Of a stretch of DNA of 64,000 nucleotides, positions 1 through 64,000 are shown piece by piece. The position numbers and the translations under genes are program-made. Every line of letters begins with the position of its first letter. Positions within the stretch are counted from its first letter, which is position 1. The notes under the pieces are model-generated. The model searched no databases. It worked only from the letters and a program-made list of their open reading frames with translations, and was not told where the DNA came from. This DNA is from Eubacteriales bacterium. Lineage in GTDB: Bacteria > Bacillota > Clostridia > Acetivibrionales > JANLFN01. The DNA is taken from NCBI GenBank assembly GCA_024655885.1, contig JANLFN010000001.1, positions 124,001 to 188,000 on the forward strand, written 5' to 3'.

Positions 1-1016
1 GTATGCCTAACACGGATCCGGTGATAGACAACCAGTCGGTTGTCAAATACATTATCAATAAAGCCAAGCAGGAAGGCGTGGTGAATGTATACCCCATCGG
101 TGCAATCACCAAGGGACAAAAAGGAGAAGAGCTCTCTGAAATCGGAGAACTCAAGTTTGCAGGTGCCGTAGCCATATCGGACGACGGGAAACCGGTAAAA
201 AGTTCGTCTTTGATGAAAAAAGCGCTGCAGTATGCTTCCATGTTCGACACTACAGTGATATCCCACTGCGAAGATACCGACCTGGCAGAGGATGGGGTCA
301 TGAATGAGGGCTACTACTCAACGGTTCTGGGACTGAAAGGAATTCCCTCCGCCGCTGAGTCCATTATGGTGGCCAGGGACCTGATTCTGGCCGAATATAC
401 CAAAGCGCCCATTCATATTGCTCATGTGAGCACCGAGCTTTCGGTGGATCTGATCCGCATGGCCAAGAAAAGAGGGGTAAGGGTTACGGCGGAGACATGT
501 CCTCATTATTTTTCTTTGACCGATGAGGCATGCTCCAACTTCAATACAAATGCAAAGGTAAACCCTCCGCTGAGGGGAAAAAAAGATGTGGATGCAGTGA
601 TTGAAGGCTTGAGGGACGGGACCATCGACATTATCGCGACGGACCATGCTCCCCATCATCCGGATGACAAGAATGTGGAATTCAACCTGGCAGCCAGTGG
701 GATGGTGGGCTTTGAAACCGCCCTGCCGCTGGCGGTCACCTATCTTGTCCATCCCGGCTATTTAACCATTGAAAAACTGGTGGAAAAAATGTGTTTGAAC
801 CCTTCAAAAATCCTGGGGTTGAACAAGGGAACCATTGAGGTGGGAAAAGCGGCGGACTTAACAATCATTGATTTAAACGAAGAGAATACGGTTCATGTGG
901 AAAACTTCAAATCAAAGGGCAAAAACTCTCCTTTTAACGGGTTTTTATTAAAGGGAGCGGTTTATTATACCCTTGTGGACGGAAAGGTTGTTGTAAGGGA
1001 AAAAATACTGCTTTAA
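1..1016 (+). CDS. pyrC: Dihydroorotase, 5' truncated by window edge
   Basis: Catalyses ring closure of carbamoyl aspartate to dihydroorotate in pyrimidine synthesis. Seen: the MPNTDP motif near the visible start, the zinc-ligand region ISHCED, a later HIAHVST motif, an ETCPHYF block, the catalytic DIIATDHAPH segment, and the amidohydrolase C-terminal strand region (GKAADLTIIDL). The reading frame is open to the window edge. The DxHxH metal motif that normally lies just upstream of MPNT is missing, so the true start and roughly 50-60 residues are outside the window. First visible gene of a pyr operon, 18 nt before pyrF. Confidence 0.95.
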   Translation, partial: MPNTDPVIDNQSVVKYIINKAKQEGVVNVYPIGAITKGQKGEELSEIGELKFAGAVAISDDGKPVKSSSLMKKALQYASMFDTTVISHCEDTDLAEDGVMNEGYYSTVLGLKGIPSAAESIMVARDLILAEYTKAPIHIAHVSTELSVDLIRMAKKRGVRVTAETCPHYFSLTDEACSNFNTNAKVNPPLRGKKDVDAVIEGLRDGTIDIIATDHAPHHPDDKNVEFNLAASGMVGFETALPLAVTYLVHPGYLTIEKLVEKMCLNPSKILGLNKGTIEVGKAADLTIIDLNEENTVHVENFKSKGKNSPFNGFLLKGAVYYTLVDGKVVVREKILL

Positions 1017-1034
1017 TATTTAAGAGGTGACCAG

Positions 1035-1976
1035 ATGTTTATCGATGTTTTAATTGACCGGACAAAAGAAATGAAAAATCCATCCGTAGTAGGGCTGGAT
1101 ACCAGAATCGATTATGTGCCTTCTTTCATAAGGGAGAATGCCTTCAAGGAGTATGGGAGAAACATCAAAGGCGCTTGTGAGGCGATATTGAGCTTTAATA
1201 AAAAAATTATTGACGCGGTGTGTGACATAGTCCCGGCAGTAAAACCCCAGATGGCTTACTATGAAATGTATGGATTGGAGGGCCTCAGGGTGTTTTATGA
1301 AACCGTGGGCTACGCAAAAAAAAGGGGAATGCTGGTGATTGTGGACGGAAAGAGAAATGACATAGGAAGTACCGCCGAAGCATATTCTTCCGCCTATCTG
1401 GGCCAGACATTCGTCGATGGCGGCCACCAGGAATCGATGCTGTGTGCCGATGCCCTTACGGTAAACCCCTATCTGGGCTATGACGGAATAAAGCCCTTTG
1501 TGGAGGACTGCAAAAAGTACGGCAAAGGGATATTTGTCCTGGTTAAAACGTCCAATCCGTCTTCGGGACAGGTTCAGGATTTGCTGACCGACCGGGGCAG
1601 GAGCCTTTACGAAATCATGGCCGAATACGTGGAAGACTGGGGCAAAAGCCTTGTGGGAAAAAACGGATACAGCAGCGTAGGAGCCGTCGTAGGAGCAACT
1701 TACCCAAATCAGGCGAAAATACTGAGAAAAATTATGAAAACGGCGTATATCCTGGTTCCCGGGTACGGTGCTCAGGGCGGGACGGCCAGAGATGCGGCCC
1801 ATTCCTTTAATGCGGACGGACTGGGGGCCATCGTCAACGCTTCCAGGAGCATCCTGTGTGCATACCGGTCGGAGCCTTGGAAGGGCAAATACGGCGAAGA
1901 CCGGTTTGACGAGGCCAGCAGGGCTGAAGCCGAAAGGATGAGGGACGATATCCTTTCGGCGTTATCCATGAAATAA
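1035..1976 (+). CDS. pyrF: Orotidine 5'-phosphate decarboxylase (type 2)
   Basis: Decarboxylates OMP to UMP. Seen: an N-terminal VVGLDTRIDYVP segment with the substrate aspartate, then the VDGKRNDIGSTA block containing the catalytic Lys-Asp-Asp type residues. Its length (313 aa) fits the longer PyrF subfamily 2 rather than the ~240-aa form. The GAGGTG ribosome-binding site lies 6 nt before the ATG. Co-transcribed with pyrC and carA. Confidence 0.95.
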   Translation: MFIDVLIDRTKEMKNPSVVGLDTRIDYVPSFIRENAFKEYGRNIKGACEAILSFNKKIIDAVCDIVPAVKPQMAYYEMYGLEGLRVFYETVGYAKKRGMLVIVDGKRNDIGSTAEAYSSAYLGQTFVDGGHQESMLCADALTVNPYLGYDGIKPFVEDCKKYGKGIFVLVKTSNPSSGQVQDLLTDRGRSLYEIMAEYVEDWGKSLVGKNGYSSVGAVVGATYPNQAKILRKIMKTAYILVPGYGAQGGTARDAAHSFNADGLGAIVNASRSILCAYRSEPWKGKYGEDRFDEASRAEAERMRDDILSALSMK

Positions 1977-2006
1977 AACTATTTTGACCGGGGAGTGATT
2001 AAATTA

Positions 2007-3089
2007 ATGAAGGCGGTATTGGCACTGGAGGACGGAACCTTATTTGAGGGAGAAGGTTTTGGTGCCGAAGGTGAGGTAGTTGGAGAAATTGTGTTCAATA
2101 CAGGCATGACAGGGTATCAGGAGGTTCTGACCGACCCGTCCTATTGCGGGCAGGTTGTCATTATGACTTATCCTCTTATAGGAAACTACGGAATTAATAT
2201 AGAAGATATTGAATCTTCAAAACTCCAGGTAAAGGGCTTTATAGTACGGGAACAGTGTAAAACGCCCAGCAATTGGAGATCTGTAGAAACGCTGAACGAT
2301 TATTTGAAAAGGAACCGCATCATAGGAATAGAAGGAATTGACACCAGGGCTTTAACCAGAATGCTCAGGGATAAAGGCACAATGAAGGGGATCATTTCCA
2401 CAAATACACCTTTCAAATTTGAAGATAAGGTGGACCTAATCAAGGGATATGAAATAAAACAGCCTGTTTACCAGGTAACTTCCAGGAAAGTGGTGCATTA
2501 CGGCGGAACGGGCTTAAAGGTGGCGCTTATAGACTATGGCATTAAAAGAAATATTATACGGTCCCTCCTAAAAAGAGACTGCGATGTGTATGTTTTCCCT
2601 GCGTGGTCCGGACCGGAGGAGATACTGGACATCCATCCTGACGGGATTATGCTTTCCAACGGTCCCGGCGATCCGAAAGACTGTGAGAAGGAAATAAACA
2701 CCATAAGGGAACTGATGGGAAGAAAACCCATCTTCGGCATATGCCTGGGCCACCAGCTCACGGCCCTTGCCAACGGAGCGGATACGGGAAAGCTCAAATA
2801 CGGACACAGGGGATGCAACCATCCGGTAAAAGATATTGAAAAGGATATCACCTATATCACCTCTCAAAACCACGGTTATGCGGTTTTGGAAGAGTCTATG
2901 GACAAAGGAAGGATGGCGGTGAGCCACATAAATATGAACGACGGTACGGTGGAAGGGGTCCGGTATCTGGACATGCCGGTATTCACGGTGCAATTTCATC
3001 CCGAAGCGGCGCCCGGACCGGCAGACACGGGATATCTCTTCGACGAGTTTATTGAAATGATGAGGGAGCAAAAAAAGGTTGAGGACTAA
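2007..3089 (+). CDS. carA: Carbamoyl phosphate synthase small (glutaminase) subunit
   Basis: Hydrolyses glutamine and channels ammonia to CarB. Seen: the N-terminal MKAVLALEDGTLFEGEGFG motif and the class I amidotransferase triad, with the nucleophile Cys in GICLGHQL and His/Glu in QFHPEA near the C-terminus. I chose the ATG at 2007 because CarA proteins usually begin with this motif. An in-frame GTG at 1995 lies almost on top of the GGGGAG ribosome-binding site and is less likely. Next to carB in the pyr operon, so it probably serves the pyrimidine pathway. Confidence 0.95.
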   Translation: MKAVLALEDGTLFEGEGFGAEGEVVGEIVFNTGMTGYQEVLTDPSYCGQVVIMTYPLIGNYGINIEDIESSKLQVKGFIVREQCKTPSNWRSVETLNDYLKRNRIIGIEGIDTRALTRMLRDKGTMKGIISTNTPFKFEDKVDLIKGYEIKQPVYQVTSRKVVHYGGTGLKVALIDYGIKRNIIRSLLKRDCDVYVFPAWSGPEEILDIHPDGIMLSNGPGDPKDCEKEINTIRELMGRKPIFGICLGHQLTALANGADTGKLKYGHRGCNHPVKDIEKDITYITSQNHGYAVLEESMDKGRMAVSHINMNDGTVEGVRYLDMPVFTVQFHPEAAPGPADTGYLFDEFIEMMREQKKVED

Positions 3090-3128
3090 AAACAGGAGAG
3101 ACAAACAACAGAAAGCGGAGGACCATCT

Positions 3129-6100
3129 ATGCCAAAAAGGAATGACGTAAAAAAAGTGCTGGTGATAGGCTCGGGGCCTATAATCATAGGCCAGGCGGCA
3201 GAATTCGACTATGCAGGCACCCAGGCCTGCCGGGCGCTCAAGGAGGAAAACATCGAAGTAGTCCTTATAAACAGCAACCCGGCCACAATCATGACAGATA
3301 CGACCATTGCCGATAAAGTTTATATAGAGCCGCTTACAGCGGAAATTGTCAAGAAGGTCATTCTGGTGGAAAAGCCCGACAGCATCCTCCCCACCCTGGG
3401 CGGCCAGACAGGCCTGAACCTGGCAATGGAGCTTGCGGAATCGGGATTCCTTGAAGCAAACGGGATAAGACTTTTAGGCACTGCAACCGAAGCCATAAAG
3501 ATGGCGGAAGACCGGCAGGCTTTCAAGGATACCATGGAAAGGATCGGAGAGCCCTGCATTGCAAGCAAGGTGGTCAATACTATCGACGACGCCCTTTTGT
3601 TTGCAAAGGAGATCAGCTATCCGGTTATTGTAAGACCTGCATATACCCTTGGGGGAAGCGGAGGAGGAATAGCCTATACCGAGGAGGAGCTGCGGGAGAT
3701 CGGAAGCAACGGCTTGAGGCTGAGCCGGGTTCACCAGGTGTTGATTGAAAAATGTATCGCCGGATGGAAGGAAATCGAATACGAGGTGCTGCGCGACCAC
3801 AAGGGCAATGTGATCACGGTGTGCAATATGGAAAATATCGACCCGGTGGGCGTGCATACCGGGGACAGCATCGTCGTCGCGCCTTCCCAGACCCTTACGG
3901 ACAAGGAATACCAGATGCTCAGGACCGCGTCCTTAAAAATCATTTCCGCCCTGGGAATCGAGGGGGGATGCAATGTGCAGTTTGCCCTTCACCCCACCAG
4001 CTTTGAATATGCGGTTATAGAGGTAAATCCGAGGGTAAGCCGTTCATCCGCTCTTGCGTCAAAAGCGACAGGCTACCCCATTGCAAAGGTTGCTACAAAA
4101 ATAGCTGTGGGATACGGCCTGGATGAAATTAAAAACGCGGTTACGGGAAAAACCTATGCCTGCTTTGAGCCGGCCCTGGATTATGTGGTGGTAAAAGTAC
4201 CAAAATGGCCTTTCGACAAATTTGTGAAAGCCAGCAGGACCCTGGGGACCCAGATGAAAGCAACAGGAGAGGTCATGGCCATCAGCAGTTCTTTTGAGGC
4301 GGCCCTGATGAAAGCCATACGTTCCCTTGAACTGGGGCTGTTTACACTGGAGCAGGATATTTATAAAAAACTGGGCAGCGGTGAAATATTAGAAAAGCTG
4401 AAGGATGTCAATGATGAGAGAACATTTGTCATTGCCGAAGCCATCCGAAGGGGTGTCCCGGTGGAGGAAATCAGCGGTATAACCAAAATAGACGAGTTCT
4501 TCCTGTGCAAGCTCAAAGAGCTGGTCCTTATGGAGGAAAAGCTTAAGGCTTCGGATTTGGACAGCCTGAACTACGAGCTTTTGAAAAAAGCAAAAAAGAT
4601 GGGTTTTACAGATGCCGTTATTGCAGGGTTTTTAAGAACCGATAAAGGGGCTGTAAATAAAAAAAGAAAAGATCTGGGAATAAAAGCGGTGTACAAGATG
4701 GTTGACACCTGTGCCGCGGAATTCGAAGCGGTAACACCGTATTATTACTCCACCTTTGACGACTATTCCGAAGTCAAGGAGTCGGACAACCAAAAGGTGC
4801 TGGTGCTGGGGTCGGGACCTATCCGGATCGGACAGGGCATAGAGTTCGACTACTGTTCGGTGCATTCGGTATGGGCCTTGAAGGAGGAAGGGTATGAAGC
4901 AATTATTGCAAACAACAATCCGGAAACGGTGAGCACGGATTTCGACACCGCCGACAGGCTTTATTTCGAGCCCTTGACAGCGGAAGATGTGGAAAACATC
5001 ATAGAAACCGAAAGGCCCATAGGTGCAATAGTGCAGTTTGGCGGTCAAACCGCAATAAAGCTGACAAAAGCCTTAAGGGAGATGGGAGTTAAAATATTCG
5101 GAACGGATGCCGAATCTATAGACATCGCTGAAGACAGGGAGAAATTTGACGCTCTTTTGGAGGAATTAAATATACCGAGGCCTAAAGGAAGGACCGTTTT
5201 TACTCTTGAACAGGCTCTGGAAGCAGCCAATGAGCTGAAATATCCCGTTCTTGTGCGCCCCTCCTATGTCCTGGGAGGCCAGGGCATGGAGATCGCATAC
5301 AGTGACAGGGACATCAGGGAATTTATGGATATTATAAACCGTGTAAAACAGGAACACCCCATTCTCATTGACAAGTACATGATGGGCAAGGAGTTGGAAG
5401 TAGACGCCATATGCGACGGTGAAGACATTTTAATCCCCGGCATCATGGAACACCTGGAAAGGGCCGGGGTTCACTCGGGGGACAGCATATCCGTTTATCC
5501 CACCCGCACCATCGATGAAAAAACAAAAAGGACCGTGGCGGAATACACTGAAAAGCTGGCCAAGGCCTTGCATGTGGTGGGGCTGATCAATATACAGTAC
5601 ATCCTTTACAACAACACCGTCTATGTCATTGAGGTGAACCCGCGCTCCAGCCGTACAGTGCCTTATATAAGCAAGGTCACGGGAATACCCATGGTAAATA
5701 TTGCAACAAAGCTGATGATGGGGAAAAAGCTGAGGGATTTCCCCTTCGGGACGGGATTGTACAGGGAAGCCGGTTATACGGCTGTCAAGGTTCCGGTATT
5801 CTCTTTTGAAAAACTTCAGGATGTGGAAATAAGCCTTGGACCAGAAATGAAATCCACAGGGGAGGTACTGGGAATAGCCAAAAACTTTCCGGAGGCCTTA
5901 TACAAGGGAATTACTGCCTCCGGCATCAAACTGCCCCAAAAGGGGTCCGGGATACTGATGACGGTGAGGGATTCCGACAAGCCGGAGCTGATTCCTATTG
6001 CCGAGGGCTTTGAAAGGCTTGGCTTTAAACTCTGGGCTACAGGCAAAACGGCCAATATGCTCAATACTTATGGGATAGCCACCAATGCGGTCAGGAAGAT

Positions 6101-6350
6101 AGGCGAGGGACATCCTGACATCCTGGATTTGATCCAATCCGGGAGCATCGGACTGGTGATCAATACACCTACCAAAGGGAGGGAGCCTGAAAGGGACGGA
6201 TTCAAAATCAGGCGCAAAGCGGTGGAGACCTCCATACCCTGCCTGACATCGCTGGACACCGCAAAAGCAGTCCTGGAGTGCCTGAAGCTGGGAAAGAACG
6301 GAGCGGACCTTGAGGTGGTGAATTTGAGCGTATTGGAGGAAGCACACTAA
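3129..6350 (+). CDS. carB: Carbamoyl phosphate synthase large subunit
   Basis: ATP-dependent synthesis of carbamoyl phosphate from bicarbonate and the ammonia supplied by CarA. 1073 aa, the full family length. Two homologous halves are visible: each starts with a KVLVxGSGPIxIGQ motif (near residues 8 and 553) and each carries an ATP-grasp RPxYxLGG(S/Q)G motif. The C-terminal MGS-like allosteric domain runs from about residue 935 ([14 protein letters not shown]). It follows carA after a 39-nt gap with a GGAG site. Confidence 0.97.
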
Positions 6351-6367
6351 TTTGTCTGGAGGAAATC

Positions 6368-7195
6368 ATGCCGAAGGTGTTAAAAGAAAAAATCTTACGC
6401 AGTGAAGCTCTGGCTCGGTCCATTTACAGGATGACCGTTGAATCGGAATATATATCCCAGACGGCCCGGCCGGGACAGTTTGTGAATCTTAAGTGCAGCG
6501 ACGGGATAGAGCCGGTTTTAAGAAGGCCTATCAGTATTTGCAGAGTGAACAGGGAACAGAAGACCTTTGAACTTGTTTTCCAGGTGAGGGGAAGGGGAAC
6601 AGAACTGCTCTCGCGGAAAAAAGCGGGAGACTCCGTGGATATCCTGGGCCCCCTGGGCAATCCCTTTGAAATTTCCGCACATTATAAAAAAATTGCGGTG
6701 GTGGGCGGAGGGATAGGGATATTTCCACTGCTATTCATTCTGGACGAATATGGGAAGCACCGGGAGGATAACCTCAAGGCCTTTGATTTATCCGCCTTTA
6801 TCGGTTTCAGGGATAAGGACAGTATTGTTTTAAAGGATGAGTTTGAAAAGGCATGCGATACCTGCCGTATATCCACCGAGGACGGTTCCGCAGGCTGCAG
6901 GGGGTTCGTCACCGGTTTGCTGGAGGAAGAACTTTCCCGTAAGCACTATGATATTATTTATACCTGCGGCCCCACGGCCATGATGAAAAAGGTGGCAGAG
7001 ACAGCCGGACTTTATAAGGTTCCGTGCCAGGTGTCCCTTGAACAGAGGATGGGCTGCGGCATCGGGGCCTGTCTGGTTTGTGCCTGCAAAACAAAATACG
7101 GGGACGGTTGGGAGTACAGCCATGTCTGCAAGGACGGACCTGTCTTCTGGTGCGACAGGGTAATATTTGATGAACAGGTGGAGGATTTCGGGTGA
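6368..7195 (+). CDS. pyrK: Dihydroorotate dehydrogenase electron-transfer subunit
   Basis: FAD and [2Fe-2S] subunit that passes electrons from dihydroorotate on PyrD to NAD+. Seen: the RPISI FAD-binding motif, the GGGIGIFP nucleotide motif near residue 116, and a C-terminal Cys cluster (MGCGIGACLVCACK, then HVCKDGPVFW) that ligates the 2Fe-2S centre. Its stop overlaps the GTG start of pyrD, typical of translational coupling in type 1B systems. Confidence 0.95.
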   Translation: MPKVLKEKILRSEALARSIYRMTVESEYISQTARPGQFVNLKCSDGIEPVLRRPISICRVNREQKTFELVFQVRGRGTELLSRKKAGDSVDILGPLGNPFEISAHYKKIAVVGGGIGIFPLLFILDEYGKHREDNLKAFDLSAFIGFRDKDSIVLKDEFEKACDTCRISTEDGSAGCRGFVTGLLEEELSRKHYDIIYTCGPTAMMKKVAETAGLYKVPCQVSLEQRMGCGIGACLVCACKTKYGDGWEYSHVCKDGPVFWCDRVIFDEQVEDFG

Positions 7196-8112
7196 AAGGA
7201 ATAGATTTAAAGGTAAGCATCGGGGCACTAAAGCTTAAAAACCCTGTCATAGCCGCTTCAGGCACATTCGGGTTTGGAAGGGAATACAGTGAATTCATTG
7301 ATTTGAACCGGTTGGGCGGCATTTCGGTAAAGGGTTTGACCCTGGCTCCAAGGCAGGGGAATAAACCGCCCCGGATCGCGGAAACGCCGGCAGGCATATT
7401 GAACAGCGTAGGGCTCCAGAATCCCGGGGTACATGCGTTTTTACGGGATGAGCTGCCCTTCCTAAAGCAGTATAACACGGCGGTCATCGCCAATATTGCG
7501 GGCAACACCATTGAAGAATACTGTGAAATGGCGGAACTGTTAAGCGCTTCGGACATCGATGCAGTGGAGCTTAACGTGTCCTGTCCCAATGTAAAGCAGG
7601 GGGGAGTGTCCTTCGGCAATACGGCGGCCGGAGTTTCGGAGATCGTTGGCCGGGTAAGGCCCTGCTGCAAAAAGACAATGATCGTCAAACTTACTCCCAA
7701 CGTCACCGATATAAAGGAGATCGCCGCAGCGGCAGAGGCAAGCGGTGCGGATGCCATTTCCCTGATCAACACCCTGCTGGGAATGGCCATCGATATCCAC
7801 CGGAGAAAGCCCGTACTTGCCAACAATACGGGAGGCCTTTCAGGGCCTGCGGTAAAGCCCGTGGCTTTGAGAATGGTCTATGAAGCGGCAAACACCGTAA
7901 AAATACCTGTCATCGGTATGGGAGGCATTACCTGCGGAGAGGATGCTGTTGAGTTTCTGCTGGCAGGTGCAAGCGCCGTTATGGTGGGTACCGCCAATTT
8001 TACAAATCCTCACGCCTGCATGGATGTTCTTAAAGGAATTGAAAATTATTTAAAGATGTATAATAATCATTGTATTTATGATATTATAGGGAAGCTGGTA
8101 GTAAACCAATAA
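7192..8112 (+). CDS. pyrD: Dihydroorotate dehydrogenase, type 1B catalytic subunit
   Basis: FMN enzyme oxidising dihydroorotate to orotate, using NAD+ through PyrK. Seen: an N-terminal NPVIAASGTFGFG motif, ELNVSCPNVKQGG with the active-site cysteine of class 1 enzymes, a KLTPNVTD block, and a GMGGITCGEDAVEFLLAGA phosphate-binding region. The GTG start overlaps the pyrK stop by 4 nt. The NAD-linked form suits an anaerobe. Confidence 0.96.
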   Translation: MKGIDLKVSIGALKLKNPVIAASGTFGFGREYSEFIDLNRLGGISVKGLTLAPRQGNKPPRIAETPAGILNSVGLQNPGVHAFLRDELPFLKQYNTAVIANIAGNTIEEYCEMAELLSASDIDAVELNVSCPNVKQGGVSFGNTAAGVSEIVGRVRPCCKKTMIVKLTPNVTDIKEIAAAAEASGADAISLINTLLGMAIDIHRRKPVLANNTGGLSGPAVKPVALRMVYEAANTVKIPVIGMGGITCGEDAVEFLLAGASAVMVGTANFTNPHACMDVLKGIENYLKMYNNHCIYDIIGKLVVNQ

Positions 8113-8168
8113 AATGAAATTCAACGCCGGTTTGGAAAGAATCTGTTATTTAGAAGAGGTAGAATAGG

Positions 8169-8861
8169 ATGCGAACCAGACTTATTTTTGTACGACATGC
8201 CGAAGCCCAGGGAAACATCGGAAGAGTCTTTCACGGATGGACGGACAGCGAACTCACTGAAAAAGGCCACATTCAGGCTGAACGGCTGGCTGAGAGGTTA
8301 AAGGATGTAAATATCGATGTGCTCTATTCCAGCAGCCTTAAACGGGCCCTGCAGACTGCCGGGTATATTGCAAAGATTAAAAATCTCCCCATCATAAGAA
8401 CGGATAAACTGAAGGAAATCAACGGAGGAGATTGGGAAAACATGAGGTGGGACGAGCTTCCCGAGGTATGGCCCGAACAATACGACACCTGGGAAAACAG
8501 GCCCCACGAGCATAAAATGCCTAACGGGGAATCCATGGAGGAGTTCCAGGGCAGGCTTATAGACGAAGTGAAACACATCATAGCCCAAAACCCCGGGAAG
8601 GATGTGTGCATTGTCACCCATGGGACCGCCATAAGGGTCTTGATGTGCTACTTTTACGGCTGCAGGCTGGAGGAGGTCATCCATGTGGTATGGTATGACA
8701 ACACGGCGGTGTCCATCCTGGATTATGAGGAAGGTAAGTTTACTATAGTCATGCAGGGCGACACCTCTCACCTGGATAAGGATTCCAGCACCATTGAAAA
8801 CCAGGAATGGTGGGTGGAGTACAAAAAGTCCCTTGCGAAAAGAAAAAGGGAGGGCGACTAA
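8169..8861 (+). CDS. Histidine phosphatase family protein (phosphoglycerate mutase-like)
   Basis: Branch 1 histidine phosphatase. Seen: the N-terminal RHAEAQGN motif containing the phospho-accepting His, the conserved Arg-rich segment LYSSSLKRALQTA, a Glu in LKEINGGDWE, and the second catalytic His in CIVTHGTAIRVL. At 230 aa it is closer to CobC/GpmB-type phosphatases than to true glycolytic mutase. It sits between pyrD and the PyrE-like gene, ending 1 nt before the latter's start, so it belongs to the pyr transcript. Substrate unknown; a nucleotide or sugar phosphate is possible from context only. Confidence 0.85.
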   Translation: MRTRLIFVRHAEAQGNIGRVFHGWTDSELTEKGHIQAERLAERLKDVNIDVLYSSSLKRALQTAGYIAKIKNLPIIRTDKLKEINGGDWENMRWDELPEVWPEQYDTWENRPHEHKMPNGESMEEFQGRLIDEVKHIIAQNPGKDVCIVTHGTAIRVLMCYFYGCRLEEVIHVVWYDNTAVSILDYEEGKFTIVMQGDTSHLDKDSSTIENQEWWVEYKKSLAKRKREGD

Positions 8862-8862
8862 A

Positions 8863-9732
8863 TTGGGTACAAGGGTTGAAAAACTGGTTAAGTGGCTTTT
8901 TTCCACAAAGGCCGTAAAAGTGTGCCCCCAGGATAAGCCTTACTGGTATACCTCGGGCACCATCGGACCATACTATATTAATACCCATTTCCTGTACGGC
9001 AGTGAAGAAAAGGCGAATGAACTGTTGAACCTCATTGACTCCATTAAAACCGACAAATACGGCTGCCCTTTGAAGCTTTTGGAGCTTGTCAGGGAAAATT
9101 ACGGCAGGGATGAAATTTACAGGGGATTGATCGATGAGATGTACGGTTTTATAACCGAGGCCCTTCCTGTGGGCGATATCGATTATATTTCCGGGGGCGA
9201 GAGAAGAGACTGGTTCTTTTCCCTTATTCTTGCCGACAGGCTGGGCAAGCCTCATATAACCCTATATAAGGATTTGTCTGCGGTAGTGTCGACAGGGAAG
9301 GAAGTAGAAAAAGGCATGCCCGATTTAGAGGGAAAAAGGGTGCTGCACATTGCAGACCTGATCACTGAAGCTTCAAGCTATGAACGGGCCTGGATCCCGG
9401 CCATTGAGGCCTTGAACGGCAAAATCTGCTGGAGTGCGGTTGTGGTGGACAGGAAGCAGGGGGGAGAAGAATATCTTCGAAGCAGGGACATCCATCTTTT
9501 TTCCATGATCCAGGTGGATGAGAGCCTGTTTGATCACGCCCTGTCGTTGGGCCTGATAAACGATGACCAATATCTTCTGATTTCAGAGTATATTAAAAAC
9601 CCGAAGGAGTCCATGAAAAAATTTCTTTTAGAGCATCCCCACTTTCTCAGAGATGCATTGAATTCAGATGAAAAAACAAAGGAACGTGCCACACTGTGTT
9701 TGGAAAAAAATTTTTATAATGTTATAATATAA
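8863..9732 (+). CDS. Orotate phosphoribosyltransferase-like protein with degenerate PRPP motif
   Basis: 289 aa. The first ~200 residues follow the PyrE layout: YTSGTIGPYYIN (compare the F-x-SG-x-x-S-x-Y-Y-I region of PyrE), SGGERRDWFFSLILADRLGKP, then VLHIADLITEASS followed by VVVDRKQGGEEYL. In true PyrE the PRPP loop reads roughly V(E/D)DVxTTG; here it is ADLITEAS. The Lys-x-His-Gly active loop is also absent. An extra ~80-aa C-terminal tail follows. The TTG start at 8863 has a GGGAGGG site and lies 1 nt after the previous stop. It occupies the pyrE position of the operon, but catalysis as an OPRT is doubtful; a regulatory or altered-substrate role is an inference. Confidence 0.75.
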   Translation: MGTRVEKLVKWLFSTKAVKVCPQDKPYWYTSGTIGPYYINTHFLYGSEEKANELLNLIDSIKTDKYGCPLKLLELVRENYGRDEIYRGLIDEMYGFITEALPVGDIDYISGGERRDWFFSLILADRLGKPHITLYKDLSAVVSTGKEVEKGMPDLEGKRVLHIADLITEASSYERAWIPAIEALNGKICWSAVVVDRKQGGEEYLRSRDIHLFSMIQVDESLFDHALSLGLINDDQYLLISEYIKNPKESMKKFLLEHPHFLRDALNSDEKTKERATLCLEKNFYNVII

Positions 9733-9759
9733 GCTACAAAACATACAGGAGGTTTTATT

Positions 9760-11760
9760 ATGAATCACCTTGATCAACTGACCGTTAACACCATTCGGGT
9801 TTTGTCTGCGGAAGGAGTGCAAAAAGCAAATTCAGGACATCCTGGCCTCCCCCTGGGAGCTGCTCCAATGGCATATACGCTGTGGGCAAAACACATGAGG
9901 CACAATCCGTCAAACCCGGAATGGGTAAACCGTGACAGGTTTATTCTGTCCGCCGGTCATGGATCCATGTTGATATACTCTCTGCTTCATTTATTCGGAT
10001 ACGGCCTTACTATAGATGATTTGAAGAATTTCCGGCAGTGGAAGAGCAGAACCCCCGGACATCCCGAATTTGGCCATACGGTAGGGATTGAGACCACTAC
10101 CGGACCTCTGGGACAGGGAGTGGCCAACGGTGTGGGAATGGCGGTTGCCGAAGCCTATCTTTCGGCAAAATTCAACCGTCCCGGGTATCCTGTGGTAGAC
10201 CATTACACCTATGTGCTTTGCGGAGACGGATGCATGATGGAAGGCGTGGCATCGGAAGCCGTCTCACTGGCGGGAACACTTGGGCTGGGGAAATTGATCC
10301 TGCTGTACGATTCCAATTCCATAACCATTGAGGGAAATACGGATATTGCTTTCCGGGAAGATGTGGGGAAGCGTTTTGAAGCATGCGGCTGGCAGGTAAT
10401 CCATGTACAGGACGGAAACGACATGGAGGCCATAAGCAAAGCCATTGATGAGGCGAAGGCCGAAACGGAAAAACCCTCTTTGATAAAAATAACCACCGAA
10501 ATAGGATACGGCTGTCCTCCGAAGCAGGGCAAGGCGTCGGCCCACGGCGAGCCCTTGGGTGAGGAAAACATAAAGTTGTTGAAAGAAACCCTGGGCTGCG
10601 GCCATGAGGACTCTTTTTACGTGCCGCCGCAGGTCAGGGACCATATGGCTGAAATAAGGAACCGGTTGGAAAAATATGAAGCGGAGTGGAAGGAAAAGTG
10701 GGAAGGCTACAGCAGGGAATACCCCGCACTGGCAGCCGAATGGGAAAAGTGGCACCGCAAGGAGCTTTCCGCCGATTTCTTAAAGAACGGGGAGTTCTGG
10801 ACGTTTGAAGAAAAGCCCAATGCTACCAGAAATGCTTCCGGTGAAGTATTAAACCGCCTTGCCAAGTATATTCCCAACCTCATCGGAGGATCTGCCGACC
10901 TTGCGCCTTCAAATAAAACACAGCTAAAAGGAAAAGGAGATTTTTCCGCGGAGGATTATTTAGGTTCAAACCTACACTTCGGTGTCCGCGAACATGCGAT
11001 GGCGGCCATCGCCAACGGGATGTGCGTACACGGAGGACTGGTGCCGTATGTGGCCACCTTTTTCGTATTCAGCGACTATATGAAGCCGGCTATGCGCCTG
11101 TCCGCGCTGATGGGCCTGCCTGTGGTGTACGTACTGACCCACGACAGCATCGGCGTAGGAGAGGATGGACCTACTCACCAGCCTGTGGAGCAGCTTGCCT
11201 CCATACGGAGCACCCCCAATTTTATTGATTTTCGCCCTGCAGATTCCAAAGAAACCGCTGCAGCATGGTATTTTGCCGTTACGAGAAGGAACAGCCCCAC
11301 GGCAATCATGTTAACAAGGCAGAATTTGCCCCAGTTGAAAGAGACAGGTGCCGGAGCGTTAAAAGGGGCTTACGTTTTGCTGCACTCTGAAAAACAGACG
11401 CCGGATATTATCCTGATAGCCACCGGGTCGGAAGTAAAACTGGCCTATGAGGCCCACAAGGTGCTGAAGGAAAAAGGAATTGATGCACGGGTGGTAAGCA
11501 TGCCTTCCATGAGTCTGTTTGAAGAGCAGACAGAGGAGTATAAGAACAGCGTTTTGCCCAAAAACGTGACCAAGAGGCTGGCTATTGAAGCGGGTTCCTC
11601 CTTTGGCTGGCACAAATACACAGGTCCTGAAGGGAGCATCATTTCCCTGGACCACTTTGGCGCATCCGCTCCCAGCGACGTGCTGTTTAAAGAATTCGGG
11701 TTTACTGTTGAGAACGTGGTGGAGCATGCGGAAAAACTGGTTAACGGCCAAAACTTTTAA
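9760..11760 (+). CDS. tkt: Transketolase
   Basis: Thiamine-diphosphate enzyme of the non-oxidative pentose phosphate pathway. Full length (666 aa). Seen: the N-terminal [14 protein letters not shown] motif, the ThDP/Mg motif [13 protein letters not shown] near residue 155, a central FGVREHAM with the catalytic Glu, and [23 protein letters not shown] lies 7 nt upstream of the ATG. It starts 27 nt after the PyrE-like gene, so it may read through from the pyr operon and would link PRPP supply to pyrimidine synthesis (inference). Confidence 0.96.
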
Positions 11761-11855
11761 ACTGAACTCTATTTGCTGTTTTTTCCTTATTCTAATCATA
11801 TTATTTTCTAAATCAGGAATAATATATCTTGATGATTATTTTAAGGAGTTTTTAT

Positions 11856-12137
11856 ATGGATACAAAGCATGAAGATTTTGAGTCATATTTTGATATCAGC
11901 CAGGTGTCGTTTAAAAATGTCAGCAGCGAGTTCGAACGAAAATTCAGGGAGCGGTACAATAATTCCTTAAAACTGATGTCCAATAAAAAAGACAGGCTGT
12001 CCAAATCCAGTGGGGCCAATTCCATGAGCATTCTTGAAAAAATGGCGAGACAGATCCACTATTACGACAGTGAATCGGTTTTTGAAGCCAGCTACAAGGA
12101 AATACTGGATGAGTATGAGCCTTTTACCGAAACATAA
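11856..12137 (+). CDS. Small hypothetical protein
   Basis: 93 aa, highly charged, no membrane segment or recognised domain. The start is fixed by AAGGAG six nucleotides before the ATG at 11856; an upstream in-frame ATG lacks a site. The sequence is rich in Lys, Asp/Glu and Ser and looks helical. It follows tkt after 95 nt and is followed by a strong hairpin. I do not recognise the family. Confidence 0.65.
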   Translation: MDTKHEDFESYFDISQVSFKNVSSEFERKFRERYNNSLKLMSNKKDRLSKSSGANSMSILEKMARQIHYYDSESVFEASYKEILDEYEPFTET

Positions 12138-12193
12138 TAATGTAAGTTTGGGGACGACAGATTGTGTGAAAAGTAATGTAAATTGATGCTTTT

Positions 12194-12240
12194 AAATTCG
12201 CAGGATGATCATGTTATCAGCTCATCCTGCGAATTTTGTT
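12194..12240 (+). terminator. Strong hairpin, probable terminator of the tkt/small-ORF unit
   Basis: A 15-bp perfect stem (12194-12208 with 12222-12236; arms contain TTCGCAGGATGA and TCATCCTGCGAA) with a 13-nt loop, followed by TTTTGTTT. A second GGGGC/GCCCC hairpin with a 3-nt loop follows at about 12244-12260. The rest of the 12138-12446 gap is AT-rich and holds the uppP promoter. Confidence 0.7.
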
Positions 12241-12334
12241 TAAAAGGGGCTTCGCCCCTTAGGCCTCAGTTTTAGTTTTGAGCAATTTTTATAAAAAAGT
12301 GCTGCAAGGTGAAAAGTTTAAAAACAATTAACCT

Positions 12335-12363
12335 TTGTACTTGCATTGCTTTTAGTGTATAAT
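12335..12363 (+). promoter_or_regulatory. Sigma-A type promoter for uppP
   Basis: TTGTAC at 12335-12340, a 17-nt spacer, and TATAAT at 12358-12363, about 85 nt before the uppP start. No other signal was recognised in the leader. Confidence 0.6.
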
Positions 12364-12446
12364 TATAGAATATGATTTCAGGCAAGTTTGCGCAACATCA
12401 TGAATACATTTATTTTAACTGAATTTTAAGTAGAAAGGTTTTTATC

Positions 12447-13265
12447 ATGGAAAATTTGATTCTGGTATTAAAAGCGGTCATTATCGGCATTGTTGAGGGA
12501 ATAACCGAGTTTTTGCCCATATCCTCCACGGGACATATGATTCTTGTGGGGCATTTTATAAAATTCGAAGGCGATTTTGCCAAGCTTTTTGAGATAGTAA
12601 TCCAGCTGGGAGCCATTCTGGCCATTATTGTCCTGTACAAAAAGAAAATTTTCAATTCCCTGAAGAGCTTAAATCCGGGAGGGATGGGGTTCAAACTGTG
12701 GTCCGGAATCATTCTTGCGTTTATCCCTTCGGGCATTGTCGCCCTGCTGTTCTATGACAAGATTAAAGAGCTGCTGATGGGGCCGGTCACCGTGGCGGCG
12801 GCCCTTTTGGCCGGTGGTCTGTGGATGATTTACGCGGAAAAAAAATACCGGAAGAATAAGAAAACTTTAAAGATTGAAGATGTAAGTTACAGGCAGGCTT
12901 TCATCATCGGGCTGTTTCAATGCATATCCCTGCTGTGGCCGGGTTTTTCAAGGTCGGCCTCAACCATCATCGGCGGATGGATTGTAGGCCTGTCCACCGG
13001 GGCTGCGGCGGAATTTTCCTTTTTTCTCGCGCTGCCCACCATGATTATTGCGTCGGGATATTCTCTTTTAAAAGCGGATATGGCTTTAAGCGGCATTGAG
13101 GTGGCCTCTTTGGTCATCGGCTTTATTGTATCTTTTGTGGTAGCCCTGATCGTGGTAGACCGGTTTATATCCTTCTTAAAGAAAAAGCCCATGGTAGGCT
13201 TTGCTCTTTACAGGATACTGGTGGGAGTCATTATTCTGGCTTTTGCCCTGTTTGGAATCCTGTAG
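12447..13265 (+). CDS. uppP: Undecaprenyl-diphosphatase
   Basis: Integral membrane phosphatase (BacA/UppP) that recycles undecaprenyl pyrophosphate for cell-wall synthesis and gives bacitracin tolerance. Seen: the N-terminal EGITEFLPISSTGHM motif and the second signature PGFSRSASTIIGGW, both active-site motifs of this family, with about eight hydrophobic segments. 272 aa, normal length. An AGAAAGG site precedes the ATG. It appears monocistronic with its own promoter. Confidence 0.95.
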   Translation: MENLILVLKAVIIGIVEGITEFLPISSTGHMILVGHFIKFEGDFAKLFEIVIQLGAILAIIVLYKKKIFNSLKSLNPGGMGFKLWSGIILAFIPSGIVALLFYDKIKELLMGPVTVAAALLAGGLWMIYAEKKYRKNKKTLKIEDVSYRQAFIIGLFQCISLLWPGFSRSASTIIGGWIVGLSTGAAAEFSFFLALPTMIIASGYSLLKADMALSGIEVASLVIGFIVSFVVALIVVDRFISFLKKKPMVGFALYRILVGVIILAFALFGIL

Positions 13266-13365
13266 CTTCTCTCCCCTGTATTGAAATTTACTTTGCATTA
13301 TATTACCATTAAAGGGGAAATACTACTTACATATATTATTTTTCAATCCAGGAGGTTTTTAGAAT

Positions 13366-14805
13366 TTGAGCATCGATACCGAAGGAAGAAAAACCAGAGA
13401 GGTCTGCGCCGAAGACATTGCTTTGCAGCAGCAGTATATAGAAAAGGTTAAGGAACTCAATTTTCTGTCCGCCGCCCAAAAAGGAAAGCCGAAGCACTAC
13501 AGTATTTCCACCTTCGGCTGCCAGATGAATGAAAATGACTCGGAAAGACTGGCCGGAATGCTGAATGCCATGGGTTACACCGAGACAGGAGATATTCAAC
13601 AAAGTGATATAATCCTATATAATACATGTTGTGTAAGAGAAAACGCGGAATTAAAGGTTTATGGACACCTGGGAGCATTAAAGAAATTGAAAAGGGAAAA
13701 TCCCGACCTGGTCATCGCCGTATGCGGATGCATGATGCAGCAGAGTGAAGTGGTGGAGCATATCAGGCAAAAATACGGGCACGTGGATCTTATTTTCGGG
13801 ACCCACAACCTTTACAGGTTTCCGGAATTATTGCACAAGGCCCTTGTGCATAAGGAGACGGTCATTGATATTTGGGAGTCGTCCGGGGTAATAGCGGAAA
13901 ATATGCCTATTACACGGAAGGAATCGGTGAAAGCATGGATAACTGTGATGTACGGCTGCAACAACTTCTGCTCGTACTGTATCGTGCCCTATGTGCGCGG
14001 AAGGGAGCGCAGCCGCAGGGTTGATGACATTGTTAATGAAGTTAAGACGTTAGGACGACAGGGCTATAAAGAAATCACCCTATTAGGTCAAAACGTGAAT
14101 TCCTACGGCAAGGACTTTGGGGATAGTACCGACTTTGCAGACCTGCTGGAGAAGGTCAATGAAGTTGAAGGCATTTCAAGGATAAGGTTTATGACCTCGC
14201 ACCCTAAGGACCTTTCAGACAAACTGATTGAGGCTATGAGGAACTGTGAAAAGGTCTGCGAGCACCTCCATCTTCCGGTACAGGCAGGAAGCAGCAAAGT
14301 CCTGAAAGAGATGAACAGAAAGTATACAAAAGAACAGTATCTGGACCTGGTATCCAGAATAAGGGCAAGGATTCCCGGGATATCCCTGACCACCGATATT
14401 ATCGTCGGGTTCCCCGGGGAGACGGAGGAGGATTTTGAAGACACATTGAGTGTCCTAAAACAGGTCCGGTTTGATATGGCCTATACCTTCCTTTACTCCA
14501 AAAGGACAGGAACTCCTGCAGCCAAGCGTCCGGAGCAGGTGCCTGAAGAAATAAAAAAGCAGAGGTTTGACAGGCTTTTGGAAGTACAGAACAAGATAAG
14601 CAAGGAAATTAACGACGGACTTTTGCATAAGGAAGTGGAGGTCCTGGTGGAGGGCTTGAGTAAAAACAGCGCAAGGAAGTACAGCGGCAGGACCAGGACA
14701 AACAAAATTGTTAACTTCAAGGGAAGCAATGAGCTGGTGGGGAAGCTGGTTAAAGTGAGAATTGAGAAGATACATACCTGGTCATTGGAAGGAACAATAA
14801 TTTGA
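13366..14805 (+). CDS. miaB: tRNA-2-methylthio-N6-dimethylallyladenosine synthase
   Basis: Radical SAM methylthiotransferase acting on i6A37 of tRNA, the modification made by MiaA (also in this window). Seen: the N-terminal UPF0004 domain with its Cys residues (STFGCQMNENDS, NTCCVRENA, VCGCMMQ), the radical SAM CxxxCxxC in GCNNFCSYCIVPY near residue 200, and a C-terminal TRAM domain. 479 aa. The TTG start at 13366 is supported by GGAGG nine nucleotides upstream. It heads the miaB-ricA-mutS-mutL-miaA-hfq cluster. Confidence 0.95.
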   Translation: MSIDTEGRKTREVCAEDIALQQQYIEKVKELNFLSAAQKGKPKHYSISTFGCQMNENDSERLAGMLNAMGYTETGDIQQSDIILYNTCCVRENAELKVYGHLGALKKLKRENPDLVIAVCGCMMQQSEVVEHIRQKYGHVDLIFGTHNLYRFPELLHKALVHKETVIDIWESSGVIAENMPITRKESVKAWITVMYGCNNFCSYCIVPYVRGRERSRRVDDIVNEVKTLGRQGYKEITLLGQNVNSYGKDFGDSTDFADLLEKVNEVEGISRIRFMTSHPKDLSDKLIEAMRNCEKVCEHLHLPVQAGSSKVLKEMNRKYTKEQYLDLVSRIRARIPGISLTTDIIVGFPGETEEDFEDTLSVLKQVRFDMAYTFLYSKRTGTPAAKRPEQVPEEIKKQRFDRLLEVQNKISKEINDGLLHKEVEVLVEGLSKNSARKYSGRTRTNKIVNFKGSNELVGKLVKVRIEKIHTWSLEGTII

Positions 14806-14816
14806 GGAGGACGAAC

Positions 14817-15203
14817 ATGGATATTATTCAAAAAGCCAAAGAGCTTGGGCAAATGATCGGTGATTCGGAAGAGATGCTGAACCTGAAGGAATCCGAGGCG
14901 GAAATAGAGCAGGATGACAGGGCCAGAACGCTTATGAACGACTACAAGCTGCTGCAGGTGGAACTGGTAAAGGCCACACGGGAAAAAAGGGACAGCGCGA
15001 TTATAGAAGAAATTAAGGGAAGACTTGTTTCAAAACAGGAGGAGATAAATCACTATGATGTTACAGCAAGGTATTTAACCGCAAAAAAGATTTTTGACGG
15101 CTTTATGAAGGAAATTAACGATGTTATAATATATTCGATCACAGGAGAAGAACCATGTTCTTCCGGTAAATGCAGCTCCTGCGGGGGTGGCTGCAGCAAG
15201 TAG
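14817..15203 (+). CDS. ricA: YlbF/YmcA family protein (RicA-like) with Cys-rich tail
   Basis: 128-aa mostly helical protein of the YlbF/YmcA (DUF964) family. It lies directly downstream of miaB and upstream of mutS; in Bacillus subtilis ymcA (ricA) likewise follows the miaB homologue ymcB. Family members form the Fe-S/FAD-containing Ric (Y) complex that affects RNase Y processing and the Spo0A phosphorelay. Seen: the C-terminus ends in four cysteines, CSSGKCSSCGGGCSK, spaced as a metal or Fe-S ligand set. The ATG at 14817 has GAGGAGG eight nucleotides upstream. The family call is firm; equivalence to RicA rests on synteny. Confidence 0.8.
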   Translation: MDIIQKAKELGQMIGDSEEMLNLKESEAEIEQDDRARTLMNDYKLLQVELVKATREKRDSAIIEEIKGRLVSKQEEINHYDVTARYLTAKKIFDGFMKEINDVIIYSITGEEPCSSGKCSSCGGGCSK

Positions 15204-15215
15204 GAGTTAATAAAA

Positions 15216-15247
15216 GGCTGAGGGGCTGAGAAGCTGAGAAGCTGAGG
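15216..15247 (+). repeat. Short 8-bp tandem repeat before mutS
   Basis: Four copies of GCTGAG at an exact 8-nt period (15217, 15225, 15233, 15241) in the ricA-mutS gap. No function is evident; this may be a slippage-prone tract. Confidence 0.75.
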
Positions 15248-15293
15248 AATAAAGCAAGAACACGTATATTGACAAAAAACGTGAGGTAGTGTA

Positions 15294-17915
15294 ATGGCAG
15301 CTGTCACACCAATGATGCAACAGTATTTGGATATAAAGGAACAATACAGGGATTGTATCCTTTTTTTCAGACTTGGCGATTTCTATGAGATGTTTTTTGA
15401 CGATGCGGAAACCGCATCAAAAGAGCTGGAAATCACATTGACAGGCAGAGACTGCGGTTTGGAAGAGAGAGCTCCTATGTGCGGAGTTCCTTTTCATTCC
15501 GCTGATTCCTATATATCCAGATTAATCAGCAAAGGCTATAAAGTGGCCATATGCGAACAGGTGGAAGACCCGTCCCTCGCAAAGGGGATTGTAAAAAGGG
15601 ATGTGATCAGGGTTGTTACCCCGGGGACGGTCACAGATTCCACCATGCTGGAGGAAAAAAAGAACAATTATCTCATGGCGGTCTATAAAAACGGCTTTTT
15701 CTTCGGGATAGCGACTGTTGACCTTTCCACCGGAGAATTCAATACCACCCAGATCAATTGGGGCAATACCTACGACAAACTCAAGGACGAAATTGCGAAG
15801 TTTATGCCGTCGGAGATGATTGTAAACAGTGAATTCTATAACGATTCACCCCTTTTGGCCGGGATAGCCAACAGGTTTAACACCTATATTTCACCGTACG
15901 ATGACAGGTATTTTGCCGGAGAATACGCATTCAGTAAAGTAAAGGACAGGTTTAAAGACCAGGGAATTACAGGCGGGGAATACTGTCTTTGGGCCAATGC
16001 TTCCGGAGCCCTGCTTGAATACCTTGAACAGACGCAGAAAGTCAACCTGGAGCATATTCAGAGTTTAAACGTATACAAAATTGAAGAATTTATGGTGCTG
16101 GATGTTTCGACCCGCCGGAATCTGGAATTGACCGAAACCCTCAGAGAAAAATCGAGAAAAGGGACTCTCCTGTGGGTTCTTGACCGCACAGTCACTTCCA
16201 TGGGCGGCAGAACCCTCAGAAAATGGATAGAGCAGCCCCTCATCAGCGTTCCGGATATTAACAGCAGGTTAAATGCGGTCAATGAAATGAAAGACAAATT
16301 CATGGCCAGAATGGAAATCCGTGAACTGTTGAAGAAGGTATACGACATAGAGAGGCTTATGGGAAAGGTTATACTCGGGAGTGTCAACTGCAGGGATCTG
16401 GTGGCATTAAAGAACTCTCTGGGGCAAATACCTTATATTATGAATATTTTAAAGGACTGCACTTCCGACTTATTGGTTATGAATTATAACCGCCTTGATG
16501 CGCTGGAGGATGTGTTTGAACTGATTGAAAACGCCATTGTGGATGACCCTCCTGTAGCCGTAAAAGAGGGAGGAATCATCAAGAAGGGCTTTAACCAGGA
16601 AGTGGACAAGCTTAGAAGCGCAACCACCGAAGGAAAAAACTGGATTGCGGCACTGGAGAGCGCTGAAAGGGAGAAGACGGGCATAAAAAACCTGAAAGTG
16701 GGATACAACAGAGTGTTCGGATATTATATCGAAGTGACCAAGTCCTATTATTCCCAGGTGCCCGACAGCTATATAAGGAAGCAGACCCTGGCAAACTGTG
16801 AGAGATATATCACCCAGGAACTAAAAGAGATTGAGGATACCATTCTGGGAGCGGAAGAAAAGGTTATTGAACTGGAATACCGGCTGTTTTTGAGTATTAA
16901 AGATAAAATTGCATCGGAAGTCCACCGGATTAAAAACACTGCAAGAAGTATAAGTGAAATCGATGTGATTTGCTCTTTGGCGGAAGTTGCCGACAGGGAA
17001 TCCTACTGTATGCCCCGGGTCACATTAGACGGTGAGATATCCATCGTGGACGGACGTCATCCCGTGGTGGAGAAGATGGTGGACCAGGGCAGTTTTGTGC
17101 CCAACGATACGGTACTGAATATGGATGAGGACCGCCTGGCAATTATTACGGGGCCCAATATGGCAGGAAAGTCCACCTATATGCGCCAGGTTGCCCTGAT
17201 TGTCCTTATGGCTCAAATTGGAAGCTTTGTTCCTGCAAAATCGGCGGTTATCGGCATTGTGGACAGGATATTTACCAGGGTAGGAGCCTCGGATGACCTG
17301 GCGGCAGGACAGAGCACTTTTATGGTCGAGATGTCCGAGGTAGCAAACATATTGAATAACGCCACCTCAAGAAGCCTGCTGGTCCTGGACGAAATAGGCA
17401 GGGGAACCAGCACTTTCGACGGGCTGAGCATTGCCTGGTCGGTCATTGAGTTTATAAGCGACAAGGAAAAAATGGGATGCAGGACTTTGTTTGCCACACA
17501 TTACCATGAGCTGACCCAACTGGAGGGCAAGATTACAGGGATTAAGAATTACTGCATATCTGTGAAGGAAAAAGGGGAAGATATAATTTTTCTCAGAAAA
17601 ATTATCCGGGGAGGAGCCGACGACAGCTACGGTATACAGGTGGCGCGGCTTGCCGGACTGCCCGGTCCCGTGATAGACAGGGCCAAGGAAATACTCCATG
17701 AGCTCAACGACGCGGATATAAGCAAGAAGGAAATCAAAGCCAGGCGGGGCAAAAAGCCTATTGAGGGACAGCTGGAACTTTTCTCGTATATAAACGTCTC
17801 AAAAACAGAAAACGAGATCCTGGAGGAATTAAAGAATATCGATATATCCGCAGTAACTCCCCTTGAGGCGCTGAATATTATATACAGGCTGCAGCAAAAG
17901 GCGAAAAAGGGATAA
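15294..17915 (+). CDS. mutS: DNA mismatch repair protein MutS
   Basis: Mismatch recognition ATPase. Seen: the N-terminal mismatch-binding motif LFFRLGDFYEMF with the conserved Phe-x-Glu, the Walker A GPNMAGKSTYMRQ near residue 620, the Walker B LVLDEIGRGTSTFDG and the signature helix region FATHYHEL. 873 aa, full length. The GTGAGGTAGTGTA leader gives only a modest ribosome-binding site before the ATG. Forms a repair module with mutL immediately downstream. Confidence 0.97.
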   Translation: MAAVTPMMQQYLDIKEQYRDCILFFRLGDFYEMFFDDAETASKELEITLTGRDCGLEERAPMCGVPFHSADSYISRLISKGYKVAICEQVEDPSLAKGIVKRDVIRVVTPGTVTDSTMLEEKKNNYLMAVYKNGFFFGIATVDLSTGEFNTTQINWGNTYDKLKDEIAKFMPSEMIVNSEFYNDSPLLAGIANRFNTYISPYDDRYFAGEYAFSKVKDRFKDQGITGGEYCLWANASGALLEYLEQTQKVNLEHIQSLNVYKIEEFMVLDVSTRRNLELTETLREKSRKGTLLWVLDRTVTSMGGRTLRKWIEQPLISVPDINSRLNAVNEMKDKFMARMEIRELLKKVYDIERLMGKVILGSVNCRDLVALKNSLGQIPYIMNILKDCTSDLLVMNYNRLDALEDVFELIENAIVDDPPVAVKEGGIIKKGFNQEVDKLRSATTEGKNWIAALESAEREKTGIKNLKVGYNRVFGYYIEVTKSYYSQVPDSYIRKQTLANCERYITQELKEIEDTILGAEEKVIELEYRLFLSIKDKIASEVHRIKNTARSISEIDVICSLAEVADRESYCMPRVTLDGEISIVDGRHPVVEKMVDQGSFVPNDTVLNMDEDRLAIITGPNMAGKSTYMRQVALIVLMAQIGSFVPAKSAVIGIVDRIFTRVGASDDLAAGQSTFMVEMSEVANILNNATSRSLLVLDEIGRGTSTFDGLSIAWSVIEFISDKEKMGCRTLFATHYHELTQLEGKITGIKNYCISVKEKGEDIIFLRKIIRGGADDSYGIQVARLAGLPGPVIDRAKEILHELNDADISKKEIKARRGKKPIEGQLELFSYINVSKTENEILEELKNIDISAVTPLEALNIIYRLQQKAKKG

Positions 17916-17986
17916 TGGTATGAGAAACACACTTCTGTTTACTCGGGGCATCCTTGCTGAAAAAGGTGGATATAGAAGGGTTGAAT

Positions 17987-19978
17987 ATGGGTAAGATAGT
18001 TATTCTGGATGAAAGCACATCAAATAAAATTGCAGCCGGTGAGGTTATAGAAAGGCCCGCCTCTGTGGTGAAGGAACTGGTTGAAAATGCCATTGATGCC
18101 GGGGCGGACAGTATTTCGGTTGAAATAAAAAACGGGGGTATCTCTTATATAAAAGTAACCGATAATGGGGCAGGCATTGAGGAAGATGATGTGGAAATAG
18201 CGTTTGAAAGGCATGCTACAAGCAAAATCAGGAATTCCGGGGACCTTGAATCAATAACCACCCTGGGGTTCAGGGGAGAAGCGCTTGCAAGCATTGCGGC
18301 GGTATCCTCGGTAGAAGTCGTTTCAAGGGTATCAAAGAAGCCCTATGGAACTTTTTTAAAGATAGAGGGAGGAAGGGTAAAGGAATCGGGTCAGAAAGGC
18401 TGTCCTGCAGGCACGGTGTTTACTGTAAAGGATCTTTTTTTTAATACCCCCGCCCGGTTTAAATTTTTGAAAAAGGACAGCACCGAAGCAGGCTATGTGG
18501 CTGATCTTATTACCCGTATGGCACTGGGAAATCCGGGAATTTCCTTCAAGCTTGTGAGCAATAATTCCTCCGTTATTCATACACCCGGGAACAATGACTT
18601 ACTGAGCACCATCTTCAGTCTATATGGACGCGAAGTTGCAGGCAGCACTATAAAAATGGACTATAAGGATAATAAGTTCAAGATCACCGGGTATGCGGGA
18701 AAAGCGGAAATAGCCAGGTCCAACCGCAATCACCAGTCTATTTTTGTCAACGGCAGGTATGTTAAAAGCAAATTGATCGCCTCCGCCATTGATGAGGCCT
18801 ATAAAACCTTGCTCATGAAAAACAAGTACGCCTTTATTGTCATGAATATAGAGGTGAATCCCATGCTGGTGGATGTGAATGTGCACCCTACCAAGATGGA
18901 AATAAGGTTTTCGGACGAGCAGGACGTATTTAGAAGTATTTATCATGCGGTTAATAATGCTCTTTTGAGCAGGTCCCAAATTAAAGAGGCTTCCTTGGAC
19001 GGCCCGGAAAAGCTTAATTATAGAATGAATCAAAACGTCTTTGACAGGCAGAACTATGCACAGCAAAAGCTTGATACATGCGGCAGCTTTACCGTAGACA
19101 AGCAGGAAAGAGGAGATGCCGCCGATAATCTGGCTTCAGGGCCGTTAAAAAAGAATAATTTTCTTGTAATGGAAAATAATAATGGTGAGGAGGTTGTTTC
19201 TGGCAAAAACAGAGGAAATGAAGGGCCGGCCCGGGAAAGTATGGGTAATATTTCCGCTGAAGAGAAACGGGGGAAGGAGGAAGAAAAAGCGGCACGTAAA
19301 AATGCAGCTGCTGCCGCAGATGCATTTCAGGATGCAAAGAAAGATGGGGCTGAATATAACCGTACACAGTTCCAAAGGGATGAACCTGTAAAAGAAAAGC
19401 TGACGGGCTATAAAATTATCGGACAGGCATTTTCCACTTATATTTTTCTCCAGCGGGAGGGAGAAATTCTGGTAATCGATCAGCATGCCGCCCATGAGAG
19501 GATAACCTTTGAAGAGCTGAAAAAAAAGTATTCAAACAAGGAACATCTTTCCCAATTTCTACTGGCTCCTGTGGTTGTAGAGCTTACCAGCGAGGAGCAT
19601 GGATTTGTTTTTAACCACAAGAGTTTTTTTGAGAGTTTAGGTTTTATATTTGAAAGTTTTGGCAATAATTCTATTATCTTAAGATCCGTACCTGTAAAAA
19701 GCGATACCGAATCAGTCAGGGAGGTTTTTTTACAGGTTGTTGACCACATTATAGGTGTTGAAAAATCCGATTTTACTGAAAACGTGGAAGATATATTATA
19801 TACATTGGCATGTAAGGCGGCAATAAAAGCCAATAAGAAACTGGATGACATTGAAATACGAAATATATTAAAAAACTTGGAGAACATTGAAAACCCATAC
19901 ACATGCCCCCACGGGCGTCCAACCATAATAAAAATCACCCGGAACGAACTTGAAAAAATGTTTAAAAGGATTGTATGA
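17987..19978 (+). CDS. mutL: DNA mismatch repair protein MutL
   Basis: GHKL ATPase coordinating repair after MutS. Seen: the N-terminal KIAAGEVIERPASVVKELVENAIDAGA block with the ATP-Mg Glu/Asn, TLGFRGEALASIA, a variable charged linker (about residues 340-460), and the C-terminal endonuclease motif DQHAAHER-x4-E. MutL is therefore expected to nick DNA itself, and no mutH is seen. The start at 17987 is chosen for its GAAGGG site and family N-terminus; an in-frame TTG start at 17954 would add 11 residues. Confidence 0.95.
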   Translation: MGKIVILDESTSNKIAAGEVIERPASVVKELVENAIDAGADSISVEIKNGGISYIKVTDNGAGIEEDDVEIAFERHATSKIRNSGDLESITTLGFRGEALASIAAVSSVEVVSRVSKKPYGTFLKIEGGRVKESGQKGCPAGTVFTVKDLFFNTPARFKFLKKDSTEAGYVADLITRMALGNPGISFKLVSNNSSVIHTPGNNDLLSTIFSLYGREVAGSTIKMDYKDNKFKITGYAGKAEIARSNRNHQSIFVNGRYVKSKLIASAIDEAYKTLLMKNKYAFIVMNIEVNPMLVDVNVHPTKMEIRFSDEQDVFRSIYHAVNNALLSRSQIKEASLDGPEKLNYRMNQNVFDRQNYAQQKLDTCGSFTVDKQERGDAADNLASGPLKKNNFLVMENNNGEEVVSGKNRGNEGPARESMGNISAEEKRGKEEEKAARKNAAAAADAFQDAKKDGAEYNRTQFQRDEPVKEKLTGYKIIGQAFSTYIFLQREGEILVIDQHAAHERITFEELKKKYSNKEHLSQFLLAPVVVELTSEEHGFVFNHKSFFESLGFIFESFGNNSIILRSVPVKSDTESVREVFLQVVDHIIGVEKSDFTENVEDILYTLACKAAIKANKKLDDIEIRNILKNLENIENPYTCPHGRPTIIKITRNELEKMFKRIV

Positions 19979-20944
19979 ATGGTTGGAGGTGCAAGTAGCA
20001 TATCTATGGAAAACGTAATTGTAATCATCGGCCCGACGGCATCGGGAAAAACCGGACTTTCAATAGAACTGGCCAAGCGGATCAACGGGGAAATCGTTTC
20101 TGCGGATTCCATGCAGGTTTATAAATTTATGGACATTGGAACCGCCAAGCCCGATGCGGAGGAGATGGATGGGATACCCCATCACCTGATCAGTGTGGTT
20201 TATCCGGATGAAGAGTTCAGTGTTGCGAGATACAAGGAACTTGCATTGAACTCCATTGAGCAAATTCTAAAAAAGGGAAAGGTACCCATTGTAGTAGGCG
20301 GTACGGGACTCTATATAAACTCTCTTATTTACAATATCAATTTTTCCGAGACTATCAGCGATTGGGAGCTAAGAGAGAGATTGAAAAGGGAGGCTGAGGA
20401 AAAAGGCAATGCTTATCTGCATGACAGGTTAAGAAGAGTGGACCGTGAAGCTGCGGATAGAATTCATGTCAATGATCTGAAAAGGATTATCCGTGCTCTT
20501 GAAGTGTTTGAGTACACAAAAAAGCCCATGTCAAGCCATCAAGAAGCTTCCAGGCTCATTCCCCCTAAATATGGATTCAAAATCATAGGGTTAACCATGG
20601 AACGTTCCCTCTTATATGACAGAATTAATAAACGGGTTGACCGGATGATGGAGAAAGGACTTCTGGAGGAGGTTAAAAACCTGAAAAGAATGGGCTATCA
20701 TAAAAGTACCGTTGCCATGCAAGGATTGGGCTACAAGGAAATCCTGTATTATTTGAAAGGCATTGCGACCATGGATGAAGCGGTTTTTTTAATTAAGAGG
20801 GATACCAGGCATTATGCGAAACGGCAGCTCACCTGGTTCAAAAGAATTGAAAACGTTACCTGGTTTAATGTGGGTGAGATAGCCCAGGAGGAAATACTTA
20901 AAAAAATTAAATATAATATTGCATCAGTTGGAATTATCTTGTAG
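19979..20944 (+). CDS. miaA: tRNA dimethylallyltransferase
   Basis: Adds the isopentenyl group to A37 of tRNA, giving the substrate of MiaB. Seen: the P-loop GPTASGKT near the N-terminus, the SADSMQVYKFMDIGTAKP block with the catalytic Asp, and VVGGTGLYI. The ATG at 19979 directly follows the mutL stop (AAAGGA about 10 nt upstream). A second ATG at 20006 would give the usual short N-terminus (MENVIVIIGPTASGKT), but its GGAGG is about 17 nt away. Start uncertain by nine residues. Confidence 0.94.
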   Translation: MVGGASSISMENVIVIIGPTASGKTGLSIELAKRINGEIVSADSMQVYKFMDIGTAKPDAEEMDGIPHHLISVVYPDEEFSVARYKELALNSIEQILKKGKVPIVVGGTGLYINSLIYNINFSETISDWELRERLKREAEEKGNAYLHDRLRRVDREAADRIHVNDLKRIIRALEVFEYTKKPMSSHQEASRLIPPKYGFKIIGLTMERSLLYDRINKRVDRMMEKGLLEEVKNLKRMGYHKSTVAMQGLGYKEILYYLKGIATMDEAVFLIKRDTRHYAKRQLTWFKRIENVTWFNVGEIAQEEILKKIKYNIASVGIIL

Positions 20945-21157
20945 AATATGAAATAGGTAAAAGAACATTGTTTGGGGACCTTTGAACACCATAGGGAGTT
21001 TATATTGGGAATACATATTCGATAACGGTCAAAAAAGGTTATTTTATGAAATGTGAATCCAATGGGAAAAGGATTTTTGTAAAAAATAAAGCCAGAAAAT
21101 GAAGATAAAAGATAAGATAGAGAGATATAAATTATTATTTTAGAGGAGGAAATTTTT

Positions 21158-21397
21158 GTGAATAAAAGTAATATTAATCTTCAGGATGTTTTTTTAAACC
21201 AGGTTAGAAAAGAGCATATTGCTGTCACCATATATCTAACCAACGGATTCCAGCTAAAGGGTATGGTTAAGGGCTTTGACAATTTCACGGTGGTTCTGGA
21301 CAGTGAAGGGAAACAACAGTTGGTTTATAAACACGCCATTTCTACCATAAGTCCTATGAAGGTGGTAAACCTGATTTTCAATGATAATAAAGAGTAA
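21158..21397 (+). CDS. hfq: RNA chaperone Hfq
   Basis: 79 aa Sm-like protein. Seen: the Sm1 core [36 protein letters not shown] and the Sm2 YKHAISTI motif (canonical Y/F-KHA-x-S-T). The GTG start is preceded by GAGGAGG with an 8-nt spacer. It lies 213 nt after miaA, the usual miaA-hfq order; the gap is AT-rich with no clear promoter. Binds small RNAs and mRNAs as a hexamer. Confidence 0.96.
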
Positions 21398-21437
21398 ACA
21401 ATACACTTTTTTAACCCTGTCAATATAATAAATGGTC

Positions 21438-21476
21438 AAAAAATAAGAAAGTGACTTTGGAGCTTTCTTATTTTTT
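21438..21476. terminator. Bidirectional terminator between hfq and lexA
   Basis: A perfect 14-bp stem (21438-21451 with 21463-21476), A-rich on the 5' arm and T-rich on the 3' arm, so it works on both strands. It separates convergent hfq and lexA. Confidence 0.85.
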
Positions 21477-21485
21477 ACTGTTATT

Positions 21486-22133
21486 TTACAGCTTTCTGAA
21501 TACTCCCACAACCTTGCCCAGGATGGTTATATTATCTTTGACGATGATAGGCTCAAGGTATTGATTTTCAGGCTGCAGCCTGATGTATCCCTTCTCTTTG
21601 TAAAAGGTTTTAACAGTCGCTTCATCCCCTAACAGTGCAACGACGATATCCCCGTTCATTGCCGTTGCCTGCTGTTTTACAAGGACCAGGTCCTTATCCA
21701 GTATTCCGGCTTCCACCATGCTGTCGCCGCGTACTCTCAGCATAAAACCTGTGGAGTTTTGCAGGAAGTCAACAGGCAGAGGAAAGGTGTCTTCTATGTT
21801 TTCCACTGCAAGGATAGGCTGCCCCGCCGTTACCTTTCCGATAACAGGCACGTCTACCAATTCCTTCCTTGAATAATAACCTTCTATATTTGTCCGGGAT
21901 TTCTCACCCGTTTTGGCACTGCCGATTACTTTCAGTGCCCTTGGCTTCGTCGGGTCTTTCTTTATCAGTCCTTCTTTTTTCAGCCTTTCAAGGTAGGCAT
22001 GGACCGTAGACGTGGACTTTAAACCTACAGCTCTACAAATCTCTCTTACAGAGGGAGGATAGCCGTTTTCATTTACCTGCTTGCTTAAAAAGTCCAGGAT
22101 TTGCTGCTGCTTTTCGTTAGGATTCTTTTGCAT
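21486..22133 (-). CDS. lexA: LexA repressor
   Basis: SOS repressor and self-cleaving S24 protease. Seen: the N-terminal winged helix (QQQILDFLSKQ, YPPSVREICRAVGLKSTSTVHAYLERL), the Ala-Gly cleavage site in VTAGQP, the catalytic Ser in RGDSMVEAG and the catalytic Lys in EATVKTF. 215 aa from the ATG at 22131-22133, which has a GAGGTG site; a longer upstream reading (to 22172) lacks one. Divergent from the yneA-like gene, with three LexA boxes between them, so autoregulated. Confidence 0.96.
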   Translation of the reverse strand: MQKNPNEKQQQILDFLSKQVNENGYPPSVREICRAVGLKSTSTVHAYLERLKKEGLIKKDPTKPRALKVIGSAKTGEKSRTNIEGYYSRKELVDVPVIGKVTAGQPILAVENIEDTFPLPVDFLQNSTGFMLRVRGDSMVEAGILDKDLVLVKQQATAMNGDIVVALLGDEATVKTFYKEKGYIRLQPENQYLEPIIVKDNITILGKVVGVFRKL

Positions 22134-22210
22134 TCTGTTACACCTCGTATTTGTTTTATGCGAATTTTCCATATTGCTGCCTCAATTATACCATTAAAAA
22201 AATTAAAAAT

Positions 22211-22224
22211 CAAACGAATGTTCG
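22211..22224. promoter_or_regulatory. LexA operator (SOS box) 1, lexA side
   Basis: CAAACGAATGTTCG, a one-arm match to the Firmicute SOS box CGAAC-N4-GTTCG. It sits about 80 nt upstream of the lexA start and probably mediates lexA autorepression. Confidence 0.75.
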
Positions 22225-22287
22225 AAGAATATGGGTAAGATTATCGCTGCATCAAATACATGTTTGTATTTTTTCAAATAAAACATC

Positions 22288-22316
22288 TTGACGTGGAACA
22301 TATGTTCGTATATAAT
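22288..22316 (+). promoter_or_regulatory. Consensus promoter of the yneA-like gene
   Basis: TTGACG at 22288-22293, an exact 17-nt spacer, and TATAAT at 22311-22316. The spacer is almost entirely occupied by LexA box 2, so repressor binding would block RNA polymerase. Confidence 0.85.
22295..22308. promoter_or_regulatory. LexA operator (SOS box) 2, in promoter spacer
   Basis: GGAACATATGTTCG, a near-perfect palindrome matching the Gram-positive SOS box, between the -35 and -10 elements of the yneA-like promoter. Confidence 0.85.
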
Positions 22317-22324
22317 CTATATAC

Positions 22325-22338
22325 AGAACAAATGTTCC
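22325..22338. promoter_or_regulatory. LexA operator (SOS box) 3, downstream of -10
   Basis: AGAACAAATGTTCC, a second strong dyad placed at the expected transcription start of the yneA-like gene, 30 nt from box 2 centre to centre (about three helical turns). Confidence 0.85.
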
Positions 22339-22352
22339 ATTTGAGGTGAAAT

Positions 22353-22640
22353 ATGAAAAAGCGATATGTTCTCAAAAATAAAAGAAGGTTTACGCTTTTT
22401 GCGGCAGTAATTCTGACTCTTGTTTTTGCTCTTGTTTTTGCCCCTGCTTCCTACGGGGACAAAACCGTATCCTATCAGAAAATCCAGGTAAAAAAAGGAG
22501 ACACCTTATGGGGCATCGCAGAGAAGTATAACCAAAGAGGAGACATTCGGGAGTATATTTATCAGCTGAAAAAAATAAACAATTTGAAGGATAGCAGTAT
22601 TAACCAAGGAAGTTTGCTGGTAATCCCTATTGGGTCTTAG
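22353..22640 (+). CDS. yneA: LysM-domain SOS cell-division inhibitor, YneA-like
   Basis: 95 aa. Seen: a short basic N-terminus, one hydrophobic membrane or signal segment (about residues 14-31), then a LysM domain (VKKGDTLWGIAEKYN ... INQGSLLVIPIGS). Bacillus YneA has the same architecture, is also divergent from lexA, and delays septum formation during DNA damage. The promoter carries two LexA boxes. GAGGTG precedes the ATG. Its 3' end overlaps the convergent TPR gene by 14 nt. Function is inferred from architecture plus context. Confidence 0.85.
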   Translation: MKKRYVLKNKRRFTLFAAVILTLVFALVFAPASYGDKTVSYQKIQVKKGDTLWGIAEKYNQRGDIREYIYQLKKINNLKDSSINQGSLLVIPIGS

Positions 22641-24423
22641 AAACCTGCGATTCAATCTTGCTTAACTTTTCTTTCACATTTTCACTTGGATACCTGGTGT
22701 TTTTCAAGTATTCATTATAATAATACCTGGCGTTTTCGAAATCTTTTATGTCAAAATAGACATCCCCCAGATTTTCCAGAAGGAAGGTGCTTTTTTTGTC
22801 GATGTTCAGGCCGGAAAGAAAGGCCTGTATGGCATCATCGGTCCTGCCCATCTTCCTGTACGCCATCCCCATGTTGTTATATGCGTATATTGAAGGCTGT
22901 ATCCTATTTGCCTTCTTCGCTTCATCGATACATTGAGCGTATTCATTTTTAAGCAGGTATACCTTGGCCAGGTTGCAAAGAGCGGTGTCATTAGAACCAT
23001 TCAGCTGGATGGCTTTTTTCAATTCCGCTTCGGCCAAGGCCAGGTGTCCTTTGTTTGCAGAGGGATTGTTTTCATAAGAGTCAAGGTAATTGCCTCCTAA
23101 AATGCTGTGGGCCCTGTCACTGTTGGGTGCTTTTGACACCACATCGGACCACAGCCTTATTCCATCCGAAAAAATAAAGTTTCTCTGCAGTGTAATGATT
23201 GAATTCTGTAGGATCATGACAAGGGAAACGGAGAGAAAGAATAGAATCGGCTTTTGAAAAAGGTATTTTTTCCCTTTTTGCTTCCGCTCACCCAACAGGA
23301 ATCCCGCGATACAGAGGATAAAGCCCGCTAGGGGCAGGTAAAGCCTGTGTTCAAAATAGACATCTTTTATGGAAATAAAGGAGGACTCCACCGAAATAGT
23401 GATGAAGAACCACAGGATACCCAAGGCTGCCAGCTTGTTTCTTTTTATATTGTACAATCCGATGATAAACAGGATGCCGAGAATCATTAACGATATGTAC
23501 GAATAGTGGTCCCAGAGGGTGTAAGACATGGGAAAGTCATTGCTGTAATCAAAATTCAGCCTGTCCGGTAGGAGTAAAAGCTTGATGTACACCATCAGCA
23601 CATTCAGTTCGGTATAAAAGTAGTGAAACCGGTCCATGGAAGTGCTGGCCTTGAAATTGACGCCCGGGTCGCTCTGGCTGTAGCCGTGCAAAACCAGGTT
23701 GGTGCCCGGTATCACCGGAATGGTGAGAAAGAGGAGGAACAGCATCACCCCCCTTTTCACCCATGAGGTTTTGGGGTCCTTCATAAAGAAAATAATTTCC
23801 AGCACAGTCAGCATAAAAGGAATGGTGATGGTGTTTTCTTTTGTAAACATAGCCAGAAGGGTAAAAAGCATGGTGGCGATAAAATACCTTGCCTTGTTCT
23901 GGATACGGTATTGGATGAAAAACAGGATGGACAGCAGATAAAAGGAGGCAGCCAGAGCCGCTGTCCTCTGCACCAGGTATGTAACCGCATTGACCTGAAC
24001 CGGATGGCTGATAAAAACAAGGGCGCATAACAGGGAAATGAGGCTCCGATACCTGCCGCACAGTCTTTTACTGAAATATTCCAGGCCTAACAGGCGGTGC
24101 AGTATTAAAAAAAACAGCGCTCCGTTAAAAATATGGATGACCACATTGGTTATATGGTACCCTATGACATTGGTTCCGTGGATAAAATAGTTGACAGACA
24201 AGGTAAAATACAGTATAAACCTGTTGGAGTAGAAGTGCCATATGGCGCTTAAGTCCAAGGGATTGCGGATGGCGTAATTATTTACGATGGAACCGTAATC
24301 ATCCAATGTAAAAGGAGCTGTAAAGCTGTTTGAATAAACCGTCAGAGTTAGGACCGCAATGACGCCAACAGATATCAACTTGTTTTCAAGAAGCCTTTCA
24401 ATTTTTCCTAGCATCTGTCCCAC
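22627..24423 (-). CDS. TMTC-like polytopic membrane protein with TPR repeats
   Basis: 598 aa. The first ~400 residues hold about ten hydrophobic segments. The first extracytoplasmic loop has an acidic pair (FTLDDYGSIVNN) as in GT-C glycosyltransferases, and HPVQVNAVTYLVQRTAALAASFYLLS resembles the conserved block of TMTC O-mannosyltransferases. The C-terminal ~170 residues form TPR units (for example ALCNLAKVYLLKNEYAQCIDEAKKANRIQP). It may transfer a sugar from a lipid carrier to secreted proteins (inference). The GTG at 24421-24423 or the ATG at 24412-24414 could be the start. Adjacent to but not co-directional with nifS/thiI. Confidence 0.75.
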   Translation of the reverse strand: MGQMLGKIERLLENKLISVGVIAVLTLTVYSNSFTAPFTLDDYGSIVNNYAIRNPLDLSAIWHFYSNRFILYFTLSVNYFIHGTNVIGYHITNVVIHIFNGALFFLILHRLLGLEYFSKRLCGRYRSLISLLCALVFISHPVQVNAVTYLVQRTAALAASFYLLSILFFIQYRIQNKARYFIATMLFTLLAMFTKENTITIPFMLTVLEIIFFMKDPKTSWVKRGVMLFLLFLTIPVIPGTNLVLHGYSQSDPGVNFKASTSMDRFHYFYTELNVLMVYIKLLLLPDRLNFDYSNDFPMSYTLWDHYSYISLMILGILFIIGLYNIKRNKLAALGILWFFITISVESSFISIKDVYFEHRLYLPLAGFILCIAGFLLGERKQKGKKYLFQKPILFFLSVSLVMILQNSIITLQRNFIFSDGIRLWSDVVSKAPNSDRAHSILGGNYLDSYENNPSANKGHLALAEAELKKAIQLNGSNDTALCNLAKVYLLKNEYAQCIDEAKKANRIQPSIYAYNNMGMAYRKMGRTDDAIQAFLSGLNIDKKSTFLLENLGDVYFDIKDFENARYYYNEYLKNTRYPSENVKEKLSKIESQVSKTQ

Positions 24424-24614
24424 CGATGTTCCAGTTATTAAAGCTATATTAATGATTATACCAGAAAACCTTGTACAATCAATGTTATTCTGCCATTGAA
24501 AAAAATTTGTCCTTATGGTTAAAATTTTTATTATATGTTAGAATAACTAAAGATAACGGACTTTAAACCTTACGGATGGATGATATTTGATTTTTTTATG
24601 CGAGGATAGTTTCA

Positions 24615-25769
24615 ATGAAGAAGGAAGTATATCTTGACAACAGCGCAACAACAAGGCCTTATGATGAGGTTATCGATTACATGAGCCATATAAACAGGAA
24701 TGAGTACGGAAACCCGTCCTCTCTCCATAAAAAAGGAATTGAGGCGGAAAGGCATGTTAAGAAAGCCCGGGAACTCATTGCGGACAGCCTTGGCGTGGCG
24801 GCCAAGGAAATCTATTTTACTTCAGGAGGGACAGAATCCAATAACCTTGCCATAAGGGGGTATCTGGAGGCGAACCCCAGGAAAGGCAAACATATATTAA
24901 CCACAGCCATTGAGCACCCTTCGGTGCTTGAGGTTTTTAAATACCTGGCCGAAAAAGGCTATAGGCCGGATTATATAGGCGTTGATTCAAACGGGGTGAT
25001 AGACCTTGATATGCTCAGAAGCAAAATAACCCCCGAAACAGCCCTGATCAGCGTCATTATGGTGAACAACGAGGTAGGCTCCATTCAGCCGGTAGAAAAA
25101 GTCGTAAAAATAAAAAATTCCATAAACAAGAGCTGTGTGGTCCATGTGGATGCCGTACAGGCTTACGGAAAAATAAAAATATTTCCTAAAAAGTTGGGAA
25201 TAGACCTACTCTCCATAAGCTCCCACAAAATACACGGACCCAAGGGGACAGGCGCTCTTTATGTGGGAAGCGGAGTAAGAATCAAGCCCATTCTTTTTGG
25301 AGGAGGGCAGGAGTCGCTTCTCAGGTCGGGAACCGAAAATACCGCCGGCATATGCGGCTTCGGGCTTGCCTCCGAGATGGTCTTTAAAAACCTGGAGGAA
25401 AACTATCATAAGGTCAGGCTTCTAAAGAACCGTTTCCTGGAAGGGCTCAAAGAAACCGGCATAGCCTGCAGGGTTTTATCGGGGGAAAGGGCTTCTCCTT
25501 ATATCATCAACGTGTCCTTTGAGGGGGTGAAGGCGGAGGTGCTGCTGCACCATCTGGAGGAGCGGAATATATTTGTTTCAACGGGCTCGGCCTGTTCCTC
25601 CAGAAAGAACCTCCACAGCCATGTATTGAAAGCCATGGGCCTGAAAGCCTGTGACATGGAAGGGGCGGTGAGGTTCAGCCTTTCCGAACTGAATGACCAT
25701 GAGGATATCATTATTGCTTTAGAGGCTTTAAAAGATATTATACCCAGAATACAAATGAAGAGACCATAA
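24615..25769 (+). CDS. Cysteine desulfurase (ThiI-partner type)
   Basis: PLP enzyme that removes sulfur from cysteine as enzyme-bound persulfide. Seen: YLDNSATTRP at the N-terminus, the PLP Lys in SSHKIHGPKG, and the active Cys in STGSACSSRKNLHS. 384 aa. It ends 13 nt before thiI, the same pairing as nifZ-thiI of Bacillus, so it likely feeds sulfur to ThiI for 4-thiouridine or thiamine. A second desulfurase lies at 36931 in the isc operon. Confidence 0.93.
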   Translation: MKKEVYLDNSATTRPYDEVIDYMSHINRNEYGNPSSLHKKGIEAERHVKKARELIADSLGVAAKEIYFTSGGTESNNLAIRGYLEANPRKGKHILTTAIEHPSVLEVFKYLAEKGYRPDYIGVDSNGVIDLDMLRSKITPETALISVIMVNNEVGSIQPVEKVVKIKNSINKSCVVHVDAVQAYGKIKIFPKKLGIDLLSISSHKIHGPKGTGALYVGSGVRIKPILFGGGQESLLRSGTENTAGICGFGLASEMVFKNLEENYHKVRLLKNRFLEGLKETGIACRVLSGERASPYIINVSFEGVKAEVLLHHLEERNIFVSTGSACSSRKNLHSHVLKAMGLKACDMEGAVRFSLSELNDHEDIIIALEALKDIIPRIQMKRP

Positions 25770-25782
25770 GCGGAGGTTGAAG

Positions 25783-26967
25783 ATGAAAAGGATTATTCTC
25801 GTAAGATATGGCGAAATCATTCTGAAAGGCTTAAATAGGCCGGTATTCGAAGGCAAGCTGGTCAATAACATAAAAAAATCCCTGTATGGACTGGGGAAGG
25901 TGGAGGTTGTCAAGTCCCAGGGAAGAATCTATGTGGAGCCCTTAGGAGAGGATTATGAATTCGATAGGGCTATTGCAAAGCTGACCAGGGTGTTCGGAGT
26001 GGTTTCGGTCAGTCCTGTATGGAAAATAAACAGCAGTTTTGATGATATAAAATTCCATTCACTGGAAGTGGCCAAAGACCTGCTGGAAAGGAACCGCTTT
26101 AAAACCTTCAAGGTAGAAACGAAACGGGGCAATAAAAGGTTCCCCATGGAATCACCCGAAATCAGCCGTGAGCTGGGGGCCCATATCCTGGAGAACATAC
26201 CTTCCCTGTCTGTGGATGTAATTCATCCCGACTTTATATTATATGTAGAGGTAAGGGAATTCACCTATATATACTCAGAAATCATCCCCGCAAACGGCGG
26301 TATGCCCATCGGAACCAACGGCAAGGCGGTGCTGCTCCTTTCAGGAGGAATAGACAGTCCGGTGGCGGGATGGATGATCGCCAAAAGAGGGGTTGAAATA
26401 GAGGCCGTCCACTTTTACAGCTATCCTTACACCAGTGAAAGGGCTAAAGAAAAGGTAATAGAGCTGACCCGAATTCTCTCCTCTTACTGCGGGCCCATTA
26501 ACCTCCATATTGTGCCTTTTACCGATATTCAGTTGGAAATCAATGAAAAGTGCCCCCAGGACCAGCTGACTATTATTATGAGAAGGGCGATGATGGTCAT
26601 TTCAGAACGGATTGCCAGGGCGGTGGGAGCCCTCGCCTTGGTCACGGGGGAGAGCGTGGGCCAGGTGGCGAGCCAGACAATCCAGAGCCTTGCGGTTACA
26701 AATGCGGCGGTTTCCATGCCTGTATTCCGCCCTTTGATAGGGATGGACAAAAATGATGTGATTGCTATAGCGCGGAGGATTGATACCTTTGAGACGTCCA
26801 TTCTGCCCTATGAGGACTGCTGTACGGTATTTGTGGCCAAGCACCCCAAAACAAAACCCCAGCTTGCAAAAATACTGCTCTCCGAATCCCGCCTTGATAT
26901 GGAACTGCTAATCAGCAAGGCCGTTGAAAATACGGAGGTGATTAAAATTACACCTGGCAAAAATTAA
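25783..26967 (+). CDS. thiI: tRNA 4-thiouridine synthetase ThiI (no rhodanese domain)
   Basis: Adenylates U8 of tRNA and inserts sulfur. Seen: an N-terminal ferredoxin-like/THUMP region (residues 1-165), then the PP-loop LLLSGGIDSPVAGW near residue 180. At 394 aa it ends without the C-terminal rhodanese domain found in enterobacterial ThiI, which fits dependence on the dedicated desulfurase just upstream. The ATG at 25783 has CGGAGG six nucleotides upstream. Confidence 0.94.
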   Translation: MKRIILVRYGEIILKGLNRPVFEGKLVNNIKKSLYGLGKVEVVKSQGRIYVEPLGEDYEFDRAIAKLTRVFGVVSVSPVWKINSSFDDIKFHSLEVAKDLLERNRFKTFKVETKRGNKRFPMESPEISRELGAHILENIPSLSVDVIHPDFILYVEVREFTYIYSEIIPANGGMPIGTNGKAVLLLSGGIDSPVAGWMIAKRGVEIEAVHFYSYPYTSERAKEKVIELTRILSSYCGPINLHIVPFTDIQLEINEKCPQDQLTIIMRRAMMVISERIARAVGALALVTGESVGQVASQTIQSLAVTNAAVSMPVFRPLIGMDKNDVIAIARRIDTFETSILPYEDCCTVFVAKHPKTKPQLAKILLSESRLDMELLISKAVENTEVIKITPGKN

Positions 26968-27042
26968 TTTTTGGCCTTTATTGTAATATTAACGTAATAA
27001 GTAACAATATTAATATAGTAAAACAGATTAAGGTGTTAATAT

Positions 27043-28419
27043 ATGTTACTTAAATTTTTTGTAACCCATAAAAAAATGCTTGCCGTTCTTTTGGGGTTGA
27101 GCATTTTTTTTACAGTATTCTACATAAGCATGGCTGCGTTGATGAACAGTAAGACCTTTTATAAAGGTATTTCGGTGGAAGACCTTGCTTTAGGCGGTCT
27201 TTCCAGGGAACAGGCGGTTGCGGCTGTGGAGAAAAGGCTAAACGACACCTTTGGCAGCAGAAGGCTTTCTCTGTGCTGGAACAATCAAAAGTGGGAAGTC
27301 AGCTTTGAGGATATTTCTCTCAGGTTCCTGATTGACGACACCCTGAATAAGGCCTTTGCCATAGGCAGAAAGGGGAATCTCATCTCGCGGCTTTCCAGGA
27401 TAATCCGTTTAAGCTTTGATGGGATTGACCTTTCAACGCCGGTGGATTACGACAGGGAAAAGCTTTATAAATTCCTGGCCGGCATAAAAAACGAGGTGGA
27501 CCTGCCGGCGAAAAATGCGGCCGCATCCTATAGGGACGGAAAGGTGGAAATCACCAGAGAGGAGGTGGGAAAGTCACTGGATATTGACAAAAATATTAAA
27601 TTGATAGAAAATTACATAAGGGAAAGAAAATTCGACAATATCGCGCTTTTTGTAGAAGATAATCCTCCCTTGGTGCTCTATGACAATATTAAAGAAATAG
27701 GAAGCGTCATTGCGTCCTTTTCAACGGTATTTAACCCCGGAGATTTAAACAGGAGCTATAATATAGGCCTGGCCTGCAGCAAAATCAACGGCACCATTCT
27801 GCTCAAGAATGATATTTTTTCTATGAATAAAGCCCTGGGGCCAAGGACCATTGAAAACGGCTATAAAGATGCCCCGGTAATCTATAAGGATGAGCTTGTA
27901 CCGGGTCCTGGAGGAGGAGTATGCCAGGTGACAACCACATTGTACGACGCGGTTTTGAAAGCAAAGCTGAAGATTGTGGAAAGAACCCACCATTCTATGC
28001 CTTCATGGTATGTGGAGCCCGGGCAGGATGCGACCATCGCAGGGGATTACATCGATTTGAAATTTAAAAACAGCACCGATTATCCCGTCTGCATTGCGGC
28101 CGAGGTTTCGGGCAACAAGCTTATCATAAGAATTTTAGGCAGGGATACGGGAGAGGGAAATGTGGTGAAGCTCAAATCCCAAATTGTTGAGGAATTTCAA
28201 CCGGGGGAGCCGGAGTATATAGTGGATGATACGGTTCCCGAAAATACAATGATTACTGTACGGGAGGCTAAAAAGGGACTTAAGGTTGTGGTTTTTCGAG
28301 AGACATACGACCGTTCCGGCAACCTTATAAAAAAGGAGACTATATCAGAGGACTTTTACAAACCCGCCCGCGCCCAGATAAAAGTCAACGAGAACTTTTA
28401 CAACCGTTTGAAAAACTGA
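27043..28419 (+). CDS. VanW family membrane-anchored protein
   Basis: 458 aa. Seen: one N-terminal membrane segment (about residues 11-33), a peptidoglycan-binding-like region (residues 40-220), then a VanW domain with the hallmark PGGGVCQVTTTLYDAVLKAKL, HHSMPSWYVEPGQDATI and DLKFKNSTDYPV blocks. Exported and probably bound to the cell wall. The exact role of VanW proteins is unknown. It stands alone between thiI and the AIR-synthase-like gene. Confidence 0.88.
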   Translation: MLLKFFVTHKKMLAVLLGLSIFFTVFYISMAALMNSKTFYKGISVEDLALGGLSREQAVAAVEKRLNDTFGSRRLSLCWNNQKWEVSFEDISLRFLIDDTLNKAFAIGRKGNLISRLSRIIRLSFDGIDLSTPVDYDREKLYKFLAGIKNEVDLPAKNAAASYRDGKVEITREEVGKSLDIDKNIKLIENYIRERKFDNIALFVEDNPPLVLYDNIKEIGSVIASFSTVFNPGDLNRSYNIGLACSKINGTILLKNDIFSMNKALGPRTIENGYKDAPVIYKDELVPGPGGGVCQVTTTLYDAVLKAKLKIVERTHHSMPSWYVEPGQDATIAGDYIDLKFKNSTDYPVCIAAEVSGNKLIIRILGRDTGEGNVVKLKSQIVEEFQPGEPEYIVDDTVPENTMITVREAKKGLKVVVFRETYDRSGNLIKKETISEDFYKPARAQIKVNENFYNRLKN

Positions 28420-28513
28420 AGGGGTACAAAAAACGGACAGCGGTCTGCCAAAACCATGGCAACCCGCGAAGTCATATTGTATAAAGGGCTGAACCGGAGG
28501 TCTTCATTAGAAT

Positions 28514-29503
28514 ATGGAAATAGGAAAAATACCGAATGATATCCTCCAGGAATTAATTCTGGATAAAATAGAATACAGAAGAAATGAGTTCCTCATACGT
28601 CCTAAAGTTGGTGAGGACTGCAGCGCCGTGGACTTCAGGAACAACCTCTGTGTGATATCCACAGACCCCATCACAGGTACGGCAAAGGAAATAGGCCGTC
28701 TGGCCGTACATATATCCTGCAATGACGTTGCTTCCTGCGGTGCAGAACCTATTGGAATTATGATCACTATTCTTGCCCCGCCCGGCGCTACCGAAGCGGA
28801 ACTGGCACAGATCATGGCACAGGTGAGTGAGGCGGCGGGCGAATTGAATGTAGATGTGATGGGCGGGCACACGGAGGTCACGAACGCAGTAAGCAGGTTT
28901 GTGATAAGCGGCGTGGCATTGGGTAAAGTTCCTGCGGGGAAATTGGTCAGGACATCGGGGGCACTGCCGGGTGATCAGGTAGTATTGACTAAAACCGCAG
29001 GCATTGAAGGTACCGCCATAATCGCTTACGACAGAGAGGATGAGCTGGCTTCCAGCTTTGGCGGGGAGTTTGTTGAAAAGGCCAAAGCCTTTATGAACAG
29101 CATCAGCGTCGTAAAGGAAGGGATTATTGCTGGAGAATACGGCGTGTCTTCCATGCACGATGTTACTGAAGGCGGAATCCTCGGAGCGGCATGGGAGGTC
29201 AGTGAGGCATCCGGTGTGGGTATCCGCCTCTATAAAGAAAAAATCCCTGTGGCCTTCGAAACTGCTAAAATATGTGAGGTTTACAAAATCAATCCCCTAA
29301 GGCTGATATCCAGCGGCTGTATGCTGATTACCTGTCAGAACGGTGAAGATCTTGTAAAAAAGCTTGAAGCCAACCATATCCGGGCATCCGTCATAGGGGT
29401 TATGACGCGCAGCCCCGAAAAGCGGATTATTGGAGAGGATTGTGAGGAGCTCATCACGCCTCCGGAATCCGACGAGATGCATAAAGTTTTAAATAGCTCT
29501 TAA
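28514..29503 (+). CDS. AIR synthase-related (HypE-like) protein
   Basis: 329 aa protein of the PurM/HypE/ThiL/SelD fold. Seen: VGEDCSAVDF near residue 33 (an ATP-Mg Asp), an SCNDVASCGAEP loop, a GGHTEVTNAV motif and HDVTEGGILGAAWEV. It lacks the C-terminal PRYC-type Cys of true HypE, and no hyp genes are adjacent, so the substrate is unknown. It precedes the glycine riboswitch-glyA unit but has its own GGAGG-containing leader. Confidence 0.8.
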   Translation: MEIGKIPNDILQELILDKIEYRRNEFLIRPKVGEDCSAVDFRNNLCVISTDPITGTAKEIGRLAVHISCNDVASCGAEPIGIMITILAPPGATEAELAQIMAQVSEAAGELNVDVMGGHTEVTNAVSRFVISGVALGKVPAGKLVRTSGALPGDQVVLTKTAGIEGTAIIAYDREDELASSFGGEFVEKAKAFMNSISVVKEGIIAGEYGVSSMHDVTEGGILGAAWEVSEASGVGIRLYKEKIPVAFETAKICEVYKINPLRLISSGCMLITCQNGEDLVKKLEANHIRASVIGVMTRSPEKRIIGEDCEELITPPESDEMHKVLNSS

Positions 29504-29551
29504 TGCCCATATTATAAGGGATAAGGGCATTGAGAAAATTTACTCATGTGG

Positions 29552-29580
29552 TTGACATAGTTTTTATTTATTATTATAAT
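29552..29580 (+). promoter_or_regulatory. Consensus promoter of the glycine riboswitch-glyA unit
   Basis: Perfect TTGACA (29552-29557), 17-nt spacer, TATAAT (29575-29580). It places the transcript start near 29587, just ahead of the riboswitch. Confidence 0.9.
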
Positions 29581-29603
29581 TTTTTATATAAGTTGATAAG
29601 CAG

Positions 29604-29770
29604 CGGATGAATGTTATGGAAGAGTTACCTTAAAGGTACACCGAAGGAGTTATACTCTCAGGTCAAATGACTATAACAGGACGCACCTCTGGAGAGACCG
29701 TCAAGGCGCCGAAGGGGCAAGTTCCGAAGGATCGGAATAATCTCTCAGGCAAAAGGACAGAGATGGGTTA
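29604..29770 (+). ncRNA. Tandem glycine riboswitch
   Basis: Two consecutive glycine aptamers. The first carries CACCGAAGGAGT and ACTCTCAGGTCAAATGAC with AACAGGACG. The second carries GGAGAGACC, GCGCCGAAGGGGCAAG and TCTCTCAGGCAAAAGGACAG, the hallmark gcvT-type core. A terminator follows at 29795. The next gene is glyA, so glycine is expected to set serine/glycine interconversion. Confidence 0.95.
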
Positions 29771-29794
29771 CACTGTTGTTGGTGTTATTCAGGG

Positions 29795-29821
29795 GTCAAA
29801 TTTTGTAATTTGGCTTTTTTT
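29795..29821 (+). terminator. Expression-platform terminator of the glycine riboswitch
   Basis: An 8-bp stem (GTCAAATT/AATTTGGC, one G-T pair), 4-nt loop, then seven T. Located between the second aptamer and the glyA ribosome-binding site. Confidence 0.85.
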
Positions 29822-29877
29822 ATTCATAATAATATGTACACTTTTTTGAGCGCAGTGTCCATAACAGGAGGTTATCT

Positions 29878-31116
29878 ATGTACAGTATCAAGGAAATTTC
29901 AAAATTTGATCCGGAAATTGCACAGGCAATAGAACAGGAAGTGAACAGGCAGAGGAACAAAATCGAACTGATTGCTTCTGAGAATTTCGTGAGTGAACCT
30001 GTAATGGAGGCTCTAGGGACTCCTTTGACCAATAAATATGCCGAAGGCTACCCCGGCAAAAGGTATTATGGAGGGTGCGAATTTGTGGATGTGGTTGAAA
30101 CCCTCGCCATTGAAAGGGCTAAAAAAATTTTCGGTGCAGAGCACGTGAATGTTCAACCTCATTCAGGAGCCCAGGCAAATACAGCGGTATACTTTGCCAT
30201 GCTTAAGCCCGGTGATACCATCCTTGGAATGGACCTGGCCCACGGGGGCCACCTGACCCACGGAAGTTCTGCAAATTTATCGGGAAAGTATTTCAGGATT
30301 GTTCCATACGGTGTAAGTGGACAAACCGGTAGGATTGATTACGATGAGCTTAGAAAAATTGCTAAGAAAAGCAGGCCCAATATGATTGTGGCAGGTGCAA
30401 GCGCCTATCCGCGGACAATAGATTTTAAGGCCTTCAGGGAAATTGCGGATGAGGTGGGCGCCTATTTAATGGTAGATATGGCCCATATAGCCGGGCTGGT
30501 GGCTGCAGGGCTTCATCCCAGTCCGGTGCCCTACGCCCATTTTGTCACCACCACCACCCATAAGACCCTCAGGGGGCCCAGGGGGGGCATGGTGCTGTGC
30601 AAGAAAGAATTTGCCAAAGCCATAGACAAGGCAGTTTTTCCAGGCATCCAGGGAGGACCCCTCATGCATGTAATCGCAGCCAAAGCCGTCAGCTTCAAGG
30701 AGGTTTTATCCGACGAATTTAAGGCTTACCAGTCCCAGATCTTAAAAAATGCTGCAGCCCTTGCAGCCTCTTTTATGGAAAAGGGATTTGACCTTGTGTC
30801 CAACGGCACGGATAATCACTTGATGCTTTTAGACCTGAGAAATAAAGGGCTTACAGGAAAAGAAGCGCAAAAAATGCTTGATGAGGTAAGGATCACAGTC
30901 AATTCCAATTCAATTCCCTTTGATCCTCAAAAACCCACGGTAAACAGCGGTATAAGGATAGGTACTCCTGCCGTGACCTCACGGGGGATGAAGGAGGAGG
31001 ATATGGCTGAAATTGCCGAGCTGATAAGGCTTACCCTCACCGATTTCAACAATTCCAAGGATGCTGTGGTCTCCAGGGTTTCCGCCTTATGTGATAAATA
31101 CCCCCTGTATCAGTAG
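29878..31116 (+). CDS. glyA: Serine hydroxymethyltransferase
   Basis: PLP enzyme converting serine and tetrahydrofolate to glycine and 5,10-methylene-THF. Seen: [31 protein letters not shown], and the PLP Lys in [14 protein letters not shown]. 412 aa, full length. AGGAGG lies 7 nt before the ATG. Controlled by the upstream glycine riboswitch; a terminator follows. Confidence 0.97.
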
Positions 31117-31137
31117 AATTTTTTCTGCGGAACGGAA

Positions 31138-31178
31138 TAAACAGATGGCCGTGTGAATGCACGGCTGTTTATTTTTTT
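31138..31178 (+). terminator. glyA terminator
   Basis: GCCGTG/CACGGC stem with a TGAATG loop, flanked by AACA/TGTT, followed by TTTATTTTTTT. Confidence 0.85.
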
Positions 31179-31316
31179 ATTGCAAAAGGGCCCTTTTATT
31201 TCCAAATGCCTGTCAATTTCTTAAAAATTTATGCTATAATATGATATACTTTCTATATAACTTTCGGTTTTCATTATTGCCGGTGGGCTGGAATACATAA
31301 AAACGGGGGACTACTT

Positions 31317-32471
31317 ATGGAGAAAAAGCGTTTGTATGCCGCAGCAGTTATTTTTGTGGTTTTCACTCTGAGCTTCGGTCCTTTGGCAAATGCGGGGTCA
31401 AGTTCAAGCGTGGGTTTAAATATCAACGGAAAGCCCGTGGACGGACTGGCAAAAATCATCGACGGGAAGCTCTATATTCCCGCAGACCCTGTTTCGAGCC
31501 TGCTGGGCATTGACGTCCAATGGGACTCAAGTAAAAGCTCGGTATCCCTCAGCAATGCCGAAAGCAACCTTTCGGATGTAATTAAGAAGGTGAGTCCGTC
31601 CGTCGTGGGCATTATAGGCAAGATTAAACAGGAAAGCCAGAATTTCATTTCCCAGAGCGACAATCTTGAATTCGGTTCCGGAGTTATTTACAAGTCCGAG
31701 GGCTATATTATCACAAATGCCCATGTGGTTTCGGATATGGAAAAAATGGTAGTGGTGCTCTCCAACGGCAAGGCCTATGCGGCAAGGTTAAAAGCCATGG
31801 ATGAGCAGTCGGACCTGGCACTGGTAAAAATAGATAAAGGCGGCCTCACTCCGGCGGTTTTCGGAGACGCTTCCGATATCTGCGTAGGGCAGTCGGTAAT
31901 CGCCATTGGTACCCCTTTGTCCTTTTCCCTGCGCAATTCGGCAACGAAGGGCATAATCAGTGGAATCAACAGGACTGCTGAAGGAGAGTACAGGTTTATT
32001 CAATCGGATGCCGCCATCAACGGGGGAAACAGCGGAGGACCTCTGATTAACATGGAAGGAAAGGTCATAGGAATAAATTCGGTAAAATATACGGGCTTTG
32101 GCGTCGAAGGACTGAATTTTTCCATACCCGTGGATACGGTAAAATATGTGATGGAGCATTTTGAAAAGTACGGGAAAGTAAGGAGGCCTTATCTTGGAGC
32201 CGTATTTTCCGAAGGAGTTGCGGCCAGGTACGGATTTCCCTCGGATGAAGGACTTACCATAACGGACATTGAAAAGGATTCTCCCGCACAGAAGGCGTCT
32301 CTTCAAATTGACGATGTGGTTATGGCAGTTAACGGGGTGAAAACCACTACTATGATAGATTACAACGAATATATGAAGAACTACCTCCCGGGGGATACGG
32401 TTGAATTTACCGTAAAAAGAAACGAGGAGACAATAAAAATAATGGTGACTTTCGGTGAAAGCAAGAGCTGA
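31317..32471 (+). CDS. Secreted HtrA/DegP-type serine protease with N-terminal stalk domain
   Basis: 384 aa. Seen: a signal peptide (about residues 1-26, ending in ANA), a copper-amine-oxidase-N-like stalk domain (INGKPVDGL ... YIPADPVSSLLGIDVQWD, residues 31-80), a trypsin-like domain with His in TNAHVV, Asp in SDLALVKI and Ser in GNSGGP, and a C-terminal PDZ domain (residues 290-380). Likely extracytoplasmic quality-control protease. The stalk domain in place of a membrane anchor is unusual for HtrA. Followed 50 nt later by another stalk-domain protein. Confidence 0.9.
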   Translation: MEKKRLYAAAVIFVVFTLSFGPLANAGSSSSVGLNINGKPVDGLAKIIDGKLYIPADPVSSLLGIDVQWDSSKSSVSLSNAESNLSDVIKKVSPSVVGIIGKIKQESQNFISQSDNLEFGSGVIYKSEGYIITNAHVVSDMEKMVVVLSNGKAYAARLKAMDEQSDLALVKIDKGGLTPAVFGDASDICVGQSVIAIGTPLSFSLRNSATKGIISGINRTAEGEYRFIQSDAAINGGNSGGPLINMEGKVIGINSVKYTGFGVEGLNFSIPVDTVKYVMEHFEKYGKVRRPYLGAVFSEGVAARYGFPSDEGLTITDIEKDSPAQKASLQIDDVVMAVNGVKTTTMIDYNEYMKNYLPGDTVEFTVKRNEETIKIMVTFGESKS

Positions 32472-32521
32472 CAGTGGGTGTTCAAGCCTGCTTTTAAACC
32501 AGAGGGAAGGGATAATTTGAT

Positions 32522-34507
32522 ATGAAACCATCCATAAGGTTCACGATATCTTTGCTATTATGCGCAATAGCCGCGGCTATACCCTGCAAACAGGCCGGGG
32601 CAGCCGATGACAGGATTGTTATCCAATTCAAGCTTGGTTCCGCCGCCATCCAGGTGAACGGACAAAGTATGAACTTCCAGGAAAAACCGTTTATTGCCAA
32701 CAACACCGTTCTGGTACCGTTGGATGCAATTGTAAAAAGCTTTGGCGCTGAGGCGGATTTTAAGGAACAGGGAAAAATAAGCCTTATCTACAGGGACAAC
32801 TCCATCGATTTGTCCGTCGGCAGTACAAAAGCCTATGTAAACCAAGAGGAGGTGGAGCTCCCCGCAGCTCCTGCAGTCAAAAACAATACAACCATGGTTC
32901 CCCTGCGATATATTGCGGAAAAGTTTGGCGCCGTTGTCAGCTATGACGCAAAGACCGGAGCTGTAAGTGCGGTGTCGGAAGATGACGGTGCGCTGACCGA
33001 CCTGTCTTTTTTAACCAACAGCATCGGAAAGGACCGGGTGGGAAACAGCTATTACCAATGGAGCATAAGTGTTCCCAAGAGTTCCAGGGTAGCGGCTTCC
33101 TCCTTTAATTCAAAATTTGTTTCCATAGAGAATGAACACAGGGGGATCAACCTGGAGATATCCGTAAGCCTGAATGAAAATGAGAAAATGAAACTGTCGG
33201 ATTATTATGCAAAGATTAATGAAAACCCGGCGGATTTTGTGGACAGCGACAATCTGGGAAGCTCCAGCATAAATACGAAAAACGACCCTGCCTATATTGA
33301 GCTGCTCTACAACGATTCCTACGATGAAGCAGTGATTCAAAGAATATACATGAATTCCTCCTTTATTTACAATGTTAAGCTAAGTTCCTACAACGAAACC
33401 AACCCTGAGGAATTGAAGGATAACCCGTATTACGCCGGTATACTCGACTCCTTCAAGCTTGGATACAAGGGAGGGGTCAAGGAAATAGAGGACCTTTCAA
33501 AAGTAAAATACGGAATGTCCACCTATGAGAACTACATCACTTTTGACAACAGCAACAGGTATTTTGTCTGGGAGTTAAATGTTTTACCCGAGTGGGATGT
33601 ACTTAAGTCAAATACTCTAAGTCCTCTTTTTACAAGACTGGGACCATCCATCAGCGAAAATATCAGCGTTGAAATCAGCAAGCCCGGAGAGAAAAAGACT
33701 GTGGAAGAGTATGGAGAATACATAAGCGGTATCTACGGTTCCGCATTTAACCCCAAGGCTTATACCTTCATCCAGAAAGGCATGACCACAGTGGCAGGAA
33801 ATAGAGCTTTTAACCTGGTGTATGATATTAAACTGGGGGATTCCACCTATACGGTGTCCGAATATTTTATCCAGGCGGGAAACCTATTCTATGACCTGGC
33901 AGTAAAAGCTCCACAGGACAAATACAAGGACCGGAAGGAAATCTACGGTAAGATGCTTGAAACGTTCAAATTTACCGATAAAAATATAGAACAGCTGGAA
34001 AAGGATATAGACAATTACAACTATCAGCAGGATAGGAACAGGGTAGGCAAAAACGGCAGCCTTTCTGAATACCAGAACAAGCCGTACAAGTGGAGTATAA
34101 AGATACCCGGCCAATGGATTAAAAGCAATTCGTTCAGCAATGATACCCTATCCTTTACCGATGATGCTTTCGGCCTGGGGACGACCGTTCAGGCTGTGGA
34201 ACTCAACTCCCAGAACAAGGCATCCGAAGATAAAGATAGATTTATCATTATGAAGTATGTGGCCGATAAGGACGGTGTAAGCCTTGTAAGTAAGGAGACG
34301 GACACCGACAAGGGAACCCAGGTGCGCGTATACAATTACAGGTGGGAATCCCCGGAGGATGAGATTTACGCCGATATAAAATTTTATGTCCTCGACAGGG
34401 AAAAATATTCCTATTGTGTATTCCAGATCATGCCTGACCTTTTGAAATCAGATAAGAATTTAAAAGACATGAAGGATATCTGGACCTCTTTTAACCCGGA
34501 AGGCTGA
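32522..34507 (+). CDS. Secreted stalk-domain protein with three PsbP-like repeats
   Basis: 661 aa. Seen: a signal peptide (residues 1-25, ending near AGA), a copper-amine-oxidase-N-like stalk region (residues 30-155) with two VLVPLDAI/TMVPLRYI units, then three related segments beginning YYQWSISVPKS, YFVWELNVLPEW and PYKWSIKIPGQW. These look like repeated PsbP/MOG1-type folds. Extracellular; no catalytic motif recognised. Probably co-transcribed with the HtrA gene and could be a partner or substrate (inference). Confidence 0.7.
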   Translation: MKPSIRFTISLLLCAIAAAIPCKQAGAADDRIVIQFKLGSAAIQVNGQSMNFQEKPFIANNTVLVPLDAIVKSFGAEADFKEQGKISLIYRDNSIDLSVGSTKAYVNQEEVELPAAPAVKNNTTMVPLRYIAEKFGAVVSYDAKTGAVSAVSEDDGALTDLSFLTNSIGKDRVGNSYYQWSISVPKSSRVAASSFNSKFVSIENEHRGINLEISVSLNENEKMKLSDYYAKINENPADFVDSDNLGSSSINTKNDPAYIELLYNDSYDEAVIQRIYMNSSFIYNVKLSSYNETNPEELKDNPYYAGILDSFKLGYKGGVKEIEDLSKVKYGMSTYENYITFDNSNRYFVWELNVLPEWDVLKSNTLSPLFTRLGPSISENISVEISKPGEKKTVEEYGEYISGIYGSAFNPKAYTFIQKGMTTVAGNRAFNLVYDIKLGDSTYTVSEYFIQAGNLFYDLAVKAPQDKYKDRKEIYGKMLETFKFTDKNIEQLEKDIDNYNYQQDRNRVGKNGSLSEYQNKPYKWSIKIPGQWIKSNSFSNDTLSFTDDAFGLGTTVQAVELNSQNKASEDKDRFIIMKYVADKDGVSLVSKETDTDKGTQVRVYNYRWESPEDEIYADIKFYVLDREKYSYCVFQIMPDLLKSDKNLKDMKDIWTSFNPEG

Positions 34508-34596
34508 AAAACATAGGCTGAGGGTGGATGAGCGCCAGTGCGGCGCAAATTTTTCAATATGGATAGTTTAGAAATTTAAAGAGGTAAAAAAGGCTT

Positions 34597-35889
34597 ATGC
34601 AGGAAAAAAAAGAACCGCTGGCGTACAGAATGTGCCCCAGGACAATTGAAGAGTTTGTCGGACAGGAGGAAATCATAGGGAAGGAAAAGCTCCTTTACAG
34701 AATGATCAAGGCCGACAGAATAACCTCCATCATCCTCTATGGCCCTCCCGGAACCGGCAAGACATCCCTTGCAAGAATCATCGCCACAGCGACAAAATCC
34801 AACTTTGAGAAGTTGAATGCGGTTACCTCGGGAGTCGCAGACATTAAGAGAATTGTGTCGGATACGCAAAACCCGCTGTTAAACCCGTCGGGAAGAACGG
34901 TATTGTTTATAGATGAAATACACCGGTTCAACAAAGCCCAGCAGGACGCCCTTCTGCCATACGTGGAAAACGGCACCATTGTGCTGATCGGCGCAACGAC
35001 GGAGAATCCTTTTTTTGAGGTTAACAAGGCGTTGATATCAAGGTCTTCGGTATTTATGCTCAAACCTCTGGCCGAAGAGGATATCATTAAAATAATTAAA
35101 AATGCGCTGGCGGACAAGGAAAGGGGGCTGGGCAATCACGACATCCTTATGGACGATGCGGCTCTCCGCCATCTGGCGGCAATATGCGGCGGAGATGCAA
35201 GGATCGCCTTGAATGCCCTGGAAATTGCCGTTATTACTTCAGATTTGGATAAAGATGGTAAGATCCACATTGATTTGAAAACCATTGAAGAGTGTGTGCA
35301 AAAAAAGGCGATCACCTTTGATAAATCGGGGGAAGGCCACTATGACAATATCAGCGCTTTTATAAAATCCATGCGCGGCAGCGACCCCGATGCGGCGGTC
35401 TTCTACCTTGCCAGGGCCCTTTATGCAGGGGAGGACCCGGAGTTTCTTGCCCGCCGGATCATCATATGTGCTTCGGAAGACGTAGGAATGGCTAATCCAA
35501 CGGCCTTACAGGTGGCCGTGGCGGCTGCGGAAGCCGTCAGGATGATAGGAATGCCGGAGGGAAGGATCATCCTGTCCCACGCGGCGGTTATGGTGGCCAC
35601 AAGCCCTAAATCCAATTCATGTTACGCAGCCATATCCAAAGCCCTTGACGATGTTGCCAAAAAGAATACGGGGGATGTGCCCATGCACTTAAGAAATGCC
35701 GTAACTCCGGGAATGAAGGAGCTGGGATACGGCGAAGGCTACAAATATGCCCATTCCTATCCGGGCAATATCGTAAAACAGGAGTACCTGCCCAAGGAGA
35801 TGAGGGGCACCGTTTACTATCAGCCTTCATCCAACGGGTATGAAGCCAGGATAAAGGAGTGGCTGGAAAAGTTCAGGAACAGGACATAA
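34597..35889 (+). CDS. rarA: Replication-associated recombination protein RarA (MgsA)
   Basis: AAA+ ATPase acting at stalled replication forks. Seen: the N-terminal AYRMCPRTIEEFVGQEEIIGK block, Walker A GPPGTGKTS near residue 52, Walker B LFIDEIHRFN, sensor 1 GATTENPFFEV, and the C-terminal MgsA region (YPGNIVKQEYLP). 430 aa. Likely monocistronic; the preceding 89 nt show only weak promoter-like AT sequence. Confidence 0.96.
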   Translation: MQEKKEPLAYRMCPRTIEEFVGQEEIIGKEKLLYRMIKADRITSIILYGPPGTGKTSLARIIATATKSNFEKLNAVTSGVADIKRIVSDTQNPLLNPSGRTVLFIDEIHRFNKAQQDALLPYVENGTIVLIGATTENPFFEVNKALISRSSVFMLKPLAEEDIIKIIKNALADKERGLGNHDILMDDAALRHLAAICGGDARIALNALEIAVITSDLDKDGKIHIDLKTIEECVQKKAITFDKSGEGHYDNISAFIKSMRGSDPDAAVFYLARALYAGEDPEFLARRIIICASEDVGMANPTALQVAVAAAEAVRMIGMPEGRIILSHAAVMVATSPKSNSCYAAISKALDDVAKKNTGDVPMHLRNAVTPGMKELGYGEGYKYAHSYPGNIVKQEYLPKEMRGTVYYQPSSNGYEARIKEWLEKFRNRT

Positions 35890-36014
35890 ACAAAAATGGG
35901 TTTTACTTACGGACATATTTTTATTATTATATTCTGGGTTATATTTTCCTAAATAACAATGTTTTTATAAAATAATATGCATATAGGCAAGGATAAATGG
36001 AAGGGTCAGGAAAG

Positions 36015-36179
36015 ATGAAAAGACGGATTCTGGCGTGGGTGCTTTTAGTCGGCTTTATATTTCTTATAGTCAATATTGTTTTTATTGGTTTTTACAGGAC
36101 TACAAGTCTTATGATATATATCCTTATAGCACTGTATTTCATCTTCACTTCAAACCGTAAAAACATGGACAACCCTTAA
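36015..36179 (+). CDS. Small two-helix membrane protein
   Basis: 54 aa starting MKRRILAWV. Two hydrophobic helices (about residues 5-25 and 28-46) and a short polar C-terminus with NRKNMDNP. The ATG at 36015 is supported by the AGGAAAG just before it; an in-frame ATG at 35997 has weaker support. No family recognised. Lies between rarA and the isc operon. Confidence 0.5.
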   Translation: MKRRILAWVLLVGFIFLIVNIVFIGFYRTTSLMIYILIALYFIFTSNRKNMDNP

Positions 36180-36286
36180 ATGCGTATATTGATACCGCCT
36201 CTTGAGAATACTTATTACCGGAGGTGTAGTGATCAATGTAGAATTTGTAATTATTTATGTTCTTTAGTAAATCCTTTTGATATGCA

Positions 36287-36315
36287 TTGACATTTATGTT
36301 TCAAAGTGCTAATCT
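36287..36315 (+). promoter_or_regulatory. Promoter of the isc operon
   Basis: TTGACA (36287-36292), 17-nt spacer, TAATCT (36310-36315). An imperfect dyad (ATACCTA ... TACTTGG) lies just downstream before the iscR start and is a possible IscR operator (weak evidence). Confidence 0.7.
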
Positions 36316-36362
36316 TAAATTGCAAATACCTAGTAATATACTTGGAATTGGAGGGTTGGTTC

Positions 36363-36812
36363 ATGAGGCTGTCAACAAAGGGCAGATATGGCATTAAAGC
36401 TATGCTTGACCTTGCAATCCATAATTCGGAAGGGTATATTACATTAAAAAGCATCGCACAAAGGCAGGAAATATCCGAAAATTATCTGGAGCAGCTCTTT
36501 GCGTCCTTGAAAAAAGCGGATCTGGTCAAGAGCACCAGGGGATCTCATGGAGGTTATATTCTTGCAAAAAGCCCCAACGATATTACGGTAGGCTCCATAC
36601 TGCGTGCGCTTGAAGGGTCTCTGGCCCCTGTAGCGTGTGTGGACGAGGATGTTCAAGAAAAATGTACCCGCTCAGACACCTGTGTTGCAAAGATCATATG
36701 GGAAAAAATCAGAGACAGCGTAAATGATGCCGTTGATTCCATTACTATAGGGAGTATTTTGGAAGAGTATGATAATAATTCCAAAAGCAGCGATTGTCTC
36801 GACTATATTTAA
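36363..36812 (+). CDS. iscR: Rrf2 family Fe-S cluster regulator IscR
   Basis: 149 aa. Seen: the Rrf2 winged helix MRLSTKGRYGIKAMLDLA ... ISENYLEQLFASL ... RGSHGGYILAKSP and three cysteines (CVDEDVQEKCTRSDTC, near residues 97-112) that ligate a [2Fe-2S] cluster. The ATG at 36363 has GGAGG eight nucleotides upstream. It heads iscS-iscU-mnmA and likely represses the operon when cluster-loaded. Confidence 0.93.
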   Translation: MRLSTKGRYGIKAMLDLAIHNSEGYITLKSIAQRQEISENYLEQLFASLKKADLVKSTRGSHGGYILAKSPNDITVGSILRALEGSLAPVACVDEDVQEKCTRSDTCVAKIIWEKIRDSVNDAVDSITIGSILEEYDNNSKSSDCLDYI

Positions 36813-36930
36813 AACTTCTAATTCGGATACTCTTTGCCTAATTCATGTTTTAAATCCACTTATTGCGGGAAATTATTTAGCAGATGGATTTAAATATATA
36901 AAGATATTATAAAGTAAGGAGCAAAAAGCA

Positions 36931-38118
36931 ATGGGTGATAAAATGATTTATTTGGACCATGCCGCCACTACCCCTGTAAAACCTGAAGTCCTTGAGGCCA
37001 TGATCCCATATTATACTCAGAAGTTCGGCAATCCTTCTTCCATCTATGCCATAGGCCGGGAAAGCAAAAAGGCTATAGAGGAGGCAAGGGAAAAAGTCGC
37101 TGCCGCGCTGGGTGCACAGCCTAAAGAGATATTTTTTACCGGTTCCGGATCAGAGTCTGATAACTGGGCAATTAAAGGGATCGCCTATGCCAACAGGGAT
37201 AAAGGAAACCATATTATAACTACGGCCATAGAACACCATGCGGTTCTTCATACGTGCCAGTATTTGGAAAGCGAGGGGTTTGAGGTCACCTACCTTCCCG
37301 TAGATGAAAACGGTCTTGTTTCCGCCGAACAGGTGAAGAACGCCATAAAACCCAATACAATACTCATTACCATAATGTTTGCCAACAATGAAATCGGCGT
37401 TATTCAGCCTATAAGCGAGATTGGAAAGGTGGCCAGGGAAAAGAACATATACTTTCACACTGATGCTGTCCAGGCCATTGGAAATATTCATATAAATGTA
37501 GAGGATATGAACATAGACATGCTGTCCCTCTCCGCCCATAAGTTCTATGGGCCTAAGGGCGTAGGCGCTTTATATATCCGTAAGGGTGTGAAAATTACTT
37601 CCTATCTCCACGGAGGAGCCCAGGAAAGGGGAAGAAGGGCCAGTACCGAAAATGTGGCAGGAATCGTAGGCCTGGGAAAGGCAATTGAAATTGCCACGCA
37701 AAGGATAGACGAGTACAACAGCAAGCTTGTGGCTTTAAGGGACAGGACCATTGAAGAAGTTTTAAAGAAAGTACCCTTTGTCAGGCTCAACGGCGACAGG
37801 TACAGGAGGCTTCCGGGAAATGTGAACTTTTCCTTTGAATTCATTGAAGGTGAATCCCTTCTATTGATGCTGGATATGAAAGGGATTGCGGCTTCAAGCG
37901 GTTCAGCCTGCACATCCGGCTCTCTTGACCCGTCCCATGTGCTGCTGGCCATAGGCCTTCCTCATGAGATTGCTCACGGTTCCCTCAGACTGACCTTCGG
38001 TGAGGAAAACACCCAGGAGGACGTAGACTATTTGATAGAGGTGTTGCCTATGATTGTGGAAAGGCTGAGAGAAATGTCTCCCCTTTATGAGGCGTATCTC
38101 GCACAGAATAAAAAGTAG
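36931..38118 (+). CDS. iscS: Cysteine desulfurase IscS/NifS
   Basis: Main sulfur donor for Fe-S clusters and for MnmA. Seen: [10 protein letters not shown], the PLP Lys in [15 protein letters not shown], and the catalytic Cys loop [17 protein letters not shown]. 395 aa. The ATG at 36931 has AAGGAG nine nucleotides upstream; a second ATG three codons later is possible. 118 nt separate it from iscR; iscU follows. Confidence 0.95.
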
Positions 38119-38160
38119 CCTTTGTTTAGGGGTTAAAAAATGTAGAAAGAAGGAATAGCC

Positions 38161-38604
38161 ATGTACAGTGAAAAAGTGATGGACCATTTTACAAATCCGC
38201 GAAATGTGGGAGAAATAGAAAATGCAGATGGAGTAGGCCAGGTTGGAAACCCCAAATGTGGGGATATAATGAAAATGTATCTTAAGATTGAAAACAATGT
38301 CATTGTAGATGCCAAATTTAAAACCTTCGGCTGTGGTGCCGCAGTGGCTACAAGCAGTATGGCTACCGAACTTGTTAAAGGCAAGACCGTTGAAGAGGCC
38401 TTGAAAATAACCAACCAGGCTGTGGCGGAAGCCTTGGACGGACTGCCTCCCATAAAAATGCACTGTTCCAATCTTGCCGAAGAAGCCATAAAGGCCGCTA
38501 TCGACGATTATAGAGCAAAGAACGGACTGCTGGATGAGAACGCGGAAAAAAACGCCTGTGGAAGAAGATGCGACGACATACATCACATGCATGAGGAAGA
38601 ATAA
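38161..38604 (+). CDS. iscU: Fe-S cluster scaffold IscU/NifU
   Basis: 147 aa scaffold on which clusters are assembled. The three conserved cysteines are present: [21 protein letters not shown] and [10 protein letters not shown]. The C-terminal tail is extended and carries extra Cys and His residues ([15 protein letters not shown]), a possible additional metal site. Follows iscS after 42 nt; no IscA, HscA or ferredoxin genes follow, the minimal clostridial arrangement. Confidence 0.94.
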
Positions 38605-38627
38605 TCTCAAGTTTAGGATCAATTGTT

Positions 38628-39725
38628 ATGACTAAAAGGACAGTAATGCTGGGAATGAGCGGCGGCGTTGACAGTTCTGTAGCTGCCGCTGTGTTATTGG
38701 AGAGCGGCTATGAGGTTATCGGGGTGACCATGCAGATATGGCCGGATATGGATGAAGAAAGGCAAAAGACAGAGGGAGGGTGCTGTTCCCTTTCTGCTGT
38801 GGATGACGCCAGAAGGGTGGCCAACCAGCTTGAAATCCCTTATTATGTTCTGAATTTCAAGTCTGTTTTTGAAGAAAAGGTCATCCGTTATTTCAAAGAC
38901 GAATACTTAAAGGGACGGACCCCAAACCCCTGTATTGCATGCAACCGGCATGTAAAATTCGAGGCCATGCTGAACAAAGCGGTATCCATGGGAGTGGACT
39001 ACATCGCCACAGGCCATTATGCCCGTATAGAGTATGACAGGGACCGCGGCAGATACCTGTTGAAAAAATCCGTCACCGAGAAAAAGGACCAGACCTATGC
39101 CCTGTACAACCTCACCCAGGAGCAGATGAGCCGGACTTTACTGCCCATAGGCAATTTTACAAAGGAAAGGGTCAGGGAAATAGCACGGGAGAAAGGACTG
39201 CCTGTTGCCGCAAAGCCTGACAGCCAGGAAATTTGCTTTGTTGAAGACAACGATTATGGGAGGTTCATCACCGAAAACACGGAATATAAAATTGCACCAG
39301 GTTATTTTGTGGATACAAAGGGAAATGTTTTAGGAAAACACAAGGGTATCGTCCATTACACCATTGGACAGAGAAAAGGGCTTGGCATAGCCTTGGGGAA
39401 ATCCATGTTTGTTGTGGGGATCGATGCCCAGAACAATACGGTGGTCCTTGGCGATGAGAAGGATGTTTTTTCCAAATCGTTAATTGCAGGTGATTTAAAT
39501 TTTATTTCTATCGATGATTTAATCCGGCCATTGAGGGTGAAAGCCAAAATAAGGTATTCGGCAAAGGAAGCGGATGCTGTAGTCACCCCGGAACCGGGGG
39601 GGAAAGTAAGGGTTGATTTTGACACTCCCCAAAGGGCTGTAACACCGGGACAGTCGGTGGTATTCTACCATGGCGATACCGTGGTAGGGGGAGGAGTTAT
39701 CGAAAAGCCGGTTTTCAGTCAATAG
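38628..39725 (+). CDS. mnmA: tRNA 2-thiouridylase MnmA
   Basis: Adds sulfur to wobble U34 of tRNA. Seen: the PP-loop [12 protein letters not shown], the catalytic Cys in [14 protein letters not shown] and the second Cys in [14 protein letters not shown], and a C-terminal beta-barrel with [12 protein letters not shown]. 365 aa. Being directly behind iscU, it probably receives persulfide from IscS without Tus relay proteins. Its 3' end overlaps the convergent PHP gene by 11 nt. Confidence 0.95.
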
Positions 39726-40521
39726 GGCTGAATACCGGCTTTCGGTTTTCGAAATGGGTAAAATACTTGAATCCTGTTTCCCGCAGTATGTTTTTAAAAT
39801 AATCAAATTGAAATCCTATGGTGTTCAAGGAATGGGCGTCCGAACCCAGGCAAATGATTTCCCCTCCCAGTTCTCTGTAACGCCTTAAGATTTCCAAATC
39901 TAATTCATAGGTAGAATTATTGCGGGTATATCTGAAGGAACCGGTATTCAATTCAATGCCCTTGCCCTTATAAATGATGGTGGTAAAAATGGAATCGATT
40001 AAATCCTTATGTTCCTTATATCTTAATGTCCTGTCTTCATAGTAGTTATATCTTGTTATATAGTCAAAATGGGCTAAAACATCAAACTCATTGAAGTTAC
40101 GGGTCATGAGTTCAATTTCTTCAAGATAGCCTTTGTAGGCTTCAAACCTGGTCAAATCGGTATAAAATTGCTTGTTGTAGGGGTCCTGCCCTTTGATCAG
40201 GTGGACCGAGCCTATGACAAAATCAAAGTCATACTTTTTTATTACCTCGGCGGTTTTTTCTATTACATGAGGCTGAACACCGGCCTCCAAGCCTTTTATG
40301 ACCTTAAGCTTTTCGGAATAAGACTCCTTCAGCCTGTCCATAAAGAGGGAGTATTTCTCAAAATCAATGAGGAAATCCTCCTCATACTCCGGAAAGTCGT
40401 AATCCAGATGGTCCGTAAAAGCCAACCCCTCCAATCCCAATTCAATAGCTCGTTCGCAAGCCTCAGCGGCAGACATGTTGCTGTCTCCCGAAAAGCTGCT
40501 GTGTACATGACAATCAAACAT
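39715..40521 (-). CDS. PHP-domain histidinol-phosphatase-like protein
   Basis: 268 aa PHP phosphoesterase of the HisK/HisJ type. Seen: the N-terminal metal motif [19 protein letters not shown], a GLEAGVQPH segment, [20 protein letters not shown] and the C-terminal GSDAH motif. The last step before histidinol is a plausible reaction, but no his genes are nearby, so the substrate is not certain. Single gene, minus strand. Confidence 0.82.
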
Positions 40522-40683
40522 GCTACTTCCTCCAATCCCGTCAATTATTTTAACATTAAATTGGAATATTTACAACTTAATACTAATATATATTTTTATT
40601 TTTGAATAAAATAAATTCGATATTTATTTAACACCGATTTAGGTATATAATATTCCGTAAACCGGAAAAAGGAGGAAAAAATA

Positions 40684-42117
40684 ATGGAAGAAAATAAAAC
40701 GCAGGGTCAGGTGCTTTTTGAAAGCTTGAGCTTTACAGCCAAGAATGCCTGGGAAAAGTCCTCTGAAGACGAAAAAAATAAGGCCTTTGAGTTTTGTGAG
40801 GGGTACAAGAGCTTCCTGGATAAAGCCAAAACCGAAAGGGAATTTGCCGAGGAAGTAGAAAAGCTTGCTCTCCAGAATGGATTCATTGCCCTTGACAAAG
40901 TTATTAAAGACAGAAAAAAGCTGCACAAGGGCATGAAGATATACCACATAAACAGGAAAAAATCGGCGGTTCTATGTGTTGTGGGCTCCAAAGGGCTGGA
41001 GGAGGGCATAAAAATGGTAGGTGCCCATATAGACTCGCCCAGGATTGACCTCAAGCAGAATCCTCTCTATGAGGACACAGGCCTGGCCCTTCTCAAAACC
41101 CACTATTACGGCGGAATCAAAAAGTACCAGTGGGTCACCACTCCCATGGCGCTGCACGGCGTCATAGTAAAACAGAGCGGAGAAACCGTAAAAGTTGTGC
41201 TTGGAGAAAATGAGGACGATATGGTCTTTACCATCACAGACCTGCTGCCCCATCTGGCCGTGGAGCAGATGCAGAAAAAGATGAGCGAGGGGATTACGGG
41301 AGAGGCTTTAAACCTGCTGTTCGGTTCAATACCGTACAATGACGAAAAGGTGAAAGAAAAGGTCAAATTGAATATATTGAAGATACTCAATGAAAAATAC
41401 GGCATTGTTGAAGAGGACTTCTCCTCTGCCGAGCTGGAGATTGTGCCGGCATTCAAGGCGAGGGACGTGGGGCTGGACAGAAGTCTTGTGGGGGCATACG
41501 GGCAGGATGACAGGGTCTGCGCCTATACGGCCTTAAAGGCCATCCTGGACTTGAAGGAAGTGGAGCACACGGCCCTGTGCGTCCTGACCGACAAGGAGGA
41601 AATAGGCAGCATGGGGAATACGGGCGCGGAGTCGGTTCTCCTTGAAAACTTTGTGGCAAACCTGTGCAGCCTGTCTTCGGACACCTATTCGGATATCCTT
41701 TTGAGAAACTGCCTCTCCAGGTCCAAGATGCTTTCCGCCGATGTGAATGCCGGTGTAGATCCAAACTACGAAGGAGTCCAGGATAAAAAGAATGCCTCAT
41801 ACATAGGGAAAGGACTTGTGCTTCAAAAGTATACGGGGAGCCGGGGCAAAGCGGGAGGAAGCGACGCAAACCCCGAATTTATTGCGGAATTGAGAAAGCT
41901 TTTCAATGAGAAGAATATCCCGTGGCAAACCGGCGAACTGGGGAAAGTGGACCTGGGAGGAGGAGGAACCATAGCCCAGTACGTGGCAAACCTCGGAGTA
42001 GAAGTTATCGACTGCGGTGTAGCCCTCCTTTCCATGCATTCACCATTTGAAATTACCAGTAAGATGGATGTATATATTATTTATAAAGCCTATACGGAGT
42101 TTATGAAAAGCAGGTAG
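40684..42117 (+). CDS. apeB: M18 family aminopeptidase
   Basis: 477 aa zinc aminopeptidase of the aspartyl/aminopeptidase I family. Seen: the metal-binding VGAHIDSPRIDLK near residue 110, AYGQDDRVCAYTAL with a bridging Asp, a TDKEEIGSMGNTGAES block with the catalytic Glu pair, and a late HSPFEI metal His. Cytoplasmic. An AGGAGG-like site precedes the ATG, and a terminator follows. Confidence 0.93.
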   Translation: MEENKTQGQVLFESLSFTAKNAWEKSSEDEKNKAFEFCEGYKSFLDKAKTEREFAEEVEKLALQNGFIALDKVIKDRKKLHKGMKIYHINRKKSAVLCVVGSKGLEEGIKMVGAHIDSPRIDLKQNPLYEDTGLALLKTHYYGGIKKYQWVTTPMALHGVIVKQSGETVKVVLGENEDDMVFTITDLLPHLAVEQMQKKMSEGITGEALNLLFGSIPYNDEKVKEKVKLNILKILNEKYGIVEEDFSSAELEIVPAFKARDVGLDRSLVGAYGQDDRVCAYTALKAILDLKEVEHTALCVLTDKEEIGSMGNTGAESVLLENFVANLCSLSSDTYSDILLRNCLSRSKMLSADVNAGVDPNYEGVQDKKNASYIGKGLVLQKYTGSRGKAGGSDANPEFIAELRKLFNEKNIPWQTGELGKVDLGGGGTIAQYVANLGVEVIDCGVALLSMHSPFEITSKMDVYIIYKAYTEFMKSR

Positions 42118-42136
42118 AAAAAACTTGAAAGATGAG

Positions 42137-42186
42137 GAGGACAGTTCCCTGGAATGGAATTCATGAGTACTGTCCTCTCATTTTTT
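42137..42186 (+). terminator. Terminator after the M18 aminopeptidase
   Basis: A perfect 9-bp stem (GAGGACAGT/ACTGTCCTC) with a 23-nt loop, followed by TCATTTTTT. Close to the end of the convergent dedA. Confidence 0.75.
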
Positions 42187-42195
42187 CTGTTTTTT

Positions 42196-42813
42196 CTATT
42201 TGGCCTTTTTGAATTTGAACCTGAAAATTACAAACAGAACGCCCAAAGCCAACGCGGCGATAACCACGTATTCAAATTTGTGAAATATTGGCCTGATCAC
42301 CTGCGCATATTTTTCTCCGAAAACGTATCCCAGGTAAATAAGCAGGAAGTTCCAGGGAACCATGCCCAGCAGCGAATACAGGACAAATTTTTTCAGGTCC
42401 ATTCTGGCAATGCCCGCGGGAAGGGATATGAATGTCCGGACAATGGGAAGCAGCCTTCCAAAGAAAACGGCTACCACCCCGTATTTGTTAAAGGTTCTTT
42501 CCGCCGTATAAAAATGTTCCGCCGACACAAAGAAATATTTTCCATATTTTAATATAAAAGGCCTTCCTCCATAATGGCCTACTGCATAGGCTATCAAAGA
42601 ACCTGTCAAGCTGCCTAAGGCAACAGCCACATTTGCACCCAGCAGGCTTATCGTACCTTTTGATACCATACCGCCGGCTATAGGCAACACCACTTCACTA
42701 GGCAACGGAATGCAGGCGCTTTCAAGGAGCATGCCGGCATATATGCCGAAATATCCCATGGAGTTGATAGTATCCACTATAAAGCCCAGCAATTTTTCAA
42801 TATACCCAATCAT
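42196..42813 (-). CDS. DedA family membrane protein
   Basis: 205 aa. Seen: the typical DedA pattern of an N-terminal amphipathic helix, ESACIPLPSEVVLP, a GSLIAYAVGHYGGRP block, FFGRLLPIVRTFISLPAGI with conserved Arg residues, and several membrane helices ending in a basic tail. Family members act as lipid-carrier or phospholipid flippases. Next to an LCP cell-wall gene on the same strand (14 nt apart), so a link to undecaprenyl phosphate handling is reasonable. Confidence 0.9.
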   Translation of the reverse strand: MIGYIEKLLGFIVDTINSMGYFGIYAGMLLESACIPLPSEVVLPIAGGMVSKGTISLLGANVAVALGSLTGSLIAYAVGHYGGRPFILKYGKYFFVSAEHFYTAERTFNKYGVVAVFFGRLLPIVRTFISLPAGIARMDLKKFVLYSLLGMVPWNFLLIYLGYVFGEKYAQVIRPIFHKFEYVVIAALALGVLFVIFRFKFKKAK

Positions 42814-42826
42814 AATACTCTCCTAT

Positions 42827-43897
42827 CTATGGATCTGCCCTTGTTGTGCCCTGAATGGACGACTCGGCATTGGACGGATTGTCTTTGGACATATTCTTCG
42901 CTGCCGAATCATTGTTCTTCGGTTTCTTTTTAGGATTGCCGGTATTGGCATTTTTATCCGCGGCTCCCGCAGTATTGGAGCCATCCACAAAGCTTCCGGC
43001 AGCATTAAAATATTTTTTTGTAATCTCTTCCGCCTGCTTGCCGTCCATAATATAATACCATCCTCCGGCTTCATAATCTGAATTTCCCGGGAGCTTGAAG
43101 AACTGTACCGTATCCGCCTTTAATTTTCCGATATTCTGTAACATTTTAAGGGCATCGTTCAATTTTATATTGGTTTCAATATTACTAAAGATTATACCGG
43201 CTATTTTGTTTAACTTTGTAATATAGAATATATTTACTTTTTGCCGGATAAATTCTTTGATAAAATTCTGCTGTGCATCAATCCTCTTTAAATCGCTGCC
43301 GTCGTAATACCGGCTTATTTCCTTGTTGCTGTGGGATGCCTGACGGAATCTCATGAACTGTTCGGCTTTTGCCCCATCCAGGTGCTGCTGTCCTTTTTTC
43401 AAATGAATATGCAGGTTTTGCAACGGGTCATCATAGTCCATATTTGCAGGAATATTATAATCTACGCCTCCCAATTCGTCCACTATTTTCCTAAAAGCGG
43501 AAGTATCAACAAAAACATAATACTTTATGTTTACATCCAACAGGTTGCTGACCGTTTCAACAGACAGTTTGGCACCCCCGTAAGGAAAAGCGAAATTTAT
43601 TTTTTCGGTACCCTTTCCTTTAATATTCACCTTTGTATCTCTTGGAATGGACAAAATATTCATTTGGGCGCTGGAGGGGTTATAATTGACAAGCATGATG
43701 GTGTCGGTATTGTTATTGACTTTGTCACCTCCCAGCACAAGGATGTTCACGGGTTGATTCGGCATAAGCTGAGAGAATAAATCTCCTACAAAACCGCCAT
43801 CATTTAAATTAAGAAAACTGAGAGCCGCCACCCCCGCTACAAACAAAAAACCGGCCATTGTCAAGCATATGATAAAATAAAATTTTCTGGTTTTCAT
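42827..43897 (-). CDS. LytR-CpsA-Psr (LCP) family cell-wall ligase
   Basis: 356 aa. Seen: one N-terminal membrane helix (about residues 6-28), then an LCP domain with NILVLGGDK, TIMLVNYNPSS, NILSIPRDTKV, KINFAFPYGG and LGGVDYNIP, including the Arg/Asp residues that hold the pyrophosphate lipid. The C-terminal ~50 residues are low-complexity (Asn, Lys, Ser, Ala rich). Attaches teichoic acid or polysaccharide to peptidoglycan. TTAGGAG precedes the ATG. Confidence 0.92.
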   Translation of the reverse strand: MKTRKFYFIICLTMAGFLFVAGVAALSFLNLNDGGFVGDLFSQLMPNQPVNILVLGGDKVNNNTDTIMLVNYNPSSAQMNILSIPRDTKVNIKGKGTEKINFAFPYGGAKLSVETVSNLLDVNIKYYVFVDTSAFRKIVDELGGVDYNIPANMDYDDPLQNLHIHLKKGQQHLDGAKAEQFMRFRQASHSNKEISRYYDGSDLKRIDAQQNFIKEFIRQKVNIFYITKLNKIAGIIFSNIETNIKLNDALKMLQNIGKLKADTVQFFKLPGNSDYEAGGWYYIMDGKQAEEITKKYFNAAGSFVDGSNTAGAADKNANTGNPKKKPKNNDSAAKNMSKDNPSNAESSIQGTTRADP

Positions 43898-44158
43898 TGG
43901 TCTGCTCCTAAAATCAAAGGCTTGAATTTCATAAGGCAGTATGATACCTTTGATATAGATATTACACTTTAGAATTGAATTTTCCCGGTTGCTCCGATGT
44001 CCCCTAAGGCTGGTTGCTTCTCCGCTTGTTATTGTAAGGTTTAAAGTGTGCTATCTTTAATAAAAGAAGCCCGTATAATTCTTTTTCATTAGTTAAGTAT
44101 ATAATAGAGAAATATTTATTGTCAAATAATGAAAAGCAGTTTAATACCGTAAATAATA
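43898..44158. other. Divergent intergenic region upstream of LCP gene and rplS
   Basis: AT-rich, no gene. Holds an 8-bp inverted repeat (ATCAAAGG about 43912, CCTTTGAT about 43947) in the LCP leader. A second possible promoter, TTGTCA-17-TAATAC, lies at about 44119-44147. Confidence 0.4.
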
Positions 44159-44187
44159 TTTACAACATCCAAATCCTGTGGTATAAT
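44159..44187 (+). promoter_or_regulatory. rplS promoter
   Basis: TTTACA (44159-44164), 17-nt spacer, TATAAT (44182-44187). Gives a leader of about 125 nt before the GTG start. Confidence 0.8.
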
Positions 44188-44194
44188 TTCTTTT

Positions 44195-44319
44195 GCTATG
44201 CGAATTACGGACGGTCCGCTGTATAGATGACAAAAAGGGAAAACCTTTAAAAGAACAGAGATTAAGTTTTGAGTTTCCCGCTGAATACAAGAACGTCTTG
44301 GAAGGAAGGAGGAAGAAAA
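44195..44319 (+). ncRNA. Probable ribosomal protein L19 mRNA leader
   Basis: The 125-nt leader contains CGGACGGTCCG, then GATGACAAAAAGGG and an A/G-rich stretch before the AAGGAGG site. L19 leaders are known in Firmicutes and bind L19 for feedback. I am matching position and general make-up, not a full covariance model, so the assignment is tentative. Confidence 0.45.
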
Positions 44320-44670
44320 GTGGATATAATAAAAGCTCTTGAACAGGAACAGCTAAAAACGAACCTGCCCTCCCTGGAGATAGGAAGTTACGTAAAGGTC
44401 CATGTTAAGGTAAAAGAAGGCAACAGGGAAAGACTTCAGGTATTTGAAGGGACCATTATAGGAAAAAAAGGAGAAGGCTTGAAGGAAACCTTCACTGTGA
44501 GAAGAATTTCCTATGGTGTAGGCGTAGAAAGGATATTTCCGGTGCATTCGCCGAAAATAGACCATATTGAAGTGGTGAGAAAAGGTAAAGTAAGAAGGGC
44601 GAAGCTCTACTACCTGCGTGAAAGAGTGGGTAAAGCCTCCAAAGTGAAAGAAAAATTGGATGTTAAATAG
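44320..44670 (+). CDS. rplS: 50S ribosomal protein L19
   Basis: 116 aa. Seen: the [24 protein letters not shown] core, [18 protein letters not shown] and [19 protein letters not shown], all classic L19 blocks. The GTG start at 44320 has AAGGAGG seven nucleotides upstream. Single-gene transcript with promoter, leader and its own terminator. Confidence 0.97.
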
Positions 44671-44680
44671 CTGCAGAATA

Positions 44681-44705
44681 AAAAGGGACGGTATGTCCCT
44701 TTTTT
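44681..44705 (+). terminator. rplS terminator
   Basis: An AAAAGGGAC/GTCCCTTTT stem with a 5-nt loop running into six T. Confidence 0.9.
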
Positions 44706-44775
44706 CATCCGCCAATACTATTTACACACGGGGCTAATATGCCGTGAATGCAGCCGTCGGAGGTAAAATAAAAAA

Positions 44776-45660
44776 ATGAATATACAGTGGTTTCCAGGCC
44801 ATATGGCCAAAACCAAAAGAATTGTTGCGGAAAGCTTGAAGCTGGTGGATGTAGTCATAGAACTGCTGGACGCCAGGATCCCCAGGAGCAGTAAGAACCC
44901 TGACCTGGATGAAATAGTAAAAAACAGGCCCAGAATTATCGCATTAAACAAATCGGACCTTGCAGACCGGAAAATATCGGAGGAATGGGCCCAGTGGTAT
45001 GCAGAAAAGGGCTTGAAGTGCCTGTTTATAGATTCCATTCAGGGCAAGGGCTTCAATGAATTGAAAAATGAAATGCGCAGCCTGATGAGGGATAAAATTG
45101 AAAAGGAAAAGCAAAGAGGAAGGATTTTCCGGTCTATCAAAACCATGGTGGTAGGTATCCCCAATGTAGGAAAATCTTCTTTTATTAATAGAATAGCGGG
45201 AAAAGCGGCGGCCATCACGGGGGACAAGCCCGGGGTGACCCGCGGAAAGCAGTGGATACGGATAAATGAGGAAATCGAGCTGCTGGATACGCCGGGGATC
45301 CTGTGGCCTAAGTTTGATGACCCCCGGGTGGGGATGAACCTGGCGTATACAGGCGCCATCAAGGATGATATCCTGGATACGGTGGAGGTCGCCTCCTCCT
45401 TGATAGAGTTTTTAAGCAAAGCCTATCCCCAGAATCTGAGGGAAAGGTTTAAGCTCAAGGATGTGGACGGCATGGGCCATGAACTCCTGGAAGCGGCGGG
45501 AAGGAACAGGGGATGCATAATCTCCGGCGGAGAAATTGATTTCATGAGGATATCGGCCATTGTACTGGACGAATTCCGCGGAGGGAAAATAGGGAGGATA
45601 TCCCTGGAAAAACCCCCGGACAGGGAGGAAAATAAAGCCGAAGGGGGCGACGGGAGTTGA
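44776..45660 (+). CDS. rbgA: Ribosome biogenesis GTPase RbgA (YlqF)
   Basis: Circularly permuted GTPase needed for 50S subunit maturation. Seen: the N-terminal WFPGHMAK motif, G4 ALNKSDLAD before G1 GIPNVGKSSFINR, then G3 DTPGILWP, the permuted G4-G5-G1-G2-G3 order. 294 aa. First gene of the rbgA-rnhB-ylqG-ylqH-yraN block, as in Bacillus. Confidence 0.95.
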   Translation: MNIQWFPGHMAKTKRIVAESLKLVDVVIELLDARIPRSSKNPDLDEIVKNRPRIIALNKSDLADRKISEEWAQWYAEKGLKCLFIDSIQGKGFNELKNEMRSLMRDKIEKEKQRGRIFRSIKTMVVGIPNVGKSSFINRIAGKAAAITGDKPGVTRGKQWIRINEEIELLDTPGILWPKFDDPRVGMNLAYTGAIKDDILDTVEVASSLIEFLSKAYPQNLRERFKLKDVDGMGHELLEAAGRNRGCIISGGEIDFMRISAIVLDEFRGGKIGRISLEKPPDREENKAEGGDGS

Positions 45661-46427
45661 AGGGCGGGTTGAAGCTCAAGGACATAGAAAAGGAAATAAG
45701 GGAGTATGAAATCGAAGACGCCCTTGAACGGTTGTACGGCTTAAAAAAAGAGTACGGGTCGAAGCTTGACAGGCTCATCGAGAGGTACCTGAAAAAAAGG
45801 GAGGACAGGATAAGGGAAAAATGCCGGTATGACCAAATGTGCACTTATGAAAAGGACGCCTATGCCAGGGGGATAAGGATCATCGCCGGTGTAGACGAGG
45901 CCGGCCGGGGGCCTTTGGCAGGGCCTGTGGTTGCGGCTGCGGTCATCCTGCCCCAAGGCATTTTCATAGAGAAGCTGAATGATTCAAAGCGGCTGACCCC
46001 CAAGCAAAGAGACAGGCTTTACGAGGCCGTCACTTCCAGTGCCGTTGCCTACGGAATCGGGGTTGTGGACGAAAAGTGCATCGATGAAATCAATATTTTA
46101 AACGCTTCAAAAAAAGCAATGGAAATTGCCATTGGGCATCTAAAGCCTCAACCCGAGCTTTTGCTGACCGATGCCGTTAAACTGGAAAAGGTACGGATTA
46201 AACAGATGAATATTATTAAGGGTGACAGCTTAAGTATATCCATTGCGGCCGCTTCCATCATTGCCAAGGTTACCAGGGACAGGCTGATTGAGAATATGGA
46301 TTCTTTGTATCCCCAATACGGTTTTTCAAAACACAAGGGTTATGGAACAAAGGAACATATTGAAGCTATAAAAAAATACGGGATTTGTCCGATACATAGA
46401 ATAAGCTTTACTAAAAATTTTATTTAA
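45657..46427 (+). CDS. rnhB: Ribonuclease HII
   Basis: Removes ribonucleotides from RNA-DNA hybrids. Seen: the first catalytic Asp-Glu in IAGVDEAGRGPLAGP near residue 80, then GVVDEKCIDEINI, a TDAV Asp and the ASIIAKVTRD segment. 256 aa, with an N-terminal ~75-aa helical substrate-clamp extension. The TTG at 45657 overlaps the rbgA stop; a TTG at 45672 with AGGGCGGG upstream is an alternative start. Confidence 0.95.
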   Translation: MKGGLKLKDIEKEIREYEIEDALERLYGLKKEYGSKLDRLIERYLKKREDRIREKCRYDQMCTYEKDAYARGIRIIAGVDEAGRGPLAGPVVAAAVILPQGIFIEKLNDSKRLTPKQRDRLYEAVTSSAVAYGIGVVDEKCIDEINILNASKKAMEIAIGHLKPQPELLLTDAVKLEKVRIKQMNIIKGDSLSISIAAASIIAKVTRDRLIENMDSLYPQYGFSKHKGYGTKEHIEAIKKYGICPIHRISFTKNFI

Positions 46428-46462
46428 ATCGGGCTATCTGTCATAGGACTGGGGAGATTTAA

Positions 46463-48124
46463 ATGAGGGTGGACGGGTCTTTTGGGCTTCAAAATCTCAT
46501 AGCGGCAAATATAGCGGATATTCTGGGCAGGCTTGGAATAGGGGATGGGATCAGGGCACAAATCCTTGATTTTACTGCCTCGGAGGTGCTGCTTAAGCTC
46601 ATGGACGGCACCACCTTTACCGCTGCATCCATGGTTCCCCTGGACGCCAAAAAGGGCGATTTTGTTGATTTCGTCGTAAAAAATAAAACCAAAGGTCAGA
46701 TTTTTCTGGAAATAGTAAATAGTGGATCTATTAAGTCAAAGGATATTGACAGTGAAATGGAAAAAATGCTTGTATCCATGGACATAAGGCCTGATGAAAA
46801 TAATAAAGAAATTGCCAGGGAGATTAGGAACGCTGACCTTTCCCTCAGCAAAGAAGTGTTTGAAAGGATTAAAGACCTGGTGGCCCGGTTTAAAGACTTA
46901 AATCCGTCAAAAGCGGCTTTTTTGCTGGCTAATGGCCTGGAACCCCAGGAGGGGAACATTGCCTTCCTGAACCGGCTGGTAGAAAACAAGTTTAAAATAG
47001 CCTCAAAACTGGACGAACTGGTGAACAGCCTTGCCGAAACAGGGGATACGGTTGTTTTGGACCGGCTTCAAAACGAACTGGACCTGCTTGGTGATGGGAA
47101 ATCCATGAAAATGAGGGACGAAAATATCCAAGGTCCAAATCAGGCTACCGGTAAAAAGCTTGCCGAAACTAAGAAGATGACTGCCAATGTGACCACCAAT
47201 CTGGAAGCTGAAATACCGGAAAAACAAGTAAATTTAACCGCAGATGACGGCACTCGAGGCCACGTCCCGGAATTGGACACCCAAGATGCAGGCACTCCGG
47301 CTGACACAAAAAAGGTTTTAGGCACCGTAAAGGCGGGCACCGGCCTACCTGATCAGGACATAAGCGGGTCAGGCGACACACCTTTAAGTATGGCTGTCTC
47401 TCAGTTTCGGGGGGAGCATACCCAAAGGCTCAAAAACAGTAACCTGTCCCTGTTTGAAGACGGCTCGGCGCAGCTTGGGAAAAATGCCGCCATTGGTGAG
47501 GCAGAATACAAACAGGCTTTAAAAAAGGTGTTTGATAAGGTATTTCTTAAGGTGGATGAGGAGAACTTTGATAAAAGCATCCATATTAAAAATTCTTATA
47601 GGCAAACTTTGGAAAGGTTAGAAATTATTAAGGATTCTATCCGGACTTCATCCCTGTCCAATAGGGAAGATTTACTTAATAAAATTGATGAGCTGCACAG
47701 CAGCATCAAGTTTATGAACGGAATCAACAACCATGCCGTCTATATTCAACTGCCGTTAAACATACAGGGAAACCACACTACCGGGGAACTGTACGTTTTA
47801 AAAAGAGATTCGACGAAAAAAAAGATTGATCCGGGGAATGTCACCATCTTTTTATCCTTAAACACCCATAATTTAGGAAGGATTGATTCCCTGCTGCATA
47901 TTAATAAAAAGAACATATCCATTAATCTGCGGGTAGAAGATAAAAGCATTTTCGACCTTTTAAAAAGCAATTATAAGGTCCTTTACGACGGGCTGGAAAA
48001 GATCGGGTACAAGCTTGTGGATTTAAAGTATAAAGTGATAGAGGAAGATGTGAATATTCTGAACATCACTAAAATCGCACAGGAGAACTGGGCGGGGAAA
48101 ACCTCGATAGATTACAGGATATAG
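46463..48124 (+). CDS. YlqG-like protein with FliK-type C-terminal domain
   Basis: 553 aa. The N-terminal ~190 residues are unassigned. A linker (about 215-330) is rich in Thr, Ala, Asp and Gly. The C-terminal ~130 residues (YIQLPLNIQG, NLGRIDSLLHINKKNISI, YKVLYDGLEKIGYKLVDLKY) match the flagellar hook-length control (Flg_hook) pattern. In Bacillus ylqG sits at this position between rnhB and ylqH. No flagellar genes are nearby; role unknown. Confidence 0.75.
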   Translation: MRVDGSFGLQNLIAANIADILGRLGIGDGIRAQILDFTASEVLLKLMDGTTFTAASMVPLDAKKGDFVDFVVKNKTKGQIFLEIVNSGSIKSKDIDSEMEKMLVSMDIRPDENNKEIAREIRNADLSLSKEVFERIKDLVARFKDLNPSKAAFLLANGLEPQEGNIAFLNRLVENKFKIASKLDELVNSLAETGDTVVLDRLQNELDLLGDGKSMKMRDENIQGPNQATGKKLAETKKMTANVTTNLEAEIPEKQVNLTADDGTRGHVPELDTQDAGTPADTKKVLGTVKAGTGLPDQDISGSGDTPLSMAVSQFRGEHTQRLKNSNLSLFEDGSAQLGKNAAIGEAEYKQALKKVFDKVFLKVDEENFDKSIHIKNSYRQTLERLEIIKDSIRTSSLSNREDLLNKIDELHSSIKFMNGINNHAVYIQLPLNIQGNHTTGELYVLKRDSTKKKIDPGNVTIFLSLNTHNLGRIDSLLHINKKNISINLRVEDKSIFDLLKSNYKVLYDGLEKIGYKLVDLKYKVIEEDVNILNITKIAQENWAGKTSIDYRI

Positions 48125-48156
48125 CGATTTCACTCATCTACCACCGGAGGCTGTAA

Positions 48157-48486
48157 ATGGAGATAAAAAGTGAGGGTAAAGATAAAAAAATAAATAAGAA
48201 AAAAGTTAAGGAAGTTGCGGCACTCAGCTATTCACCCCAGCAAAACCAGTCTCCTGAAATTGTTGCCCTTGGAAGGGGAGAAACCGCCGAAAAAATACTG
48301 GAACTGGCGAAATCCAACAACGTGCCTGTTTATAAGGACCCTGAGCTGGCCCATACATTAAACAAGCTTAGGATCGGGGACGAAATCCCTCCTGAACTGT
48401 ATGAAGTGGTTGCGGAGATTCTCGTGTTTATAAGCCATATTGATAAAAGCTGCGGTGAAAAAAATGGCCTCAAGCAGTATAAATAA
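48157..48486 (+). CDS. FlhB C-terminal-domain-like protein (YlqH-like)
   Basis: 109 aa. Resembles the cytoplasmic C-terminal domain of FlhB/EscU (ALSYSPQQN ... PEIVALGRGETAEKILELAKSNNVPVYKDPELAHTL), but the autocleavage NPTH is replaced by SPEI-type sequence, and there is no membrane part. It follows the FliK-like gene by 32 nt, matching the ylqG-ylqH pair. The pairing hints at a conserved non-flagellar interaction. Confidence 0.82.
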   Translation: MEIKSEGKDKKINKKKVKEVAALSYSPQQNQSPEIVALGRGETAEKILELAKSNNVPVYKDPELAHTLNKLRIGDEIPPELYEVVAEILVFISHIDKSCGEKNGLKQYK

Positions 48487-48847
48487 AAAAAGTTTCGGAA
48501 ATGAGGGAGAAAACATCGCTTCAGATTTTCTGGCCAGAAGCGGTTACACAATTCTTGACCGCAACTTTAGGGTGGGAAAGCTGGGCGAAATAGACATCAT
48601 TGCACGGGAGAAAGACTATATCTGTTTTATTGAGGTTAAAACAAGAAGCAGTGTCAATTACGGCGTACCTTCCGAAGCCGTAAACAAAAGAAAACAGCAG
48701 AGCATTACCAGGCTGGCATCAATTTACATCAGCCGGCATAAACTTTACTGGCACAACATAAGGTTTGATGTTGTAGAGGTTATCGGAAACAGAAATCAGG
48801 AAGGTGTTGACGTACAGAGCATCAATCTCATCCGCAATGCATTCTAG
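48464..48847 (+). CDS. yraN: YraN family putative endonuclease-fold protein
   Basis: 127 aa of the UPF0102/YraN family. Seen: FGNEGENIASDFLARSGYTILDRNFR, GEIDIIAREKDYICFIEVKTRSS with the Asp/Glu-x-Lys nuclease core, and FDVVEV. The ATG at 48464 overlaps the previous gene by 23 nt; a start at 48440 is also open. Nuclease activity in vivo is not established for the family. Confidence 0.85.
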   Translation: MASSSINKKSFGNEGENIASDFLARSGYTILDRNFRVGKLGEIDIIAREKDYICFIEVKTRSSVNYGVPSEAVNKRKQQSITRLASIYISRHKLYWHNIRFDVVEVIGNRNQEGVDVQSINLIRNAF

Positions 48848-48926
48848 AGAGGTTATTCCTGGAATGCTCCCGTTTTACCCGGGTTTATCCGTGCTTACCT
48901 AAAATGTGAAAGAGAGGAAAATCGAT

Positions 48927-49862
48927 ATGATCTATGTGGATGCCCATTGCGATACACTGACTAAAATCATGGAGCTTAATACAAATCTTTATGAAAATAA
49001 TTGCCATGTAGATTTAAAAAGACTTAAAAAATACGGAAGCCATGTACAATTTTTTGCCGCATTTATTGAGCCGGTATACTGCCACGCATACGCAATGAAG
49101 CGGGCCATACAAATCATAGACAGGCTTTACGAGGAAATAAAAGCATACGGTGAGGACATTTCACTGTGCACAAGCTATGAGGAAATTGTTTCCACCGCCT
49201 CAAGCCACAAGGTTGCCGCTCTCCTCAGCATCGAAGGAGGGGAAGCACTCCAGGGCGATTTGTCCGCGCTGAGAATGTTTTACAAGCTCGGCGTCCGGAG
49301 TATTTGCCTTACATGGAACCACAGGAATGAAATCGCCGACGGCGTATCCGATTCGGAGTCGGGAGGAGGGCTTACTCCTTTTGGAAGGGAAGTGGTGAAA
49401 AATATGAATTCCCTTGGCATGCTGGTAGATGTTTCCCATATCTCGGAGAGAGGCTTCTGGGATGTCCTGGACATATCCAGAGCACCCGTAATTGCTTCCC
49501 ATTCAAATGCAAGGAAGCTCTGCAGCCATAAAAGAAACCTTACGGACGAGCAAATACTGGCTCTGAGCAAAAACAGGGGAGTCATGGGCATCAACCTCTA
49601 TCCCTTTTTTTTGAACGATAGGGGAGCCGCCTCTATCTCAGAGATCATAGACCACATTGAGCATATAGTCGGACTGGCTGGAATTGACTGCATCGGCATA
49701 GGAGCAGACTTTGACGGGGTTGAATGCACTCCTGAGGGAATCGGCGGCGTTCAGGACATGGAGAAGGTTTTTAATGAGCTTTTGAAACGGAACTATTCTG
49801 AAGATTGGATTGAAAAAATTGCAGGCGGCAATTTTTTGAGAGTGATCAAAGAGGTTTTTTAA
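48927..49862 (+). CDS. Membrane dipeptidase family (M19) peptidase
   Basis: 311 aa zinc dipeptidase of the renal dipeptidase family. Seen: the N-terminal metal motif VDAHCDTLTKI, a SIEGGEAL block with the bridging Glu, LTWNHRNEIADGV, VDVSHISERGFWDV and SHSNARKLCSHKRNL with metal His residues, and GIGADFDGVE. The ATG at 48927 has GAGAGGAAAA upstream; a GTG at 48906 is less likely. No signal peptide, so cytoplasmic despite the family name. Last gene before the non-coding island. Confidence 0.93.
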   Translation: MIYVDAHCDTLTKIMELNTNLYENNCHVDLKRLKKYGSHVQFFAAFIEPVYCHAYAMKRAIQIIDRLYEEIKAYGEDISLCTSYEEIVSTASSHKVAALLSIEGGEALQGDLSALRMFYKLGVRSICLTWNHRNEIADGVSDSESGGGLTPFGREVVKNMNSLGMLVDVSHISERGFWDVLDISRAPVIASHSNARKLCSHKRNLTDEQILALSKNRGVMGINLYPFFLNDRGAASISEIIDHIEHIVGLAGIDCIGIGADFDGVECTPEGIGGVQDMEKVFNELLKRNYSEDWIEKIAGGNFLRVIKEVF

Positions 49863-49865
49863 ACA

Positions 49866-50412
49866 AAAGAGCCCGTGATGATCTACGCTACAGCTGATAT
49901 AGATCCCTGCATACCTATAGACAATCTTTCGACTGCCCACAAGCATTACAGAACCCATACCAACCTTTGCTCGACTATCAAGAGTACCTTAGAAACCTGC
50001 TGCAATCGTTAGACTGCAACAGACCTCCAGTAGGTCAGCCAATCCGTACAGGGACATCTGCCAGTCGGGCAGAAGGCTATATGCAGATTCGGCGTCGTAC
50101 CTGCGGAACCCTTGATAATCTTAGCTCGAACCTTACACATCCCTTTCGACCGCACTGCAATAATTTGGTTACTGCAGTACAGCCTTACAGGACATAAATA
50201 CCGTAAACCCGCTAAAACCGAAACGAAGCTACCGAAACGATATTAACTTAAAACAGTATCCAATCGCCATCATCGGTAATTGTAAGGTTCTGCTCGCCGA
50301 CTAATATCAAACCTTATCGCCAGGCGTAGGCGAGATCTGATATTAATCTTTGACCGAATATTGCAAAGCCCTGCAAGGACCCTGCAATACTCTTGGCTCG
50401 ACCATCACGAAC
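49866..50412. ncRNA. Candidate large structured RNA or structured non-coding island
   Basis: No protein-like frame on either strand. Seen: the decamer CTTNGCTCGA three times in one orientation (49964, 50119, 50391); CTTTCGACYGC twice (49925, 50141); 7-bp ends CGTGATG (49873) and CATCACG (50402) that could close the element. Local inverted repeats include GATCTA 49879/49899, ATCTGC 50056 with GCAGAT, ACTGCA/TGCAGT about 50154-50177, TAAGGTT 50282/50309, CTCGCC 50292 with GGCGAG 50328, TAATATCA 50301 with TGATATTA 50337 (crossing the previous helix), and TATTGCA 50358/50382. The minus strand is G/T-rich and ends in CTCTTTTGTTT, slightly favouring minus-strand transcription. No match to RNase P, tmRNA or SRP RNA motifs. 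The remaining 50413-50664 is AT-rich and holds the next promoter. Confidence 0.45.
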
Positions 50413-50559
50413 CCTTGTGTTAATATTGTGTCCCCGTCCGTTCAATATATTCAATGAAGATTCTTCCATCTTTTCATGCATTATGTTCCAATAAAACTTG
50501 CATTTTTGAGTTTTGACAAAATGTTTTTTTTAAATATATGCATTATTATTTGCTGCAAC

Positions 50560-50588
50560 TTGCATATTCTCTTAAAATGTATTAAAAT
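50560..50588 (+). promoter_or_regulatory. Promoter of the aminotransferase gene
   Basis: TTGCAT (50560-50565), 17-nt spacer, TAAAAT (50583-50588), about 75 nt before the ATG. A TTGACA also occurs about 50513-50518 without a good -10. Confidence 0.55.
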
Positions 50589-50664
50589 AGATAGATGAAT
50601 TGTTTTGCATGAATGAATTCCTTAATAAATAAATTGTTCAGAGAAGAAGTTAGGAGGCCCGTGT

Positions 50665-51954
50665 ATGAGTGATTTAAGGTCTATGAAACCAGAGGATTTA
50701 CAGAGCTATGTTGAGGTGCTGCAGAAAAAGTATGAGGATTTTAAAGCGCAAAAGCTCAATTACGACATGTCCAGGGGAAAACCGTGCTCAGCCCAACTGG
50801 AGCTGTCTGCGGGAATCCTTGATGCGCTTAAAAGCGACAGCAGCTTCAAAACGGCAGATGGGGCCGACAGCCGCAATTATGGAGGAATCGACGGTATTCC
50901 CGAGGCAAAGGAACTCTTCTCAAAAATGATTGACGTGGATGCAAAGGAAATTATTATCGGGGGGAATTCCAGCCTCAGTATGATGTACGACACGGTCTCA
51001 AGGGCTATGACCCACGGTGTGCTGGGAAGTAAAGTCCCTTGGGGAAAGCTTCCTGTGGTAAAGTTTATCTGTCCAAGTCCGGGATACGACAGGCATTTTT
51101 CGATATGTGAGTTTTTCAATATTGAAATGATCCCTGTTGAAATGAGAGCGGACGGTCCCGACATGGATGCTGTTGAGAAACTTGTAAGCAGTGACGAATC
51201 CATCAAAGGAATATGGTGCGTTCCCAAATACAGCAATCCGGATGGAATTACCTATTCGGATGAAGTTGTTGACAGGTTTGCCCGTTTAAGACCAAAAGCC
51301 AAAGATTTCCGCATATTCTGGGATAATGCCTACGCTGTCCATCATTTAACCGATCAACCGGACCGTCTAAAGAATATATTGAGTGCTTGTAAAGAAGCTG
51401 GCAATCCCGATATGGTCTACATTTTCGGTTCAACTTCGAAAATAAGCTTTGCGGGCGGGGGCATTGCAATGATGGGGGCCAGTGAAGCCAATATCGGTTT
51501 TATTAAAAAACAGCTTGCCATACAGACCATAGGTCCCGATAAGCTCAACCAGCTCCGCCATGTCAGGTATTTTCAACGCTTTGAAAACATAGAAGAACAT
51601 ATGAAGAAGCATGCGGCCATATTAAAGCCCAAGTTTGATGCTGTCCTTGAAATCCTTGAGGCTGAGCTGGGAGACAAAAACATAGCCTGGTGGAGCAAGC
51701 CCAACGGCGGCTATTTTATCAGTTTCAACACCCTGGACGGCTGTGCAAAAGACGTTGTGGCCATGGCCGCAGAAGCAGGGGTTATTTTTACGAAAGCGGG
51801 AGCCACCTTCCCTTACGGAAAAGACCCCCACGACCGTAATATCCGTATTGCTCCTACCTTTCCGCCCCTGGAGGAGTTAAGAAAGGCTATTGAACTGCTG
51901 TGCATCTGTGTTCAGCTGGTCAGTGCAAAAAAAATTCTGTCCTCAATAAGCTGA
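50665..51954 (+). CDS. Class I aminotransferase (aspartate aminotransferase-like, type Ic)
   Basis: 429 aa PLP enzyme. Seen: MSRGKPCSAQLELS, RNYGGIDGIPEAKELF, a CPSPGYDRHFSICEFF block, CVPKYSNPDG, FWDNAYAVHHL and the PLP Lys in GSTSKISFAGGG. The pattern fits the less common aspartate aminotransferase-like family (Asp_aminotransf) rather than AspC type Ia/Ib. AGGAGG precedes the ATG. Stands alone, so its pathway is not fixed by context; aspartate and purine synthesis (purB next) would be compatible. Confidence 0.85.
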   Translation: MSDLRSMKPEDLQSYVEVLQKKYEDFKAQKLNYDMSRGKPCSAQLELSAGILDALKSDSSFKTADGADSRNYGGIDGIPEAKELFSKMIDVDAKEIIIGGNSSLSMMYDTVSRAMTHGVLGSKVPWGKLPVVKFICPSPGYDRHFSICEFFNIEMIPVEMRADGPDMDAVEKLVSSDESIKGIWCVPKYSNPDGITYSDEVVDRFARLRPKAKDFRIFWDNAYAVHHLTDQPDRLKNILSACKEAGNPDMVYIFGSTSKISFAGGGIAMMGASEANIGFIKKQLAIQTIGPDKLNQLRHVRYFQRFENIEEHMKKHAAILKPKFDAVLEILEAELGDKNIAWWSKPNGGYFISFNTLDGCAKDVVAMAAEAGVIFTKAGATFPYGKDPHDRNIRIAPTFPPLEELRKAIELLCICVQLVSAKKILSSIS

Positions 51955-51983
51955 AGGATTTACATAGTACATAAAAATTTTTG

Positions 51984-52012
51984 TTGAATTGTTATTTTTT
52001 AAGTAATATAAT
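51984..52012 (+). promoter_or_regulatory. Promoter of the purB leader RNA
   Basis: TTGAAT (51984-51989), 17-nt spacer, TATAAT (52007-52012). Start of transcription predicted near 52019. Confidence 0.8.
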
Positions 52013-52017
52013 TGACA

Positions 52018-52112
52018 TTGGGTTTGAAACGGGGTACAAGCCGTTAAAAGGCCTCAATATCAATCTCATATTCATAAATATCTGAGCGGGGCGGAAACGT
52101 CCCGTATTTTTT
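52018..52112 (+). ncRNA. Structured leader or small RNA upstream of purB
   Basis: About 95 nt between a strong promoter and an intrinsic terminator. Possible helices: ATTGGG with CCTCAAT (outer), AACGG with CCGTT closing an 8-nt loop, a CTC-ATATT/AATAT-GAG hairpin, then the terminator stem. Purine, PRPP, ZTP and THF riboswitch signatures are not visible. Either an unassigned attenuator for purB (start 113 nt further) or an independent small RNA. Confidence 0.5.
52087..52112 (+). terminator. Intrinsic terminator in front of purB
   Basis: A 7-bp stem CGGGGCG/CGTCCCG (one G-T) with a GAAA tetraloop, followed by TATTTTTT. Lies inside the purB upstream region, not after a gene, which suggests attenuation. 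Confidence 0.85.
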
Positions 52113-52225
52113 ATTTTTTATGGACAGCTCAACAATTTATTTTTATCTATAGAACATAAAGTGAAAAAAAGGTATAATAAATTCTGTTATAAGTACAGTA
52201 TGCTGATAATTGGAGGTTGTGCAGA

Positions 52226-53653
52226 TTGAAAAATACCTATGAAAGCCCGTTGAATTCCAGGTATGCCAGCAGGGAGATGCAGGAGCTTTTTTCTCCGGAC
52301 ATGAAGTTCCGGACATGGAGAAGGCTGTGGATCGCTTTGGCGGAGGCGGAAAGGGAACTGGGGCTCAACATTACCGAGGAACAAATCAATGAGTTGAAAA
52401 TGCATAAAGATGATATAAACTATGATGTGGCGGAAAAAATGGAAAAGGAATTCAGACATGACGTCATGGCGCATATACATGCTTATGGAATGCAGTGCCC
52501 CAAGGCAAAGGGGATCATCCATCTCGGCGCCACCTCCTGCTATGTAGGGGACAACACGGATATTATCCTTATGACCGAGGCACTCAGGCTTATAAAGGCC
52601 AAGCTTGTCACGGTGCTCAAGGAGCTTTCGGAATTCGCCCTGAAGTATAAGGACATGCCCACACTGGGCTATACCCATTATCAGCCTGCCCAGCTTGTGA
52701 CCGTGGGAAAGAGGGCCTGCCTCTGGATGCAGGACCTGCTGATGGACCTGGAGGACCTGGAGTACGTGCTTTCCAATATGAAGCTGCTGGGGTCCAAGGG
52801 GACCACAGGCACCCAAGCCAGCTTTTTGAGCCTTTTTGAAGGGGACCATGAAAAAGTGAAAAAGCTGGACAGAATCATTGCGGAAAAAATGGGATTTAAG
52901 GACGTATTTCCCGTATCCGGACAAACCTATACAAGGAAACTGGACAGCAGGGTACTGAACGTGCTCAGCGGAATAGCACAGAGCGCATATAAGTTCAGCA
53001 ATGATCTGAGGCTTCTCCAGAGCATGAAGGAAATGGAAGAACCTTTTGAGGAAAAGCAAATAGGGTCTTCCGCCATGGCCTACAAAAGAAATCCCATGAG
53101 AAGTGAAAGGATCTCGTCCCTTGCCAGGTATGTGATTGTGGATGCCATGAATCCCGCCATAACCGCCTCCACACAGTGGTTCGAAAGAACCCTGGATGAT
53201 TCTGCAAACAGGCGCATCAGCATACCGGAAGCATTCCTTTCGGTGGACGCCATATTAAATATTTATATAAATATTTCGCAGGGCCTGGTGGTATATCCCA
53301 TGGTTATAGAAAAGCACATCCTTGAAGAGCTTCCTTTTATGGCAACAGAAAATATATTGATGGAAGCGGTCAAGCGGGGAGGAGACAGGCAGGAACTGCA
53401 TGAAAGGATCCGGATACATTCCATGGAAGCAAGCAAACAGGTAAAAGTAGAGGGGAAGAAAAACGACCTCCTGGAAAGGATTGCCTCTGATCCTGTATTT
53501 AAGCTTGATCTGGAGGACCTGAAGTCGCTGCTCAAACCTCAAAACTATGTGGGCAGAGCACCTGAACAGGTGGAGGATTTCATCAGTAGTTATATAAACC
53601 CTGTTTTAGAACAAAATAATTCCGTCCGGATTAAAGTGGAACTCAATGTTTAA
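52226..53653 (+). CDS. purB: Adenylosuccinate lyase
   Basis: Acts twice in purine synthesis (SAICAR to AICAR, adenylosuccinate to AMP). Seen: the [14 protein letters not shown] block, the [11 protein letters not shown] motif with a catalytic His, and the fumarase/lyase signature [15 protein letters not shown]. 475 aa, the longer subfamily. The TTG at 52226 is chosen because GGAGG lies nine nucleotides upstream; the TTG at 52217 touches the site. Other pur genes are not adjacent. Confidence 0.95.
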
Positions 53654-53690
53654 TGGACAGCTTGAAGGTTTTATTCCTCTTTATTTATCT

Positions 53691-53771
53691 AAAATTGTGT
53701 GAAACAGCCTTATATTTATGTTGAAATATGAAAAATTGTGCAAAACAGCCTCATATTTATGTTGAAATATG
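53691..53771. repeat. Two 40-bp direct repeats carrying a dyad, upstream of gntR
   Basis: Copies at 53691-53730 and 53732-53771, four mismatches apart, period 41. Each contains a (C/T)ATATTT ... AAATATG dyad (7-bp arms in the second copy, 6-nt centre). The second copy overlaps the -35 of the gntR promoter, so these look like operators for the regulator itself. Equally they end close to purB. Confidence 0.7.
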
Positions 53772-53790
53772 AAATTTTTTCATGTAGAAT
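53762..53790 (+). promoter_or_regulatory. gntR promoter
   Basis: TTGAAA (53762-53767), 17-nt spacer, TAGAAT (53785-53790); the -35 falls within the second direct repeat. Confidence 0.6.
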
Positions 53791-53837
53791 TAGTAATCAT
53801 GGATTGATATGTTTCTTGGCCGTAGGGGGAAAAGGAA

Positions 53838-54575
53838 TTGATCAATAAATACAGTAACATTCCCATTTATTCTCAACTTAAAAGCTTAATTATAGAAAAA
53901 ATCGAAAACAGGGAATATCCTGAGAACACGAAAATACCTTCTGAGCAGGAGCTGTGTGAGTTTTACAACATAAGCCGGCCTACTGTCCGGCAGGCCATCA
54001 GCGAGCTCACCAACAGCGGATATTTGTACAAGGAAAAGGGCAAGGGAACTTTTGTGGCCCAATCCAAGATGAGAATCGATGTAAAAAATTATTCCGGATT
54101 TACCGACTCCATACTTGACAGCCAGGTGCCGGGAGAACGAAAGATCATAGCTTCCAATGTATACACCGGTTCGCAGTGCAAAAAACTTGAAGATGTTTTT
54201 GGCCTATATAGCGGCAACAATCCTCAATTTGCGAGCATACAGTATCTGAGCGTCTTAGACGACAATATAGTCGCTTATAACACATCTTATATACCCTTAA
54301 GCCTCTTTCCCGAAATAATAGAGAAGGTTAAGGAAAAGAAGCCTTCCTACGACATTCTTAAAGGGAAGTACCCCCTGGTACCGGTAAAAAGCAAAAGCAC
54401 TCTGGAAATCATTTATACCGACCAGGCAGAAACCCAGTATCTTCAGGTACAACCGGGTCAGGCGCTTTTTAAAATAGAAAACACACTTTACTCAAAAAGC
54501 GGACAGGTGGTGGAGTTTATAGTTTCCAAATACCGCGCGGATAAATGCAAGCTGGTTTTTGAAAATATCAAGTAA
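53838..54575 (+). CDS. GntR family transcriptional regulator with UTRA domain
   Basis: 245 aa. Seen: an N-terminal GntR winged helix (IPIYSQLKSLIIEKIENREY, KIPSEQELCEFYNISRPTVRQAISEL, KGKGTFVAQ) and a C-terminal UTRA ligand domain (residues 90-245). TTG start with a GGGGGAAAAGGA site. HutC/TreR-type members bind small sugars or amino acid derivatives; the ligand cannot be read here. Followed by a terminator, so monocistronic; likely targets are itself and perhaps the flavoprotein downstream. Confidence 0.9.
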   Translation: MINKYSNIPIYSQLKSLIIEKIENREYPENTKIPSEQELCEFYNISRPTVRQAISELTNSGYLYKEKGKGTFVAQSKMRIDVKNYSGFTDSILDSQVPGERKIIASNVYTGSQCKKLEDVFGLYSGNNPQFASIQYLSVLDDNIVAYNTSYIPLSLFPEIIEKVKEKKPSYDILKGKYPLVPVKSKSTLEIIYTDQAETQYLQVQPGQALFKIENTLYSKSGQVVEFIVSKYRADKCKLVFENIK

Positions 54576-54627
54576 ACCCGGATGTGAATTTTCTGCTCCA
54601 GTTCCACTAAATGCCGGATTTCTATTA

Positions 54628-54668
54628 AACTTTTAGTTTTATCTCAAGATAAAATTAAAAGTTTTTTT
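54628..54668 (+). terminator. gntR terminator
   Basis: A long 17-bp stem with a single G-T pair (54628-54644 with 54647-54663) and a minimal loop, followed by TTTTT. Confidence 0.85.
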
Positions 54669-54742
54669 GTCACTTTTGTGTTTGACATCCTTCAAAAGCG
54701 GTAATATATTTTTTAAGACAAGGACCAGGGGAGGATATTTTC

Positions 54743-55426
54743 ATGGACATAAAGGAACACAAGCTTGCTTTTCTTGAAAGAAGAAAAGAAGTAGACAATA
54801 TAATGACTTTTATTTTCAAACCAATAGAGAAATTTGAATGGAAACCGGGACAGCACGGGATTTTTATAAATAGCCGCATAGCCGCTGAGGATGGTCCGCA
54901 GAAAGTATTTACCATAGCGTCCACGCCGGCGGAGGAAATAATCATGATAACCACCAGAATTCCTGAAAAGCCCAGTGCCTTCAAAGCGGTCATGGCAAGA
55001 TTCGGCCCGGGCGACGCCATTATGATGAAAGGACCTATGGGCAGCTTTTTTCTTGACAGTGGAAAAAAACCGGCAATTCTTATTGCCGGCGGCATCGGCA
55101 TTACTCCCTACAGGCCTATGGTACTGGATTGGGCCAATCATCCCCAGGGGCCCGTAGAATTGCTCTACATTGAAGATAAGAGCAGTTTTGTGTACAGGGA
55201 TGAATTTGACAGAGTAGCCAAAGGCGCCGGTCTATTTAAGATAAATTATTTCAACGAAAGGGAAGCCTTAAGCGGTAAAATTGTAGATACTGCAAACAGG
55301 TACGCCAATGAAGGGGTTTATTTTGTCTCAGGTCCGCCCCCAATGGTGGAGGCAAATACAAAACTCCTCAAAAGCCTGGGCATCCAAGAGGAGAATATCA
55401 GAACAGACTGGTTTGCAGGCTATTGA
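54743..55426 (+). CDS. FNR-like flavin oxidoreductase
   Basis: 227 aa, single FAD/NAD(P) module. Seen: WKPGQHGIF and the flavin motif KVFTIAST (residues 33-60), RFGPGDAIMMKGPMG, the nucleotide motif LIAGGIGITPYRPM near residue 112, and a C-terminal FVSGPPPMVEA. No iron-sulfur cysteines, so electrons must go to a separate partner protein or soluble acceptor. GGGGAGG precedes the ATG. Annotated as orphan reductase; physiological partner unknown. Confidence 0.85.
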   Translation: MDIKEHKLAFLERRKEVDNIMTFIFKPIEKFEWKPGQHGIFINSRIAAEDGPQKVFTIASTPAEEIIMITTRIPEKPSAFKAVMARFGPGDAIMMKGPMGSFFLDSGKKPAILIAGGIGITPYRPMVLDWANHPQGPVELLYIEDKSSFVYRDEFDRVAKGAGLFKINYFNEREALSGKIVDTANRYANEGVYFVSGPPPMVEANTKLLKSLGIQEENIRTDWFAGY

Positions 55427-55483
55427 TGTCCAGCAAGGGTGGAAAACCTTGCAATAGAGTTTTCCACCCCAAAGGACATGAAA

Positions 55484-56365
55484 TTACTGGGTCATGGTTT
55501 CCTTATGTTCCAAGTCGCCAAAATTGTAATAATACAGGTGCCTTTTTCTTTTCCGGCAATTTTCTTCCTCAAGGTAATCCCCAAGGGCTTTTTTTAAATT
55601 CAGCACATCCTTCATTTCAAAGTACCCGGATTTACCGTATACAAATCGGATTCCTTTGATGGTCCCCTGGGCAAAGGCCTTTCGTGAAAAAGATTCGTGG
55701 GAGATTTCTATTTTGTCATCCTCACCTATAATCATTACCTCGTGTTTTCCTATGATTCCACCTGCACGGACCGCATTGATCGGTACATTGATTTCACTGC
55801 TGTCTATGCCGGAAGACACCAGGCCCTTTTGGATTTCTTCGGAAATTTTCAAGGCAGTGCCCGAAGGAGCGTCTTTTTTGTGTTTGTGGTGCATTTCGGT
55901 AATCCGGAAATCATAATTGTTTAGAAGGCTGGCCGCAAGATTGGTCAGGAGCATAAGCACATTGACCCCCAACGTTATGTTGGGAGCATAGAGAATCCCG
56001 ATACGGTACTTCCTTGAAAGCACAAGCAGCTTGCGCAGAGCCATGTCTGAAAAACCTGTGGTGCCTATGACCATATTAACCTTCAGTTTTGCGAATATCT
56101 TGGCATTTCTTACCGTAGCAGCCGGATTTGAGAAATCCACCACCACATCGGGGCGCACTCTAAAGACAATCTGCTCAATGTGCTGGGAACTTTCCACAGT
56201 GATGCCGGTTTCGTCACAACCTATGATTTGCCCCAGGTCTTTCCCTATTTTACTGCTGTTTGGACTGCAAACAGCCGCTACTATCTGCATGTCATTTTGC
56301 TCCCATATCATTCTGGCAATTTCCTTACCTGTTCTTCCAAGCCCCACCATACATATTTTGATCAT
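55484..56365 (-). CDS. dapB: 4-hydroxy-tetrahydrodipicolinate reductase
   Basis: NAD(P)H reductase of the lysine/diaminopimelate pathway. Seen: the N-terminal Rossmann motif VGLGRTGKEIA, VVDFSNPAA, the VIGTTGF block, and the active-site signature EMHHKHKKDAPSGTA near residues 158-172. 293 aa, about 25 longer than usual, with a His/Tyr-rich tail (KRHLYYYNF). A 2,4-diaminopentanoate dehydrogenase is the main alternative, but the DAPSGTA signature favours DapB. Preceded by a c-di-AMP riboswitch and terminator; GGAAGGG precedes the ATG. Confidence 0.88.
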   Translation of the reverse strand: MIKICMVGLGRTGKEIARMIWEQNDMQIVAAVCSPNSSKIGKDLGQIIGCDETGITVESSQHIEQIVFRVRPDVVVDFSNPAATVRNAKIFAKLKVNMVIGTTGFSDMALRKLLVLSRKYRIGILYAPNITLGVNVLMLLTNLAASLLNNYDFRITEMHHKHKKDAPSGTALKISEEIQKGLVSSGIDSSEINVPINAVRAGGIIGKHEVMIIGEDDKIEISHESFSRKAFAQGTIKGIRFVYGKSGYFEMKDVLNLKKALGDYLEEENCRKRKRHLYYYNFGDLEHKETMTQ

Positions 56366-56392
56366 TCAAGACCCTTCCTTTCATGGATAAAC

Positions 56393-56425
56393 TAAAAAAC
56401 GCCACGTCATTCAAGCCGCAGCGTT
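56393..56425 (-). terminator. Riboswitch-controlled terminator before dapB
   Basis: Minus-strand stem AACGCTGCG/CGTGGCGTT (9 bp, two G-T pairs), then TTTTTT. It sits between the aptamer and the dapB ribosome-binding site. Confidence 0.85.
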
Positions 56426-56460
56426 AAAAAAAGTGAAAAGGGTACAATTAGAAAGCCATT

Positions 56461-56600
56461 TCAATCACCTTCTCTTTCAACGCTTACGAGATTAGCTGAC
56501 GGATTCGGGTCGAAAGCTAACCCTACCCGGCAACAGCCAGGACTCACCCCGTGTATTGGTTCTCCCGCTCCACCTTGGGATTCAGCGAATATTCAATTTT
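56461..56600 (-). ncRNA. Cyclic di-AMP riboswitch (ydaO-yuaA type)
   Basis: Read on the minus strand it contains the class hallmarks in order: CGCTGAATC, GGAGCGGGAGAACCA, GGGGTGAGTCC, GGGTAGGG, CGACCCGAATCCGTCAGCTA and CTCGTAAGCG, with the CGCT and AGCG ends pairing. A terminator follows, so binding of c-di-AMP should switch dapB off. The stretch upstream (56640-56958) is AT-rich and holds only promoter-like sequence for both directions. Confidence 0.9.
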
Positions 56601-56958
56601 TTATGAAAAAGGGTAAAAAGCCCTTCGACTAAAAGCCTCCCACCCGAAAAGCCCGTTTTCTTGAAAGGGCACCATTAATACACTCAAGCGTACAATATAG
56701 TGTATTAGAAGATTGAACTTTTTATGTAACAATTTTTAACATTTATGCTTATTTCACCCTTCAAGCCATCCGGAGACAAGCGGGTGGGAAATCCCCTTTT
56801 TTAATTCAGACGGATTGAATCCCCAAAAGGTTCCGAAAATTTTCCCAATATCCGTGTTATTTTTAAATGCTCTGCTTCATGGATACAACAATTAAGATTT
56901 GAACATTCTCTTTATATCCCTTATAATATTATAAGAATTTCTATGGTGGGGTGAAGTT

Positions 56959-57639
56959 ATGTATGACTATATGAAGGGACCTTCCCAGGAAGGGGCATAC
57001 AGTCCTGCTTTTACAGCCAGCAGGGAGAGGCTGAGGCAGCTGGACCCGCTGGAGATTTCCCAAAATACTCTATGCAGGTACGACAGCATTAAGAAGAGCT
57101 TTAGCGTCGAAAGCTTCGGACAGCTTTTTGACATATTCTATCCCCATGGAGATGTTCAATTTTCCGGGCATGAGGGCCTGCGGCCTCCCATAGGATGGCG
57201 CCTTCTGCTGCTTAATTACCTTTCCGCGGCAAAAAACATACCTCTTGCCGGGCAATGGATATCCTACAAGGACCAGCCCAATGGCAGCGTGTTCTATCCT
57301 TCCATCAAAAAGAACCAGATAGACCCTATGGGAAATTTTTACAATACCTGCAATAAAGAGGCGCTGCTCACTGCTCTGGCCCAGGTGGGATTCAGCGTGG
57401 TTCCTGGAAAAGCCGACATTACGGCCCAGGCCTGGCATGCACCGCGGATACCCGTAAGGGTTCAATTCTGGGATGGGGACGAAGAGGTGCCCGGGGCATT
57501 CCAGATCCTTTTTGACAGCTCCATAGCGGGGCAAATGCATATCGAAGACAGCGCAGGCTTGTGTGAATTGATAAATTACCTCATTATGTCTCAATACAAG
57601 CTGGTACTGGAAAATGAAAATAAAAAGTGCCATTTCTAA
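56959..57639 (+). CDS. DUF3786 domain protein
   Basis: 226 aa, cytoplasmic, no membrane segment. Seen: LCRYDSIKKSFSVESFGQLFDIFYP, LLLLNYLSAAKNIPLAGQWISYKD, FWDGDEEVPGAFQILFDSSIAGQMHIED. This layout matches the DUF3786 family found in anaerobes, some of whose members lie near corrinoid or Fe-S proteins. GGGGTGAAG precedes the ATG. Function unknown. A RACo activator lies 1.3 kb away on the other strand, which may or may not be related. Confidence 0.7.
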   Translation: MYDYMKGPSQEGAYSPAFTASRERLRQLDPLEISQNTLCRYDSIKKSFSVESFGQLFDIFYPHGDVQFSGHEGLRPPIGWRLLLLNYLSAAKNIPLAGQWISYKDQPNGSVFYPSIKKNQIDPMGNFYNTCNKEALLTALAQVGFSVVPGKADITAQAWHAPRIPVRVQFWDGDEEVPGAFQILFDSSIAGQMHIEDSAGLCELINYLIMSQYKLVLENENKKCHF

Positions 57640-57724
57640 AAAAAGGGGATTATTTTATTAAAATTAGTTAAAGATTTTAGTAAAAGAGTATATGGGCGCA
57701 GGAGAAATAAATGGAGAAAAAATT

Positions 57725-58270
57725 ATGAAGATATTTTTTATATCGGATATTCATGGTTCGCTTTATTATACAAAGAAGGCATTGGACTGCTTTAAAAAAG
57801 AGGATGCCGACTATATAGCAATTTTAGGCGATGAGCTGTATCACGGTGCGAGAAACCCGCTGCCTTTGGAATATGACCCTAAGGAGGTAGCCAAGCTGCT
57901 TAATGAGTTTACAGATAAAATCATCGCCGTAAGGGGAAACTGTGACAGCGAAGTGGATGAAGCGGTGCTCAGCTTCCCGATGATGGCGGCTTATTCCACG
58001 GTCTTGTATAACGGCAGACGCATATTTTTAACCCATGGACACATTTATAATGAGGAAAATCCGCCCATGCTGGGCAAAGGGGATATAATGGTCTTCGGGC
58101 ATACCCATGTGCCCAAAGCGGAAAAAAAAGGCGATATATTTATCATTAATCCTGGCTCAATCACATTTCCTAAGGAAAACAGCCCAAATTCCTACGGCGT
58201 TTTGGAGGAAAGCACTTTTAAAATAAAAGATTTGGATGGGAATGTACTGAAAGAAATAAATTTGCTCTAG
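57725..58270 (+). CDS. YfcE-type metallophosphodiesterase
   Basis: 181 aa. Seen: calcineurin-like metal motifs FISDIHGS, ILGDELYHG, VRGNCDSEVD, LTHGHI and FGHTHVPKAE. Hydrolyses phosphodiesters in vitro in the family; the natural substrate is unknown. The ATG at 57725 has TGGAG eight nucleotides upstream; an in-frame ATG at 57692 would add 11 residues without a site. Confidence 0.9.
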   Translation: MKIFFISDIHGSLYYTKKALDCFKKEDADYIAILGDELYHGARNPLPLEYDPKEVAKLLNEFTDKIIAVRGNCDSEVDEAVLSFPMMAAYSTVLYNGRRIFLTHGHIYNEENPPMLGKGDIMVFGHTHVPKAEKKGDIFIINPGSITFPKENSPNSYGVLEESTFKIKDLDGNVLKEINLL

Positions 58271-58357
58271 AGGCATCCCGACCGCTTTTGTTGTTTGTTA
58301 TGGAGGATGAGGGATTGGCAGCTGCAGGAGGAAGAGGAGGGTGAATTTTTTTATATT

Positions 58358-58385
58358 ATTATACAAAATAAAAATTTTGTATAAT
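58358..58385. repeat. Perfect 12-bp inverted repeat
   Basis: ATTATACAAAAT, 4-nt A loop, ATTTTGTATAAT. There is no T-run on the 3' side of either strand, so it is a poor terminator; it could be an operator or a leftover repeat. It lies in the 58271-58565 gap between convergent yfcE and the csoR-like gene. Confidence 0.75.
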
Positions 58386-58452
58386 CAGAGGGAGGTTTTT
58401 CCCAGAGATTCAGGAAACCTGCTTGGTCTTATTGAAACCGACCCGGAAATAA

Positions 58453-58490
58453 AAAAAAACAGGTTTTTGCAAACATTTATGCAAAACCTT
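58453..58490 (-). terminator. Terminator of the RACo-csoR unit
   Basis: On the minus strand: AGGTTTTGCA, 7-nt loop, TGCAAAAACCT (one bulge), then GTTTTTTTTT. Confidence 0.8.
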
Positions 58491-58565
58491 GTATAGATTT
58501 GCTTACAGAACTGATTATATTATAAGTTTATCGTTGAATGTAAGACATTGCCTGATTTTTTTATA

Positions 58566-58874
58566 TCAATCTACAAATTTCAAAAAGCTCTGAATGGTTT
58601 TAGTAAGATCTTGAAGAGCTTGTTCTTTATTTTCAGCGTCAATAATGTCTTTTATACAGGCCATCGAATAATCTTCAAGGATAATGCCTCCCACCTTGTT
58701 GATGGCGGCGCGAACTGCGGCCACCTGGGTTAAAATATCAACGCAGTTCTTATCGTTTTCAATCATTTTTTCAATCCCTTTAACCTGCCCTTCAATTCTC
58801 TTTAACCTTTTTAAAATGTTCTCCTTGTTCTCCTTTATTCCAGCTATGCAAAACACCTCCTTGCCCCATCCCAT
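58566..58874 (-). CDS. CsoR/CstR family regulator
   Basis: About 90-102 aa all-helical DUF156 repressor. Seen: ILKRLKRIEGQVKGIEKMIE, NCVDILTQVAAVRAAINKVGG and ILEDYSMACIKD. Both family cysteines are present, but the copper-site His is replaced (Tyr), as in persulfide-sensing CstR rather than copper-sensing CsoR. Start unclear: AAGGAGG is followed seven nucleotides later by ATA, not ATG; the nearest real options are ATG at 58872-58874 or GTG at 58854-58856. It starts 29 nt after the RACo stop, same strand, and a CsoR-type operator precedes the operon. Confidence 0.8.
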   Translation of the reverse strand: MGWGKEVFCIAGIKENKENILKRLKRIEGQVKGIEKMIENDKNCVDILTQVAAVRAAINKVGGIILEDYSMACIKDIIDAENKEQALQDLTKTIQSFLKFVD

Positions 58875-58902
58875 CCATGATTTGCAGATCCCAAGGGCGT
58901 TG

Positions 58903-60738
58903 TTAAAACTGCATTCCCTCCGCAAACCTGGAGTTGAAGTGTTTATGCGCACCCAGTTCCACATATTTTATCTTTGAAGCGATGACATCTGAACGTTTAT
59001 ATTCGCTCCGGGAAAGTAAAGCCAGCTTTGAACCCGTACCGGCTGCATTGCCTATCCCTTTTACCCGGCTTTCAAGCTCTGCAGGGATCAGGCCGATAGC
59101 ACAGGCACTGTGTGGATCCATATAGTTTCCAAAAGCTCCTGCTAGGAGTACCTCCTGAATGTCACTCACGGCAATGCCGCATTCTTCAAGCAGTATCCTG
59201 ATGCCGGCGGAAATAGCGCCCTTAGCCAGCTGCAGCGAGGTAATATCATTCTGGGTTATCATAATCGGCCGTCCATGGGCCGTCTCTGTCTCAGGAACCA
59301 ATAGGAAGGCATTTGCCCCGTCATACCTGATGATATGCTTTTCAAATGCTTTAGCCGAAGGATTTGTAAACTGATCCGGAGATAACAGTTTTCCTCTCTT
59401 ATTTATAAGGCCTATAGTCACAAATCCGGCAATGACATCCATAAGCCCGGAGCCGCAGATACCCTGGGGTTTCTCATTGCCGATAACCGAGTAGGTCAAT
59501 GTCTCTCCAAAGTGGACATGGTCGATTGCTCCTGCAGCCCCCCTCATGCCACTGCTGATTTGAGCTCCTTCAAAAGCAGGTCCGGCTGCAGTCGAGCATG
59601 AAACAAGCCTCTCGGCCGATCCCAGCACCATTTCCCCGTTTGTGCCGATGTCAATGGCCAGCTTGATGTCTTTGCTTTTGTCCATCTCGGCTGCCAGTAC
59701 GACTCCAACGGTATCCGCTCCTACAAATCCCGCAATGTTGGGAAGCACGAAAACCCGGCCGGCCGGATTGATGTGAAGCGGCAGATCCGCCGCATTTAAA
59801 TCAACAGGCTCGCTTACCACAGGCACAAAGGGTATGGCTGCAATATACCGGGGGGTTAAACCCAGGAAAAGATGGTGCATGCAGGTGTTCCCCACAATAG
59901 TAACCGCATAGACTTCATCCCTTGATGCGCCGGATTTTTCCAAAGTTTCTCCAATTAACTTGTCAAGGGCCTCCAGGACAGCGGATTGCATCATTTTTAT
60001 GCCGTCCTCGTTCTGGTTGGCATAAGTGGTCCGTGAGATAACGTCGGCTCCGAACTTGACCTGAGGATTGAGGGAGGATGCGACAGCCAGTTCCTTCCCG
60101 GTATGCAGGTCCATGAGATATCCCACAATGGTTGTAGTCCCGATATCAAAAGCGACACCCAGCATTTTGTCCGAGGTGTTCCCCTTTTCGATGCCCAGAA
60201 CTTCCTTTCCGTCTGTAATCACAGTAATTTTATGCTGAGCTTCACGTATGGTATCAGGCAAATCCCGCAGCACAGGCATTTTAACCTCCAGGCTGCCGAA
60301 ATCCCTGTTTTTTGTTGCCAGTTTTTCTTTTAACCGCTTTAAGTCGGATTTCTGGTCATGGAGGGTGGGCAGGTCCACTTCCATATAGATTTTCTCAACA
60401 AGGGGCTCAATCATAACGTCTCTTTCAACAGACGACATCAATATATTATGTCTTTTCCCTGTACTCAGTTCCACGGTCAGTGTGTCATGAATTTCTGTCT
60501 GACAGGCGAGACGTATTCCTTCTGAAATTTCTTTCTCGCTGAGATACTTTTTGTCTTTATCTGTGGGATTTAACAATTTACCATGGATTGTTACTCTGCA
60601 CTTCCCGCATGTCCCCCTTCCCCCGCAAGGAAAATCAAAATCCAGACCCGCTTGGACAATGGCCTCCTTGATCGTAGTCCCCTCAGGGACAGCGATTTGA
60701 TGATTGCCGGGGTCAAATGTGACCGTATAGTTGTTCAT
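58903..60738 (-). CDS. RACo-like corrinoid activation protein (2Fe-2S plus ASKHA ATPase)
   Basis: 611 aa. Seen: an N-terminal plant-type ferredoxin domain with the [2Fe-2S] ligands CGGRGTCGKC and a later LACQT (residues 1-95), a linker, then an actin/HSP70-like ASKHA domain from about residue 190 (GVAFDIGTTTIVGYL, GNTCMHHL, LAIDIGTNGEM, GICGSGLMD, AGAFGNYMD). Family members use ATP to drive reduction of Co(II) corrinoid in methyltransferase systems. No corrinoid protein or methyltransferase is in the window. AAGGGGG precedes the ATG. Confidence 0.9.
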   Translation of the reverse strand: MNNYTVTFDPGNHQIAVPEGTTIKEAIVQAGLDFDFPCGGRGTCGKCRVTIHGKLLNPTDKDKKYLSEKEISEGIRLACQTEIHDTLTVELSTGKRHNILMSSVERDVMIEPLVEKIYMEVDLPTLHDQKSDLKRLKEKLATKNRDFGSLEVKMPVLRDLPDTIREAQHKITVITDGKEVLGIEKGNTSDKMLGVAFDIGTTTIVGYLMDLHTGKELAVASSLNPQVKFGADVISRTTYANQNEDGIKMMQSAVLEALDKLIGETLEKSGASRDEVYAVTIVGNTCMHHLFLGLTPRYIAAIPFVPVVSEPVDLNAADLPLHINPAGRVFVLPNIAGFVGADTVGVVLAAEMDKSKDIKLAIDIGTNGEMVLGSAERLVSCSTAAGPAFEGAQISSGMRGAAGAIDHVHFGETLTYSVIGNEKPQGICGSGLMDVIAGFVTIGLINKRGKLLSPDQFTNPSAKAFEKHIIRYDGANAFLLVPETETAHGRPIMITQNDITSLQLAKGAISAGIRILLEECGIAVSDIQEVLLAGAFGNYMDPHSACAIGLIPAELESRVKGIGNAAGTGSKLALLSRSEYKRSDVIASKIKYVELGAHKHFNSRFAEGMQF

Positions 60739-60839
60739 ACATATACCCCCTTTTTAATGTTGACTTTCATACAAATCAAAAAAGATTGGAATTCCTAATA
60801 GTACTAAGATAGATCCTGCAAATTTACATCTAATTATAT

Positions 60840-60857
60840 ATACCCCCATAGGGCTAT
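60840..60857. promoter_or_regulatory. CsoR-type operator upstream of the RACo operon
   Basis: On the minus strand ATAGCCC-TAT-GGGGGTAT, an imperfect G/C-tract dyad like known CsoR/CstR operators (TACCC-N-GGGGTA). It lies just downstream of a possible promoter (TTGTGA, 17 nt, TATACT; a TATAAT abuts the operator), well placed to repress. Confidence 0.7.
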
Positions 60858-60988
60858 TATAAACAGTATAACACCCTGTCCACATTTTCACAAGGGAAAA
60901 AATAATAGCCTAATTGGTACAATTTCTATATATAAATTTATCCTGTAACTTTTTATAAATTAACAATTTTTACTGGGTAAGCATTAAT

Positions 60989-61738
60989 TTACCTGTTTTC
61001 AGGCGAAGGTTTCCGGTCTTTTATATCGCACAATTTTGCGCTTTCAAGCTCGCTTTTTTCTTCTTCTCTTTTTCTTATGAGACCGTATGCGGCAAACCCG
61101 GTAATGGCAGCAACTACAGCTAAAATTCCCACAGTCACCCCAATACTCAGCCCAAGCCGCTCCACGGCCACCTGATAGCTTCCGATAAAACCGAAGAGGA
61201 TAAATACGGCGGCAGAAATGAGCTTGATTACCCTTTCAGGAATTTTCCTGCACATCACAACACCTACAATAATACCTATGGTATCGGCGATGAGCATGCC
61301 CGTTGTAGTTCCCGCTAAAATTGCCAGTGGGCTTTGAGGATAGCTGGCCGCCAGGGCTATGGTTGCCAGTTGTGTTTTGTCTCCCAGTTCCGCAATAAAG
61401 AATGCAATTGTAACCGTAAGTACCGGTCCGAACCGGGTCTTCCTGTTTTCTTCGCCCTCCAGCCTATCCCCCCGGATGGTCCACAATCCGAAAAGAATGA
61501 AGGACAGTGCGGCAATACCTTGAATCCATGCCTGTACGGCTTGAAACCTGGTAATATAATTCCCTATGGCTACAGCCAGGGCATGGTTTAATACCGTCGC
61601 AAAAAAAACTCCCGCCAGTACTTTGGAGGCTTTATACTTCGTAGCAAAAGCCATTGCCAAAAGCTGCGTCTTGTCCCCCATTTCGGCAAGTGTAACCGCC
61701 CCGGCAGCCAGCAGCAGAGCAAGAAAATCTGAATACAT
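60989..61738 (-). CDS. TMEM165/GDT1 (UPF0016) family manganese transporter
   Basis: 249 aa, six to seven membrane helices. Both family motifs are present, LAEMGDKTQLLA near residue 18 and IAELGDKTQLAT near residue 115 (E-x-G-D-K-T). The family exports Mn2+ (or Ca2+). The ATG at 61736-61738 has AGAGAGG nine nucleotides upstream; the ATG three codons earlier touches the site. A yybP-ykoY riboswitch in its leader supports Mn2+ as substrate. Confidence 0.93.
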   Translation of the reverse strand: MYSDFLALLLAAGAVTLAEMGDKTQLLAMAFATKYKASKVLAGVFFATVLNHALAVAIGNYITRFQAVQAWIQGIAALSFILFGLWTIRGDRLEGEENRKTRFGPVLTVTIAFFIAELGDKTQLATIALAASYPQSPLAILAGTTTGMLIADTIGIIVGVVMCRKIPERVIKLISAAVFILFGFIGSYQVAVERLGLSIGVTVGILAVVAAITGFAAYGLIRKREEEKSELESAKLCDIKDRKPSPENR

Positions 61739-61783
61739 CGCACCCATCCTCTCTTTATAGATACCATGTTTTTTAGTATAAAC

Positions 61784-61829
61784 AAAAAACTTTTAACATA
61801 ACCCTGCCGGACAGGATTATGTTAAAAGT
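61784..61829 (-). terminator. Expression-platform terminator of the Mn riboswitch
   Basis: On the minus strand ACTTTTAACATAA-TCCTG ... CAGGG-TTATGTTAAAAGT followed by TTTTTT. Its 5' arm shares bases with the 3' end of the aptamer, so the two exclude each other. Confidence 0.9.
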
Positions 61830-61912
61830 CTCGTTACCTGATCAGGTCGTAAAGCCAGGCTTTAAGCGCCAGTATGTTGACTTTGCGATACAACTACTCC
61901 CTTTTAACAATA
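61824..61912 (-). ncRNA. Manganese riboswitch (yybP-ykoY family)
   Basis: Minus strand: AAAAGGGAGTAG at the 5' end, GCCTGGC and ACCTGATCAGGT internal helices, and ACGAGACTTTT at the 3' end, the class consensus. Mn2+ binding should stabilise the aptamer, prevent the terminator and turn on the GDT1 exporter. Confidence 0.9.
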
Positions 61913-61993
61913 AAATGATACAATAAAGTTTACCAGCTTGTCAATAGGTGAAGTCCTCTTCATTGCTACTTTGTTTGATTAGAAAACCATATC

Positions 61994-62128
61994 TTAAAGA
62001 AGAAAGATTATCTCCGGATGCTCCCTTGTTATTTCCAGTATTTCGGGTCTTACCAGAGGCTCGCCCCCGGCCAATAGGACTACGTGTTCAAAAGCTTGTT
62101 GCTCAAAGAAATCATAATCTATTTTTCT
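61994..62128 (-). pseudogene. Radical SAM protein relic
   Basis: A 44-codon minus-strand remnant reading DFFEQQAFEHVVLLAGG then EPLVRPEILEITREHPEIIFLL and a stop. The AGGEPL plus RPEIL-x-I block is the SAM-binding region of radical SAM enzymes; the upstream CxxxCxxC part and the rest of the barrel are gone. It fills most of the 61913-62283 gap; the remainder holds only AT-rich sequence before the recombinase. Confidence 0.7.
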
Positions 62129-62283
62129 TCATAAAAAATGCAAAAGGTTATAAAAGTGCTTTTCCTCCACTCTATAAATATTTTTCGAAAGCATCTTTAA
62201 TATGTTATAATATTGATATACAGCTAAAATACAGCTTTTGTCAAGAAAAGGATCCTGTTGCAACGGATAATGGAGGTTAGGAC

Positions 62284-63255
62284 ATGCTTCAGGACAATGG
62301 TGCTCCTGTTATACTGAAAGACTTTTTAAACTATATGGAAACCATAAAAGGCAAATCCGCAAATACGGTCAAGGAATATTACTATGATCTGCGCCTTTTT
62401 CTTCGCTATATGAAAATACTCAAAGAAACGGGAAATGAATGCAGAGACATTGACGAAGTAGATATTTCCGATATAAGCATCGACAGCATAAAATCCATTA
62501 CATTAAGCGACCTGTATTCCTATATGTCTTTTATAAGCCGTGAGCGGGACAATAACGCCAACTCCCGTGCAAGAAAGGTGGCCAGTATAAAATCATTCTT
62601 TAATTATCTCACAAACAAGGCCAAGCTGCTGGAGTACAACCCCGCACAGGAGCTTGAGTCCCCAAAGATACTGAAAAGGCTGCCCAGGTACTTGAATATA
62701 GAAGAAAGCAAAAAGCTTCTGGCATCCATTGAAGGGAAGAACCGGGAGAGGGACTATGCAATGATAACCCTTTTTTTAAACTGTGGGCTCAGGCTGTCCG
62801 AACTTGTCCACATTAACCTCAATAAAATCAAAAACGATACACTGACAGTGATAGGCAAGGGGGACAAGGAAAGGACCATATATCTGAACAATGCCTGTAA
62901 GAAAGCCATTGCCTCGTATCTTAAGGTCCGCCCTGTAGAAGGAGTAAAAGATAAAAACGCGCTGTTTCTGAGTGAAAGGAAACAGCGTATAAGCCATAAA
63001 ACCGTGCAGTATATTGTCAAAAAGTACATTAAGGCATCCGGGCTGGACCCGGAGAGATATTCGACCCATAAGCTCAGGCACACCGCGGCGACGCTGATGT
63101 ACAAGCACGGTAAAGTCGATATCAGGGCTCTCCAGGAAATATTAGGGCATGAGAGCATTTCTACTACAGAAATTTATACCCATGTTGACAGCCAGCAGTT
63201 GAAAAACGCCGTGGACAGCAACCCTCTTGCCAATATTTCCGATGAGGATGAATAA
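62284..63255 (+). CDS. Tyrosine recombinase XerC/XerD-like
   Basis: 323 aa. Seen: a SAM-like N-terminal core-binding domain (LNYMETIKGKSANTVKEYYYDLRLFLRYM) and a catalytic domain with Arg in NCGLRLSELVHI, Lys in GKGDKERTIYL, HKLRHTAA (His-x-x-Arg), LGHESISTTEIYTHV with the second His and nucleophile Tyr. Complete active site. Length and lack of mobile-element neighbours favour a chromosome-dimer or housekeeping recombinase over an integrase. No att-like repeats were noticed. Confidence 0.9.
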   Translation: MLQDNGAPVILKDFLNYMETIKGKSANTVKEYYYDLRLFLRYMKILKETGNECRDIDEVDISDISIDSIKSITLSDLYSYMSFISRERDNNANSRARKVASIKSFFNYLTNKAKLLEYNPAQELESPKILKRLPRYLNIEESKKLLASIEGKNRERDYAMITLFLNCGLRLSELVHINLNKIKNDTLTVIGKGDKERTIYLNNACKKAIASYLKVRPVEGVKDKNALFLSERKQRISHKTVQYIVKKYIKASGLDPERYSTHKLRHTAATLMYKHGKVDIRALQEILGHESISTTEIYTHVDSQQLKNAVDSNPLANISDEDE

Positions 63256-63354
63256 TCTTTTTTATTAACTGTAATATTTTTAGCTCACCTTTGAGAATAA
63301 TAAGAAGGAATTTTATCAAAGTTAATATATTTAAAGGGTAAGGTGTTTTGTTGT

Positions 63355-64000
63355 ATGAACATTTTAATGGTTTATCCGGAATACCCGGACACTTTCTGGA
63401 GTTTCAAACACGCATTGAAGTTTATATCAAAAAAAGCCAGCTTTCCGCCTCTCGGACTGCTTACAATAGCTGCCATGCTGCCTGTAGAATGGAATAAGAA
63501 ACTGGTGGATTTAAATGTAGCTCCTCTGACCGACAGGGACATTTTATGGGCGGATTTAGTGTTTATCAGCGCCATGTCGGTACAAAGAAAATCGGCGGAG
63601 AGCATTATTGCGAGATGCCGTAAGCTTGGCGCCAAGGTTGTTGCAGGAGGACCTCTTTTTACGTCGGAATATCAGAGCTTTGTCAATGTAGACCATTTCA
63701 TTTTAAACGAGGGAGAAATTACCATTCCCCAATTTGTTGAAGACCTGAAAACCGGCCATTTAAAGCCTGTGTATTCCACCGGGCTCTGGGCCGACATAAC
63801 CACAACCCCTGCTCCCCTCTGGGAACTCATCGACATGAATAAATACGCCACCATGAACCTCCAGTACTCCCGCGGATGTCCCTACAACTGCGAGTTCTGC
63901 GACATCACCGTACTCTTCGGCAGGGTCCCGAGGATGAAAACAAAGGAACAGCTCCTCTCCGAACTGGATATTCTGTACAATCAGGGATGGAGAGGGGGAG
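63355..64000 (+). CDS. B12-binding radical SAM protein, 3' truncated by window edge
   Basis: Visible 215 residues. Seen: an N-terminal cobalamin-binding fold (MNILMVYPEYPDTFWSF, FPPLGLLTIAAMLP, ADLVFISAMSVQ, VVAGGPLFT, LNEGEITIPQF), then the start of the radical SAM domain with CPYNCEFCDIT near residue 180. No DxHxxG motif, so cobalamin would bind base-on or loosely. The order and NEGE motif fit DUF4070-type enzymes. The frame is open at 64000. AAGGTG lies nine nucleotides before the ATG. Confidence 0.88.
   Translation, partial: MNILMVYPEYPDTFWSFKHALKFISKKASFPPLGLLTIAAMLPVEWNKKLVDLNVAPLTDRDILWADLVFISAMSVQRKSAESIIARCRKLGAKVVAGGPLFTSEYQSFVNVDHFILNEGEITIPQFVEDLKTGHLKPVYSTGLWADITTTPAPLWELIDMNKYATMNLQYSRGCPYNCEFCDITVLFGRVPRMKTKEQLLSELDILYNQGWRGG

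Follow-up and report, generated by a model that had tools for sequence, protein, structure and literature searches.

What occupies the stretch between positions 49863 and 50664 of the window (the whole piece of DNA that was analysed, 64,000 nucleotides long), where the first-pass annotation could recognise no plausible gene? The gap is indeed bounded by the only good genes on its flanks, those for an M19 dipeptidase and an aspartate aminotransferase, and within it the annotation had seen a large and structured RNA, non-coding, outside any known class and possibly closed from end to end, which is also what emerges here from a strand-specific fold, from covariation found in the structure only and from a search of Rfam that gave no match. 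The best reading that we can offer, and one that we hold to be probable, is that of a gene in its own right, whose product is a large non-coding RNA that belongs to no class in Rfam and presumably acts in trans; this RNA is modular and star-shaped, would be made in the forespore by way of sigma-F and would serve as a multivalent scaffold. As far as sequence comparison can take the matter, the strand, ends, promoter motif and structure of this RNA gene all appear firm, and the RNA has the look neither of a mobile or phage-borne element nor of a coding or cis-regulatory one.

Some of the marks by which the element was noticed need amending. The contrast in base composition with AT-rich flanks exists on the aminotransferase side, where G+C is 0.28-0.29 against 0.41-0.50 in the element, but the dipeptidase side is not AT-rich. 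The decamer CTTNGCTCGA does occur exactly three times in the 64 kb, always inside the element (0.38 copies are expected by chance, and three were reached in 1 of 100 shuffles), but its copies start at 49965, 50120 and 50392, each one base away from the position first given; CTTTCGACYGC was located twice as annotated, at 49926 and 50143. The minus strand of 49863-50440 folds with -257.7 kcal/mol, 12.8 SD below dinucleotide shuffles, against -131.9 kcal/mol and 1.3 SD for the plus strand, and the RNA is therefore placed on the minus strand, on which the decamer reads TCGAGCNAAG; an RNA of the plus strand is rejected on its folding z of -1.3. The features of the locus are as follows, with R1 being a covariance model of P6 alone and R2 a model of the P2-P3 (5') domain.

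48906-49862, plus strand: gene for an M19 dipeptidase (PF01244), convergent neighbour of the RNA, adjoining it in 9 loci.
50665-51954, plus strand: gene for an aspartate aminotransferase (PF12897), divergent neighbour of the RNA, adjoining it in 9 loci.
50446-50452, minus strand: -35 element, GAATATA (logo of 61 loci G 67, A 62, A 70, T 84, A 64, T 64 and A 54%, offset -22 to -16).
50422-50433, minus strand: -10 element, GGACACAATATT, GGnnAnAnT, of the forespore sigma-F type (GG 91% and 85%, A 100%, T 100%, A 99% in 68 loci).
49868-50415, minus strand: the large RNA, a six-armed star, its first base the A of AGGGTTC at 50415 and its last paired base 49868, followed by TTTT.
50400-50415, minus strand: 5' strand of P1, the closing arm of 16 bp (99.8% of cells paired and 7 double-change pairs in P1).
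50392-50401, minus strand: linker J1/2, decamer copy TCGAGCCAAG.
50356-50392, minus strand: arm P2, a hairpin of 15 bp (double changes in 12 of 15 pairs; R2 match of 92.6 bits).
50300-50348, minus strand: arm P3, a hairpin of 16 bp with a variable loop (double changes in 12 of 16 pairs; R2 match).
50128-50290, minus strand: arm P4, base helix 50128-50137 with 50281-50290 (match to the P6 model of 32 bits, E 4.7e-7).
50120-50129, minus strand: linker J4/5, decamer copy TCGAGCTAAG.
49973-50120, minus strand: arm P5, branched, with hairpin P5b (consensus helices 8-10).
49965-49974, minus strand: linker J5/6, decamer copy TCGAGCAAAG.
49884-49968, minus strand: arm P6, 16 bp, a 4x4 internal loop, 13-15 bp and a GAAA-type loop (R1 102.5 bits).
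49868-49883, minus strand: 3' strand of P1, leading into a T run that is a possible terminator and is present in most copies.

The fold thus listed has six arms, P1 to P6, leaving one junction, most of them with a base helix of 15-16 bp. The pairing of the two extremes that had been proposed is present and longer than was claimed, being the 16-bp helix of P1, which carries compensatory changes in relatives. A scan for a simple terminator found none; in some relatives, for example L187, separate terminator-like hairpins follow the RNA. The annotation had also pointed to crossing inverted repeats as pseudoknot geometry; this sequence does contain the hexamers, yet the pseudoknot is unsupported because the complement of the J3/4 hexamer is found in the P3 region of only 1 of 105 relatives.

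Full-length relatives were recovered at well over 100 loci, and it is the comparison of these that carries the structure. In a first, structure-blind MAFFT alignment of 29 copies with 144 consensus pairs, double compensatory changes fall in 89 of the 144, against 40.6 +- 3.6 in shuffles, and 98.6% of 4166 cells are paired, a share that drops to 36-43% once partners are displaced by 1-3 columns. Covariation was then judged in the manner of R-scape, with APC-corrected G statistics compared with those of alignments simulated along the tree that had been inferred, the null being GTR+G in an implementation of our own, distinct from R-scape, and the structure being taken from the same alignments. 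With 29 sequences, where this null has little power, 3 pairs are significant and all lie in the structure; with 56 sequences there are 9 at E<=0.05, again all in the structure, and with 118 sequences from the order and the phylum there are 31, with 31 inside the structure and 0 outside, where no column pair reaches even E 1. When the test on the 118 sequences is limited to structure pairs (a two-set test) 85 of 139 are significant, and in their structure-blind alignment 97.8% of 16,262 cells pair. Homologues in Clostridia with compensatory changes, which had been named as the check on the claim, do therefore exist, and their covariation beats the phylogenetic null only inside the structure.

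The arms of this RNA resemble one another. P4, P5 and P6 share a layout in which a base helix of 13-16 bp leads through an internal loop to a second helix, often capped by a GAAA-type tip, and P6, with 15 double-change pairs in its two long helices among 29 relatives, served as the model R1. All 41 matches of R1 in 61 kb lie inside the RNAs, and within the same RNAs it also matches P4 (E down to 6e-15), P5 and, weakly, P3, so the RNA is seen to be built from repeated arm modules. The linkers are alike as well, as seen in GGUCGAGCCAAG, GGUCGGCCAAAG, GGUCGAGCUAAG, GGUCGAGCAAAG and two looser ones, with a consensus of GUCGAGCNAAGR and a mean identity of 0.67 against 0.46 +- 0.06 for random sets (p 0.0035); the repeated decamer is three of these junction linkers. 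P4 contains an insert of ~80 nt (50200-50280) that is absent from most relatives and holds the repeat ACCGAAACGA twice. A short variant, seemingly without P4 and P5, lies at L179:2831-3109 in genome G111, in which spoIVA was not found and spoIIR is present.

When is such an RNA made? Its start lies 7-10 nt downstream of a conserved GnATA-N14-GGnnAnAnTA. In a logo for which the sites were anchored on the -10 element alone, GAATATA ends 15 nt before CAnAATAAT in the upstream regions of 61 loci, and 68 further copies across the phylum carry GnATA ... GGnnAnAnTA, a motif that resembles the sigma-F consensus of B. subtilis. A sigma-A promoter pattern was sought upstream of the RNA and was absent. 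In C. difficile the promoters of sigma-F and sigma-G are alike, and a G upstream of the -10 element is conserved in those of sigma-F (PMC3789822). A sigma-F-like test pattern, G[ACT][AT]T[AG]-N14-16-GGnnAnAnT, which was framed after the logo had been seen, occurs exactly in 34% of 70 distant RNA upstreams (null 0) and with <=1 mismatch in 81% (null 5%), and was found in 63% of the order set against a null of 4%. Upstream of spoIIR, a sigma-F gene, the pattern is enriched (53% vs 19%), at SASP genes it is slightly so (24% vs 11%) and at spoIVA it is not (10% vs 18%), a sigma-E pattern being found there in 40% vs 9%. A weight matrix trained on the RNA promoters of the order initially argued against a spore promoter, as upstreams of spoIIR and spoIVA scored no better than chance and those of SASP genes slightly better (shares above the 95th percentile of the null of 0%, 3% and 21% respectively). 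This matrix is, however, dominated by order-specific bases, whereas the consensus test with 70 distant copies pointed to sigma-F, and it is from that looser consensus test, and not from the trained matrix, that the sigma-F link is drawn. Taken together the promoter motifs make control of the RNA by a sigma-F-type factor likely.

The spread of the RNA bears on the same point. Matches were found by blastn in 35 of 100 related genomes, several copies being present in some and a single copy in the genome of the window. A DNA pattern scan over named genomes gave Acetivibrio alkalicellulosi, A. straminisolvens and A. mesophilus, Carboxydocella thermautotrophica, Tepidanaerobacter, Thermosediminibacter and Candidatus Formimonas warabiya, as well as MAGs labelled Symbiobacterium and Thermaerobacter. 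R1 matches 36 of 391 genomes of the class and R2 147 of 398 genomes of the phylum (37%), and few structured bacterial RNAs match this combination of size and spread. When the lists of genomes with the RNA and with spoIVA were compared by eye, spoIVA was present in 144 of the 147 phylum genomes that have the RNA and in 192 of the 251 that do not (p 4e-10), and in the class in 35 of 36 and 246 of 355 respectively (p 1e-4), both p values overstating the association, as the genomes share ancestry. The genomes with the RNA and without spoIVA are G111, G504, G659 and G705; spoIIR is present in three of these, and the remaining one has a completeness of 61%. The RNA is missing from many spore-formers, 192 of 336 in the phylum sample.

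The alternative that survives best is that the RNA is real but is made in vegetative growth or stationary phase, where another alternative sigma factor would read it, the link to spores being one of ancestry only. It is favoured by the failure of the trained matrix to score the spoIIR and spoIVA promoters and by association statistics that ignore phylogeny. It has to contend with GnATA-N14-16-GGnnAnAnT, present at the stated frequency in distant copies and enriched at spoIIR and not at spoIVA, with the absence of sigma-A hexamers, and with the single, incomplete genome that has the RNA and lacks both of the spore markers tested, and we regard it as unlikely, if still the one serious competitor.

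Returning to the forespore reading, sigma-F, and possibly also sigma-G, would read the promoter, and synthesis of the RNA would then take place in the forespore, shortly after the sporulation septum has formed. There it may act as a rigid multivalent scaffold, whose equal arms, repeated internal loops and GNRA-type tips would bind several identical partners, either molecules of one protein or further copies of the RNA itself. This scaffold or homo-oligomer reading is suggested because the arms are of equal length and their internal loops and tips are repeated, and because there is precedent in the cages of GOLLD and ROOL and in the dimer of OLE (PMC12286853); among the possible functions a scaffold or cage is given rather less than an even chance, the remainder being spread over others without ranking. 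A wider proposal, to which we would give slightly less than an even chance, is that it is an ancient sigma-F forespore RNA of deep-branching Bacillota, with repeated arm modules, that forms a multivalent RNA or ribonucleoprotein particle new to spore biology. Were the promoter reading true, a large RNA would so far have been missed in spore development, which textbooks present as a cell fate driven by proteins.

Could it instead be a divergent member of a large RNA class that is already described, such as OLE, GOLLD or ROOL? Large ornate bacterial RNAs are a known kind, and the size and ornateness are comparable. To our knowledge, no RNA described so far has six similar arms that repeat a single module, and the star of repeated arms together with the link to spores is, as far as can be told, without parallel. 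OLE RNA, of about 600 nt, belongs to anaerobic and extremophilic Bacillota and is thus similar in size, in its chromosomal location and in its phylum, and raiA is represented in Rfam, yet the Rfam models of both are unmatched by the six-armed RNA. Rfam includes profiles of GOLLD and ROOL as well as OLE, the last of which binds the membrane protein OapA as a dimer; GOLLD and ROOL, which are likewise large, multi-arm non-coding RNAs with a conserved fold, assemble into homo-oligomeric cages and have their genes close to tRNAs in phages and prophages (PMC12286853). The six-armed RNA differs from these two in being chromosomal, with no occurrence among the phages, plasmids and viral contigs searched, in its forespore-type promoter and repeated arms, and in leaving their covariance models unmatched. 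The raiA motif or ModT RNA is likewise structured and widespread in Bacillota, Clostridia among them (PMC11706538). Nearer to its presumed expression are CsfG and Bvs196, forespore RNAs of Bacillus under sigma-F and sigma-G, of which Bvs196 has a conserved structure, measures 294 nt and has been reported from Bacillus genomes only (PMC9147052); a six-arm architecture is not reported for either. A search of Rfam 15 (cmscan, 4227 models) between the flanking genes, at gathering score and then at E<=5, gave no credible match, three entries at E 0.3-4.7 belonging to families of eukaryotes or viruses and falling well short of their gathering scores, and at the gathering threshold the RNA was unmatched in 16 loci of relatives. 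The annotation was thus right that the element matches no class, and membership of a known one, which the unconserved pseudoknot also fails to help, is highly improbable. A search of the open-access literature found no description of this RNA, and an earlier mention outside that scope is possible.

The first-pass annotation gave a decayed repeat as its main alternative, and several genomes with more than one copy of the RNA might suggest a mobile element, whether decayed or active, as might two near-identical, AT-rich copies in G428 (L170:2658-3390 and L171), one of which directly follows a gene that reads as a tyrosine recombinase. Decay is refuted by the covariation, and the element is single-copy here, with a conserved promoter and with measured helices that are indel-free in 96-100% of sequences. 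The dipeptidase-RNA-aminotransferase order is kept in several families of the order, and since the dipeptidase is common to nine loci and the aminotransferase to nine, the locus looks old and vertically inherited. The RNA was unmatched in 50,697 phage records, in 2.9 million viral contigs (exact pattern) and in plasmid records, and where a mobile repeat would show numerous nearly identical copies with defined ends and target sites, a single copy with syntenic flanks was found in this genome, so a mobile origin is extremely improbable.

Equally improbable is a cis-acting leader or 3' UTR of a neighbouring gene, which the 5 nt between the RNA 3' end and the dipeptidase stop codon might suggest, given that both neighbours here lie on the opposite strand, as do the downstream genes in 48 of 66 cases, that neighbour families vary by clade with no co-oriented gene found to be kept across clades, and that the RNA has its own promoter motif. 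No gene was found to accompany the RNA throughout, its neighbours forming clade-specific sets, and because they differ between clades no partner gene is tied to it.

A few further observations were made at these loci. L173:2847-3606 holds two copies of the RNA in tandem, head to tail, and a promoter-like sequence precedes either copy. Family f140 has three genomes in which spoIVA lies close to the RNA and converges on it (G472:C6:228419-230332, G720:C1:956695-958594 and G781:C27:50949-52872). Other structured RNAs were also seen, namely a purine riboswitch at L057:6155-6258 and, in the window itself, tandem glycine riboswitch aptamers at 29607-29770 on the plus strand and a c-di-AMP (ydaO) riboswitch at 56465-56597 on the minus strand.
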